From Verrucomicrobiia bacterium (GTDB lineage Bacteria > Verrucomicrobiota > Verrucomicrobiia > Verrucomicrobiales > Akkermansiaceae): a stretch of DNA of 45,925 nt. Below the pieces are notes generated by a model. It was not told the origin of the DNA, ran no database searches, and saw only the letters and a program-made list of their open reading frames with translations. Below are positions 1-45,925 of the stretch, piece by piece (the first letter of the stretch is position 1; each line of letters starts with the position of its first letter). Both the position numbers and the translations under genes were made by a program. The stretch covers positions 1 to 45,925 of the forward strand of contig JAUIJD010000036.1 in assembly GCA_030431475.1 (NCBI GenBank), written 5' to 3'.

Positions 1-251
1 CGCCGACCCTCCGGAGCTTTCGGCACGGAGATGCCCTCGGCCTTCAGGATGCCGGCCATCACGTCGCGATGCCTTGCCTCCGAATGGGGAATATTCTGCA
101 ACGGGCGGATGTCGGGATACTTCTTGCCGAGCGCGATGTAGAGGTCGTGGGCAAGGACTTCCTCCTCGTAGAGACGGATCAGGTCACGGGAGTCGGCCGC
201 CGCGGCGACAGACCCGAGTGCGAGCGTGATGAGCAACAGGGTGGATTTCAT
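1..251 (-). CDS. DUF2202 ferritin-like domain protein, exported (3' end outside window)
   Basis: Reading leftwards from the ATG at 251, the frame stays open to the window edge, giving 83 residues of a longer protein. The N-terminus is a signal peptide (MKSTLLLITLALGSVAAAA) followed by DSRDLIRLYEEEVLAHDLYI and, later, QNIPHSEARHRD. The EEE-LAHD-Y and N-I-P-HSE-RH signatures are those of the DUF2202 family, a ferritin-like four-helix fold whose carboxylates and histidines are arranged to bind a di-metal site; function in the family is not settled. The export signal suggests a periplasmic location. The C-terminal helices are not in the window. The frame is too short to appear as a complete ORF but the family match is clear. 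Confidence 0.75.
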   Translation of the reverse strand, partial: MKSTLLLITLALGSVAAAADSRDLIRLYEEEVLAHDLYIALGKKYPDIRPLQNIPHSEARHRDVMAGILKAEGISVPKAPEGR

Positions 252-333
252 GGCAGGATAGGGATGATGGTTTCGTCGGTGCTCTTTTCCCACCTTCGAC
301 ATGACGCGAAGATGACGGAGCGGGAAAACCGCC

Positions 334-1977
334 TCAGTCCCCCTCGCGAGGCGCCTGGTGCCAGGCTCCGCCGAGGATGCTCCGGGCATCGAAGCCATGG
401 TTGGCCAGGATTCGGGCGGCGAAGTAGCTGGTCTTGCCCATCTGGCAGACGGTGAAGACCGGGCGCGACTTGTCGATCTCGTCGAGGCGATCGCGGACCG
501 TGGGCAGCGGGATGTTGGTGGCGCCCGGAACGGGCAGCTTCTCGACGACGGCCGGCGGGCGGACGTCGATGATCTGCTCGCCGGCGGCGTCGTCGAGCGT
601 CTGAACCGGGACCAGCATGCCGTCGCGCATGTTGGTGGCGGCGAAGCCGGCGACGTTGATCACGTCCTTGGCACTGCCGAAGGGTGGAGCGTAGGCGAAC
701 TCGAGATGGACGAGGTCGTCGATGGTCATCCGACCCCGGATCGCGGTGGCAAGCACGTCCAGGCGCTTGTCAACGCCGTCGATGCCGACCGCCTCGGCCC
801 CGAGCACGCGCCCGTCGTCCGGGGACCAGAGCAGCTTGAGGGTGATGGTCTCCGCCCCGGGAAAGTACGAGGCGTGGGAGGGACCGTTGACCGTCACAGT
901 CTCATAAGTCGTCCCGGTCATCTTCAGCCGCTTCTCGCTGGCCCCGGTGACCCCGGCGGCGAGGTCGAAAACGCGGACGATGGAGGTGCCGATGGAGCCG
1001 GGGTAGGGCAGCGCCTTGTCACCGAGAAAGATATGGTCCGCGGCGGTGCGCCCTTGACGGTTGGCCGGCCCGCCGAGGGCGATCGCGACATGGCCGCCGA
1101 GAATCGGGTCGGGTGACTCGCAGGCGTCGCCGACCGCGTAGATGTCGGGTGCGCTGGTGCGTTGGTAGGAATCAACCGAGATGTGCCCGCGCGGCCCGAG
1201 GGTGAGTCCGGCTTCCTTGGCGAGCTGGCTGTCCGGGCGGACGCCGATCGAGAGGATCACGAGATCGGCGTCGATCGTGCGACCGCTGCTGAGTTTCGCG
1301 GTGACGGCATCGCCCTTGCTCTCGAAACCGTCGATGCCGTCTCCAAGGACGAGTTCGATGCCCTTGTCGCGGAGGGATCGCTCCAGGGGGCGGGTCATCT
1401 CCGGGTCGAGTTGCGGCAGCACCTGGGGCTGCAGTTCGATGAGTGAGACCGCCTTTTCGATGTGGAGGAGCTGCTCGGCCATTTCGAGGCCGATGAAGCC
1501 GGCTCCGACCACGGCGACGCGCTTTGCGGAAGCGGCGGCCTCGATGATGCGGTCCATGTCCTGAAGGTTTCTCAGGGTCAGGATGCGCGGATGGTCGATG
1601 CCGGGGAGGGGCGGGCGAATCGGGCTCGCTCCCGGCGACAGGATCAGCTGGTCGTAGCCGATCGACGACTCCGACGGGTCGGTGAGCGAGCGCAGCGTGA
1701 CGGTCTTCGCCTGCGGATCGATCGCGATGGCCTCGGTGAGGGTGAGAACCTCCAGATTGAGGAGTTTGCGCAGCGATTCCGGGGTTTGCAGGGCGAGCTC
1801 GGACCGATCGGAGATCTCACCGCCGATGTGGTAGGGCAGGCCGCAGTTGGCGAAGGAGACGTCCGGGCCGCGTTCGATCACGGTGATCCGGGCGGATTCG
1901 CTGTGGCGTCGGGCGCGGGCGCCGGCGGAGGCACCACCGGCCACGCCGCCGATGATGACGATGTGTTTGGCATTCAT
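334..1977 (-). CDS. CoA-disulfide reductase-like FAD/NAD(P)H oxidoreductase with C-terminal rhodanese domain
   Basis: 547 residues, matching the usual length of CoA-disulfide reductase/rhodanese fusions. The N-terminal FAD-binding glycine motif is seen at about residues 8-20 (IIGGVAGGASAGARAR). The single redox cysteine of this class is C45 in SFANCGLPYH. A second dinucleotide motif for NAD(P)H follows (VVGAGFIGLEMAEQL, about 155). The C-terminal roughly 90 residues form a rhodanese domain with its persulfide cysteine at C511 (CQMGKTS). Family members reduce CoA disulfide, CoA persulfide or polysulfide in the cytoplasm; the rhodanese domain passes sulfane sulfur to the flavin module. The gene lies 15 bases after an ArsR-type regulator on the same strand and is probably co-transcribed with it, so a role in sulfane sulfur or persulfide handling is inferred. 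Which disulfide is the real substrate cannot be told from sequence. Confidence 0.9.
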   Translation of the reverse strand: MNAKHIVIIGGVAGGASAGARARRHSESARITVIERGPDVSFANCGLPYHIGGEISDRSELALQTPESLRKLLNLEVLTLTEAIAIDPQAKTVTLRSLTDPSESSIGYDQLILSPGASPIRPPLPGIDHPRILTLRNLQDMDRIIEAAASAKRVAVVGAGFIGLEMAEQLLHIEKAVSLIELQPQVLPQLDPEMTRPLERSLRDKGIELVLGDGIDGFESKGDAVTAKLSSGRTIDADLVILSIGVRPDSQLAKEAGLTLGPRGHISVDSYQRTSAPDIYAVGDACESPDPILGGHVAIALGGPANRQGRTAADHIFLGDKALPYPGSIGTSIVRVFDLAAGVTGASEKRLKMTGTTYETVTVNGPSHASYFPGAETITLKLLWSPDDGRVLGAEAVGIDGVDKRLDVLATAIRGRMTIDDLVHLEFAYAPPFGSAKDVINVAGFAATNMRDGMLVPVQTLDDAAGEQIIDVRPPAVVEKLPVPGATNIPLPTVRDRLDEIDKSRPVFTVCQMGKTSYFAARILANHGFDARSILGGAWHQAPREGD

Positions 1978-1992
1978 GAGAAGGAAGGGAGC

Positions 1993-2298
1993 TCAGGAGT
2001 GGAGTGTGCTGTCCATGGTCTGGCAGAACCGGTCCAGCGCCTTGGCGTCGAGGTGGTAGAAGACATGGCTGCCCGCCGTGCGGGGACGGATCAATCCCGT
2101 CTGAACGAGCTCCCGAAGGTGACGCGAGCAGGCCGGCTGGGAGAGGGGGAGGGCCCGGACGATGTCCATGGCCGGGACCTCTCCGTTCTGGGCGAGGTGG
2201 CGGAGGATGAAGATGCGGGCGGGATGGGAAAGAGCCCGGGCAAAAGTGGCGAGCTCCACTAGGCGGGGGTCGAAGTCCTCGAGCTTCGGCAAGGGCAT
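1993..2298 (-). CDS. ArsR-family winged-helix transcriptional regulator
   Basis: 101 residues, the full length of a small ArsR/SmtB repressor. The core ALSHPARIFILRHLA and the recognition helix region LSQPACSRHLRELVQTGLI are typical, followed by the beta-wing (RTAGSHVFYHLD). No ELCVCDL-type metal site is present. The two cysteines are C57, next to the recognition helix, and C92, in the last helix; two-cysteine ArsR proteins such as BigR and SqrR sense persulfide through a disulfide or tetrasulfide, though their cysteines are placed differently. It is first in a two-gene unit with the CoA-disulfide reductase/rhodanese. The start is supported by a promoter-like sequence immediately upstream that overlaps an AT-rich inverted repeat, so autoregulation is likely. 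The signal sensed is inference. Confidence 0.88.
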   Translation of the reverse strand: MPLPKLEDFDPRLVELATFARALSHPARIFILRHLAQNGEVPAMDIVRALPLSQPACSRHLRELVQTGLIRPRTAGSHVFYHLDAKALDRFCQTMDSTLHS

Positions 2299-2333
2299 AT
2301 TTAATATTTGAGATATGAGGTAAGACCTTGCAA
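2296..2333 (-). promoter_or_regulatory. Promoter and candidate ArsR operator of the arsR/CoA-disulfide reductase unit
   Basis: On the minus strand a -35-like TTGCAA (2333-2328) and a -10-like AAATAT (2309-2304) are 18 nt apart, with only 5 nt between the -10 box and the start codon. An imperfect inverted repeat with arms CATATTT (2296-2302) and AGATATG (2311-2317), 6 of 7 positions pairing, covers the -10 box and start codon. The segment is AT-rich in a GC-rich neighbourhood. A repressor bound here would block transcription. Assignment to the adjacent ArsR protein is inference from position. Confidence 0.55.
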
Positions 2334-2566
2334 GCAGGATTTCGAGGAGGGCCGGGTCGATGAAAGGCGGAGGGGTTCGCGGGACGGCGAGTGGCGGTGG
2401 CGACGAGCTTCGGGGTGAAGATGCCGACAGCGAGCAGGAAGCGGATGTCCGGAGCGGAGCGAGTCGCGGGGGCGAAAGGGCGCCTGAGGGGTGAGAGCCG
2501 GAGGGGAAGGGAATTCTCCGGGTGTTGATCCCGGTGAGAGACCGAGAGGTGGCCGTCGGGAGGCGT

Positions 2567-3457
2567 TCAGCCGCCGATCAGGAAGGCCAGTTCGTCGATC
2601 AGGCGCTGGCGCAGGGGGGCGGCCTTCGCGGCGAGGCGTTGCTGGAGCCGGACGTAGTCGGCGCGGCCGGCCTCCGTTTCGATCCGGACCGGATCGAGGC
2701 CGTAGTCGGTGAGGTCGTAGGGACTGGCCCGCATGTCGAGTTCACGGAGTTCGACGGCGAGCTGGAAGGTGTCGAGCAGGAGTTCGGAGCCGATCCACGG
2801 CATGGCCTTTGCGGTCCACTTGTAGAGGTCCATGTTGGCGTGGACGCAGCCCGGTTGCTCGAGTTCCTGGCGAGAATCGAGGGTTGGTTCGAAGCGATTC
2901 AGGGGACGCGCCGTCCGGTGGAAGAACCGGAAGGCATCGAAGTGGCTGCAGCAAAGCGGGCGCGATTCCACGAGCCGGTCGATCTCCGACTGCGGCAGGC
3001 GCAGCGGACAGGTCTCGCGGTGTCGAATGTCGGTGCCGGTGTAGACCATCGCCCACTCGTGGAGCCCGTGGCAGCCGAAGTTCGGGGCCCGGTCGCGGGT
3101 GGCGACGAGGAGATCGTGGATCCATTGAAGTCGAGCGCGCTCGGCGGGCTCCGGACCGGAGGCGGGAAGGCGCAGGCATGCCTCCTCCACGAGGTAGGGG
3201 GCCTGACGAAGCCACTTGGGGAGGCCGGGGGCGGCCTCCAGCACCGTCCGGTGACCCGGGTGCCATTGTTCCAGCTTCGCCAGCGAGACGAAGTAGTAGG
3301 TGAAAAGGAAGTCCTCGACGGGATGGGCGACGCCCCGGGATTTCCGGGCTCTCGCCGGCGCGGTCCAGCGCCGGGCCCGGGCCCGGTGATCGTCGACCTT
3401 CCGCCGCCAGATCTCGGCGGGGAGGGGGTCGCGCGTGCTTGCGGAGATGGGGGTCAT
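2567..3457 (-). CDS. 3-methyladenine DNA glycosylase-like family protein
   Basis: 296 residues from the ATG at 3457. The frame is open further upstream to 3652, but the upstream part is low-complexity Pro/Ala/His sequence unlike the family, so the internal start is preferred. Motifs recognised from the family usually annotated as 3-methyladenine DNA glycosylase (common in actinobacteria) are HPVEDFLFTYY, FGCHGLHEWAMVY, RPLCCSHFDAFRFF, EQPGCVHANMDLYKW and ELDMRASPYDL. I see neither a helix-hairpin-helix glycosylase signature nor an AlkA/Tag fold signature, so the enzymatic name is inherited from family annotation and may not describe the real activity. It stands alone: an unassigned 268-base gap separates it from the ArsR gene, and it is divergent from marC. 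Confidence 0.72.
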   Translation of the reverse strand: MTPISASTRDPLPAEIWRRKVDDHRARARRWTAPARARKSRGVAHPVEDFLFTYYFVSLAKLEQWHPGHRTVLEAAPGLPKWLRQAPYLVEEACLRLPASGPEPAERARLQWIHDLLVATRDRAPNFGCHGLHEWAMVYTGTDIRHRETCPLRLPQSEIDRLVESRPLCCSHFDAFRFFHRTARPLNRFEPTLDSRQELEQPGCVHANMDLYKWTAKAMPWIGSELLLDTFQLAVELRELDMRASPYDLTDYGLDPVRIETEAGRADYVRLQQRLAAKAAPLRQRLIDELAFLIGG

Positions 3458-3612
3458 CGAGGCGTGCGCGGAGTCTCCGGCGGTGGCGGGAGGGGCGCAA
3501 TCGTGAACTGGACCCGGGTGGGTGTGGGGGAAATCCGGTGGGGTCGGACTGGTGCGCTTGACCACGACTTCACGGTGGAGGCAGCTTGAGGTCCCAAGGA
3601 GGAATTTCTGCC

Positions 3613-4257
3613 ATGATTGTCTCGGATTTCGCGCTGCTGGCGCCGGTCTCACTGTTCCTGATCATCAATCCGTTCTCCGCCATCCCGGCGTTTCTTGCGA
3701 TGACGCCGGGAGAGAGCGCGGCGGAGCGCATCCGTGCGGCGCGGACGGCGGCGCTGGTGGCGGCCGCGTCGCTGACCTTCTTCGCCTACCTGGGAAAGCT
3801 GTTCTTTTCGCTGCTGGGCGTCGAAGTGCCGGCGTTGCAAATCGCCGGGGGGATCCTGCTATTCCTCATCGGCCTCGACATGCTCCGGTCCCCTGATCTG
3901 GCCCGGCGCCTGAGTCCGGCGGAGCAGGACATCGCCCGCGAAAAGGAGGAGGTCGGGGTCACTCCGCTCGGGATTCCGCTGCTCTGTGGTCCGGGGTCGA
4001 TCTCGACCGCGATCGTTCTGCAAAGCGAGGCGGGGACCGCGGCAAACCAGCTGGTCCTGCTGGCATCGATCGCCGTGGTCTATCTCGCCAGCTTCCTGAT
4101 TCTCCGTTTCGCGGCCCTGAGGGCGGACCGCTTGAATCCCATCATGATCCGGGTGATGCGGCGGATCATGGGCCTGTTCTTCGCCATCATCGCCGTGCAG
4201 TTCGTCATCAACGGGCTGGAACAACTGCCCTTCCTCGCCACAGTGTCGACGCGATGA
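3613..4257 (+). CDS. MarC family integral membrane protein
   Basis: 214 residues. The ATG at 3613 is chosen over the longer frame from 3586 because a strong Shine-Dalgarno AAGGAGG (3596-3602) lies 10 bases before it and the protein then begins MIVSDFALLAPVSLF, as MarC proteins do. About six hydrophobic segments are visible. Conserved features include the first-helix LIINPFSAIPAFLAMTPG, the middle GILLFLIGLDML and the second-half GVTPLGIPLLCGPGSIST, with its Pro/Gly-rich re-entrant-like stretch. MarC proteins are inner-membrane proteins once linked to multiple antibiotic resistance, but that role was withdrawn in E. coli and the substrate is unknown. The stop overlaps the start of the next small gene by four bases (ATGA), so the two are probably co-translated. 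Confidence 0.9.
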   Translation: MIVSDFALLAPVSLFLIINPFSAIPAFLAMTPGESAAERIRAARTAALVAAASLTFFAYLGKLFFSLLGVEVPALQIAGGILLFLIGLDMLRSPDLARRLSPAEQDIAREKEEVGVTPLGIPLLCGPGSISTAIVLQSEAGTAANQLVLLASIAVVYLASFLILRFAALRADRLNPIMIRVMRRIMGLFFAIIAVQFVINGLEQLPFLATVSTR

Positions 4258-4520
4258 GCGACTGGAAGATCTGGAAAGCGACCGCCGCCGGCATTCTGGC
4301 GGATCGCAAGGCCCGGAGGCGGGCGCTGGCCGGTTTCGCTTGGGCGCTGCTGGGGATGTTCGCGCTCGGCCTGTGGGGCATCGAGGCCTGGCTGGGGGAA
4401 TCGCTCCTGCGGTTCGCGCTCTACTGGCTCTTCTGTGCCGGGCTGGCGCTGTTTGTCATGCTCTTCGCCCTTTTCGACATGCTTGCGGTGATCCGCGAGG
4501 AGCGGGACCGCGACCGATGA
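4254..4520 (+). CDS. Small membrane protein of unknown function, coupled to marC
   Basis: 88 residues, overlapping the marC stop by four bases. After a basic N-terminal segment (residues 1-24, ILADRKARRRALAG) there are two hydrophobic stretches, about residues 25-45 (FAWALLGMFALGLWGIEAWL) and 52-75 (FALYWLFCAGLALFVMLFAL), followed by a charged tail (REERDRDR). This predicts a two-pass membrane hairpin with both ends in the cytoplasm. I do not recognise the family. The tight overlap supports it being a real gene that works with, or is made together with, MarC. It ends four bases before the stop of the convergent glycogen synthase gene, leaving no room for a separate terminator. Confidence 0.65.
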   Translation: MSDWKIWKATAAGILADRKARRRALAGFAWALLGMFALGLWGIEAWLGESLLRFALYWLFCAGLALFVMLFALFDMLAVIREERDRDR

Positions 4521-4524
4521 GGGT

Positions 4525-6075
4525 CTAAGCCTCCTCGGTGGCGACGGGAGGCACCCCGCAGACACCCCGATCGAGGATTCTCTCGTAGGTCCGGATGTAC
4601 TCGGCCGCGGTGGCCGTGTGGTTGAAGCGGCTCTTCGACTCCCGCATGATGCGCTGAAGTTGTTCCTCCTTCTCGTGGGCAGGACGGCGGAAGAAGTCCA
4701 TCGCCCGGTCGATGCCCCAGCGGAGGCCGCCGGAATCGAACACGTCGAAGCGGAAACCGTTGCCGCGGTTGCGTTCGACGTCGAGCGGCTCGACGGTGTC
4801 GTGCAGGCCGCCCGTATTGTGGGCGATGGTCATCGCACCGTACTTGGGGGCGATCATCTGCGGCAGTCCGCAGGGCTCGAAGGACGAGGGCATCAGCACG
4901 AAGTCCGCCGCGGCGTAGCCGAGGTGGGAGAGGCGCTCGTCGAAGTCGCGGACGGCGACCCGGTCGTGAAGGCCGTTGGTTTCCACGATCTCGTGGAAGT
5001 AGCGCTGATGGGCGCCGCTGGCGATGACGGCGACCTGGAGCAGGTCGTGGTCGTAGGCCTCGATGATCTCGTGAAGGATGTCGGTGACGAGCTGGCAGCC
5101 CTTCTGAACCGGGTCGAGGCGCGACGGCCAGAACAGGAGCGGGGAGTCCGGCGCGTGCCGCAGTCCGAGTTCGTGCTGAAGGCGGATCTTGTTGGCGCGC
5201 TTGCCGGCCATGACCGTGTCGGCCGAGAAGTGGTCCTCGATGTAGGTGTCGCGGACCGGGTTGAAGGACGGGTCCGGTGCGTTGAGGATGCCGGTGGCGC
5301 AACCCGCGTTGCACTTGGCCCAGAGTTCGTGGCGGATGTGCCCGGGGATGTGCGAGTGGAGCCCGTCGACCACCTCGCTGAGGAACTTGGGGCTGACCGT
5401 GTTGACGTGGTCGGCGGCGAAGATGCCGCTGGTCAGGAGGTCCACCGCGTTGTGGCTACGGCTTTCCTCGTAATTGGCCGGGGGGCGCTCGAAGTAGAGG
5501 TGCTCCCAGAAGTCGGCGGCGTCGATGCCCCGGTCCTCGATCGCGTCGAGGGTGGTGCGCTCGGTGTGGATGTTGTGGAGCGTGAAGAGAGAACGGATGC
5601 CGAAGCGCTTCGCCACCGAGGGGATCAGGCCGGTCATCCAGTCGTTGCAGTGGACCAGATGGGGGCGGACCTGGGGGAGGATGTGGTTGATGACCTCCCG
5701 CTGGAAGGCGAGCGCCAGGAGGTGGTTCTCGGAGGCACTGTAAACGCGGGAGCGGTGGTAGAAGACGCGGTCCTCGGCGAGGTGGATGCGTTGCTCGGGA
5801 AGCGCCCGGCTGACCTTGTTGTACTCGAGGTCGTGGACCTGGGCGACGTCGAGGTGGAACATCCTCCGGTAGTTCGGAAGGGCGACGTGGACGTCGGCGC
5901 CCTGGTCGTAGAGGGCCTGGACGAGCGAGGCCGAAACATCGGCCATGCCGCCCGCCTTGGCGGACATTCTCTGGGCGAGGTTGCCCATGCCCGGGGGCAG
6001 GTAGGTAATCTCGGGAGTGACGACGAGAATCCTCGGGCGCTCTTCGGACGGGGGAGATGGCGGAGCTTCCGGCAT
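4525..6075 (-). CDS. glgA: Glycogen (starch) synthase, GT5
   Basis: 516 residues from the ATG at 6075 (an open frame runs 21 residues further, but a promoter-like sequence at 6088-6115 fits the shorter form). It transfers glucose from ADP-glucose to a growing alpha-1,4-glucan. Visible GT5 features are the N-terminal KAGGMADV loop (the K-x-G-G motif contacting ADP), VHCNDWMTGLIP, LFTLHNIHTE, the acceptor/donor region PSSFEPCGLPQM with its catalytic glutamate, and NTGGLHDTV. The C-terminal half ends with SRFNHTATAAEYIRTYERIL, typical of GlgA. Length is somewhat above the 477 of E. coli GlgA, with the extra sequence in the N-terminal half. It is a single gene here; no glgB, glgC or glgP lies in the window. 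Bacterial family members use ADP-glucose rather than UDP-glucose; that is known for the family, not shown here. Confidence 0.93.
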   Translation of the reverse strand: MPEAPPSPPSEERPRILVVTPEITYLPPGMGNLAQRMSAKAGGMADVSASLVQALYDQGADVHVALPNYRRMFHLDVAQVHDLEYNKVSRALPEQRIHLAEDRVFYHRSRVYSASENHLLALAFQREVINHILPQVRPHLVHCNDWMTGLIPSVAKRFGIRSLFTLHNIHTERTTLDAIEDRGIDAADFWEHLYFERPPANYEESRSHNAVDLLTSGIFAADHVNTVSPKFLSEVVDGLHSHIPGHIRHELWAKCNAGCATGILNAPDPSFNPVRDTYIEDHFSADTVMAGKRANKIRLQHELGLRHAPDSPLLFWPSRLDPVQKGCQLVTDILHEIIEAYDHDLLQVAVIASGAHQRYFHEIVETNGLHDRVAVRDFDERLSHLGYAAADFVLMPSSFEPCGLPQMIAPKYGAMTIAHNTGGLHDTVEPLDVERNRGNGFRFDVFDSGGLRWGIDRAMDFFRRPAHEKEEQLQRIMRESKSRFNHTATAAEYIRTYERILDRGVCGVPPVATEEA

Positions 6076-6087
6076 GACTAGGGAGTG

Positions 6088-6115
6088 AAGATAAACGGCG
6101 GTGCGGTACAGGCAA
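6088..6115 (-). promoter_or_regulatory. Candidate glgA promoter
   Basis: On the minus strand TTGCCT (6115-6110) and TATCTT (6093-6088) are 16 nt apart; the -10 box ends 12 nt before the glgA ATG. No Shine-Dalgarno is seen. It is divergent from the candidate promoter of the M20 peptidase gene. Confidence 0.4.
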
Positions 6116-6162
6116 AGGTCAAAGCGGTTGGAAGACACGGATTTCGGATCCCTCCTTTGGCC

Positions 6163-6192
6163 TTGCGGGTGGGGGGGGCGGGCGGCATGGAT
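6163..6192 (+). promoter_or_regulatory. Candidate promoter of the M20 peptidase gene
   Basis: TTGCGG (6163-6168) and ATGGAT (6187-6192) are 18 nt apart. The -10-like box ends 5 nt before the ATG at 6198, which would place the transcription start at or next to the start codon. The spacer contains a run of eight Gs, which could also be a slippage-prone tract. Confidence 0.4.
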
Positions 6193-6197
6193 GGCGC

Positions 6198-7532
6198 ATG
6201 ACTTCAGACCTCGAGCGCCTGTTCGAGTTTCTCCGCTTTCCGAGTGTCTCCACGGACTCGACCTGTTCGGGCGACGTCCGGGCCTGTGCCGAGTGGCTGG
6301 TGACGACGGCGGAGGGATTCGGCTTCGATGCCGCCCTGCACGACACCCCGGGGCATCCGGTGGTGATCGCCCGCAATGCCCACCGCGCCGGCCGGCGCCA
6401 TGTCCTGATCTACGGTCACTACGACGTTCAGCCGGTGGATCCGCTGGGGCTGTGGGACAGCCCGCCGTTCGAGCCGGAGATCCGGGACGGGCGGGTGTGG
6501 GCCCGAGGCTGCGCCGACAACAAGGGGCAGATGCTCGCCCACCTGCTGGGGGCCGGCAAGCTGCTGGCGGAGACCGGGGATCTGCCGGTGAACCTGACCT
6601 TCCTTTTCGAGGGCGAGGAGGAGATCGGAAGTCCGAATCTGGCCCCGTTTCTCGAGGCGCATCGGGATGAGCTGGCCTGCGATGTGATCGCGGTGTCCGA
6701 CACTGGCATGGTGGCTCCCGGAGTGCCGACGATGGATTACGGGCTGCGCGGCATCACCTGCTGCGAGGTCATCCTCCGCGGGCCGGAGCGGGATCTCCAT
6801 TCGGGCTTGTTCGGCGGTGCGGTGATGAATCCGGCGACGGCGGTGGGACGTCTGATCGCGAGCCTGCATGATGCCGACGGCCGGGTGCAGGTGCCGGGGT
6901 TCTACGACGAGGTCCGCGAGCTGGAAGTGTGGGAGCGGGAGATGTGGGCTCAGGTGCCCGGCGTTACGGTCGAGGATTTCCAATCGCTGACCGGGGTCCC
7001 GGGGCTTTTCGGTGAGCAGGGGTTCTCTCCGGCCGAGCAGACCTGGGCGCGTCCGACGGCCGAGGTCAACGGCGTCGGTGGCGGCTACCAGGGCGAGGGC
7101 TCGAAAACGGTGATTCCCGCGGAGGCGATGGTGAAGCTCTCGTTCCGATTGGTGCCCGATCAGGACCCGAAGGACATCATGGCGAAGGTGAAGGCGCATC
7201 TCGAGGCGTCCTGCCCGCCCGGGGTCCGCATCGAGGTGGTGCCCGGCCACGACGGCAAGCCCTACCTGATGGACCCGCATTCCGGCGATGGCAAGGCGGC
7301 CCAGGAGGCCCTGCGGACGGCGTTCGGGAGGGATGCGGTGCTGATCCGTTCGGGCGGGAGCATCCCGATCGTCCAGGACTTCCGGGAAATCCTCGGGGCG
7401 GACACGCTACTGCTGGGACTTGCACTTTCCGACGCGCAGGTGCATTCGCCCAACGAGAACTTCCCGGTCGAGAACTTCGAAGCCGGGATCCGTCTCAACC
7501 GGGCGCTTCTCGAGAAACTGGCGGAGGCATGA
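6198..7532 (+). CDS. M20 family metallopeptidase (dipeptidase-like)
   Basis: 444 residues, the usual length of the M20 dipeptidases of the ArgE/DapE/CNDP group. The di-zinc ligands and catalytic residues are all in place: H74 in YGHYDVQP with the paired Asp two residues on, the bridging D107 in ARGCADNKGQ, and the catalytic pair in FEGEEEIGS (E138-E142 region), followed by SDTGM. The dimerisation (lid) domain is inserted at about residues 190-310, and a C-terminal ligand His lies in DAQVHSPNENF. No signal peptide is present, so it is cytoplasmic. Close members hydrolyse dipeptides or N-acyl amino acids; the exact substrate cannot be read. It is followed after four bases by a short repeat array and then the GxxExxY gene. 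Confidence 0.9.
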   Translation: MTSDLERLFEFLRFPSVSTDSTCSGDVRACAEWLVTTAEGFGFDAALHDTPGHPVVIARNAHRAGRRHVLIYGHYDVQPVDPLGLWDSPPFEPEIRDGRVWARGCADNKGQMLAHLLGAGKLLAETGDLPVNLTFLFEGEEEIGSPNLAPFLEAHRDELACDVIAVSDTGMVAPGVPTMDYGLRGITCCEVILRGPERDLHSGLFGGAVMNPATAVGRLIASLHDADGRVQVPGFYDEVRELEVWEREMWAQVPGVTVEDFQSLTGVPGLFGEQGFSPAEQTWARPTAEVNGVGGGYQGEGSKTVIPAEAMVKLSFRLVPDQDPKDIMAKVKAHLEASCPPGVRIEVVPGHDGKPYLMDPHSGDGKAAQEALRTAFGRDAVLIRSGGSIPIVQDFREILGADTLLLGLALSDAQVHSPNENFPVENFEAGIRLNRALLEKLAEA

Positions 7533-7536
7533 AGTA

Positions 7537-7566
7537 AACCACGGAAGGCGCGGGATTCACGGAAGG
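7537..7566 (+). repeat. Left 9-nt-period repeat array, inverted relative to 7940-7967
   Basis: Three degenerate 9-mer units, each with a CACGGA-like core, start five bases after the M20 stop: ACCACGGAA, GGCGCGGGA, TTCACGGAA. The reverse complement of 7940-7967 aligns with it over about 27 positions with roughly 21 matches, including two CACGGA cores at identical spacing. The two arrays therefore form an inverted repeat around the GxxExxY gene. Confidence 0.75.
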
Positions 7567-7569
7567 AAG

Positions 7570-7938
7570 ATGGATCTGATTCTTCAGGATGAAAGCGGAG
7601 CCATCCTCGACGCGGCGGTCGAGGTGCATCGGGAACTGGGGCATGGACTGCTCGAAAAACCCTATGAGAACGCGCTCGCCTTCGAGTTGGAACTTCGAGG
7701 TATTCCTTTTTCCCAGCAGCAAAGCTTCCCGGTGAACTACAAGGGGAGGAACATAGGAGACTTTGTTCCCGACCTGATCGCCTTCAATCAGATCATCATC
7801 GATACCAAGACGATCGCCAGGATCGGGGAGCGAGAACCGGGACAAATGATGAACTACCTCAAGATCAGCGGCCTCAAGCTCGGCCTGATCATCAATTTCA
7901 AACTTCCAGGAATCGAGATCCGCCGGGTGGTCCTCTGA
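7570..7938 (+). CDS. GxxExxY protein (PD-(D/E)XK nuclease superfamily-like)
   Basis: 122 residues from the ATG at 7570; the longer frame reaching back to 7420 runs inside the M20 gene in another frame and is rejected. The name-giving motif is GLLEKPY (26-32), inside an N-terminal helix typical of the family. The putative nuclease core is VPDLIAFNQIIIDTK, with D68, D78 and K80 in the PD-x-D-x-K arrangement; an Asp replaces the more usual Glu before the Lys. The C-terminal part (QMMNYLKISGLKLGLIINF) matches the family. The family is placed in the PD-(D/E)XK superfamily (PDDEXK_3), but its biological role is unknown. The gene sits alone between an M20 peptidase and glnS, bracketed by an inverted pair of CACGGA arrays, which suggests it moved as a unit. 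There is no partner toxin, integrase or transposase nearby. Confidence 0.85.
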   Translation: MDLILQDESGAILDAAVEVHRELGHGLLEKPYENALAFELELRGIPFSQQQSFPVNYKGRNIGDFVPDLIAFNQIIIDTKTIARIGEREPGQMMNYLKISGLKLGLIINFKLPGIEIRRVVL

Positions 7939-7939
7939 C

Positions 7940-7967
7940 CTCCGTGGATTCCGTGAGATCCGTGGTT
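7940..7967 (-). repeat. Right 9-nt-period repeat array, inverted copy of 7537-7566
   Basis: Read on the plus strand, three 9-mers TCCGTGGAT, TCCGTGAGA and TCCGTGGTT begin two bases after the GxxExxY stop and end 15 bases before the glnS start codon. On the minus strand they read as AACCACGGA-type units like the left array. glnS has no obvious Shine-Dalgarno of its own between this array and its ATG. Confidence 0.75.
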
Positions 7968-7982
7968 ATTCCCTTCGAAAAC

Positions 7983-9658
<1,676 letters not shown>

Positions 9659-9662
<4 letters not shown>

Positions 9663-11302
9663 AGGTCGGGATTGCCCAGATCAATGCGGTGGTCGGGGAC
9701 TTCCCCGGCAACGCGAAGCGCCTGCTGCAGGCCTACCGGGAGTGTCTTGAGAAGGGCGCCGAGCTGGTGGTATCGCCGGAGATGGGCCTGGTCGGGTATC
9801 CGCCGCGGGACCTGGTGTTCAAGAGCCAGTTCGTGCCGAAGTGCCTGCAGGCGCTCGACTACCTGGCGAGCGAGATCCGCGAGGTGCCCTTCCTGGTCGG
9901 CTACGTCGATCACCACGAGTCCGACCAGCCGGGCAAACCCTTCCGCAACGGGGCGGCCTGGCTGGAGAACGGCGAGGTGCGGGCGAGGCGATGGAAAACG
10001 CTGCTGCCGACCTATGACGTCTTCGATGAGCGCCGCTACTTCGAGCCGTCGGAGCGGTGCGAACCCATCGAGTGGAACGGCCGGAAGTTCGGGGTCACCA
10101 TTTGCGAGGACATCTGGACCGACGACTACCTCGACCGGCCCTTTTACCGCCGCGATCCGGTGCGTGAGCTGAAAGCGGCCGGAGCGGACCTCATCCTGAA
10201 CCTCTCGGCCTCGCCCTTTCATCTCGGGAAACCGGAGCAGCGGGAGGAAATGCTGGCGTCGGTGGCGCGGGAGGCGGGACTGCCGTTGGTCTACTGCAAC
10301 GCGATCGGCGCCCAGGATCAGTTGGTGTTCGACGGCCATTCTCTGGTCGTGGGAGGGGATGGGGAGGTGCTCGCGAGGCTCGGTGGGTTCGAAGAGTCCT
10401 GCGAGGTGTGGAATCTGCGGCAGGATGCCGCAGCCACCGCCTGCGGCAGGATGCCGCAGCCACCCTGCGAGCAGCTGTGGCGGGCGCTGGTGCTGGGGTT
10501 GCGGGACTACGTGACCAAGACCGGCTTCGAGACGGTGTGCCTGGGCTTGAGTGGCGGGATCGACTCGGCGCTGACGGCGGCGGTCGCGGCGGAGGCACTG
10601 GGCCCCGACAAGGTTCACGGCCTGACCATGCCGAGCCCCTACTCGTCCGGTGGTAGCGTCAGCGATTCCTTCGCGCTGGCGGAGACCCTCGGGATCCGCT
10701 GCGACGAGGTGCGGATCTCGGAGATCTTCGAGGAGGTGAAGTCGACGATGGCGCCCTTGTTCGTGGGTGAGGACGAGGACGTCACCGAGGAGAACATGCA
10801 GGCGCGGATCCGCGGGCTGCTGCTCATGTCGCTCTCCAACAAGTTCAACCACCTGCTGCTCACGACCGGCAACAAGAGCGAGTTGGCGGTCGGCTATTGC
10901 ACGATCTACGGCGACATGTGCGGCGGGCTGGCCGTGATTTCCGATCTTCCCAAGACGCGTGTCTACGACGTTTGCCGTTGGTTGAACCGCGAGCGGGAGA
11001 TCATCCCCTGGAATACCATCGACAAGCCGCCGAGTGCCGAATTGCGGCCGGACCAGAAGGACCAGGACAGCCTGCCGGAGTATGACGTGCTCGACGGGAT
11101 CCTGGAGGCCTACGTCGAGAAGCATCTCTCGACCGACGAAATCGTGGGCCTTGGCTACGAGGAGGACCTGGTGCGGTGGGTGCAGCGTCGGGTGGATCTC
11201 AACGAATGGAAACGCCAGCAGGCGGCCCCGGGCATCCGGGTCACCTCCAAGGCCTTCGGCATGGGGCGGCGGATGCCGATCGTGCAGCGCTTCACGGGTT
11301 GA
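9659..11302 (+). CDS. nadE: Glutamine-dependent NAD+ synthetase
   Basis: 547 residues. It converts deamido-NAD+ to NAD+ with ATP, using ammonia released from glutamine. The N-terminal nitrilase-type glutaminase domain (about 1-250) carries the Glu-Lys-Cys triad: E41 (SPEMGLVGYPPRD), K113 (RRWKTLLPTYDVFDERR) and C149 (GVTICEDIW). The C-terminal synthetase domain has the P-loop of N-type ATP pyrophosphatases, SGGIDS at 298-303, and the later TGNKSELAVGY. The linker between the domains (about residues 253-269) is encoded by two copies of a hairpin-forming 24-nt repeat read in different frames, so the linker sequence is probably the product of a repeat insertion. The start overlaps the glnS stop by four bases; both enzymes use glutamine, though the functional meaning of that coupling is not established. 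Confidence 0.94.
10415..10464 (+). repeat. Tandem 24-nt hairpin repeat inside nadE
   Basis: Two identical 24-nt copies (10415-10438 and 10441-10464) sit 26 nt apart. Each contains the perfect palindrome GCGGCA-GGA-TGCCGC followed by AGCCACC. Because the offset is not a multiple of three, the copies are translated in different frames (LRQDAAAT then CGRMPQPP). The reading frame of nadE is kept overall. Confidence 0.85.
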
Positions 11303-11340
11303 GGATAGAAGCAGCCGGTGACGTCGCGTAGGGTGGAGGC

Positions 11341-12183
11341 ATGAAGCGACTTCTCCTTTGCATGATGGTGGTGGCCGGTCCTCTCACGGCCGCTGAATCC
11401 GAGGACGCCCTCTTTTCCCGGATGGGGCTCGCGGGGCCTTTGGACAAGGCGGCGGAGCTGAAGGAGGCGGGCGCCGAGTTCCTGACGGTGGGGGTCGGTT
11501 CGTTGCTGGTCCCGGACAAGTCGGACGAGGAGTTCGAGAAGCGCCTGGCCAAGGCAAAGGCGAGCCCGCTGCCGGTGCTTGCCTGCAACGGCTTCATTCG
11601 TCCGAAGCACCTGCGCTGTGTCGGCGAGGAGGCGAATCACGACGAAGTGCTCGAGTGGGCGGCGACGACCTTCGAGCGGGCCAAGCGGGTAGGGGCGAAG
11701 TTCATCGTCTTCGGCAGCTCGGGCTCGCGCAATCTCCGCGACGGCTGGCCGAAGGAGAAGGCCGACGCGCAGTTCGTCGCCTTGTTGAAGAAAATGGGTC
11801 CGCTGGCGCGCGAGCAGGGGATCCTCGTGGTGGTCGAGCCGCTGAACCGGAAGGAGTGCAACTACCTCATGACGCTGGGCGAGGTCGCGGAGATCGTGCG
11901 CAAGGTGGACGACGCGAATGTGAAGGCCCTCGCCGATCTCTATCACATGGCGGTCATGGGCGAGGGGCCGGACGATCTGGCGAAGGCGATGGATGTGGTG
12001 ATCCATATCGAGATCGCGGAGAAGGACGGTCGCACCGTGCCGGGGGTGAAGGGCGATGACTTCCGGCCGTTCTTCGAAGTGCTGCGCGAGGCCGGCTACG
12101 ACGGCGCGATCAGCATCGAGGGCCGGTGGAAGCCGGACCAACTCCCGAAGGCCTTCGAGACGATGCGGGAGCAGGCGGGGTAG
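11341..12183 (+). CDS. Secreted sugar phosphate isomerase/epimerase-like TIM-barrel protein
   Basis: 280 residues with an N-terminal signal peptide (MKRLLLCMMVVAGPLTAAE), so it is exported. The rest resembles the xylose isomerase-like TIM barrel (AP_endonuc_2 fold): FIVFGSSGSRNLRDGW, VVVEPLNRKECNYL with the metal-ligand Glu, ALADLYHMAVMGEG with the Asp/His pair, VIHIEIAEKDGR and ISIEGRW with the final Glu. These are the expected metal ligands of hydroxypyruvate/tagatose epimerase relatives. Exported members are frequent in Verrucomicrobiota and Planctomycetota; the substrate cannot be told. A -10-like TAGGGT (11329-11334) ends six bases before the ATG with no good -35. A pair of inverted repeats follows the stop. 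Confidence 0.8.
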   Translation: MKRLLLCMMVVAGPLTAAESEDALFSRMGLAGPLDKAAELKEAGAEFLTVGVGSLLVPDKSDEEFEKRLAKAKASPLPVLACNGFIRPKHLRCVGEEANHDEVLEWAATTFERAKRVGAKFIVFGSSGSRNLRDGWPKEKADAQFVALLKKMGPLAREQGILVVVEPLNRKECNYLMTLGEVAEIVRKVDDANVKALADLYHMAVMGEGPDDLAKAMDVVIHIEIAEKDGRTVPGVKGDDFRPFFEVLREAGYDGAISIEGRWKPDQLPKAFETMREQAG

Positions 12184-12190
12184 TGTGGAC

Positions 12191-12217
12191 GAGCGCCGGT
12201 GATGAAGCCGGCATGGC
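12191..12217 (+). repeat. REP-like element, first copy of an inverted pair
   Basis: A 27-nt unit beginning GAGCGCCGGT and ending GCCGGCATGGC directly after a stop codon. About 22 of 27 positions match the reverse complement of 12289-12315. The stem is GCCGG/CCGGC. Confidence 0.6.
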
Positions 12218-12288
12218 TTGTGGAACGCGGGTGAGGGTTCCGTTGAGGCGCCGCAGGGTCGGCAGATCGAGTCGGAGCGGGTGATCAG

Positions 12289-12315
12289 GCGGTGCCGGTT
12301 TCACAACCGGCGCTC
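12289..12315 (-). repeat. REP-like element, second copy in opposite orientation
   Basis: On the plus strand GTGCCGGTT (12292-12300), loop TCAC, then AACCGGCGC (12305-12313) gives a 9-bp stem with one mismatch. On the minus strand it reads GAGCGCCGGT like the first copy. It lies 8 bases beyond the stop of the convergent metallophosphoesterase gene, so it may also end transcription, but there is no T-run. Confidence 0.6.
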
Positions 12316-12323
12316 CATTTCGC

Positions 12324-13544
12324 TCAACCGAGTTGGACCTCGTGCAGCAGTTTGCCGCTGGTGTGGACGAGTCGCACGTCGAGCCGGTCCGCCGTGGCCG
12401 CGACCTTGGTGACCGTCCCTTGGTGCATCTTCGGACCGCCACCGATGAGGATGGGCCAAGGAGGTGTGAAAGTCTTCTCGGTTTCAGTGCCTTCCGCATC
12501 CTTCTGCTTGAGGCTGAAGGGCTTCTTCTCCGGCACGAACTTCCAGGAGTGATCGTGGCCGGCGATCATGAGGTCGATCGGCAGCTTCTCGAGCCCGGGC
12601 TCCCAGAATTCACGGGAGGGATCGGAATGCCAGCGGGCGGGGTTGTAGAGGGGGATATGGCTGAGAAAAAGGGTCCACGGGGTTTCGTTGGCCGCACCCG
12701 AGGCGGCGAGTTCGTCGATCCACGGCACCTGCCGCTTGCGGTAGGACTGCCAGTAGTCCGGTCGCTTGTAGCTGTCCTTGGCGGTGTTGAAGCCGTCGTC
12801 CTCGCCGGTGTCGGTGGCGATGAGAAAGAGCGGGCCGATGCGGTGGCTGTACCACCAGTTCTGATCGTCGAAGGAGGCCTCCGGATCGAGGACGGGAATG
12901 TCGAAGAGGTGGGCGAGCCGGTCCTTGAAGCCCCCGCGGACCTCGTGGTTGCCGCGAACGAAGAGCAGCGGTTTCGAGGCGCCGTCGAGCGAGCGGACGA
13001 ACAGGTCGAGGGTCTCGAAGACCTTGCACGCGCCGTCCTTCGGCGAGGGGTCGTTCCAGATGTCGCCGAGCAGGCAGGAAAAGTCGTAGTCGTCCGGTTT
13101 CACGTGATCCAGCAGCGCGGCCAGGGTGTCGTGATGGTAGTGGACGTCGTTGAAGATGACGAAGCGGGCCTCCGGGGTGGCCGGATCGAAAGGCTGGAAG
13201 ACGTGCTCCGGCGAGCGGACGGAGTCCCCTCCTGCGGGAGTCCACTCGGTATGGTATCGAACCGGGCCTTCGGTGATGTTGCGGATCCGGGCCTTCCACA
13301 CGGTCCAGGGGGTTCCCTCGATGCGAGTGGCGGTCGGGCGGCCGACCGTGCCGGTGTCGGCTTCGACGGTGACGGATCCCTCGCCTCGGGTCAGCAGCAT
13401 CACCGTCATCGCGTCCGCGGCGGGGTTCTGCAGGTAGGGCCCGATCGCGTTGCCGAGGCCGGGGGCTTTCGCTTCCGCGGCCGCAAGCGCGGGGCTGAGG
13501 GCGGGGGCGAGGGCGGCGATTTCGAGGAAGCGGCGTCTTTGCAT
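12324..13544 (-). CDS. Tat-exported metallophosphoesterase
   Basis: 406 residues. The N-terminus MQRRRFLEIAALAPALSPAL is a twin-arginine signal peptide ending near ALAAAEA, so the protein is exported folded. A roughly 100-residue Fn3-like N-terminal domain (purple acid phosphatase-type, about 30-125) precedes the calcineurin-like phosphoesterase domain. The metal-binding motifs appear in order: FNDVHYH, LLGDIWND, VRGNHEVR, LSHIPLY and AGHDHSW. These are the D-x-H, GD, GNH, H and GHxH blocks of the superfamily; together they bind two metal ions and hydrolyse phosphomono- or diesters. Substrate is unknown. It faces the TIM-barrel gene across an intergenic region holding an inverted repeat pair and is followed upstream by the surface-protein island. 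Confidence 0.87.
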   Translation of the reverse strand: MQRRRFLEIAALAPALSPALAAAEAKAPGLGNAIGPYLQNPAADAMTVMLLTRGEGSVTVEADTGTVGRPTATRIEGTPWTVWKARIRNITEGPVRYHTEWTPAGGDSVRSPEHVFQPFDPATPEARFVIFNDVHYHHDTLAALLDHVKPDDYDFSCLLGDIWNDPSPKDGACKVFETLDLFVRSLDGASKPLLFVRGNHEVRGGFKDRLAHLFDIPVLDPEASFDDQNWWYSHRIGPLFLIATDTGEDDGFNTAKDSYKRPDYWQSYRKRQVPWIDELAASGAANETPWTLFLSHIPLYNPARWHSDPSREFWEPGLEKLPIDLMIAGHDHSWKFVPEKKPFSLKQKDAEGTETEKTFTPPWPILIGGGPKMHQGTVTKVAATADRLDVRLVHTSGKLLHEVQLG

Positions 13545-13609
13545 GGCTTGGGAACGGAGAATGCGACGTAGTCTGATGACGACGTCGCGTGGGGTGAAGT
13601 TGGAAGGGA

Positions 13610-16492
13610 CTATTCGCTGACGGTCAGGCGGGCGAACATCGAGGTGTTGCCTTCTTTCGGAATCCTCACCTCGATCTCATCGGTCGCGCCGTTGTCGGTG
13701 GCGGAAATGGTGGCGTTGACCCCGTCCTCCGCCGTGGTCCAGGAGGCGCCGAGATCGGTGTTGAACTCGATCACGGGCGAGAGCGACGCGGCATCGTCGC
13801 GCAGCGTGAAGGTGATCACGAAGTCGGTGCCGTCGTCCGCGGCTTCAATCGGGTTGGCGATGCTGCCGGAGAGCGGATCCTCGTCGAGGATGAACTCGAG
13901 GCCGTTGGCCAGGCCGTCGCCATCGGCGTCGTCCTCGAAGCCGGCGGGCGCGAGGGGGTCGATGTCGGTGATCTGGTCCTCCGCCCACGACTCGAACGGC
14001 GTCGCGCCGCCGATGGTGTGGACGAGCTGGAGGTCGTTGCCACTGACCTCGACCGACCAGGTGCCGGAGGCGGCGGGCAGGGCCGAGGCATCCACGCTGA
14101 AGGCATCGGCCGCGAAGCCGGTGATGCCGGAGGTGGTGGAAATCAGAGTGAAGGCTCGCGTTTCGTCGGTGAAGTTCGCGATCGAGTCCGGCGTGACAAT
14201 GACGGTGACCGGGTTGGCGCTGGTCGCCGTGATGTCGAGCGAGTCCGCGGTGGCGGTGTCGTAGCCGATGCCGGCCGCGCCGATCCAGTCGGAGATCTCC
14301 CAGGCGTAACTCGAGAGCGCACCGAGGGTCATCGTGCCGGTCGAGGCCAGGGTGCCGACCGACGCGCCGGGGGAGAGGGAGCCGTCGAGGGTGATGTCGC
14401 GCTCGATGGTGCCGGTGCCGGCGAGCGAGGCGCCCGCTGCCACGCTCACGGTCCCGCCGCCGGAGGTGAGCGTGCCAACGACCTGAAGGGTGCCTTCGTT
14501 GACCTGGGTGCCGCCGGCGTAGTCGTTGGCCGCGTGGTTCAGGACCAGGGTGCCGGTGCCCAGCTTGCGCAGCGTGCCGCTTCCGCTGACGGGACCATCG
14601 AAGGCTCCGGTGAAGGTGTCGCTGCTGATGACCTCGTTCTGGATCAGCGTGACGGTGCGGTTGGCGTTCAGGGTGGTGTCGGCACCGAAGCGGATGCCGC
14701 CGTTGAAGTTGGCAGAGTCGATCTCGATGTCGTTGTCGGCGTCGCCGAGGGCTCCGTCGGAGGTGAAGGCCAGCACCGAGCGCCACATCTCGATCAGCCC
14801 GACGAAGGAGTTGTTCGGATTGTCGAGGATGGTGGTGTTGTCGTGTTCAAGGGTGACGCCCGTATCGCCGAAACGGAAGGTGGTCCCGGCATCGCCGCCG
14901 CTGACCAAGCCGGTCAGGCGGGTCGCCGTGCCCGGGGTCGGTGCGGTGCGTCCGGGCCCGAAGGAGCCGAACATGCGGGTGATACCGGCGACGGCGGGAA
15001 GGGTGACATCGTTGGCGAAAACGGACTCGCTGCCGGAGGCGATCTCGAACTCGAGGATGCCGCCGGTGGAAACCACGGGCTCGCTGCCGAAGGCTCCGGG
15101 ATCGCCGGCGAGCAGCGTGCCTTCCGTGATGGTGGTGCCTCCCGAGTAGGCGTTCGTGAAGGCGAGGGTCTGCCGGCCGGTGCCGATCTTGGTGATCGAT
15201 CCGGTGCCGGTAAGTTCGCCGTCGTAGCTGGCGTCGCCGTTGCTTCCCCCGAGAGTCAGTGCGAGGGGGGAGGAAGCGTTGTTCTCCAGCACGATGTCGC
15301 CGCTGCCCGACAGTCCGCCGAGGCTGGCGGTGGTGATGCCGTCGAAGAAGTAGCCGTTGCCCGAGTAAGTGATGAGAGTGCTGTTCTGGAGCGCGTTCTC
15401 GTGGGCGAGTGTGAGGTCGCCGAAGGCGAGGTGATCGGTGTCGCCGGTGTGCGAGTTGGCATTCTCGATCCTCAGGTCCGCGTTCCCATCGATGAGCATG
15501 CCGGTGGAGCCGGTGATCCCGTGAGTGCCCGTGAGGGTGTAGCTGTTGGAGACGGAGTCGAAGGTGACGCCGTTGGGTTGGACGTCGCCGTTGCTGATGT
15601 CGATCGTGGTGATGGAAGCGGTGTCGTCGAAGAGCACGGTGTCGAGATTCTCGAAGTCGCTTTCGGTCGTGCCGTCACTCTGGAGCACCCAGTTCTTCGG
15701 GCTGCCGAGGACGTCGTTGCTCCATTCGCCACTGGTGGCGCCGGTCCAGGTGAGGGGTTGGGGATCGGGGAGGACGAGTGAGTTTCCGGCGGCTCCGAGG
15801 AGTGCGATCTCCGCATCGCTCAAGCGCTCGTCGAAGAGAGCGATCCGGCTGACGATGATCCGCGACTGCTCGCTGGTCGTGTTGTCCTCGAATACGCCGA
15901 AGGTCGTGTCGAGGGAGCCGCGGGTGTAGTCGAGGCTGTTGTTGCCGTTGTTGTTTCCGATCTTGGTGCCGTCGAGATAGGTGCTGCGGCCTACGCCGCC
16001 GCTGTCCACCGCGTAAACCAGCCGATACCAGGTGCCAGCGACAAAGGTATCGGCCGCGCCGGTGTAGCCGACGGCCGAGACGCCGAGTTCGGTGGTCCCC
16101 TGCTTGCGGATGAAGTAGTCACCGTCGCCTCCTCCGCTGAACTCGAAGATGCCGGTGAAGTTGCCGTTGTCGGCTCCTCCGTCGGTGAAGTCCGGCACTT
16201 GGAAGTCCACGACGATGGTGAACTGGTTGGTGCGCGTTGGGGAGCCGGCGCCGTTGGCCCCGATCGGATTGGTGACGGTGAAATTCGCGGTGCGTTCCAC
16301 ATCGGCGGCACCATCGGAGCCGTCGAGACCCGTGGTGGCGGTGATGGTGCCATTCAGTGCCAACGAACTCCCGATGGTAGCCTCGGTCAAATCAGAGGCG
16401 TTTTCAAAGGTCCAGTCGCCGACGAGGTTGGCGGCAGGGGCGGCCATTGGTAACGGAAGGAGTGGAAAGTAGAGATAGGGGAGTAGTTTCAA
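13610..16492 (-). CDS. LamG-domain protein with autotransporter-type beta-strand repeats
   Basis: 960 residues if translation starts at the TTG at 16492, which gives a good signal peptide (KLLPYLYFPLLPLPMAAPAA). The frame is open to 16711 but the extra sequence is low-complexity and unlike a signal. Mature residues about 20-240 form a LamG/concanavalin A-like domain (LVGDWTFENASDL at the start, YRLVYAVDSGG and STYLDGTKIG inside). The middle (about 250-720) carries passenger-type beta-strand repeats, for example GTGSITKIGTGRQTLAF with YSGGTTITEGTLLAG, and GTLRKLGTGTLVLNHAAN with YAGGTQVNEGTLQV. The C-terminus has an ESWAEDQITD segment, an Asp-rich DDADGDGLANGLEF calcium-type loop and a final beta domain common in Verrucomicrobiota secreted proteins. 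No autotransporter barrel and no PEP-CTERM tail is seen. Role inferred: surface or extracellular glycan binding. Confidence 0.82.
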   Translation of the reverse strand: MKLLPYLYFPLLPLPMAAPAANLVGDWTFENASDLTEATIGSSLALNGTITATTGLDGSDGAADVERTANFTVTNPIGANGAGSPTRTNQFTIVVDFQVPDFTDGGADNGNFTGIFEFSGGGDGDYFIRKQGTTELGVSAVGYTGAADTFVAGTWYRLVYAVDSGGVGRSTYLDGTKIGNNNGNNSLDYTRGSLDTTFGVFEDNTTSEQSRIIVSRIALFDERLSDAEIALLGAAGNSLVLPDPQPLTWTGATSGEWSNDVLGSPKNWVLQSDGTTESDFENLDTVLFDDTASITTIDISNGDVQPNGVTFDSVSNSYTLTGTHGITGSTGMLIDGNADLRIENANSHTGDTDHLAFGDLTLAHENALQNSTLITYSGNGYFFDGITTASLGGLSGSGDIVLENNASSPLALTLGGSNGDASYDGELTGTGSITKIGTGRQTLAFTNAYSGGTTITEGTLLAGDPGAFGSEPVVSTGGILEFEIASGSESVFANDVTLPAVAGITRMFGSFGPGRTAPTPGTATRLTGLVSGGDAGTTFRFGDTGVTLEHDNTTILDNPNNSFVGLIEMWRSVLAFTSDGALGDADNDIEIDSANFNGGIRFGADTTLNANRTVTLIQNEVISSDTFTGAFDGPVSGSGTLRKLGTGTLVLNHAANDYAGGTQVNEGTLQVVGTLTSGGGTVSVAAGASLAGTGTIERDITLDGSLSPGASVGTLASTGTMTLGALSSYAWEISDWIGAAGIGYDTATADSLDITATSANPVTVIVTPDSIANFTDETRAFTLISTTSGITGFAADAFSVDASALPAASGTWSVEVSGNDLQLVHTIGGATPFESWAEDQITDIDPLAPAGFEDDADGDGLANGLEFILDEDPLSGSIANPIEAADDGTDFVITFTLRDDAASLSPVIEFNTDLGASWTTAEDGVNATISATDNGATDEIEVRIPKEGNTSMFARLTVSE

Positions 16493-16598
16493 GGGAACTT
16501 GGGATTTGGATTGGGGCTGGATCGCGGAGGGATGCCAGTGGTGTCGGTGAAGATCGTCGAACCTGCAGGAAGAGAGAAACCGGGGCGCAGGAGTCGGC

Positions 16599-17348
16599 CT
16601 ATCGGCGTCGGTTGAGTCCAAGGAGCAGTCCGGCAAGTCCCAGCAGGAGGGAGGAAGGCTCGGGGATCGCACCCCCGGCGGTCGCACCGAGTTGGCCGAC
16701 CTCCGTGGCATTCATGGCGCCATCGAAGAGGGCGACGTTGCTGACATGGGTGACAGCCTCCTCGCCGCCGCCGTTGTCGTCAAATAGCTCGAAACCGGAG
16801 CCGAGCCCCCAGCGGTCATCGATCGAGTCGGCTCCGCTGTGATTTCCCTGGAAAACGCCATCGACGTAGGTGCTCGTCGTCCCCGTGAGATCGACGGTCA
16901 GAACAAGGCGGTGCCACGTGTCGGCGAGCACGGAACTCGGCGGATCGTCGTCATCGACATAGCCTTCCGAGGCGACGCCGAGCCCGCGGCTGTTCGAGTA
17001 GAAGTAGTCTCCATCTCCACCGGATTCCGTGTCCATGAAGGAGATCCAGTTGGCCAGGGTCGGGAACTTGAAGTCGATGACCAAGGTATACTCGTTGGTC
17101 TCGCTTCCGCCGCCGTTGGCGCCGATCGGATTCGCCACCGTGAGGTAGGCTCCGACCGGGACGTTGGCGGCGCCCGAGTCTCCGGTTGCCCCGGACCCGG
17201 TGGTCGAGGTGATCGAACCGTTGAGGGTGAGGTCGGATCCGACCGTGGCTTCGGCGAGGTTTCCGGAATTCTCGAACTCCCAGAGGCCGACCAAGGTGGC
17301 GGCGGGTGAGAGCGAGCAGATCGTGAGGAAAGGCAGGAGGAACTTCAT
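16599..17348 (-). CDS. LamG-domain PEP-CTERM protein
   Basis: 249 residues from the ATG at 17348, chosen because it gives a signal peptide (MKFLLPFLTICSLSPAA). Residues about 18-225 form a LamG domain (LVGLWEFENSGNLAEAT at the start). The C-terminus has the complete PEP-CTERM sorting signal: PEPSSLLLGLAGLLLGL followed by the basic tail NRRR. Such proteins are cleaved and processed by an exosortase in the inner membrane; no exosortase lies in the window. The LamG domain is very similar to the first LamG domain of the 2121-residue protein at 18747: both contain SGGDGDYFY, EGYVDDDDPPSS and TWHRLVL, pointing to a recent duplication. It is divergent from the XylR-like regulator, with a shared 112-bp intergenic region, so control by that regulator is plausible. 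Confidence 0.88.
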   Translation of the reverse strand: MKFLLPFLTICSLSPAATLVGLWEFENSGNLAEATVGSDLTLNGSITSTTGSGATGDSGAANVPVGAYLTVANPIGANGGGSETNEYTLVIDFKFPTLANWISFMDTESGGDGDYFYSNSRGLGVASEGYVDDDDPPSSVLADTWHRLVLTVDLTGTTSTYVDGVFQGNHSGADSIDDRWGLGSGFELFDDNGGGEEAVTHVSNVALFDGAMNATEVGQLGATAGGAIPEPSSLLLGLAGLLLGLNRRR

Positions 17349-17460
17349 GATGGGATCGTGATTTGTGGTGATCCTGATCGGAATGAGGCGGATCAGGCAA
17401 TGGCGTCGCTGCAAAATGAATTGGCTTTTTCGCAAGGAGTGGTTCACGTTTTTGCCAATC

Positions 17461-18663
17461 ATGAGTCAAGGGAAGGGAGAGCCGCTTCGCCGCCGCTACC
17501 GGGTGGGGGTGCGGCTCCCGGAGTGGGCGGTCGGATTCGCGTTCCGATTGTTCGAAGGACTCCTGGATTTTCAGCGAAGCGGCCATCCGCTGGAGCTGCA
17601 TTTCGACCAGCCGAGCGGTGGCGATCTTCCGTCGGCCCCGGTGGACGAGCACTGGGAGGGCGATGGATTGCTGGTGTACCGCTACACCGCCCGCGAGGCG
17701 GCTTGCTGGCGCTCGCGCTCGATTTCGGTCGTCAATCTGAGTGCGGAATATCCGGGCGAGCGGCCGGAGTTTCCGAGGGTGACGCTCGACAACGACGGGA
17801 TCGGTCAGTTGGCGGTCGAGCACCTCGAGGCGCTTGGTCTGCGGCACTTCGCCTACGTTCACGAATCAACGCGAACCTACTCCACCGAGCGTCTCGTGGC
17901 GTTTCGCGAGGCCGTGGCGCGTGTGGGCGGCACCTTTCATCAGATCGACGTGCCGGCGTCGAGCTGGGCGCTCGACGAGCGTCCGCAACGGATCGAGAAG
18001 GCGATGTGGGTGCCCTTGGCTTCATTGCCGAGACCGTGCGGGATTCTCACCAAGGATGACATCGCGGCGGTGTGGACGACGCGCTTGCTCCAGAAGCTGG
18101 GCATCCGCTGTCCGGAGGAAATCGCGGTCCTCGGGATCGACGACGACATGGTTTTCTGTCACATGACCGATCCTCCATTGAGCAGCGTGCCGTATCCGGC
18201 GCGCAGGATCGCGCTGACCGCCGTCCGCCTCATGGTCCGCATGATCGAGGGGGAAGTCCTTGCACCCGACCATCGGGTGCGGGTGCCGCCCGGGCCGATC
18301 GCGGCGCGGGAATCGACACGACACGTGGTGCTGGCGAATGAGGTGGTGACTCGGGCGCTGGAGGTAATCCGTGAGCAGGTGATGGAGGGGCCGGTTCGAG
18401 TGGCCGAGTTGAGTCGTCGGGTCGGCGTCTCGCGGGAGAGCCTGCGCCAGCGCTTTCACGATGTCTTGGGGCGCAGCCCGAAGGCAGAAGTCGAGCGTCT
18501 CAGGCTGCGTCACCTCAGTGAGCAGCTGCGGATGACCGACCTGACCCTCGAGGCGCTCGCCGAACGTTGCGGATTCTCCGGGCCGGATGAGATTTGTCGC
18601 TTCGTCAAGCGCATGACCGGGAAGACGCCCGGTGAGCTGCGCCGGGGAGGCCACGACGGCTGA
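17461..18663 (+). CDS. XylR-like transcriptional regulator (periplasmic-binding-protein-like domain plus AraC HTH)
   Basis: 400 residues from the ATG at 17461; upstream in-frame starts at 17416 and 17365 remain possible. Residues about 10-280 resemble the LacI/PBP1-like sensor of XylR: VTLDNDGIGQLAVEHLEALG, LRHFAYV, GILTKDDIAAVW, EIAVLGIDDDMVFCHM and the PLSSV segment that follows. The C-terminal roughly 100 residues form an AraC-type double helix-turn-helix (VAELSRRVGVSRESLRQRF, LTLEALAERCGFSGPDEICR, then MTGKTPGELRR). XylR-type regulators bind a sugar through the sensor and activate carbohydrate genes. It stands between two oppositely oriented LamG genes, and palindromic sites occur just after it, upstream of the 2121-residue gene, so those are the likely targets. 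The ligand is unknown. Confidence 0.88.
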   Translation: MSQGKGEPLRRRYRVGVRLPEWAVGFAFRLFEGLLDFQRSGHPLELHFDQPSGGDLPSAPVDEHWEGDGLLVYRYTAREAACWRSRSISVVNLSAEYPGERPEFPRVTLDNDGIGQLAVEHLEALGLRHFAYVHESTRTYSTERLVAFREAVARVGGTFHQIDVPASSWALDERPQRIEKAMWVPLASLPRPCGILTKDDIAAVWTTRLLQKLGIRCPEEIAVLGIDDDMVFCHMTDPPLSSVPYPARRIALTAVRLMVRMIEGEVLAPDHRVRVPPGPIAARESTRHVVLANEVVTRALEVIREQVMEGPVRVAELSRRVGVSRESLRQRFHDVLGRSPKAEVERLRLRHLSEQLRMTDLTLEALAERCGFSGPDEICRFVKRMTGKTPGELRRGGHDG

Positions 18664-18671
18664 CGAGGGAA

Positions 18672-18706
18672 TTGCGTTAACGCCAAAAGTCTTTGCGTTG
18701 TAGCAA
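18672..18706 (+). promoter_or_regulatory. Candidate regulator binding sites upstream of the 2121-residue gene
   Basis: Two related palindromic sites share TTGCGTT in direct orientation exactly 21 bp apart (18672 and 18693), two helical turns. The first contains the perfect palindrome GCGTTAACGC (18674-18683). The second is TTGC-GTTGTA-GCAA (18693-18706). Paired direct half-sites two turns apart fit AraC/XylR activators. Assignment to the adjacent regulator is inference. Confidence 0.45.
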
Positions 18707-18746
18707 TTGAGGCGGTGGCTGCTTCCCGCCACCCTTGAGGGCACGC

Positions 18747-21700
18747 ATGAGGATCTCGAGATTTTCGTTTCATCGATCGCCCGCCATCGGGGCGATGGTC
18801 GCGCTCGCGTTGGGCGGAGTGGCTTCGGCCGATCTGGTCGGGCACTGGGAGTTTGAGGATTCCGGAGATCTCGGCGCCGCCACGGTGGGCTCGGATCTGA
18901 CGCTCAACGGAGCGATCGGATCGACGGGCGGAGTGGATGGCGGCGACGGGGCGGCGAGTGTTCCGGTGGGCGGCTACCTGACCGTGCCCAACCCGATCGG
19001 TGGCAATGGCGGCGGTGCGGAGACCAACGAATACACGCTTGTGGTTGACCTCAGCTTCCCGTCCCTCGCGGGCTGGATCTCGATCATGGACTCCGAATCC
19101 GGGGGCGACGGCGACTACTTCTATTCATCGAGTCGAGGCCTCGGCGTGTCTTCGGAAGGCTATGTCGATGACGACGATCCGCCGAGCTCGATCCAGGCGA
19201 ACACTTGGCACCGGTTGGTGCTTTCGATCGACAATGCAAGTGTCCGAACGACCTATGTTGATGGTGTTTCCCAGGGAAACCATGCGGTTGGAAGTGTGGA
19301 CGGACGCTGGGGGCTTGGTGCGGTCTTCGAGCTGTTTGACGACAATGGCGGCGGCGAGGAAGTCATCACCCATGTGAGTCGGGTCGCGCTCTACGACGAA
19401 CCGCTCGATGCCACCGAGGTGGCGGCGCTCGGGGTGGCGGGGGATCCCCTGGCAGGGGCGAATCAGCAGCCGGTGATCGCCGAAGGCACCGAGGTGCAAC
19501 TCGATGCCGAACTCAACGGTCCGGCGGTGCCACTGGTTCTTCACGCCTCCGATCCCGAAGGCGCGCCCTTGACCTGGAGCATTCCGACCCAGCCTGTCGA
19601 TGGTGTCGCCGCGATCGTCACCCAGTCGTCGGTCGAGTGCACGTTGAGCTACACGCCCGACCCCGGATTCACGGGGCTCGATCCGTTTGTGGTTCGCGTC
19701 AGTGACGGCGAGGGCTTTTCGGAGATCACGGTGAACGCCTTGGTCATCGATCCGAGCGCGCTGCCGTATCCCGAGCCGGTGGGCTTCTGGGAGTTCGATT
19801 TTGCAATCGATCCCACCCTGGCCACCCTCGGCAACGACCTCTTGCTGGTCGGCAGTCTCGGGACCCTTCCCGGGCAGGGAGGAAGCGATGGTTCGGTGGA
19901 TCTCGGGCCCGGATCCCACTTCATCCTCGACCACGACATTCCGGCTGGCACCGGCGGCGGAAGCGAAGTCAACGAATACACGCTGCTTTTCGACGTCCGC
20001 TATCCGTCGAGCAGTCCGTGGAAAGCCTTGTTCCAGACCGATACCTCGAATGGCAACGACGGGGAACTCTTCATCCGCACGGGCAGCGGGACGGTCGGCA
20101 CGGCTGCGGGGCTCGGGGGATATTCCGCCAATGCGACCTCAACGGATACCTGGTATCGGATCGTGATGACGGTCGACAACGGATCCGCGCGCAAGGTTTA
20201 CGTCGATGGAGCCGAGTGGAACGGCGGCAATGCCGGCTCGCTCGACGACCGCTACTCCCTTGCCGAGACCTTGCTGATCTTCGCCGACGAGAATGGCGAG
20301 GACGGGCTGATCGAGGTCACCAACCTCGCGATCTGGGACGAGGCGCTCACTCCGGCGGGTATCGCCGCTCTCGCCAACGCGGGAGACTTCATCGTCAACG
20401 CGCCGACCCCCGAGCCGAATTCGCCTCCGGTGATCACCGAGGGTGACAGCCTTCCGCTCCCCATCACCGCCAACAGCGGTCCCCACGCGGTGGTGGTGAA
20501 TGCGACCGATGCCGACGACGCGGCAGTGAGCTGGTCGATCTCAACGCTTCCGGCGAATGGCACGGCGCAGGTGGTCGTTGCTGCGGACCTGCAGGTGACC
20601 ATAGATTATACCCCGGCCGCCGACTTCATTGGCAGCGACAGCTTCACGATTCGAGCCGAAGACGAGAAGGCCTCCGACGAGATCACGGTCAACGTGATGG
20701 TGTCCAACGCGGCCCCGGAGATCGGGGAAGGCGAGAGTTTCATCCTCAATGTCCCCAAGAATCTCTCCCAAGCGCTCACTCTGACTGTCTCGGATTCCGA
20801 TGGGAATGATCTCACCTGGTCGGTTTCGTCCGCCCCGGCGAATGGCGGGGTGTCGATCGACTCGCAGAGCAACGTTGAGGCGACCTTCATCTACACGCCG
20901 ATGCCCGACTTCACGGGGATCGACGCGTTCACCGTGGCGGTCACGGACGGGGTGGCGACCGACTACATCGTCATCAACGTCAGTGTTTCCGACCCGACCG
21001 CGGACCCGGTGCTGACCATCGTCGCGCCCCACGGAACCGCGACGCCGGCACCCGGAAGCTACCCGCATCCGTCCGGCACCGAGCTGACTCCCGGGGTGGT
21101 CGGGGGCACGGTCGGCAACACCCGTCACACGCCCACCGGCTGGACGATGATCGGGAACGGGCCGAACAGCGGCACGGGCAGCAGTTTCACCATGACCCTC
21201 ACCCGGGACTCGGTGCTCACCTGGCAATTCCTCACCGAGTACTACATCGATACCGAAACCTCCGGCAACGGGACGGTCGATCTCGCCGACGGCTGGCAGA
21301 GCGCCGAGAAGCCGCTCGCGATCACCGCCACGCCGGATCCCGGCTACTACTTCGCGGGATGGAGCGGGGACACTACCGGCACGCTCACCGGAGGAACCAC
21401 GCTGGTGCTGCCGATGGACCGCGAGTATGGGACGATCACCGCCCACTTCGCCCTCGAGGAACCGTTCACCGTGATCGCGCTTCCGGATACCCAGAACTAC
21501 ACCAGCCTGGGATCACCGACCGATGTCTTCGAGCACCAGACGCAGTGGATCATCGACAACGTGGTGACGGAGAACATCCGCTTCGTCACCCACCTCGGCG
21601 ACATCGTGAACAGCCCCGGCAACCGTGGCCAGTGGACCCGCGCCAACACGGCGATGGATCTGCTCAACACGACGGTGCCCTACGGCACCTGTCCGGGGAA

Positions 21701-24700
21701 CCACGACATCGGCGACAGCACCCAGAACTACCTCAAGTTCTACGGCGTGAACGGAGTCAACGAGGACGAAACCACGCCGCGCTGGGTCGATCCGGTGTCG
21801 GGGCTCGCCTACGACTGGTATCGGGGGGCGTCGCCCACCGGCTACAGCGACTACCAGGTGATCACCGTCAACGGCCGCGACTGGATGTTCCTGCACATGG
21901 ACATCGACGCGCGCGACCAGGACATCGTCTGGGCGCAGGGCGTGCTTGATGCCCATCCGACCACGCTCACGGTGGTCACCACCCACAACTATCTCGCGGA
22001 AACCGGGGGCGGCGGGGCGTCGGGAACCGGCACCGGCGAGCGCGGACGGGTTCCGGTGCAGTGGGTCGGCGGTGCGGACCGCAACAACCCGAACGAGGTT
22101 TTCAACAAGCTCGTGAAGCCGAACAACCAGATCTTCATGGTGATCTGCGGTCACAACTTCGCGATCTACAACCTGGAGGAAACCAACGACGCCGGAAACG
22201 TCGTTCACGAGGTATTGGTCGATTACCAGACCTTGCCGAACGGCGGCAACGGCTTCCTCCGGCAGATGGAGTTCCGGCCGGCAGAGGGAAAGGTGGTGCA
22301 CAGTACCTACTCGCCCTTCCTCGGGCGCTACTGGGACAAGAACATCGGCGCGGATTCGCAGGGCATGGCGAACCTTCATGATCCGGACGGCTCGTTCTTC
22401 GACATGCTCATCGACTTCAACGGTCGTTTCGACAGCACGCTCACCGTGGTGTCGAATCCGGCGACGGTCAGCCCGGCGGTCGGTGCGCACCCGTTTGCCG
22501 ACGGCACGCCGGTCGTCATTTCGGCCGATGCGGTGGTCTCCGGCGGCACGCGCGAGGTGGCCGCCGGATGGTCGGTCACCGGCGACACCCCTGCCTCGGG
22601 AAGCGGCTCGGTGGCGACCCTCGTGATGGATGGCGACGCCACGCTGGCATGGGAATGGAAGACACAGCATTTCCTCGAAACCTCCGCGATCGGCGACGGC
22701 ATCGTCAGCGTCGCCAGCGACTGGCAGGACGACGGGACGATGGTCGAGATCATCGCTCAGCCGGATCTCGGGGCCTCGTTCGTGCAATGGAGCGGCGACA
22801 CCGCCGGAGCGGTCCTCGACGGGGATCGCATCCGGTTCACCATGGACCGGCCGCGGGGTCCCGTGACCGCCGAGTTCTCCGGAGCCACCGGGACCTATCT
22901 GGTCGAGGTTGTCTCGCCTCACGACACCGTCACGCCGGCCGTCGGAACGTTTTCCTACGAACCCGGAGCGGAGGTCACCTTCACCGCGGGCGACGTGGAT
23001 GACGGCGAAACCCGCCATGTCGTCACCGGTTACACCCTCAGCGGCGGCAAGACCGGCTCGGGCGGAGGAAACTCCGTGACGCTCACGGTGGATGGTAACT
23101 TCACCCTGACCTGGGAGTTCCAGACGCAGCATCGCCTGCTCACGGAGGTCAGCGGGCCCGGCTCGCTGAGCGAGGAGGACCCGTGGATCGCCGACGGCGC
23201 GGCCTACGCGCTGACCGCCGTTCCGGACGAGCAGGCGTCCTTCGTGCAGTGGAGCGGCACCACCTCGGGCGGCACGCTCGACGGCGATCGCTTCGAGATC
23301 GCGTCGATGGACGGTCCGCTCGGTCCGATCACTGCCGAATTCGTGCGCACGCAGTACACGCTCACCGTCGTTTCTCCGCACGGGAGCTCCAACTACTCGC
23401 CGGGCGACCACGACTTCGACTGGGGGACCGAAGTCACCGCGGAGATGGCCGACTCGGCCTCGCCCTCCGGGAGGACCCGCTACCTCGTCTCCGGCTACAC
23501 CCTCTCCGGGGCCAGCACCGGGGGCGGCAGCGGATCCAGTGCGACCTTCGTCCTGACGGGCGACACCACCCTGACTTGGACCTTCGACACGCAGCACCTG
23601 CTCGAGATCGCGGGTGGGCAGGAGGGGCTCGTCGTGCCGCTCGCGGCGGCCGGCTGGTATCCGGAAAACACCCTCGTCAACCTCGACGCGATCCCCGAGA
23701 GCGGGTTCACGCTGCGGCGGTGGAACGGGGACATCACCGGCTCCGAGACCTCGGTCAGCCAGGCGGTCACGCTCGATCAGCCGCGCGCGGTGGCCCCGGA
23801 CTTCGTGCCCGACATGACCGTGGCCGGCGTGCCGCATTGGTGGCTCGACAAGCACGCCGAGGTGATCGGCGGGGACTATGAGACCGCCGAGCTCACCGAC
23901 AGCGACGGCGACGGGATGATCGCCGCCGAGGAATTCGTCGCGGGTATGGACGACACCGATCCCGCGCGGCGGTTCGCGGCCGAACTGAAGATGGCCGAGG
24001 GGGGAGTCAGGCTGGAGTGGCAGAGCGGCGATCACCGCGACTACACGATCCTGGGTTCGGAAGATCTCGGAGTCTTCCCCGACGACATGGGCACCGTTGC
24101 CGGACGCTACCCCGGCTCGCATGCCGATATCGACGAGTTGACCGCCGCCCGCTATTTCTTCAGGGTCGATGCCGCGCTGTCCCCGGCGCCCGCGCTGGCC
24201 GACGACCCGGACGCCCCGGCACTCAGCCATGCCCCGGCGAAGGGGGCTCTGGTGCGGGAGATGGTGAGGATTCCCGCCGGGACTTTCACGATGGGGGACA
24301 ACGAATCCGGCAACGCCACGTCGCGGCCCGAGCACGAGGTGACCCTGAGCGCCTACTGGATGGACAAGTACGAGGTGACTCGTAGCGACTGGTCCGCGGT
24401 GGTCGCATGGGCGAATGCGCACGGCTACGACCTCCCGGCCACCTTGCGCGTGTATGATCACGTCCCGGACGGCGATCATCCCGCGGTGCCGATCACCTGG
24501 CATCAGGCCGTGAAATGGTGCAACGCCCGGAGCGAAATGGAAGGCCGCGAGCCGGTGTATTTCGCCGATACCTCCGGCACGACCGTGTATCGCAGCGGTG
24601 TGGTCGATCTGACCGCCGCGCACGTCAACTGGACGGGCAACGGATACCGCCTGCCGAGTGAGGCCGAGTGGGAGTACGCGGCACGCGGCGGGCTGCATCA

Positions 24701-25112
24701 GGCCGACTATCCGTGGGGTGGTGATTCCTTCCTAAACCGCGCCAATGTCTGGCAGAACCTTCAGGCGCTGGGTGAGCAGTTCGAAGACTACCCGATCACC
24801 CGGAGGGTCGGCTATTTCGACGGCACGCAGCCCGGTGGGACCGGCGACCAGGCCAACGGCTACGGCCTCTACGACATGGCCGGCAACGCCTGGGAATGGG
24901 TGTGGGACCGGAACCACACCTACGACGCGCTGCCCGAATTCCAGCCGCTTGGACCGGATGCCGGGGGCACGCGCATCATGCGCGGTGGCGGGTGGTGGTA
25001 CAACGGCGAGGACGCCCGCACCTCGCACCGTCGGCCTTTCCCGCCGGATGGTGATGACAACGAGGGAACCATCGGGTTCCGCTGCATCCGTGCGGCGCAC
25101 CCGAACGAGTGA
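18747..25112 (+). CDS. Giant secreted multidomain protein: LamG, Ig-like, metallophosphoesterase, InlB-like repeats, FGE/SUMF1-like domain
   Basis: 2121 residues from the ATG at 18747 with a signal peptide (about 1-28). Domains in order, with approximate residues: LamG 1 (29-232); an Ig/cadherin-like module (240-335); LamG 2 (346-548); two more Ig-like modules (560-655, 657-748); a divergent InlB B-repeat-like module (754-903); a metallophosphoesterase (906-1230) with ALPDTQNY, HLGDIVNSPG, PGNHDIGD, VTTHNYL and ICGHNF; three further InlB-like modules (1231-1381, 1384-1533, 1535-1685), each starting near a TVVSPHG-type strand; an EF-hand-like DSDGDGMIAAEEF loop (about 1720); and a C-terminal formylglycine-generating-enzyme-like domain (1835-2118) with MVRIPAGTFTMGDNE, YRLPSEAEWEYAARGG and YDMAGNAWEWVWD. 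The final domain lacks the active-site cysteine pair of true FGE, keeping only the Cys in GFRC, so it is probably not a sulfatase activator. Likely an extracellular phosphoesterase held to polysaccharide. Confidence 0.87.
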   Translation: MRISRFSFHRSPAIGAMVALALGGVASADLVGHWEFEDSGDLGAATVGSDLTLNGAIGSTGGVDGGDGAASVPVGGYLTVPNPIGGNGGGAETNEYTLVVDLSFPSLAGWISIMDSESGGDGDYFYSSSRGLGVSSEGYVDDDDPPSSIQANTWHRLVLSIDNASVRTTYVDGVSQGNHAVGSVDGRWGLGAVFELFDDNGGGEEVITHVSRVALYDEPLDATEVAALGVAGDPLAGANQQPVIAEGTEVQLDAELNGPAVPLVLHASDPEGAPLTWSIPTQPVDGVAAIVTQSSVECTLSYTPDPGFTGLDPFVVRVSDGEGFSEITVNALVIDPSALPYPEPVGFWEFDFAIDPTLATLGNDLLLVGSLGTLPGQGGSDGSVDLGPGSHFILDHDIPAGTGGGSEVNEYTLLFDVRYPSSSPWKALFQTDTSNGNDGELFIRTGSGTVGTAAGLGGYSANATSTDTWYRIVMTVDNGSARKVYVDGAEWNGGNAGSLDDRYSLAETLLIFADENGEDGLIEVTNLAIWDEALTPAGIAALANAGDFIVNAPTPEPNSPPVITEGDSLPLPITANSGPHAVVVNATDADDAAVSWSISTLPANGTAQVVVAADLQVTIDYTPAADFIGSDSFTIRAEDEKASDEITVNVMVSNAAPEIGEGESFILNVPKNLSQALTLTVSDSDGNDLTWSVSSAPANGGVSIDSQSNVEATFIYTPMPDFTGIDAFTVAVTDGVATDYIVINVSVSDPTADPVLTIVAPHGTATPAPGSYPHPSGTELTPGVVGGTVGNTRHTPTGWTMIGNGPNSGTGSSFTMTLTRDSVLTWQFLTEYYIDTETSGNGTVDLADGWQSAEKPLAITATPDPGYYFAGWSGDTTGTLTGGTTLVLPMDREYGTITAHFALEEPFTVIALPDTQNYTSLGSPTDVFEHQTQWIIDNVVTENIRFVTHLGDIVNSPGNRGQWTRANTAMDLLNTTVPYGTCPGNHDIGDSTQNYLKFYGVNGVNEDETTPRWVDPVSGLAYDWYRGASPTGYSDYQVITVNGRDWMFLHMDIDARDQDIVWAQGVLDAHPTTLTVVTTHNYLAETGGGGASGTGTGERGRVPVQWVGGADRNNPNEVFNKLVKPNNQIFMVICGHNFAIYNLEETNDAGNVVHEVLVDYQTLPNGGNGFLRQMEFRPAEGKVVHSTYSPFLGRYWDKNIGADSQGMANLHDPDGSFFDMLIDFNGRFDSTLTVVSNPATVSPAVGAHPFADGTPVVISADAVVSGGTREVAAGWSVTGDTPASGSGSVATLVMDGDATLAWEWKTQHFLETSAIGDGIVSVASDWQDDGTMVEIIAQPDLGASFVQWSGDTAGAVLDGDRIRFTMDRPRGPVTAEFSGATGTYLVEVVSPHDTVTPAVGTFSYEPGAEVTFTAGDVDDGETRHVVTGYTLSGGKTGSGGGNSVTLTVDGNFTLTWEFQTQHRLLTEVSGPGSLSEEDPWIADGAAYALTAVPDEQASFVQWSGTTSGGTLDGDRFEIASMDGPLGPITAEFVRTQYTLTVVSPHGSSNYSPGDHDFDWGTEVTAEMADSASPSGRTRYLVSGYTLSGASTGGGSGSSATFVLTGDTTLTWTFDTQHLLEIAGGQEGLVVPLAAAGWYPENTLVNLDAIPESGFTLRRWNGDITGSETSVSQAVTLDQPRAVAPDFVPDMTVAGVPHWWLDKHAEVIGGDYETAELTDSDGDGMIAAEEFVAGMDDTDPARRFAAELKMAEGGVRLEWQSGDHRDYTILGSEDLGVFPDDMGTVAGRYPGSHADIDELTAARYFFRVDAALSPAPALADDPDAPALSHAPAKGALVREMVRIPAGTFTMGDNESGNATSRPEHEVTLSAYWMDKYEVTRSDWSAVVAWANAHGYDLPATLRVYDHVPDGDHPAVPITWHQAVKWCNARSEMEGREPVYFADTSGTTVYRSGVVDLTAAHVNWTGNGYRLPSEAEWEYAARGGLHQADYPWGGDSFLNRANVWQNLQALGEQFEDYPITRRVGYFDGTQPGGTGDQANGYGLYDMAGNAWEWVWDRNHTYDALPEFQPLGPDAGGTRIMRGGGWWYNGEDARTSHRRPFPPDGDDNEGTIGFRCIRAAHPNE

Positions 25113-25115
25113 GGT

Positions 25116-25144
25116 TTGCCCTGGTGTCCTCGCCACACTAGCCT
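25116..25144 (+). promoter_or_regulatory. Candidate promoter of the parvulin/HupE operon
   Basis: TTGCCC (25116-25121) and TAGCCT (25139-25144) are separated by 17 nt, and the -10 box ends 12 nt before the ATG at 25157. It follows the stop of the giant gene by three bases, so the downstream pair can be transcribed independently. Confidence 0.45.
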
Positions 25145-25156
25145 CGCTGCGTCGGT

Positions 25157-25933
25157 ATGAAGGTGCTTCGTGAACCGCTGCTCCAGTTCCTCGTCCTGGG
25201 CGTGCTGCTGGTCGCGGTCCACCGCATGATCTCCGCGGTCTCGCCCGAGGAGATCGTCATCACCGGCGATCAGGTCGATGCCGTGGCCGAGGCGATCCAG
25301 CGCGACGACATCGACCGGGACACCATCGCGCGGGGGCTGCTGCGGGACGAGGTGCTTTTCCGGGAGGGGGTTCGCCGGGGGCTCGCTGAGGAACCGACGG
25401 TGCGGGAGGTGGTGATTCGCCAACTCCGGAAGGAACTGGAACCGGTGCTGCCGGAGCCGACCGACGAGGAGCTTCGTGCGCTTCGCGAGCAGCTGCCCGA
25501 CCGCTACGACCAGCCCGCGAAGATCAGCTTCGAGCACGTGTCGTTTCCCGATCGGGAAAGCGTCGAGCCCGCGGATCTCCTCGAGTGCCTGCGGGCGGGC
25601 GAGGACTTCCGGAGTTTCGGGCAGGCGGTTCGGCTTGCAAACCCGCTGCCGCCCACCTTCGCGACCCAGTTGGAGCGGGTGCTGGGAAAAGCGGCGAGTG
25701 ACGAGATCTTCGCGATGGAGCCCGGTCGATGGAGCGGGCCGGTGTCGTCGCACCGTGGGGTGCACTTCGTGAAAGTGCTGACCAAGCAGGAGGGAGGTCC
25801 GATTCCCTTCGATCAGGTGCGGCCGACGCTTGCCGCAATCTGGTTGAAGCAGCGGAGCGACGAGGAAGTTGACCGGCTGGTCGATGAAATGGCCGGGGAC
25901 TACCGGGTGATTCTGCCGAAGGAGGGGAGATGA
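25157..25933 (+). CDS. Parvulin-type peptidyl-prolyl isomerase-like membrane-anchored protein
   Basis: 258 residues. An N-terminal hydrophobic segment (LLQFLVLGVLLVAVHRMI, about 8-26) looks like an uncleaved anchor. The rest resembles SurA/PpiC-type chaperones: an N-terminal helical region (about 35-115) and a C-terminal rotamase-like part (about 118-230) with KISFEHVSF, the Leu/Gly-rich ALGEDF equivalent (RAGEDFRSFGQAV), and GRWSGPVSSHRGVHFVKV, which matches the end of a parvulin domain. It overlaps the following HupE/UreJ gene by four bases (ATGA), so the two are produced together. This PPIase and HupE pairing suggests a role in folding or assembling the membrane partner or an exported client, which is inference. 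Catalytic activity is not assured; several parvulin residues are weakly conserved. Confidence 0.8.
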   Translation: MKVLREPLLQFLVLGVLLVAVHRMISAVSPEEIVITGDQVDAVAEAIQRDDIDRDTIARGLLRDEVLFREGVRRGLAEEPTVREVVIRQLRKELEPVLPEPTDEELRALREQLPDRYDQPAKISFEHVSFPDRESVEPADLLECLRAGEDFRSFGQAVRLANPLPPTFATQLERVLGKAASDEIFAMEPGRWSGPVSSHRGVHFVKVLTKQEGGPIPFDQVRPTLAAIWLKQRSDEEVDRLVDEMAGDYRVILPKEGR

Positions 25934-26949
25934 GAGTCCTGCTGATCCTGATCCTTTTCGGGATCTCCGCAACCGAGCTTGTCGCCCATCGCGTGCAGGT
26001 GCCGGAACTGCGGCTGGAGGAGATCGGGCCACGGACCTACCGGATCAAGTATCTGGTGCGGATCGGGGACGGAATCCACCAACCGCCGCCGATCCTGCCG
26101 GAGCACTGCCGTTACCTGAACCGTGCCGAGGCCGAGCCGGCACCGGAGGGGCGGGTGATGCTGGATTTCAAGGCGGAGGGGCGGCCCTTGGCGGTCGGGG
26201 ATCAACTGAAACTGCCCTGGAATCGTGAAGGGGTGATGGCCACGGCGATCTGGCGGAACGGGACGACCGCACGCCAGTATGTGCCGGCCGACGGAGACGC
26301 CATCACCATCGATGTCGGCGATCTGGCGGCGGGATCGGGGACCTCATGGCGTCGAGCGACCCGCTTTCTCGGGTTGGGCTTCTCGCACATCTTGGAGGGC
26401 ATCGATCACCTGCTCTTCGTCGGTGGTTTGCTGCTGCTGGCGGGAATCGGACGAAAGGTCTTTCTCGTGGTGACGGCGTTCACCGCCGCCCACAGCCTGA
26501 CGCTTGCCCTGTCGGTCTTCGACGTGCTGCGGCTCTCGCCGGAGGTGGTCGAGCCGCTGATCGCGTTGAGCATCGCCGTGCTGGCCGCCGAGGTCGTCCT
26601 CAAGCACCGCGGCGAGGAAACCTGGGTGGCGCGTCACCCGTGGCCGGTGGTGTTCACCTTCGGGCTGGTCCATGGCCTGGGTTTCGCAGGCGTTCTCGGG
26701 GAGATGGGGCTTTCGAACGAGTCCATTCCCCAGGCGCTTCTGTTCTTCAATCTCGGTGTCGAACTCGGGCAACTGATATTCCTGGTGGTGCTCGCCGCCG
26801 TGGTCCTCAGTCTTTCCCGGCTCGGATTTCACCCGCGGCATGGCGAGCGCGCGCGGATCACCGTGGCCTACGCGGTCGGGGTCCTCGCCGCGTGTTGGAC
26901 GGTGTCTCGGCTGGAGTGGCTTTGGATGGGGTTGCCCCTCCTGTCGTGA
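25930..26949 (+). CDS. HupE/UreJ-type membrane protein
   Basis: 339 residues. A signal-like N-terminus (MRVLLILILFGISATELVA) is followed by a roughly 120-residue extracytoplasmic beta-rich domain and then a C-terminal membrane domain with about six hydrophobic segments. The HupE/UreJ signatures are GFSHILEGIDHLLFVGGLLL, FTAAHSLTLALSV and FGLVHGLGFAGVLGEMGL, rich in membrane-embedded histidines that are thought to handle nickel or cobalt. Some family members belong to nickel uptake for hydrogenase or urease, but no such enzyme is in this window, so the transported ion is uncertain. The start overlaps the parvulin-like gene by four bases. Two strong GC hairpins follow the stop codon directly. 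Confidence 0.87.
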   Translation: MRVLLILILFGISATELVAHRVQVPELRLEEIGPRTYRIKYLVRIGDGIHQPPPILPEHCRYLNRAEAEPAPEGRVMLDFKAEGRPLAVGDQLKLPWNREGVMATAIWRNGTTARQYVPADGDAITIDVGDLAAGSGTSWRRATRFLGLGFSHILEGIDHLLFVGGLLLLAGIGRKVFLVVTAFTAAHSLTLALSVFDVLRLSPEVVEPLIALSIAVLAAEVVLKHRGEETWVARHPWPVVFTFGLVHGLGFAGVLGEMGLSNESIPQALLFFNLGVELGQLIFLVVLAAVVLSLSRLGFHPRHGERARITVAYAVGVLAACWTVSRLEWLWMGLPLLS

Positions 26950-26993
26950 GGCGGCGGGCCGCCGCCAGCACGGCCTGCCCCGGGCCGGGGCAG
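26950..26993. repeat. Double GC hairpin between convergent genes
   Basis: Two consecutive stem-loops lie between the HupE/UreJ stop and the nagZ stop: GGCGGC-GGGCC-GCCGCC (26950-26966) and CTGCCCCG-GGC-CGGGGCAG (26975-26993, perfect 8-bp stem). There is no T-run on the plus strand, so this is not a standard intrinsic terminator, but it may block readthrough from both sides. The second hairpin runs on into CAGCCACC (26991-26998), the same sequence that ends both hairpin copies in nadE. Confidence 0.65.
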
Positions 26994-27000
26994 CCACCGT

Positions 27001-28095
27001 TTAGTAGTCCTCGACCGGGGAGCGGGCGGCGTTTTCGGGGCTCTGCTCGTCGGCGGCCTGCTCGCCCAGGGTATCGATGCGGAGCTGGCGGACTTCCAGG
27101 TCGAGCGCCTGGTGGGCGGCGATGCTGAAGGTCTGCGGCGGAGCGAGGCGCTGCTTGAAACGGTCGAGGTTCTCGAGGGCGGGGTCGAGCTCGGGGGCCT
27201 TCATCGACTCGAGGGTCCGGAGTGCATCTTCCGCAGCCTCGAGGCGGTGGCAGATCATGACGAAGTCGTTGCCGGCGTTGACGGAGCGGCGGATGGTCTC
27301 GTCCCACGAGAAGGTGTTGAGGATGGCGCCCATGTCGAGGTCGTCGGTCATGACGAGGCCCTCGAAACCGAGGTCGCCACGCAGGCAGTCGCGGATGACG
27401 GCGGTGGAGAGCGAGGCCGGATTCTTCTCGGCGTCGAAGCACGGATAGTGGGCGTGGCCGATCATCATGCTGTCGACCTTGTCGGCGAAGTGGCGGAAGA
27501 CGGCGAGCTCGGTGGCATCGAGTTCGGCTCGGGTGCGGTCGATGCGCGGCAGGTCGTGATGGGGATCCAGCCCGGCGAAGGTGTAGCCGGGGAAATGCTT
27601 GCCGCAGGAGAGGATGCCGTGGTCGGCCATCCCGGCGCGGAAGAGCTCGGCCTTGTCGAGGGTCTCCCCGACCGACTTGCCCCAGCAGCGGCCCTTGAGG
27701 GAGTTGTCGGCCTCATCGTCGAAGGAAATGTCGAGGACCGGACACAGGTCGAGGTTGAAGCCGAAGAGGCGGAGCAGCCGTCCGGTGAGGTCGCCGTGGC
27801 GGCGGATCAGGTCGGCGTCGTCCTTCTCGCGGAGCTGCTGGGCGCTCGGAGGTTCGTGACCGATGAGGCGCAGGCGAGAGACGCGTCCGCCTTCCTGGTC
27901 GATGGTGATGACCGGTTCGACGGGGGAGAGATCGCGCAGGTCGTCGACGAGTTTGCGGAGCTGGGAGGCGCTCTCGATGTTGCGGCCGAAGAGGATGAAG
28001 CCGCCGGGCTGGAGTTTGCGCAGGCGGGCGGCGGTGGCGCTGTCGAGTTCGGTGCCGGGGACACCGATGAGGAGGAGTTGATTGGGCTGGCTCAC
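27001..28095 (-). CDS. nagZ: Beta-N-acetylhexosaminidase, glycoside hydrolase family 3
   Basis: 364 residues from the GTG at 28095. The frame is open to an ATG at 28137, but the 14 extra residues are encoded by a hairpin and a heptamer array, and known NagZ proteins begin near the sequence after the GTG. It removes N-acetylglucosamine from muropeptides during cell-wall recycling. The GH3 NagZ signature is complete: TIDQEGGRVSRLR, SCGKHFPG (KHFPG at 166-170) with D177 and H180 in the following flexible loop (DPHHDLP) as the Asp/His acid-base dyad, HAHYP, and the nucleophile D251 in VMTDDLDMGAI. No signal peptide, so cytoplasmic. It lies at the end of a minus-strand run with DUF3293 and an aldo/keto reductase. 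The last roughly 40 residues, rich in Glu/Ala, are not conserved. Confidence 0.92.
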   Translation of the reverse strand: MSQPNQLLLIGVPGTELDSATAARLRKLQPGGFILFGRNIESASQLRKLVDDLRDLSPVEPVITIDQEGGRVSRLRLIGHEPPSAQQLREKDDADLIRRHGDLTGRLLRLFGFNLDLCPVLDISFDDEADNSLKGRCWGKSVGETLDKAELFRAGMADHGILSCGKHFPGYTFAGLDPHHDLPRIDRTRAELDATELAVFRHFADKVDSMMIGHAHYPCFDAEKNPASLSTAVIRDCLRGDLGFEGLVMTDDLDMGAILNTFSWDETIRRSVNAGNDFVMICHRLEAAEDALRTLESMKAPELDPALENLDRFKQRLAPPQTFSIAAHQALDLEVRQLRIDTLGEQAADEQSPENAARSPVEDY

Positions 28096-28099
28096 GCGG

Positions 28100-28114
28100 C
28101 GAGGCTGCGCCTCG
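28100..28114. repeat. Hairpin at the nagZ start
   Basis: Perfect stem CGAGGC-TGC-GCCTCG, four bases before the proposed GTG start of nagZ on the minus strand. It could hide or expose the ribosome entry region; it has no T-run and no obvious terminator role. Confidence 0.55.
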
Positions 28115-28146
28115 AAGAGCCAAGTGAGAAGTGCCAAGTGCGAAGC
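28112..28146 (-). repeat. Heptamer array upstream of nagZ
   Basis: Five degenerate 7-nt units in register on the plus strand: TCGAAGA, GCCAAGT, GAGAAGT, GCCAAGT, GCGAAGC. AAG occupies positions 4-6 of every unit. The array lies between the DUF3293 stop and the nagZ start. Confidence 0.7.
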
Positions 28147-28167
28147 GGCTCTCTGGCCGGTTCCGCA

Positions 28168-28554
28168 TCAGTCGATCCGTTCGGAGAACGAGCCGAGCGC
28201 TTCGCGGGGAGTGCCGGGGGAGGCGATGAGGTGGAGCTGGTTGTTTTCGATCCACCACAGGGCGCGTTGTTTGAAGCGGCGGGCGATGGCGAGGGCGGTG
28301 TCGAGGTCGGTGACGACCGCCCATCCGGGTTCGGCGTGCGAGTGGTCGGGGGCGTGACCGGTGGCCCGGAAGTGGGGGAGGAGCTTGCGCTCCAGAAGTC
28401 GGCGCAGGCGGTGGTCCGCGGTCGCGTTCATCCGCGGGGACCAACGCCGGTCCATGGGGTTGTGGGCGGTGATGATGGCAAAGCGCGACGGCAGCGGGGC
28501 CGGCGCTATCTCAAGGGAGAAACGGGTCTCGTAGTAGTTCGAGGGAAAGCTCAC
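28168..28554 (-). CDS. DUF3293 domain protein
   Basis: 128 residues, matching the typical length of DUF3293 proteins. Features of the family are an early FAIITAHNPMDRRWS segment (the usual form is ITAWNP), a following Asn and a helix rich in Leu/Arg (MNATADHRLRRLLERKL), HAEPGWAVV (the conserved Glu-Pro-x-x-x-V strand) and ALAIARRFKQRALWW near the end. The function of the family is unknown; there is no signal peptide or membrane segment. Its start overlaps the stop of the aldo/keto reductase gene by four bases, so translation is coupled, and the next gene is nagZ. A link to cell-wall recycling is only positional. Confidence 0.75.
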   Translation of the reverse strand: MSFPSNYYETRFSLEIAPAPLPSRFAIITAHNPMDRRWSPRMNATADHRLRRLLERKLLPHFRATGHAPDHSHAEPGWAVVTDLDTALAIARRFKQRALWWIENNQLHLIASPGTPREALGSFSERID

Positions 28555-29543
28555 GCCGGCGCGATCTCATCGATGCGCTTGAGAAGCGCCTTGTCCAGAA
28601 GCGGACGCTTGAGGGCGTCGAGCGAGTCGTCGAGCTGGCTGACGGTGCGGGCGCCGATGAGGGCGGAGGTGACCGCCTTCTTCTGCAGCACCCAGCGCAG
28701 GGCGAGGTGGTGCAGTGGCATGCCGGCGTCGTCGGCGAGGTCGCCGAGCTGGCGGAGACGTTCCTGCTGCTCCTCGACCTGTTCGGTTTGCAGGAATCCC
28801 TCGGCCCGGTCGGCGCGGGACCCCTTCGGGATGCCATCGACATACTTGCCGGTGAGCATGCCCTGGGCGAGCGGGCTGAAGACGATGGAGCCGATGCCGT
28901 TCTCATCCAGCCACTCGTGGATGCCCTTCGACTCCGGCCAGCGGTTGAGGATGGAATAGGGCGGCTGATAGATCAGGCAGGGGGTGCCGAGCTCGGCGAG
29001 CATCCTGACCGCCTTCTTGAGGCGCTTGAGCGGATACTTCGAGAGGCCGACGTAAAGGGCCTTGCCCTGGCGGACGGCACTGGCGAGCGCGCCCATGGTT
29101 TCCTCAAGCGGCGTGTTGGGATCGGGGCAGTGGGAGTAGAAGATGTCGACATACTCGAGGCGGAGGCGCTTGAGCGACTGGTCGAGGGAGGAAAGCAGGT
29201 GCTTGCGCGAGGCGAATTCGCCGTAGGGGCCATCCCACATGAGGTGGCCGGCCTTGGAGGAGATGACGAGTTCGTCGCGGTGGCAGGCGAAGTCCTCGGC
29301 GAGGAAGCGGCCGACGTTTTCCTCGGCGCTGCCGGGGGGCGGGCCGTAGTTGTTGGCGAGGTCGAAATGGGTGACGCCGCGGTCGAACGCGCGCCGGAGG
29401 ATGGCGCGGGCTTCATCGAGGTCGTCGGTGTGGCCGAAGTTGTGCCAGCAGCCGAGGGAAATCTCGGGAAGCCGGAGCCCGGAAGTGCCGCAGCGGCGGT
29501 AGGGCATGCGGGCGTCGTAGCGGTCGGGGTCGGCGTGATACAT
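28551..29543 (-). CDS. Aldo/keto reductase, YghZ/KCNAB-like
   Basis: 330 residues from the ATG at 29543. The frame is open to 29729, but that extension is encoded by the heptamer array, so it is rejected. It is an NADPH-dependent reductase with a TIM-barrel fold. The catalytic tetrad is visible: Asp and Tyr in FDLANNYGPPPGSAEENVG, Lys in VISSKAGHLMWDGPYG and His in VDIFYSHCPDPNTPLEE. The cofactor-binding end shows VFSPLAQGMLTGKY and ALIGARTVSQLDD. The WDGPYGE loop and NYGPPPGSAEE sequence are typical of the YghZ branch, whose E. coli member reduces L-glyceraldehyde 3-phosphate and methylglyoxal. It is first of a minus-strand run with DUF3293 and nagZ. The start codon itself lies at the edge of a heptamer array. 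Confidence 0.9.
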   Translation of the reverse strand: MYHADPDRYDARMPYRRCGTSGLRLPEISLGCWHNFGHTDDLDEARAILRRAFDRGVTHFDLANNYGPPPGSAEENVGRFLAEDFACHRDELVISSKAGHLMWDGPYGEFASRKHLLSSLDQSLKRLRLEYVDIFYSHCPDPNTPLEETMGALASAVRQGKALYVGLSKYPLKRLKKAVRMLAELGTPCLIYQPPYSILNRWPESKGIHEWLDENGIGSIVFSPLAQGMLTGKYVDGIPKGSRADRAEGFLQTEQVEEQQERLRQLGDLADDAGMPLHHLALRWVLQKKAVTSALIGARTVSQLDDSLDALKRPLLDKALLKRIDEIAPA

Positions 29544-29569
29544 GATGGAAGATGGTGGATGGTGGATCT
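29542..29569 (+). repeat. Heptamer array at the aldo/keto reductase start (left arm of an inverted pair)
   Basis: Four units in register: ATGATGG, AAGATGG, TGGATGG, TGGATCT. Positions 29545-29569 pair with 29691-29715 over 25 positions with four mismatches, two of which are G-U compatible. The array overlaps the reductase start codon (29541-29543). Confidence 0.75.
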
Positions 29570-29690
29570 CCGGTGATGGGGGTTTTGGGCTCTCGATCTT
29601 GAGGTGGCGGAGGCTGGGGGTTGGGCTGCCGATTTCATCATCGGCGGTCCGTCCGAGGACGCCGGCGCGGTGGGTGGAGTTCGAATCGTG

Positions 29691-29755
29691 ATATCTACCA
29701 TCTACCATCCTCCATCCTCCATCCTCCATCCTCCATCCACCATCCGTGATCTACA
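29691..29755 (+). repeat. Heptamer array at the M48 protease stop (right arm of an inverted pair)
   Basis: Nine units in register from 29693: ATCTACC twice, ATCCTCC four times, then ATCCACC, ATCCGTG and ATCTACA. The last unit contains the stop codon of the M48 gene (TAG on the minus strand at 29753-29751). The first part pairs with 29545-29569. The 121 bases between the arms are non-coding and hold a hairpin GCCGAT-TTCATC-ATCGGC (29628-29645) close to the centre. Confidence 0.8.
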
Positions 29756-31007
29756 ATCTCAGGGCGGCGAGGGCCCGGAGGCGTTCGGGAAGGGGCGGGT
29801 GGGAGTAGTCGAGGATGACGCGGAGGCGATGCGGAGTGAGGTTGGAGAGGTTCTTGGCGGAGAGTTTCTTCAGCGCGCTGATGAGGGCTTCGGGGCCATC
29901 GACGGCCTTCGAGGCGAAGGCGTCGGCTTCGAACTCGTGCTTGCGGGACCACGCGTGGGCGAAGACGCCGAGCAGGCGGCTGGCGGGACTGAAGAGGATC
30001 CCGAAGAGCACCAGCCCGACGGCGGGGGTGATCTTGGCGACGCCGAAAGCCTCGAAAAGCTGGCCGGCGAAGGCGCCGTCTTCATCGACGGCAAGGCCGA
30101 GGAGGAAGAAGAGGACGGCACTCTGGACGATGGAGACGCCGAGCCGCTGGATGATGTGGCGGCACTTGAAATGGCCGATCTCGTGGGCGAGCACGGCGAC
30201 GAGTTCGTCGTCGGTCTGCTCCTCGACCAGCGTGTCGTAGAGGGCAATGCGCTTGGTCTTGCCGAAACCGGTGAAGTAGGCGTTGGCCTTGGTCGAGCGC
30301 TTGGAGCCGTCCATCACCGAGATTTCCCCGATCGGGAAGCCGCACTTCTGCGCCATGGTCTCGATGGAGGACCGCAGAGGACCGTCGGGCATGGGCTCGA
30401 ATTTGTTGAAGAGCGGCAGGATGAGGCTGGGTGCGAGCCACATGAGGAGAATCTGGACGACGGTGAACAAGGCCCACGCCCACAGCCAGGCGAACTCGAC
30501 GTGGCCGAAGATCCAGAGGATGCCGGCGGCCAGCGGGAGGCCGAGGATGGCGGAGAGGAGGAGGTTCTTGATCTGGTCGATGATGAAGGTCTTCGGGGTC
30601 GTGCGGTTGAAGCCGAAGCGTTCCTCGATGACGAAGGTCGAGTAGATTGAGAGCGGGAGGTGGACCAGATAGTGGCCGACGAAGATCAGGGAGAGGAAGG
30701 CGAGGCCGGCGGGGATCCCGTTGCCGAGCCAGGAGCGGGTGAGGTCGTCGAGCCAGCCGAATCCGCCGGCGAACCAGAAGGCGAGCAGGGTGAAGAGCGA
30801 GACGATGGACTCGATGATGCCGAAGCGGGCGTTGGCGCGGGTGTAGCTCTGGGACTGGGCGTACTTGTCGGCGTCGAAGACGTCGGCGAGTTCCTCGGGC
30901 GGATCGGGTTTGAGCGATCCGAGATTGAGCAGGGTGGCGACGAAATCGAGGTTCCACAGCGCGAGCAGTGCGATGAGGATGATGATGCCGAGCGTGTTCG
31001 GTTCCAT
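29751..31007 (-). CDS. M48 family membrane metalloprotease, CAAX prenyl protease 1 (Ste24)-like
   Basis: 418 residues from the ATG at 31007; the upstream open stretch to 31163 is antisense to the lipoprotein gene and is rejected. It is an integral membrane zinc protease with about seven hydrophobic segments. The zinc site is HEIGH (275-279, in VLAHEIGHFKCRH) with the third ligand in EFEAD (357-361). The STKANAYFTGFG segment and FNKFEPMPDGPLR match Ste24/CAAX protease 1 relatives rather than the shorter HtpX. Bacteria generally lack prenylated CAAX substrates, so the natural role is likely membrane-protein quality control or peptide cleavage; this is inference. The stop codon lies inside a heptamer array. 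Divergent from a lipoprotein gene with 67 bases between. Confidence 0.9.
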   Translation of the reverse strand: MEPNTLGIIILIALLALWNLDFVATLLNLGSLKPDPPEELADVFDADKYAQSQSYTRANARFGIIESIVSLFTLLAFWFAGGFGWLDDLTRSWLGNGIPAGLAFLSLIFVGHYLVHLPLSIYSTFVIEERFGFNRTTPKTFIIDQIKNLLLSAILGLPLAAGILWIFGHVEFAWLWAWALFTVVQILLMWLAPSLILPLFNKFEPMPDGPLRSSIETMAQKCGFPIGEISVMDGSKRSTKANAYFTGFGKTKRIALYDTLVEEQTDDELVAVLAHEIGHFKCRHIIQRLGVSIVQSAVLFFLLGLAVDEDGAFAGQLFEAFGVAKITPAVGLVLFGILFSPASRLLGVFAHAWSRKHEFEADAFASKAVDGPEALISALKKLSAKNLSNLTPHRLRVILDYSHPPLPERLRALAALRL

Positions 31008-31074
31008 GGGTGAAGCGGAGGATGCACCCGCTCGGCGGCAGGGCAAGTGCGGGCTGGTCAGGTCGCTGCGGGCG

Positions 31075-31704
31075 ATGGATGCTCGGCGGATGAAATGTGG
31101 GCTCGCGTTGCTGCCGATCCTCCTGCTCGCCTCGTGCATGGGGCTGAAGGCGACCAAACACACCTATGCGGGGCCGGCCCGCGGCGTGGAACTCGGCGGC
31201 GCCGAGGTGCGGGTGGCCTTCCGGCCGGAGGGCACGCGGCCCGGGTCGGTGATGGTCAGCGCGATGGTGGTCGGCGGGGGGTATGCCGTGCTCGACGGTC
31301 CGTTTCGCTGGCGGGTCGAGGCCTTGGGCGAGGCGGAAAGGCACGAGTCGCTGACCGTGCACCGGATCCGCACGCGAACGACCCGGACGGGTCGCGACGA
31401 GTGGTTTCCGGCCTCGGAGCTCGGGAAAGTGGCGGAGTTCCGGCCGCTGAAGGGCAAGCCGGGGGTGGTGCGGGCGCGCTATCCGATCCCCGGGCTTCTC
31501 AAGGTGATGCCGGAGGAGGACGGCGCGCTGGATGTCTGGGTCGACGCCTCGGTTTCCGGCCCCGGAGGTCGGACACGGCGGGTGTTGAAGTTCCGGATGG
31601 AGGCGACGGAGAAGGACGCCAGCGAGGTGGTTTTCCTGCCGACCGAGATCGCCGAGGGGCTGACCACGGACCCGGCGGACTGGGACGATCCGATGTGGGA
31701 TTGA
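31075..31704 (+). CDS. Lipoprotein of unknown function
   Basis: 209 residues from the ATG at 31075; the ATG at 31090 is an equally possible start. A lipoprotein signal peptide ends in the lipobox LLAS-C (MKCGLALLPILLLASCMGLK), so the mature protein would be acylated and membrane-attached, with no Asp at +2. The mature part is beta-rich and contains AGPARGVELGGAEVRVAFRP, GGGYAVLDGPFRWRVEALG and a C-terminal segment on conversion to a target number of residues that I cannot assign. No enzyme motif is recognised. It is followed by a PBP2-like gene that has its own promoter-like sequence, so it may be monocistronic. A cell-envelope role is suggested only by the lipobox and neighbourhood. Confidence 0.75.
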   Translation: MDARRMKCGLALLPILLLASCMGLKATKHTYAGPARGVELGGAEVRVAFRPEGTRPGSVMVSAMVVGGGYAVLDGPFRWRVEALGEAERHESLTVHRIRTRTTRTGRDEWFPASELGKVAEFRPLKGKPGVVRARYPIPGLLKVMPEEDGALDVWVDASVSGPGGRTRRVLKFRMEATEKDASEVVFLPTEIAEGLTTDPADWDDPMWD

Positions 31705-31707
31705 GCG

Positions 31708-31736
31708 TTGCCGTTCCGGCAGGGAGCCCTTAGTTT
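31708..31736 (+). promoter_or_regulatory. Candidate promoter of the PBP2-like gene
   Basis: TTGCCG (31708-31713) and TAGTTT (31731-31736) are exactly 17 nt apart. The -10 box ends five bases before the ATG at 31742, so the transcript would begin at or next to the start codon. No Shine-Dalgarno sequence is present. Confidence 0.5.
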
Positions 31737-31741
31737 CCGCC

Positions 31742-33814
31742 ATGCTTCGTCGTCTTGCTGTCCTGCTCTGCTCGGCCGTCGCCATGGCTGGTGCGCAGGG
31801 ACTGCCCGTGTCCGCGGAAACGGACTCGGGCGCACCCTCGGCCGACGACGCTTCGATCTTCAACCGCAGGAACGCCCGGACCATCACCCTCAAGATCCCG
31901 GCTCCGCGGGGGCCCATCGTCGACCGGGAGGGCTATCCCTTCGCGCAGAACCGGGTGGCCTACCAACTGGTGCTCCAGTACGAGCAGTTCCAGGTCGAGG
32001 ATCGGGAATCGGTCGTCGCCTGGGGACGGCAGCGCATCGAGATGGCGAAGGCGATCCATGATGCGGTTCGCGAGCCCGACGACGACGCCTTGTTCGAGCA
32101 CTACCGTCACCGCCGTTGGCTTCCCTACTACATCAGCCAGCCGATGAGCGCCTCGGAGGCCGAGGAGCTGCGTCCCAAGCTGACCCGGGGTCTCGAGCTG
32201 CGGGCCGTCTACGAACGCTACTATCCGGAGAAGTCGCTGGCGGCGCACATCATCGGCTACACCGGAAGCGTGGGGAAGTTGCCCAGCGGGCCGATCTTTC
32301 CCGACGAACCGCTGTGGGAACTGAGCGAGGGGAGGGCGGGCTTCGAGAAGATCTACGACGAGGAGCTCCGCGGGAAGCCCGCGACCCTTCACCTCCTTTT
32401 CAACGAGGAAGGTCGTGAACTGGAGCGGGAGCAGAAAGGTCAGCCCCGCGCCGGTGGGGCGGTGGTGAGCACCCTCAACATGCGCTGGCAGAAGCGTGCG
32501 GAGAAGGTGCTCGACTCGTATTCGAAACGGGGGGCGTTCGTCGTCATCGACGTGGCGACCGGCGAGGTGCTGGTGATGGCATCGAAGCCGAGCTTCGACC
32601 TGAACCTGTGGATTCCGGGCATCAGCGAGAAGGAGTACGCCGCGCTTCGGGAAGACCAGGACAAGCCTCTCTACGCGCGGGCCTTCCAGGGGGTCTACCC
32701 GCCAGCCTCGAGCTTCAAGCCCATCATCGCGCTCGCGGCCCTGAACGACGGAACCATCAGCGAGGACACCGCGATCAACTGCCCCGCGTATCTTCAGTAT
32801 GGCAACCACAAGCTGTGGAACTGGTCCCGTTCGCCCTACGGGAACCTGTCGGTGATTCCCGCGATCAAGTGGTCGAACAACCCGTGGTTCGCCCAGGTCG
32901 GGAACCGGGTCGGCTCCGGATCGTTTCTCGGTCTCGCACGCCGTCTCGGCTACGGAACGACCACCGACCTCCCGCTGATCGGCGAGGAGGCGGGCCTGAT
33001 TCCCACCGCGGCGTGGGTCCGCAAGCGCTACGGACGCCCGATCACCGAAGGGGACGCGGCGAACTGGTCGATCGGCCAGGGGGCGGTGCTTTCGACGCCC
33101 TTGCAGGTCGCGCAGGCGATGGCCGGCATCGCCAACGGGGGCGCGCTGCCGAAGTTGCACCTGATGATGCAGGTGCAGGATTCCTATGGACGGGTGATCC
33201 GGACCGCCCAACCGGAGCGTCGGCACTGGCTCGGGATCGAGCCGGAGGCGATCGCGATCGTCCGCGAGGGCATGCGACAGGTGGTCGACGGGGGCACCGG
33301 CCGGAGTGCCGGTCTCGGGTGGACCGAAGTGTGCGGCAAGACGGGGACCGGGCAGTGGGGGCCGGAGCGCAAGAAGCAGGGTGTCGCCTGGTTCGCCGGC
33401 TTTCTTCCCGCGGATGAACCGCGGCTCGCCTTCGCCGCGCTCTACGAGGGACGGCCCGGACAGAGCGTGAGTGGTGGACGAAACGCCGCGCCGATGGTTC
33501 CGGCCTTCTTCAACAGCTTCAAGGACGAGATCAAGGAGATGGTCGCGCCGGCACCGAAGGCGCTGCTGGTGGTCGACGAGGTGGAAGCGCAGGAGAACGA
33601 GGAGGGGATCATGCGCGCGATTCCGGTGGATCCGATCGAGCTCGAGGGCGCCGCACCGGTCGATCTCCCGCAGGAGGAAATCCCCCGGGCGCTGCCCGTG
33701 AATCCCGAGGATATCGAGGATGGCGATCTCGGCGGAAGCCCCGCGGAGGTTCCGGACGCCGCGGGCCAACTGGAGGGGATCGACCGGATCGACGGGATCG
33801 AGCGGGGGCCCTGA
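31742..33814 (+). CDS. Penicillin-binding protein 2-like peptidoglycan transpeptidase
   Basis: 690 residues. The transpeptidase domain (about 260-610) carries the three active-site motifs: S-x-x-K as SSFK at 323-326 in PPASSFKPI, SNN at 378-380 in IKWSNNPWF, and KTGT at 533-536 in CGKTGTGQW. The N-terminal dimerisation-type region shows APRGPIVDREGYPFAQN and RYYPEKSLAAHIIGYTGSVG, typical of PBP2 (MrdA), the elongation transpeptidase that works with RodA. Two features are unusual: the N-terminus (MLRRLAVLLCSAVAMAGAQG) looks like a cleavable signal peptide rather than the usual transmembrane anchor, and there is an acidic, Pro-rich tail of about 80 residues (IPVDPIELEGAAPVDLPQEE). No rodA or mreBCD genes flank it. 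The enzyme class is clear; whether it is the main elongation PBP2 is not. Confidence 0.9.
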   Translation: MLRRLAVLLCSAVAMAGAQGLPVSAETDSGAPSADDASIFNRRNARTITLKIPAPRGPIVDREGYPFAQNRVAYQLVLQYEQFQVEDRESVVAWGRQRIEMAKAIHDAVREPDDDALFEHYRHRRWLPYYISQPMSASEAEELRPKLTRGLELRAVYERYYPEKSLAAHIIGYTGSVGKLPSGPIFPDEPLWELSEGRAGFEKIYDEELRGKPATLHLLFNEEGRELEREQKGQPRAGGAVVSTLNMRWQKRAEKVLDSYSKRGAFVVIDVATGEVLVMASKPSFDLNLWIPGISEKEYAALREDQDKPLYARAFQGVYPPASSFKPIIALAALNDGTISEDTAINCPAYLQYGNHKLWNWSRSPYGNLSVIPAIKWSNNPWFAQVGNRVGSGSFLGLARRLGYGTTTDLPLIGEEAGLIPTAAWVRKRYGRPITEGDAANWSIGQGAVLSTPLQVAQAMAGIANGGALPKLHLMMQVQDSYGRVIRTAQPERRHWLGIEPEAIAIVREGMRQVVDGGTGRSAGLGWTEVCGKTGTGQWGPERKKQGVAWFAGFLPADEPRLAFAALYEGRPGQSVSGGRNAAPMVPAFFNSFKDEIKEMVAPAPKALLVVDEVEAQENEEGIMRAIPVDPIELEGAAPVDLPQEEIPRALPVNPEDIEDGDLGGSPAEVPDAAGQLEGIDRIDGIERGP

Positions 33815-33920
33815 ATCCCGGCATTTCAACGCTGGACCTCGGCGCCGGTTGGGCTCAAACACTTCGTGCGCCGCGCGCTGCAACAGCTTGCGGGGCGTCG
33901 TTTCAAACTACCTACCATCC

Positions 33921-34367
33921 ATGGATATCCAGATTGCATCCCTCTGCGACTTCGCGGCCGACTACAACGGCAAACTCGTGGTGACCGGCACCTTCGACAC
34001 GCTCGCCGCCCGCGCGCTGCCCGTCGTGCATCCGATGTGCGCCCTCGCCCTTCGCTTCTGCTTCACCCAGGAAGATGCCGGACGGCACAAGCTTTCGATC
34101 AACATCATCAACGAGGACGGCGACCCCCTCGACGGCAAGAACATGCCCATCGAGCCCGAGTTCGATGTGAAGCTTCCCGCCGATGCGCCGTTCCTGACGC
34201 GCAACCTGATCATGAACCTTCAGGGTCTCCGGTTCCCGAAGGCCGGCATCTACTCGATCGACATCGGCTGCGACGAGGAACTGCTGATGCGTCTCCCGCT
34301 GCGGATCGTCCACGTTGAAGGCCAGCAGGCCGCACCGGGCACCCAGGGCGGCGCTCCGCAGAACTGA
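33921..34367 (+). CDS. DUF6941-like small conserved protein
   Basis: 148 residues from the ATG at 33921. The protein begins MDIQIASLCDFAADYNGKL, followed by TGTFDTLAARALPVVHPMCA, SINIINEDGD and a long beta-rich middle, ending with a disordered Gln/Gly/Pro tail (QQAAPGTQGGAPQN). The opening pattern is that of a family annotated as DUF6941, in which most of the chain is beta-structured; I recall the family only from its N-terminal pattern, so the name is given with caution. No signal peptide, membrane segment or catalytic motif is seen. It is followed two bases later by the SDR gene, so they are likely co-transcribed. Function unknown. Confidence 0.7.
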   Translation: MDIQIASLCDFAADYNGKLVVTGTFDTLAARALPVVHPMCALALRFCFTQEDAGRHKLSINIINEDGDPLDGKNMPIEPEFDVKLPADAPFLTRNLIMNLQGLRFPKAGIYSIDIGCDEELLMRLPLRIVHVEGQQAAPGTQGGAPQN

Positions 34368-34369
34368 GC

Positions 34370-35167
34370 TTGGCCTCGTTCTTCTATCGCTGCGCGCTGA
34401 TCACCGGAGCCTCTTCCGGGATCGGCGCGGAGTTCGCCCGTCAGCTCGCTCCGGAGTGCCGCCAGCTGGTGCTGATCGCGCGCCGGGCGGGGCGACTGGA
34501 CGACCTGGCGGCCCGCCTCACGGTGACGCGCCCGGAGTTGAAGGTCCGGGTTTTCGCGGCCGATCTGAACGACCCGGGCGATCGCGAGCGCCTGCTCGCG
34601 TGGCTCGCCTCCGAGCGCCTGATCCCGGACCTCCTGGTCAACAATGCCGGGATGGGGGACTACGGCGAGGTGGCGACGGCCGAGTGGTCGAAGCTGGAGG
34701 CGATGATTCGCCTCAATGTCGAGTCCCTGACCTGGCTCACCCATGCCGTGGTCCCGGCGATGATCGCGGCCGGTGGCGGAGCGGTGCTCAACGTCAGCTC
34801 GCTCGCGTCGGTGCTGCCGATCCCGGATTTTGCCGTCTATGCGGCGACCAAATCCTACGTCACCAGCTTCTCGGAGGCGCTCCGGCTCGAGCTGCGCGAC
34901 CACGGGATTGCCGTGACCGCGCTCTGTCCCGGGCCCGTGCATACCGAGTTCGGCGAACGGGCGCGGCGCGAAGGAGGAAGCGGTGGCCCGCTCAACGAGG
35001 CCTTCTACGTCGGCTGTTCCGAGGTGGTCGCGGAAGGGCTTGCCGGTCTCCGTTCCAATCGTCCGAGAGTGTATCCCGGATGGAAGATCGCGGGGGCGGC
35101 GGCGCTGCTGTCACTGCTGCCAATGGTCGCGGTCCGCGCCCTCATGGGCCGTCGACCCCGCCGCTGA
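34370..35167 (+). CDS. Short-chain dehydrogenase/reductase with C-terminal membrane segment
   Basis: 265 residues with a TTG start at 34370, two bases after the preceding stop. The nucleotide-binding glycine motif TGASSGIG and the NNAG structural motif are present; the catalytic Ser, Tyr and Lys lie in NVSSLAS and YAATKSYVTSF. The ALCPGPVHTEFGERA segment is typical of the DltE/YqjQ-like classical SDRs. Near the C-terminus a hydrophobic stretch (WKIAGAAALLSLLPMVAVRAL) suggests membrane association, after which the basic tail MGRRPRR ends. Substrate is unknown; members of this branch reduce ketones of lipids or steroids. It is in one unit with the DUF6941-like gene and overlaps the convergent metallo-beta-lactamase gene by 26 bases. 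Confidence 0.88.
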   Translation: MASFFYRCALITGASSGIGAEFARQLAPECRQLVLIARRAGRLDDLAARLTVTRPELKVRVFAADLNDPGDRERLLAWLASERLIPDLLVNNAGMGDYGEVATAEWSKLEAMIRLNVESLTWLTHAVVPAMIAAGGGAVLNVSSLASVLPIPDFAVYAATKSYVTSFSEALRLELRDHGIAVTALCPGPVHTEFGERARREGGSGGPLNEAFYVGCSEVVAEGLAGLRSNRPRVYPGWKIAGAAALLSLLPMVAVRALMGRRPRR

Positions 35168-35960
35168 GCCACGAGGCCAGGAAGGGGTTCCGACGTCGCT
35201 CGATCTCCAGCGTGGTCGCCGGGCCGTGTCCGGGCAGGAGGAGGGCGTCCCCCGGAAGGTCACGGAAGGCTGCCGAGATCGTCGCGCGGGCGCGCTGATA
35301 GGCTTTCGGTCCGGGGCAGCCACCCGCCGAACGGGCGAAGACCGCGTCGCCGACCGCCAGCACCGGCGCCGCGAATCCCGACACCCGATAGCCGACCGCT
35401 TCCGGATGATGTCCCGCGAGGGCGAAAACCGATACCTGGCTGCCGCCCGCTTTCAAGGTGTCGCCCGGACGGACGGGATGGGCGCCCGGGAGGGGTGCCG
35501 GTGACCCGATGCTCCGGATCCGGTCGCGCAGGGCGTCGATGCCGCCGATGTGATCGCGATGCGGATGGGTGATCAGGAGGTCGATCCGGCGGGACGGAGG
35601 AAGCGCCCCCGCGAGATCGGACGGCCCCAGGCCGGCATCGATGACGGTCAGAACCTCGTCGGTGTCGATGGCCCAGGCGTTGACGGATTCGTCCTCGAAG
35701 GGGAGTTCGAGGCGCTGGATTTCGGAAGGAAGGTGGATCTCGGGAGAGACTTCCGGAAAGCGGGCAAGGGCGTCGGCATCGAGACCGAGGGCCGGAGCGA
35801 GGCGACGGGCGGTGTCGGCTGAAAACCCGCCCTTCAGGAACGAACCCAGCACCTCAAGGGGCACGCCGGTCTCGGCAGCGACCTGGCCCGGCAATCGGTC
35901 GAGGCCGCGAAGCGCTTTGATCACGACATCCGCGGCGGTATCGTAGAGATCCTGGTTCAT
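35142..35960 (-). CDS. Metallo-beta-lactamase-fold hydrolase with N-terminal helical domain
   Basis: 272 residues. The metal site is complete: THPHRDHIGG (H132, H134, D136, H137), GDAVFA with the bridging Asp, and LLPGHGPATTLEIERRRNPF with the last His; the final block is typical of glyoxalase II-like thioesterases. Before it, about 75 residues (MNQDLYDTAADVVIKALRGL through ARFPEV) are helical and contain VAAETGVPLEVLGSFLKGGF and TARRLAPALGLDADAL, a pattern similar to a Cro/XRE-type helix-turn-helix, though too diverged for certainty. The ATG overlaps the pdxA stop by four bases, making it the last gene of the SurA-like, pdxA, MBL operon. Its substrate is unknown; glutathione-type thioesters or lactones are possible. 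Confidence 0.87.
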   Translation of the reverse strand: MNQDLYDTAADVVIKALRGLDRLPGQVAAETGVPLEVLGSFLKGGFSADTARRLAPALGLDADALARFPEVSPEIHLPSEIQRLELPFEDESVNAWAIDTDEVLTVIDAGLGPSDLAGALPPSRRIDLLITHPHRDHIGGIDALRDRIRSIGSPAPLPGAHPVRPGDTLKAGGSQVSVFALAGHHPEAVGYRVSGFAAPVLAVGDAVFARSAGGCPGPKAYQRARATISAAFRDLPGDALLLPGHGPATTLEIERRRNPFLASWLSGGVDGP

Positions 35961-36826
35961 GATCGTGCCAGCTCGGCGGCGAGGCGGAGGGCCCGGATCA
36001 TGGAATCCGGTCGGGCGAGGCCTTTGCCGGCGATGCCGAAGGCGGTGCCATGATCGGGGCTGGTCCGGGGTTTCGGCAGCCCGAGCGTGACGTTCACCGC
36101 ATTGTCGAAATCGAGGAGCTTGAGCGGGATCAGACCCTGGTCGTGATACATGGCCACGACGGCATCGAAGCGTCCTTCCACGGCGTCGCGAAAGACCGAA
36201 TCCGGAACGCCCGGGCCGACGAAGTCGGCGAGGTCGAGCGTGTTGAGCTCATCGATCGCGGGCTCGATGAGGCGGGCCTCCTCGTCGCCGAAGCGACCCT
36301 GCTCCCCCGCGTGCGGGTTGAGGGCGGCGACCGCAATTCTCGGCCGCCGGCCGGTGCGACGGCGGGCGAACTCGGCCAGCAGACGGCCCGTCTCGACGAT
36401 GCCCGCGGTGCGGAGCCGGGTGGCCACCTCCGCCAGCGGCACGTGGATGGTCGCCAACGCCACGCTCAGGTGGTCGCCGCTGAGGCACATCGTGAAGCGA
36501 TCGCAGCCGAGGACGTCGGCGAAGAACTCGGTCTGCCCGGGGTGCTGGAATCCGACCCGTTCCAGCTGGGCCTTGGAGACGGGGCCGGTGACCACCGCGG
36601 CCACCCCGGCCTCGTCGCGGAGCCTCCGTGCGGCTTCGTCGAGAGCCCTCAGGCTCTCCCGGGCGGATGCCTCATCCGGATGACCCGGTCGGCCGGCGTC
36701 CGGGCTGCCGATGAGCTCGAACTCGAAGTCATGGGGCAACCCGTCGCTCGCAAGAGCGGCCGAGGTCACCTCGGGGCCGATGCCGGCGGGATCGCCGAGG
36801 GTGACGAGGATGCGCCGACGGCTCAC
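35957..36826 (-). CDS. pdxA: 4-hydroxythreonine-4-phosphate dehydrogenase
   Basis: 289 residues from the GTG at 36826, chosen because VSRRRILVTLGDPAGIGPE then matches the PdxA N-terminus and the GTG overlaps the upstream stop by four bases (GTGA). It oxidises 4-phosphohydroxy-L-threonine, an early step of the deoxyxylulose-5-phosphate-dependent pyridoxal phosphate route. Features: GDPAGIGPEV, VTGPVSKAQLERVGFQHPGQ with the Ser-Lys and His residues, VALNPHAGEQGRFG in its local form (VAALNPHAGEQGRFGDEE) and MYHDQGLIPLKLL, with metal-ligand histidines, then SPDHGTAFGIAGKGLA. The length is slightly shorter than E. coli PdxA (329), the missing part being mainly in the N-terminal third. It is followed by the MBL gene and preceded by the SurA-like gene in one operon; a pdxA link to surA is also known in E. 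coli, where the two genes are adjacent. Confidence 0.93.
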   Translation of the reverse strand: MSRRRILVTLGDPAGIGPEVTSAALASDGLPHDFEFELIGSPDAGRPGHPDEASARESLRALDEAARRLRDEAGVAAVVTGPVSKAQLERVGFQHPGQTEFFADVLGCDRFTMCLSGDHLSVALATIHVPLAEVATRLRTAGIVETGRLLAEFARRRTGRRPRIAVAALNPHAGEQGRFGDEEARLIEPAIDELNTLDLADFVGPGVPDSVFRDAVEGRFDAVVAMYHDQGLIPLKLLDFDNAVNVTLGLPKPRTSPDHGTAFGIAGKGLARPDSMIRALRLAAELARS

Positions 36827-37839
36827 TTGATCTTGATATCGATCAGCGCCTTCTGGCGGAGCCCTTCGATCCACTCCTCATAGCGCTTGGAGGTCTTCTT
36901 CACGCGGACCCGCTGTTCGATCAGGTCGCGGACCTCGGAGAGGGGCGGAGCGGGGCCCTTGTCGATCGATTCGACCCGGGCGATGGTGAACCCGGCAGGA
37001 TCTTCAAGCGGACCGATCACCTTGCCGGGCTCGGAATCGAAAAGGATGGCGGCGAACTCGGGCGAGAGGTCAGGCCGGGCCACGCCTTCCTGCAGGCCGC
37101 CCTCTTCGGCGAAGGCGTCGGCCGAATGCTGCTTCGCCAGCTCGCCGAAGTCCTCACCGGCGCGGAGCTTCTCGGCGAGCTCCTCGGCCAGGGCGAGCTG
37201 GGTCTCCGGGGTGGCCAGGGGATTGGTGGCATCCACCCGGGGAAGGAAGATCTTGCGGTAGTTCAGCTTGTCCTTGCTGGTGTCGCGGAGGCTGTCCTTC
37301 GCCTCGTTGTACTCCGCGCGGACCTCACCCGGCAGCGGCGGGGGAGCGTCCTTGAACTTCTCCTGCCGCATCGCCTGGACGATCATCTTCTCCTTGGTCA
37401 TCTCGCGGTAGCTGGCCATGCTCATCCGCGCCTTGGTGAGTTCCTCGCGGAATTTCGCCGTGTCGCCATTGTAGAGATCCTGGATCTGGCGATCGATCTC
37501 CCGATCGACCACGGAATCCGGCAGGCTGGCGCCCTTCAGCTCACGCTTGCGGAACTCGCTCATGATCAGCTCGCGGTCGATGAGCTCCTCGAGGATCTTG
37601 TCGCGGGACTCCGTCATCTGCCGCTCGAACTCCGGACCGCGGCGCGGAAACTCGGCCATCAACCGGGCGATCTCGGGGCCGAGCATCACGCCCACCTCCT
37701 TGGCGGTGATCGGGCGCGCGTTCACCGTGGCGGCGATGCGGTTGACCTCGACAAGGCCTCCGCCGCCGGGGTTGCCCTGGGCATGCAAGGTGCCGAGAGC
37801 GAGCGAGGAAAAGAGGGGGAAAATCCAAAGACGCTTCAT
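36823..37839 (-). CDS. SurA-like periplasmic peptidyl-prolyl isomerase
   Basis: 338 residues from the ATG at 37839. The open frame continues to 38238, but that stretch is antisense to the alanine-rich lipoprotein and is rejected. A signal peptide (MKRLWIFPLFSSLALGTLHA) precedes a SurA-type N-terminal chaperone region (about 35-190) beginning with VNRIAATVNARPITAKEVGV, and a parvulin domain (about 200-310): LNYRKIFLPRVD, ELAEKLRAGEDFGELAKQHS, GGLQEGVARPDLSPEF and PGKVIGPLEDPAGFTIARVE. Only one parvulin domain is present, against two in E. coli SurA. It acts on outer-membrane proteins crossing the periplasm in known relatives. Its stop overlaps the pdxA start; gene order SurA-like then pdxA is the same as in proteobacteria. 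Confidence 0.88.
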   Translation of the reverse strand: MKRLWIFPLFSSLALGTLHAQGNPGGGGLVEVNRIAATVNARPITAKEVGVMLGPEIARLMAEFPRRGPEFERQMTESRDKILEELIDRELIMSEFRKRELKGASLPDSVVDREIDRQIQDLYNGDTAKFREELTKARMSMASYREMTKEKMIVQAMRQEKFKDAPPPLPGEVRAEYNEAKDSLRDTSKDKLNYRKIFLPRVDATNPLATPETQLALAEELAEKLRAGEDFGELAKQHSADAFAEEGGLQEGVARPDLSPEFAAILFDSEPGKVIGPLEDPAGFTIARVESIDKGPAPPLSEVRDLIEQRVRVKKTSKRYEEWIEGLRQKALIDIKIK

Positions 37840-37900
37840 GATGAGGAACTCGTGCCGATGCTCCGCTGGAGGGCGGGTGAATGCAAGCGGCGAAAGGGGG

Positions 37901-37943
37901 ATAAGAAAACGCCCCGGTGTGCTCCCAGAGAGCACCCGAGGCG
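37901..37943 (-). terminator. Rho-independent terminator after the alanine-rich lipoprotein gene
   Basis: On the minus strand the sequence after the stop at 37970 forms a stem whose arms CGCCTCGGGTGCTC and GAGCACACCGGGGCG pair with small bulges around a short loop, followed by TTTTCTTAT. Stem and T-run together make a good intrinsic terminator. It sits in the 130-base gap before the SurA-like gene, so the two genes are separate transcription units. Confidence 0.7.
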
Positions 37944-37969
37944 TGAGTGAGTTGAGCGAAACGGAGGTT

Positions 37970-38401
37970 TTACTGCTCTTCGGCCGCATCGCCGGCACCG
38001 CGGATCGCGTCGGCGGCGTTGTCGAGGGCGTCGGCAGCCCCTTCGCGGGCGTCGTCGGCAGCCTCTTCGATCGCGTCACCGGCGTCTTCCACCGCTTCCT
38101 CCGCGGCTTCCGCGGCATCGCTGGCGGCTTCCTCGGCCGCGTTTCCGGCGTCGGTGGCCGCTTCCTCGGCATCCTCCATGGCGCCTTCGGTGGCTTCCTC
38201 GGCATCCTCCATGGCGCCCTCGGTGGCTTCTTCCGCATCGTCCATGGCTTCTTCGGCGGCCGCTTCCGCGTCGTCTGCGGCTTCCTCCATGGAGGCCTTG
38301 GCGTCGTCCATCTTCTCCTCGGCGGTGGCTTGCTCCGACTCCGAGCAGGCGGCGAATGCGAACGGAATGCTGGCGAGTAGAGCGTAGTATCGAATCTTCA
38401 T
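37970..38401 (-). CDS. Ala/Glu-rich helical lipoprotein with 11-residue repeats
   Basis: 143 residues from the ATG at 38401. A lipoprotein signal peptide (MKIRYYALLASIPFAFAAC) ends in a lipobox-like FAA-C followed by SESEQ. The mature chain is almost entirely Ala, Glu and Asp, predicted fully helical, and repeats with a period of 11 residues, best seen in DAEEATEGAME repeated, then AAEEAVEDAGDAIEEAADD. Eleven-residue (hendecad) periodicity occurs in LEA-type and apolipoprotein-type amphipathic helices and in right-handed coiled coils; none of these is shown for this protein. The 33-bp DNA repeats (38161-38259) show that the chain grew by tandem duplication. Expressed as a single gene ended by a terminator. 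Probably a periplasmic or envelope spacer or stress protein. Confidence 0.78.
   Translation of the reverse strand: MKIRYYALLASIPFAFAACSESEQATAEEKMDDAKASMEEAADDAEAAAEEAMDDAEEATEGAMEDAEEATEGAMEDAEEAATDAGNAAEEAASDAAEAAEEAVEDAGDAIEEAADDAREGAADALDNAADAIRGAGDAAEEQ
38161..38259 (-). repeat. 33-bp tandem repeats in the lipoprotein gene
   Basis: Three consecutive 33-nt units (38161-38193, 38194-38226, 38227-38259). The first two differ at one base; the third is diverged. Each encodes an 11-residue helical unit, so changes in copy number keep the frame. Confidence 0.85.
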
Positions 38402-38542
38402 GGCTATTGCTTGGTTGTGATCTGGGGTTGCGGAGTCGCTGACTAGCGACGTTCGTGCCAACCTAACACCCGATTTTCCCGGAGGTCAAACAATTGCCTT
38501 GCCGCTGGAAGCCGGGCGACAGGGGGCTATGCTGGCCGGGAG

Positions 38543-38716
38543 ATGGAAACCGCCCCGGTTCAATGCCCGACCTGTTTCGAGTGGTTCGAGGTGGCGACGC
38601 CGCCCCCGTCCGAGCGGCCGTGTGAGTTCGACTACGACTGCGAGGTCTGTTGCCGGCCGATGGTGATCGAGTGCGCCGGCGAGGACGCGTGGGCCCGGGG
38701 CCTGGGGGAGGCGTGA
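38543..38716 (+). CDS. CPXCG-type cysteine-rich protein
   Basis: 57 residues beginning METAPVQCPTCFEWFEV and continuing CEFDYDCEVCCRPMVIEC. The four-cysteine pattern CPTC...DCEVCCRP matches the small CPXCG motif-containing family, usually about 60 residues with a zinc-ribbon-like knuckle. Too short for the usual ORF length limits. A -10-like TATGCT (38528-38533) ends nine bases before the ATG. Its stop overlaps the start of the glycosyltransferase gene (TGATG), so translation is coupled. Function of the family is unknown; zinc binding is expected from the cysteines. Confidence 0.82.
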   Translation: METAPVQCPTCFEWFEVATPPPSERPCEFDYDCEVCCRPMVIECAGEDAWARGLGEA

Positions 38717-39714
38717 TGGCGGAGGTGTCAGTCGTCATGCCGTTCCGGAACGCGGCGGACACCGTCGTGGCGGCGGGGACGAGCCTGCTGGCGCAGCGGG
38801 GGGTGGATTTCGAGGTGATCGCGGTCGACGACGGCTCGTCCGACGATTCCGCGGAGCGCCTGGAAGGGCTGGGGGATTCGCGTCTGCGAGTGGTCGCGAA
38901 TCGAAGGTCTCCGGGTGTGGTCGGGGCGGCGGAGACCGGGCGGGCCCTGGCGGTCGCGCCATGGATCGCGAGGATGGATGCCGACGACATCGCGCATCGC
39001 GACCGCTTGCGGATCCAGCTCGAGCGGGCGCGGTCGCCGGACCGGCCCGATGGCGTGACCTGCGGGGTGCGCCTGATCGATGCGTGCGGCGAGGGCATGG
39101 CGCGCTACGTCGAGTGGGTGAACGGCCTCACGAGTCCGGAGCAGATCTCGGCGGCGCGTTTCATCGAGAGCCCGATCGTCAATCCGGCGACGCTTCTGCG
39201 GCGGGAGTCACTGGACAAGGTCGGCGGGTATCGCGACGCGCCGTGGGCCGAGGATCACGATCTGTGGCTGCGGATGCTGGAGGGCGGGGCACGTTTCGCA
39301 AGAGTGCCGGAGGTGCTGCTCGACTGGCGCGATTCGGAGCATCGTCTGACCCGCCGCGACCCCCGCTACGGCGACGAGGCGCGGATGCGGATGCGCTGTC
39401 ATTTCCTGGCCCGCCTGCCGGAGCTGGCGGCGTCGGGCGCCGTGATCGCGGGCGCCGGGCCGATCGGGAAACGTCTGGCCCGCGGGTTGCGGGAGGCGGG
39501 GGTCGAGGTGGGCGGCTTCTTCGAGGTCAATCCGAGGCGGATCGGTCAGCGGATCCACGGGCTCCCGGTGGCGGGGTCGGACGGGATGGCAGGCCTCTGG
39601 CGGGATCGGGTGCTGCTCGGCGCGGTGGGGGTGCCCGGCGGACGGGATCGAGTGCGCCGGCTGGCCGAGAAAAGCGGTCGCCGGGAAGGAGTGGACTTCT
39701 GGAGCGTTTGCTAG
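38716..39714 (+). CDS. Family 2 glycosyltransferase with C-terminal Rossmann-like domain
   Basis: 332 residues from the ATG at 38716, which overlaps the preceding stop. The N-terminal GT-A domain (about 1-215) has the start SVVMPFRNAADTV, VIAVDDGSSDDS, the metal-binding ARMDADDIAHRDRL (DADD at 88-91) and the acceptor-side WAEDHDLWLRM (177-184, catalytic Asp). It would transfer a sugar from a nucleotide sugar to an unknown acceptor in the cytoplasm. A second part (about 240-332) starts GAVIAGAGPIGKRLARGL with a GxGxxG nucleotide-binding motif at 246-251 and continues GFFEVNPRRIGQRIHGLPV, resembling a CoA-binding/Rossmann fold of the kind found in some sugar-modifying enzymes. This fusion is not usual for GT2 proteins. 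The preceding CPXCG gene is coupled to it. Confidence 0.88.
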   Translation: MAEVSVVMPFRNAADTVVAAGTSLLAQRGVDFEVIAVDDGSSDDSAERLEGLGDSRLRVVANRRSPGVVGAAETGRALAVAPWIARMDADDIAHRDRLRIQLERARSPDRPDGVTCGVRLIDACGEGMARYVEWVNGLTSPEQISAARFIESPIVNPATLLRRESLDKVGGYRDAPWAEDHDLWLRMLEGGARFARVPEVLLDWRDSEHRLTRRDPRYGDEARMRMRCHFLARLPELAASGAVIAGAGPIGKRLARGLREAGVEVGGFFEVNPRRIGQRIHGLPVAGSDGMAGLWRDRVLLGAVGVPGGRDRVRRLAEKSGRREGVDFWSVC

Positions 39715-40188
39715 TGTCCCGCGCGCCAAGTTCGTCACCTTTCGAAATGATGGGAGCTATTTTGAAATCAGCTCGCTGCGCTCGGCCGTTGAAGGGCTCG
39801 CGGATCCTCTCCCCAACGGCTGCGTGGTTCCTTGGTCGCAAATCTCGATTTGCTCCCTCGTCACGCCTTGCATTGGGAAGAAATCCCTCGCGCGAAAGTC
39901 AACGCTCTTGGCGCGCAGGACACGAACTCCGGCACCCGGGGGCCTCCATCGAGGCGAGGGAAAAAAGAAACCGCTGTGCCGTCCCCGGCGTCGTGAGCCA
40001 CGTTCCGTGAATCTCAACAAGGCGGGGCGGCTGACAGGCTGCGGGTCTTCCTGAGAAGGCATGACCGTCACCCGTGCAGCTGAATGCCCCTAATTTAATA
40101 GAGTCGGTCCGGGCACTTTGCCGTCTTGGACGCACACAGCAGTTGGATGAATCTTTCGCCCGGGAAGCATGCCTTGGCAAAGGAAATC
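39715..40188. other. Intergenic region with consecutive hairpins; no gene recognised
   Basis: About 470 bases lie between the glycosyltransferase stop and the methyltransferase ribosome binding site. Within 39771-39890 several stems follow each other: GCCGTTG (39785-39791) with CAACGGC (39814-39820), loop 22; the perfect GCAAATC-TC-GATTTGC (39838-39853); and GGGA (39875-39878) with TCCC (39884-39887). A minus-strand frame stays open over 39757-40071 but I see no start signal or protein family in it. An AT-rich TAATTTAATA stretch occurs at about 40090. This may be a structured RNA or an inserted repeat element. No tRNA or known riboswitch was recognised. Confidence 0.4.
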
Positions 40189-40203
40189 GGAGGCAATTCC
40201 GCG

Positions 40204-41019
40204 ATGGTGGTGGCGCAGCCGGGTTGCTATCGGAAGCCCGTGAAGATCGAGTGGGTTGAAGAGCTCAAGGTCCAGATCCGGCGCCGGGAGGATCCATGGG
40301 TCGTGCTGGAGGGACGCCACGCCGTGGAAGGCGCGCTCGGGGGCTGGTGGGACGTCGCCGGAGTGGTGGCCGGAGAGGAAAGCGCGTGGGAGCCGCCCGA
40401 CTGGAGCGGACTCGATCTGCTGCGTTGGCCGCGGCGCGAGATCGAGGAACTCGCCGGCTACCCGTTTCATCGTGGAGTGCTCGGCCTGGCGCGCCAACCG
40501 GAGGAGACGCGTGACATGCTGTCCTTGCTCGCGGAGCTGCCGGGGGATGCGCTGATCGTCGTCTGCCCGTCGCTCTCCGATGCGGCCAATGCCGGGGCGG
40601 TGATCCGCAATGCCGCCGCGTTGGGGGCGGCGGCGGTCGTTTTCGGGCGCGAAGGCGTGTCGCCCTTCGAGCGGAAGGCGGTGCGCGCGTCCGCCGGGGC
40701 CCTCTTCCGGCTGCCGGTGCGGGTGGCCGATGCCGGTCAGGTCCTGCGCAGCCTGAAGGCCGGTGGATTCACCCTCATGGGTGCCGGATGCGCCGGTCAC
40801 CTGCCGGAACTCGACGCCTGCGACCCCACCCCGGGACGGCTGGCCCTCGTGATCGGCTCGGAGGCGGAGGGCCTGGGGCCGTTCTGGGAAGCGGCCTGCG
40901 ACGAGCAATTCCGGATCCCGATGGCCTCGGGCATGGATTCGCTCAACGCGGCGGCGGCCAGCGCGGTGATGCTGTGGGAAATCAACCGCCGACGCGCTCA
41001 GGAGAGCGGGGAGGGGTAG
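40204..41019 (+). CDS. SpoU/TrmH-family RNA 2'-O-methyltransferase
   Basis: 271 residues from the ATG at 40204, chosen because GGAGG (40189-40193) lies 10 bases before it. Starts further upstream (40147 ATG, 40126 TTG) have no ribosome site. An N-terminal RNA-binding type domain (about 1-95; WVVLEGRHAVEGAL) precedes the SPOUT catalytic fold with its three motifs: SDAANAGAVIRNAAALGA (motif 1), LALVIGSEAEGLGPFW (motif 2) and IPMASGMDSLNAAAASAVML (motif 3). These proteins methylate ribose 2'-O of tRNA or 23S rRNA using S-adenosylmethionine and have a trefoil knot. The target nucleotide cannot be told. It overlaps the convergent nucleotidyltransferase gene by 22 bases. Confidence 0.9.
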   Translation: MVVAQPGCYRKPVKIEWVEELKVQIRRREDPWVVLEGRHAVEGALGGWWDVAGVVAGEESAWEPPDWSGLDLLRWPRREIEELAGYPFHRGVLGLARQPEETRDMLSLLAELPGDALIVVCPSLSDAANAGAVIRNAAALGAAAVVFGREGVSPFERKAVRASAGALFRLPVRVADAGQVLRSLKAGGFTLMGAGCAGHLPELDACDPTPGRLALVIGSEAEGLGPFWEAACDEQFRIPMASGMDSLNAAAASAVMLWEINRRRAQESGEG

Positions 41020-41909
41020 ACCCCTTCCTTCACCAGCGCGGCGATCGACTCGACGACATGCGGCTTGTCGTCGGGATAGGTCACCCCGAACCAGTTGGCG
41101 CTGGTGTCGAGCACCACGCAGTCGGCCTCGTCCTTGCGGATGAGATCGTCGACGACGGTCGGGATGTAGCACTCGGACTTCATCTCGCCGCCCTTCTCGC
41201 GGAGGAACTCGGTGAAGTGGGTCTCGATCTGGTGGAAGAACTCGCGGGTGAAGCCCCAGAAGTTCATCGACACCGGGCTGCCTTCGGGAATTTCGGTCAC
41301 GGACCCATCGAGCCGGGTGCCGCGAACCTGGCCGTCGTCGCCGCGGGCGATGTCGACCACCTCCTCGACGTCGGCGAGCAGCTGGTCGTCACCGGTGGCG
41401 CAGATCCCGCGGTTCACCGAGCCGTGATCGGAAAGGGTGTTCTTGAGCGGGTAGCCGACCATCGAGTAGTGGCTCTTGCCGCTGCCGCCGCCGAGGCTTT
41501 CGAACCAGCGGGCGATGACCTGATAGGCATCGGCCCCGTAGAAGTCGTCGGCATTCACCACCGCGAAGGGGCCGTCGATCACATGGCGGGCGGCGCGCAC
41601 CGCGTGGGCGGTGCCCCAGGGTTTTTCGCGACCTTCGGGGATCGAGAAGCCTTCCGGTAGATCGTCGAGTTTCTGGAACGCGTAGTCGACCTCGATGCGG
41701 TCGGCGAAACGGGCCCCGACGCCTTCTTTGAAGGCCTCGGCGAAGTCCTCGCGGATGACGAAGACCACCTTGCCGAATCCGGCGCGGATGGCGTCGAAGA
41801 CGGAATAGTCGAGGACGGTTTCACCATTCGGACCCATGGGATCCATTTGTTTCAGGCCCCCGTAGCGGGAGCCCATGCCGGCGGCGAGAACGAGAAGGGT
41901 CGGTTTCAT
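40998..41909 (-). CDS. Nucleotidyltransferase (sugar-phosphate NTP transferase-like)
   Basis: 303 residues from the ATG at 41909. The N-terminus has the nucleotidyltransferase signature LVLAAGMGSRYGGLKQMDPM, which binds an NTP, followed by VLDYSVFDAIRAGFGKVVFV. The sugar-side contacts FAVVNADDFYG (Asp of the metal site) and PKAVVNFWGF-like SMNFWGFTREFFHQ are present. The chain continues to PHVVESIAALVKEGVYPSPL. It resembles the glucose-1-phosphate thymidylyl/uridylyltransferase group in fold, but the product nucleotide sugar is not determined. Upstream bases 41910-42028 separate it from the divergent E1alpha gene. Confidence 0.85.
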   Translation of the reverse strand: MKPTLLVLAAGMGSRYGGLKQMDPMGPNGETVLDYSVFDAIRAGFGKVVFVIREDFAEAFKEGVGARFADRIEVDYAFQKLDDLPEGFSIPEGREKPWGTAHAVRAARHVIDGPFAVVNADDFYGADAYQVIARWFESLGGGSGKSHYSMVGYPLKNTLSDHGSVNRGICATGDDQLLADVEEVVDIARGDDGQVRGTRLDGSVTEIPEGSPVSMNFWGFTREFFHQIETHFTEFLREKGGEMKSECYIPTVVDDLIRKDEADCVVLDTSANWFGVTYPDDKPHVVESIAALVKEGVYPSPLS

Positions 41910-41992
41910 GCGGAAAGGCAGGTGATTTGCTGGCTGCGGGCGGGTTATGGGGGCGGTCGAGGATTCTTGTCCAGCACGACCCGTCAAACCCC

Positions 41993-42022
41993 TTGCGGGC
42001 GGGTCGCGGGTATCGTTAGCCT
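41993..42022 (+). promoter_or_regulatory. Candidate promoter of the dehydrogenase operon
   Basis: TTGCGG (41993-41998) and TAGCCT (42017-42022) are 18 nt apart and the -10 box ends six bases before the GTG start at 42029. This is the same geometry as for the PBP2-like gene and the parvulin operon. Confidence 0.5.
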
Positions 42023-42028
42023 GCGGCC

Positions 42029-43045
42029 GTGCCCGACGCCGCCCCGACCATCCGTTCCGAGAGGGACCACGCTCGCAAGGTATTCCGGGCGATGCTGGAA
42101 GCCCGGCAACTGGAGACGAAACTCGCGAGCCTGTACAAGGCCGGCAAGATCGTCGGCGGCGTGTATCTCGGAAAAGGGCAGGAGGCCGTGAGTGCCTCGC
42201 TGGGTGGATGCCTCGAATGGGGCCGCGACATTTTCGCGCCGCTGATCCGCGACCAGGGCGGCCGCTCGGCTTTCGGCGAGCCCATCATCGACTGCACCCG
42301 CACCTATCTGGGATCGGCGGAGGGACCGATGCGGGGCCGCGACGGCAACATCCACCGCGGTCGTCCGACCAGCGGGCTGCCCGCGATGATCTCCCATCTG
42401 GGTGCCTCGGTGTCGGTGGTGTCCGGCATGCTGCTGGCCCGGCGGATCAAGGGAGAGCTCGACGGGGTGGTCGGCGCGACCAGCATCGGCGACGGAGGCA
42501 CGTCGACCGGGGCGTTCCACGAAGGGTTGAATGCGGCGGCGGTGGAGAAACTCCCGCTGGTGGTGGCGGTGGCCAACAACCAGTTCGCCTACTCGACGCC
42601 GAACGAGCGTCAGTTCGCGTGCGACGATCTCCTCGACCGTGCCAGGGGCTACGGGGTCGAGGGACACGATGTGGATGGAACGGACTTTCTCGCTTGCCTG
42701 CGGACCATGGCCGAAGCGGTGGATCGCGCGCGGCAGGGACGCGGGCCGCAGATGGTGGTGGCGCGGCTGCTCCGGCTCAGCGGACATGGTGAGCACGACG
42801 ATGCCAGCTACGTTCCCGAGACGGTGCGATCCGGTCCCTACGGCCGCGACTGCATGGACATCGCGGCAGCGCAGATGGTCGAGAGCGGCTACGCCGACGA
42901 GACCGAGATCGAGTCGTGGCGCGAGGCGGTCACCGACGAAGTGCAGCGGGCGCTGGCGACCGCGCAGCGCGAGCCGGATCCGAATCCATGGGACGAGCGA
43001 TGGGAAGCTCGCTCGACGAATCTTCTGACTGTCACCGATCCATGA
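42029..43045 (+). CDS. 2-oxoacid (pyruvate) dehydrogenase E1 alpha subunit
   Basis: 338 residues with a GTG start. The thiamine diphosphate-binding motif is complete: GDGGTSTG (154-161) followed after 21 residues by NN (183-184, VANNQFAY). The phosphorylation-loop-like region GRPTSGLPAMISHLG and RDGNIHRG match pyruvate/branched-chain E1alpha. Together with E1beta it forms the alpha2beta2 decarboxylase that passes the acyl group to the lipoyl arm of E2. It is the first gene of a four-gene operon, overlapping the E1beta start by four bases. Whether the substrate is pyruvate, branched-chain 2-oxoacids or acetoin is not fixed by these motifs; no lipoamide dehydrogenase (E3) gene is in the window. 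Confidence 0.9.
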   Translation: MPDAAPTIRSERDHARKVFRAMLEARQLETKLASLYKAGKIVGGVYLGKGQEAVSASLGGCLEWGRDIFAPLIRDQGGRSAFGEPIIDCTRTYLGSAEGPMRGRDGNIHRGRPTSGLPAMISHLGASVSVVSGMLLARRIKGELDGVVGATSIGDGGTSTGAFHEGLNAAAVEKLPLVVAVANNQFAYSTPNERQFACDDLLDRARGYGVEGHDVDGTDFLACLRTMAEAVDRARQGRGPQMVVARLLRLSGHGEHDDASYVPETVRSGPYGRDCMDIAAAQMVESGYADETEIESWREAVTDEVQRALATAQREPDPNPWDERWEARSTNLLTVTDP

Positions 43046-44010
43046 GCGTTGCCTACGTCGATGCCATCCGGGAAGCGCAGGACCATCTCCTGCGCGAGGA
43101 CCCGAGGGTGTTCCTCTACGGCCAGGACATCAGCCACTTCGGCGGTGCCTTCAAGGCCACCAAGGGGCTGGCCGAGGCGTATCCGGGTCGCGTGCTCGAC
43201 TCGCCGATCAGCGAGGACTCGATGATCGGCATGGCGGTCGGGGCGGCGCTCGAGGGCATGCGGCCCATCGTCGAGATGCAGTTTGCCGACTTCTCGTCGA
43301 TCGCCTTCAACCAGATCGTCAATCAGGCCGGCACTCACTTCTACCGGACCGGCGTGCCGGTGCCGCTCACCGTCCGGCTGCCGTCGGGCGGAACGCCGGG
43401 CTCGGGGCCCTTCCACAGCCAGAGCATGGAGGCGATCTACTCGCACTACCCGGGTCTGGTGGTGGTGACGCCGGCGACGGTGGCCGATGCCTATCACATG
43501 CTGATCCAGGCCGTGTCCGTCGACGACCCGGTGATCTACTGCGAGCACAAGTTTCTCTACCGCTGGTTGAAGTCGTCGGGGATCGAGGGCGACGGCCTGC
43601 CGCTCGGGGCCGCACGGATCACCCGGCCCGGCAAGCACGCCACCATCGTCACCTACAGCGCGATGGTGCACGAGGCCGTGCGAGCCGCCGACCGGATGCA
43701 GGAGGAGGGCGGCTGGGAGATCGAGGTCGTGGACCTTCGCACCGTGAAGCCGCTCGACATGGACACCGTGCTCGCGAGCGTTGCCCGCACGGGCCGGCTG
43801 CTGGCGCTCGGCGAGGCCTTCCCCTGGGGCGGCGTGACCGCCGAGGTGGTATCGCGCGTGTCGTCCGAAGGATTCCATCTGCTCGATGCCCCTCCGAAGC
43901 GCTTCAACTCCCGGGACACCCCGGTGCCCTACCACCCGAAACTCTGGGCCGCCCACCGGCCGACCCCTGAAACGATCTGTCTCGCGATGAGGGAGCTGCT
44001 TTCGTATTGA
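43042..44010 (+). CDS. 2-oxoacid (pyruvate) dehydrogenase E1 beta subunit
   Basis: 322 residues from the ATG at 43042, which overlaps the E1alpha stop by four bases; the longer open frame from 42916 lies inside E1alpha and is rejected. Features are FLYGQDISHFGGAFKATKGL, FADFSSIAFNQIVNQAGTHF, PVPLTVRLPSGGTPGSGPFH and SQSMEAIYSHYPGLVVVTPA, then VVDLRTVKPLDMDTV in the C-terminal transketolase-like domain. These are the E1beta hallmarks of the PDH/BCDH/acetoin family; the conserved Glu contacting the thiamine aminopyrimidine lies in the early part. The E2 gene follows after 53 bases that contain a heptamer array. Confidence 0.92.
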   Translation: MSVAYVDAIREAQDHLLREDPRVFLYGQDISHFGGAFKATKGLAEAYPGRVLDSPISEDSMIGMAVGAALEGMRPIVEMQFADFSSIAFNQIVNQAGTHFYRTGVPVPLTVRLPSGGTPGSGPFHSQSMEAIYSHYPGLVVVTPATVADAYHMLIQAVSVDDPVIYCEHKFLYRWLKSSGIEGDGLPLGAARITRPGKHATIVTYSAMVHEAVRAADRMQEEGGWEIEVVDLRTVKPLDMDTVLASVARTGRLLALGEAFPWGGVTAEVVSRVSSEGFHLLDAPPKRFNSRDTPVPYHPKLWAAHRPTPETICLAMRELLSY

Positions 44011-44024
44011 AGTCCGTCTCCGGG

Positions 44025-44059
44025 GCACTCGTCATTCAGCACTTTTCATTCGTCATTCC
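44025..44059 (+). repeat. Heptamer array between E1beta and E2
   Basis: Five degenerate 7-nt units in register: GCACTCG, TCATTCA, GCACTTT, TCATTCG, TCATTCC. The array starts 14 bases after the E1beta stop and ends four bases before the E2 ATG. It takes the place where a ribosome binding site would be expected; none is visible. Confidence 0.75.
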
Positions 44060-44063
44060 TCCC

Positions 44064-45296
44064 ATGCCCACCGTTCCGATTCTCATGCCCCAGCTCGGCG
44101 AGTCGATCGCCGAGGCGACCATTGTCCGGATCGACATCCAGGCCGGCCAGCAGGTCGATGCCGACCAGGAGGTGATCGAGGTCGAGACCCAGAAGGCGAC
44201 CATGGGCGTGACCACCCTGTGCAAGGGCACGGTCAAGGAGATCGCCGCCGAGGAGGGGGAAACCTACGCCGTCGGCACGATGCTCGGCCTGCTCGAGGTG
44301 ACCGAGGACGAAGTCGCGAAGACCGGCGTCGAAACGCTCGAATCGGCCGCCGAGAAGCGAACCGCCTCGACCGAGCAGAAGGAGGAGGAAAAGAACCTCC
44401 ACTTCGCCGTCGACGATGACACGTACGAAGAACGGGCACCGGTCGTGGAGCCGAGTGTGCGTGGCTTGCCGGTTCCGGCCGGCGTGAAGGGCGCCCACTA
44501 CATCTCTCCGCGGATGAAGGCGCGGATGGACGAGATGGGCCTGCGGGAAGCCGACATCTCGGCCATTGTCGGCACCGGCGCCGGCGGGCGGGTGACGGTC
44601 GAGGACCTCGAGAAGTTCCTCGACTACATCGATACCTGGCCGAGCAGCCATGCCTCGCCGATGCGGTTGGCCGTCGCCGATGCGATGCGCCGGAGTTGGA
44701 CGCGTCCGCTCGCCACGGTCAGCCGCCCGGTCTTCCTCGACCGGGTGCTCGACCACCGGCGTCAGCAGGATCCCAAGCCGGGGCTCACCCTCTATGTTCT
44801 GCGGGCCTTCGCGATCGCGCTTTCCGAGGACCCGCACAGCGCCGGCTATCTGATCGGCGAACGCATCGTCCACCCGCGGGCCTTCGACATCGGGGTCGCC
44901 GTGCAGGTCGAGGACGGGGTGGTGGTCCCCGTGCTGCGCCACGTCGACACCATGACGCTGCCGCAGCTCACGAACAACTACGCCGAGATGGTCGATCGCG
45001 CCCGCCGCCGCCGTCTGAGCGAGGAGGACACCCGCGCGGGCATTGCGACGGTGACCAACTTCGGGACCTTCGGCCTGACGCACGGCACGCCGATCCCCCT
45101 GCCCAACGAGACCCTGATTCTGGGGCTGGCTGCCGGGGAGAAGAAGCCCGTCTGGAGCAAGGAGGTCGAGGCCTTCGTGCCGGCGACGGTGGCGGAGATC
45201 ACCGTGACCTTCGACCACCGGGTCGTCGATGGAGGTGGCGCGGGGATGTTGCTTGCGCGCATCTCCGAGCTTCTTCAGACTCCGGAGTCGTTATGA
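44064..45296 (+). CDS. Dihydrolipoamide acyltransferase (E2)
   Basis: 410 residues from the ATG at 44064; a longer frame from 44007 runs through the heptamer array and is rejected. The N-terminal lipoyl domain (about 1-80; PTVPILMPQLGESIAEATI) carries the lipoylation lysine K44 in EVETQKATM. A peripheral subunit-binding domain lies at about 145-185 (ISPRMKARMDEMGL, GTGAGGRVTVEDL). The catalytic domain (about 195-410) ends with TFDHRVVDGGGAGML, where H385 and D389 are the active-site pair. The catalytic domain is short and its early part is diverged. E2 transfers the acyl group to CoA. The stop overlaps the yjbQ start by four bases. No E3 gene follows. Confidence 0.92.
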   Translation: MPTVPILMPQLGESIAEATIVRIDIQAGQQVDADQEVIEVETQKATMGVTTLCKGTVKEIAAEEGETYAVGTMLGLLEVTEDEVAKTGVETLESAAEKRTASTEQKEEEKNLHFAVDDDTYEERAPVVEPSVRGLPVPAGVKGAHYISPRMKARMDEMGLREADISAIVGTGAGGRVTVEDLEKFLDYIDTWPSSHASPMRLAVADAMRRSWTRPLATVSRPVFLDRVLDHRRQQDPKPGLTLYVLRAFAIALSEDPHSAGYLIGERIVHPRAFDIGVAVQVEDGVVVPVLRHVDTMTLPQLTNNYAEMVDRARRRRLSEEDTRAGIATVTNFGTFGLTHGTPIPLPNETLILGLAAGEKKPVWSKEVEAFVPATVAEITVTFDHRVVDGGGAGMLLARISELLQTPESL

Positions 45297-45712
45297 TCGC
45301 CCATTCGGGGAAGTTCTCCCTGCGCACGCGGGGGAAAGGGACCTACGAGATCACCTCGGAGGTCGCCGCGATCGTCGCGGAAAGCGGCGCCCGCACCGGT
45401 ACCGTCACCGTCTTCGTCCAGCACACCTCGGCGAGCCTGGTCATCATGGAGAATGCCGACCCCACGGCACGGACCGACCTCGAGGCGTTCTTCGAGCAGT
45501 TGGTGCCGGAGCACACCCCGTATTTCGTCCACACGCTCGAGGGCCCCGACGACATGCCGAGCCACATCCGCATGGCGCTGACGCGGACCAGCGAGGTGAT
45601 TCCGGTGGTCGAGGGTCGGATGTCGCTCGGCACCTGGCAGGGCATTTTCCTCTTCGAGCATCGCCGGGCCCCGCACGAGCGCCGCGTGGTGGTGAGCGTG
45701 GTCGGGGCGTAG
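45293..45712 (+). CDS. YjbQ/UPF0047 family protein
   Basis: 139 residues, the typical length of the family. The signatures are GTVTVFVQHTSASLVIMENA, ENADPTARTDLEAFFEQL, DDMPSHIRMAL, and GTWQGIFLFEHR near the end, with conserved His and Asp/Glu residues that line a small cleft. Family members form trimers and have been called secondary thiamine-phosphate synthases because YjbQ proteins complement loss of thiE; other reports suggest different activities. In this operon it follows a thiamine diphosphate-dependent E1 and E2, so a thiamine-related role would fit, but that is inference. The start overlaps the E2 stop by four bases; the stop is followed at once by an octamer array. Confidence 0.9.
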   Translation: MIAHSGKFSLRTRGKGTYEITSEVAAIVAESGARTGTVTVFVQHTSASLVIMENADPTARTDLEAFFEQLVPEHTPYFVHTLEGPDDMPSHIRMALTRTSEVIPVVEGRMSLGTWQGIFLFEHRRAPHERRVVVSVVGA

Positions 45713-45820
45713 GGTGCTTCGGTGCTTCGGTGCTTCGGTGCTTCGGTGCTTGGGTGCTTCGGTGCTTAGGTGCTTCGGTGCTTCGGTGCTTCGGTGCTTC
45801 GGTGCTTCGGTGCTTCGGTG
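45713..45820 (+). repeat. Octamer tandem array GGTGCTTC, 13 copies
   Basis: Thirteen full 8-nt units plus GGTG begin at the base directly after the YjbQ stop codon. Eleven copies are exact GGTGCTTC; copy 5 is GGTGCTTG and copy 7 is GGTGCTTA. It ends 65 bases before the tRNA. There are no spacers, so it is not a CRISPR array. Confidence 0.95.
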
Positions 45821-45885
45821 AACAGGGCATTTTTCGTTGCCAGCGGGCCTGCGGAGGGGTATCCAGCCGCCCGCCCGTGGCGAAC

Positions 45886-45925
45886 GCCGCTGTAGCTCAG
45901 GGGTAGAGCAGCTCACTCGTAATGA
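45886..45925 (+). tRNA. tRNA-Thr (anticodon CGU), 3' part outside window
   Basis: The sequence gives a 7-nt acceptor strand GCCGCTG, TA at positions 8-9, the D-arm with GCTC and AGGGGTA-type loop, and the anticodon stem GCTCA/TGA(gc). The 7-nt anticodon loop is CTCGTAA with CGU at positions 34-36, reading ACG Thr codons. The window ends at the anticodon stem, so the T-arm and acceptor 3' strand are not visible. Confidence 0.88.

Follow-up and report, generated by a model that had tools for sequence, protein, structure and literature searches.

An in-frame REP doublet in nadE of a Verrucomicrobiia bacterium, and RAYT reading frames nested in housekeeping genes

INTRODUCTION

REPs are short imperfect palindromes in many dispersed, mainly extragenic copies, with a GTAG or GTGG tetranucleotide 0-2 nt 5' of the hairpin, and RAYTs are genes flanked by the same REP that encode an HUH motif and a catalytic tyrosine in a Y1 transposase fold. 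Both are present in many bacteria. In Opitutus terrae, REPs with a GTGG foot (GTAG-20) form dimers and have copies inside genes, including both uvrA genes (PMC3733652); GTGG variants of the REP tag are also described in two papers (PMC3733652, PMC6006769). REPs in frame inside tnpAREP genes are described for RAYT subclass 2.4 in PMC6006769, which also discusses the persistence of RAYTs as an open question. Rickettsia palindromic elements (RPEs) lie in frame in many protein genes and carry the tag CGTC, with no linked transposase, according to PMC3733652.

Here we analyze a 45,925-nt stretch (the window) from a Verrucomicrobiia bacterium (GCA_030431475.1, contig JAUIJD010000036.1, positions 1 to 45,925 of the forward strand). 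A prediction made from its letters alone had proposed that a pair of hairpins was inserted into nadE without breaking the frame and that it belonged to a dispersed REP-like family with variable stems. We find that the nadE element is a further example of an in-frame intragenic REP, and that RAYT frames related to it lie nested in frame in housekeeping genes.

RESULTS

A tagged hairpin doublet lies between the two domains of NadE

The gene nadE (9659..11302, + strand) encodes glutamine-dependent NAD+ synthetase in 547 codons plus a stop, as judged from its translation, Pfam, and NCBIfam, and is the host of the element. Pfam places CN_hydrolase (PF00795) at residues 2-246 and NAD_synthase (PF02540) at residues 274-522, and NCBIfam NF010588 scores 700.9 bits against a cut-off of 479. 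The closest solved structures are 4f4h and 5kha, and nadE was the single match in the source genome (G000). The element, a 49-nt REP doublet (10416..10464, + strand), occupies residues 253-269 in frame, which agrees with the position predicted for it, the linker that joins the glutaminase domain to the synthetase domain. Sequence and model alignment define hairpin A (10416..10432, + strand) and hairpin B (10442..10458, + strand), each 17 nt long with a 7-bp stem and the 3-nt loop GGA. They are joined by the 9-nt linker GCCACCGCC (10433..10441, + strand; family form close to GGGACGGCC) and followed by the tail GCCACC (10459..10464, + strand), whose opposite strand reads GGTGGC and places a GTGG foot on the 5' side of the hairpin, the arrangement known from GTRG-tagged REPs.

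The two 24-nt copies described in the original prediction are exact (10415-10438 and 10441-10464), but the palindrome spans only 17 of the 24 nt. Because their offset of 26 nt is 2 modulo 3, the copies are read in different frames, giving the peptides RQDAAAT and then GRMPQPP; the statement that this is not a duplicated peptide is therefore correct. GCCACC after hairpin A is read in phase 0, and the tail of hairpin B in phase 2. The pattern GCAGGATGCCGCAGCCAC, allowing up to three mismatches, had two matches in the window, compared with a shuffle mean of 0.11 and no shuffle out of 100 with two. A second doublet (26950..26998, + strand), with different stems and the same plan, lies after an ORF called HupE in the original prediction. 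The tail common to nadE and positions 26991-26998 was confirmed, and what is common extends to the whole 49-nt plan, bearing in mind that the model described below was built partly from both window copies. The window has two further GCAGCCACC 9-mers, at 18714 and 35316, neither of them with a doublet.

The doublet is the normal form of a dispersed family

The family plan consists of hairpin A (17 nt), a 9-nt linker, hairpin B (17 nt), and a tail. We aligned 18 copies from the source genome (alignment A1), comprising 15 of the 16 found by a fixed-spacing pattern and 3 with other stems. Across the 14 base pairs of A1, 98.4% of cells were paired, 8 pairs had changed on both sides, and 0 of 500 shuffles scored as high. 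A search of G000 at E 0.001 with a covariance model built from A1 (R1) gave at least 46 matches. Among the 18 genomes of the genus, R1 matched in 10, the source genome included, and in none of the other 8, with at least 37 matches in G009, at least 33 in G017, and at least 15, 12, 11, 9, 8, 4, and 1 in the others; these counts are lower bounds, as 150 candidates were scored per genome. The nadE doublet scored 72.5 bits over the full length of the model (1-49) and the second doublet of the window 53.5 bits, both being copies from the training set.

In a collection of 47 R1 matches from the source genome, 17 of them training rows, the doublet measured 49 nt in 43 cases, 50 nt in 2, and 58 nt in 2. 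Because the unit of the family is itself a doublet, the nadE pair represents the usual arrangement rather than a local duplication. The tail was GCCAC in 38 matches, GCTAC in 5, and something else in 4; on the other strand it reads GTGG or GTAG, one base from hairpin B. Hairpin A has no such foot in most copies, and GCCAC is present in the 9-nt linker of only 3 of the 43 copies of 49 nt. Stem cells paired in 97.4% of cases, with a covariation score of 0.460 versus 0.105 for shuffles, in an alignment that was fitted to the model and hence leans towards the R1 structure. Two of the REP criteria, the dispersed imperfect palindrome and the GTAG/GTGG tetranucleotide at the hairpin, are thus met. 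The occurrence in 10 genomes and the covariation bear out the proposed dispersed family with variable stems, and the dispersed copies and compensating stem changes support the view of a DNA-level element tolerated in frame by nadE. The original prediction would have been refuted by a genome without further copies, and other copies exist.

Recognized genes hold 6 of the 47 doublets in frame (nadE 1, ispG 2, uvrA 2, hrpA 1), and the rest were without a gene-finder assignment. Five frames spanning doublets (L262, L005, L016, L008, and L269) looked intragenic by a codon score trained on long ORFs, possibly including antisense frames, but were rejected as intragenic sites: four had no Pfam match, and the match in L262 was far from the doublet.

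An assignment of the doublet to BIMEs or REPINs, in which inverted REPs carry a foot at each outer end, was also rejected, as 1 of the 47 doublets carries GT[AG]G in the 6 nt preceding hairpin A; the inverted arrangement does occur between separate doublets around RAYTs. Six-frame openness was dismissed as a sign of coding selection because composition explains it: 12 of 18 doublets were open, compared with 50% of dinucleotide shuffles and 89% of random stems set in the same linker and tail frame. The generic pattern GGCNGGANGCC was too loose for copy counting (310 matches versus 299 in the reversed control). A tighter pattern, GGCAGGATGCC, gave 30 matches versus 3, some of them outside doublets. 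Separately, the two 58-nt doublets (L017:516-573 and L011:2869-2926) contain an extra small hairpin and resemble the nadE form of the relative described next.

The nadE element is shared with one near relative

Among 38 genomes searched, 27 nadE genes of the same type were aligned, and the element is present in two: that of the source genome and that of Verrucomicrobiaceae bacterium E54 (G017), a near relative. The remaining 25 have no doublet; conservation of the linker in distant nadE genes, which would have counted against the prediction, is thus not seen. In E54, hairpin A is unchanged, the linker GAGACGGTC is nearer to the family form, and the second part is longer, adding three codons overall. 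Since E54 shares hairpin A and has the longer variant form found elsewhere in the source genome, the alignment suggests that the element probably predates the split from E54 and was remodelled without loss of frame. A strict search for hairpin plus tag misses the E54 variant, which was recognized from the alignment instead; the same search gave one mismatched hit elsewhere in nadE of G001.

By eye in the alignment, the nadE linker of the source genome exceeds that of the relatives measured by 2 to 5 codons. With so small a gain in length, part of the old linker has probably been replaced by the element, as far as sequence comparison can tell. The original description of the element as inserted stands as regards an element in frame, but the insertion itself is inferred.

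Perfect REP copies in uvrA and hrpA are read in one codon phase

Two in-frame doublets lie in uvrA (TIGR00630, 1033.8 bits, cut-off 729.8) and one in hrpA (TIGR01967, 919 bits, cut-off 722.75). In-frame REPs were seen at loci L281-L282 (uvrA) and L301-L304 (hrpA), in hrpA at sites common to several species. At one hrpA site, REPs are present in G000, G017, G002, and G001 with three different stems; G002 and G001 have a stem in common and differ in the loop. The 13 other aligned hrpA genes have no REP at that site. A perfect tagged hairpin lies near a second hrpA site in G000, G017, and G002. REP sites in hrpA are thus shared while their stems differ.

Genic REPs are read mainly in one codon phase, namely GCC-ACN or, for copies in the opposite orientation, NGT-GGC. 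This phase was found for all perfect copies in hrpA (7/7) and uvrA (3/3) and for 99 REPs around nested RAYTs (see below), with 17 and 1 in the other two phases. Exceptions are the left sides of the TPR group of RAYTs (5/5) and of L256; in nadE, hairpin A is in the preferred phase and hairpin B is out of it. Five one-mismatch hits in uvrA fell in phases 0, 2, 2, 2, and 1. The loci share ancestry, so the counts are not independent, and the rule was noticed post hoc. Avoidance of stop codons does not explain the preference, as judged from the test of six-frame openness.

A RAYT flanked by inverted doublets is nested in ispG

The source genome has 19 PF01797 loci. The one at C23 is alone among them in having full doublets on both sides, in inverted order. 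An IS200-like gene at C107 has a doublet on one side only, C29 has three weak matches (23-25 bits), and one further locus has a 16-bit match; 16 of the 19 had no doublet above 20 bits within flanks of about 1.5 kb, 15 of them without any match. The remaining REP criterion, a RAYT gene flanked by the same REP, is met by the C23 locus and not by most of the 19.

The C23 RAYT lies inside ispG, in a single open frame of 839 codons with GcpE parts around the Y1 domain (L137:83-2602, L151), and both of its ends are inverted REP doublets. The 24-nt unit of nadE is identical in every letter to the 3' REP of ispG. G017, G023, and G002, whose genome is a single contig, have a RAYT nested at the same point, and identity over the whole is 70-77%. 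The comparison took in 30 ispG loci, of which 4 are nested, 25 short at that point, and 1 cut off; seven further genomes with matches gave no locus. In G014, ispG (L157) has a single tagged hairpin where its relatives carry the RAYT, possibly a scar.

The ispG RAYT matches PF01797, which the G002 copy does not reach at E 0.001. Scores with NF047646 (cut-off 80 bits) were 71.5 for the RAYT in ispG, 69.4 in the TPR gene, 76.8 in leuS, 79.3 in valS, 74.6 in alaS, and 84.4 in metH, only the last being above the cut-off. The sole solved-structure relative at E 0.001 was 4er8, TnpAREP (E 4.2e-9), which ranked 34 by fold. Across the four genomes, all six pairs indicate purifying selection on the RAYT (pN 0.31-0.38 versus pS 0.65-0.82). 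Because HMG-CoA reductase was not found, IspH was found, and no second ispG was among the matches listed, we infer that the nested gene is probably the only working ispG, its enzyme activity being inferred as well. An AlphaFold2 model of the E54 IspG-RAYT protein was of moderate quality (mean pLDDT 67.6, pTM 0.46). Both folds were recognized in the predicted structure, and the REP-coded stretches (approximately 303-319 and 542-557) were among those with pLDDT below 50.

A second RAYT of the source genome, at C29 (L139:2-2698), lies in the open frame of a TPR protein. The single hairpins on each side of it read VAGASSPVA, and E54 has a relative (L259).

RAYTs are nested in several housekeeping genes of public genomes

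Contigs of public genomes were scanned with the RAYT alignment, and the best 80 of 268 relatives were kept. At least 100 codons were open on both sides in 57 of the best 80; among the other 23 were free copies, copies truncated by a contig end, and copies with only one open side. Seventeen ORFs were scanned with Pfam, and the remaining members of each host group, defined by surrounding homology, were assigned by similarity only. The groups comprised 31 loci (IspG in the 4 scanned), 10 loci (class-I aminoacyl-tRNA synthetases in the 3 scanned: LeuRS in L190, ValRS in L246, and one unspecified in L205), 8 loci (MetH in the one scanned, L243), 4 loci (TPR, L230), 2 loci (AlaRS, L260), and singles, which include a GH38-type enzyme, DNA methylases, oxidoreductases, and a helicase.

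The RAYT criterion of HUH motif and catalytic tyrosine in a Y1 fold is met by motifs and, for the relationship to 4er8, by sequence and fold: P[NDEG]H.H is present in 55 of the 57 nested RAYTs and Y[IVLM]..NP in 52. A tagged hairpin of the 17-nt type was found on both sides of 42 of the 57, on the left of 48, on the right of 46, and on at least one side of 52, compared with 18 of 427 control windows of the same loci. Five (L217, L229, L236, L243, and L244) had no tagged hairpin on either side. One of these, L243, is from a cultured type strain (Roseibacillus persicicus KCTC 12988), in which the RAYT is nested in the MetH activation domain.

The 60 codons preceding the LPHW motif lacked an ATG in 34 of 56 nested copies and contained one in 22, 6 of these with a Shine-Dalgarno-like stretch; 8 of 11 free copies had an ATG in the same stretch. 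Two loci without the LPHW motif and loci at contig ends were left out of this count. The pattern fits translation of the RAYT as part of its host without proving it. A splicing (Hint) family was not detected at E 0.001 in the 20 RAYT-bearing ORFs scanned with Pfam, and the RAYT insert probably stays in the host protein.

Other arrangements were seen as well. In a Pontiellaceae bacterium (B1224), a RAYT is fused C-terminally to a TatD DNase (L241:2131-3603), an end fusion. L219, L223, L235, and L249, from several phyla, are RAYT frames without a long host, in which peptides such as GTGVPPV and HGQDGHAT look like translated REPs.

Nested RAYTs group largely by host gene, with apparent exchange in place

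In a tree of 84 RAYTs, 32 of the 34 IspG copies fell into one starred group, the 5 TPR copies all fell into a second, and host labels required 14 changes, compared with a shuffle mean of 45.1. The tree was made by a quick method, and 32 of its 80 inner branches are open. L191 and L192 are IspG copies outside the main group, at different distances to the gene ends.

Host and guest were then compared for 24 copies, with only pairs of host dS below 1.2 listed. L188 and L203 have hosts 97% identical at the amino acid level (dS 0.09) and RAYTs only 44% identical; the corresponding values are 98% and 43% for L188/L218 and 96% and 55% for L209/L212. For the source genome and E54, RAYT dS is 1.50 and host dS 0.55. 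Other pairs fit common descent, with host and RAYT dS of 0.26 and 0.16 (L203/L218) and of 0.56 and 0.46 (L185/L189). L203/L211 shows the opposite pattern, with a host dS of 0.58 and a RAYT dS of 0.09; high identity runs about 300 bases past the RAYT into the host, and judged from these sequences the pair looks more like ordinary recombination.

The L188/L218 alignment breaks at the left tag, with 21 of 24 bases agreeing before it and 8 of 17 after it. Ten pairs were selected for this contrast. In 3 of them at least 17 of the 24 bases leading to the left tag agree; the others are interrupted there by small insertions or differences. At the right edges of the same pairs, none agrees directly past the tag, and identity resumes some tens of bases on. 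On the evidence of these alignments, RAYT cassettes have been swapped in place, either by putative RAYT action or by recombination in the flanks, between which we cannot distinguish. Most of the exchange loci come from metagenome bins, and assembly errors are not excluded for any single one.

DISCUSSION

As a whole, the data are best explained if the nadE element is a non-autonomous REP doublet, a tagged hairpin pair, of a REP/RAYT system, a conclusion in which we have considerable confidence although its transposition is inferred. In the proposed mechanism, a RAYT would bind a single-stranded hairpin, cut at its GTGG foot, and paste REPs elsewhere, binding and cutting both being inferred. REP copies landing in interdomain linkers or loops with the frame kept would survive selection, and the nadE doublet may be one such survivor, older than the split from E54. 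Beyond forming a tolerated linker, the hairpin pair is probably of no use to NadE. Several points count against this reading: transposition was not observed; the link between REP and RAYT rests on few RAYTs of the source genome, with full flanking doublets at a single PF01797 locus; the ispG copy scores below the NF047646 cut-off and the G002 RAYT does not reach E 0.001 with PF01797; the change in nadE is not a clean insertion of 49 nt; and hairpin B lies outside the usual codon phase.

An unlikely alternative is that the nadE doublet is a scar, the right-hand doublet left behind when a REP-RAYT-REP cassette once present in nadE was lost. The doublet is indeed oriented like the right-hand (3') REPs of nested cassettes, and in ispG of G014 one tagged hairpin persists at the position that the RAYT occupies in G000, G017, G002, and G023. 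None of the 27 aligned nadE genes contains a RAYT, however, no NadE is among the hosts named in the best 80 RAYT loci (17 ORFs scanned, the others grouped by similarity), and the solo REPs of uvrA have the left-hand orientation. Selection for the hairpins themselves, acting in nadE mRNA or DNA through translation pausing, mRNA stability, or a gyrase or IHF site, appears quite improbable to us. REPs elsewhere are described as binding gyrase and IHF and as affecting mRNA in PMC6006769 and PMC3733652, and hairpin A of nadE is unchanged in E54, but the linker and second hairpin differ there, 25 of 27 nadE genes do without the element, and the same family occurs in unrelated genes. That slippage in a GC-rich linker or a local tandem duplication produced the pair by chance can hardly be maintained; the nadE linker does vary in length and letters among relatives, but the existence of dispersed copies refutes this origin, and the covariation, which no shuffle equalled, speaks against it too, as does the exact 49-nt length of 43 of 47 matches, with the reservation that the model favors this length and that 15 of the 18 training rows were picked at fixed spacing.

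Returning to the REP/RAYT reading, the in-frame housing of RAYTs suggests a mobile element that lives by translation within host enzymes, with transposition and enzyme activity both inferred. A broader and tentative hypothesis, which we consider somewhat short of probable, is that one RAYT lineage consists of non-splicing in-frame "guest domains" of housekeeping enzymes (IspG, LeuRS, ValRS, AlaRS, MetH, and others) in PVC bacteria and beyond. These guests would be translated with the host, protected from loss by the host gene, and exchanged in place at or near the REP tags like a homing element, and they would be the source of solo REPs, the nadE doublet among them, that settle in other genes and are read there in the preferred codon phase. 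If RAYTs are housed as translated guests in essential genes, their persistence follows, as deletion of the guest risks the host frame, and the question of RAYT persistence becomes testable with one gene. The nested genes are also natural examples of enzymes whose linkers seemingly accommodate an additional domain of about 200 residues. Taken alone, nadE is a modest result, another in-frame REP in a housekeeping gene.

In-frame genic REPs were already known, also in Verrucomicrobia. In-frame RAYT guests appear new, in that open PubMed Central yielded no description of a RAYT lying in frame within a housekeeping gene, a search that left subscription papers, preprints, and supplementary tables outside its scope. 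Inteins and other in-frame homing elements reside in frame in conserved housekeeping genes, have a patchy distribution, and replace alleles at a fixed site. The nested RAYTs resemble inteins in in-frame housekeeping residence, patchiness, and replacement in place, and differ in that the 20 scanned ORFs have no Hint family. Like RPEs, the doublets are palindromes in frame in protein genes; unlike them, they have a GTGG tag and a linked RAYT. Subclass 2.4 likewise has in-frame REPs within a coding gene, but there the REP is inside the RAYT gene, whereas here RAYT and REPs are inside another gene. The motifs [ND]HVH, WQ, and YI[LR][NQ]NP of RAYT subclass 2.7, as given in PMC6006769, are also resembled, which we treat as a lead only.

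With the REPtron and TnpAREP of Escherichia coli (4er8), the system has in common the HUH and Y..NP motifs, inverted flanking REPs, and a GTRG foot; in contrast to that protein, it has no stand-alone gene, and the RAYT frame continues from a housekeeping gene and back into it. The likeness to GTAG-20 of O. terrae, for which no letter comparison was made, includes a short hairpin, a GTGG foot, dimers, and genic copies in a verrucomicrobium. The family described here differs from it in forming a doublet with a 9-nt linker in which usually one hairpin is footed, in its sites in nadE, hrpA, uvrA, and ispG, and in the RAYT itself being nested in frame.
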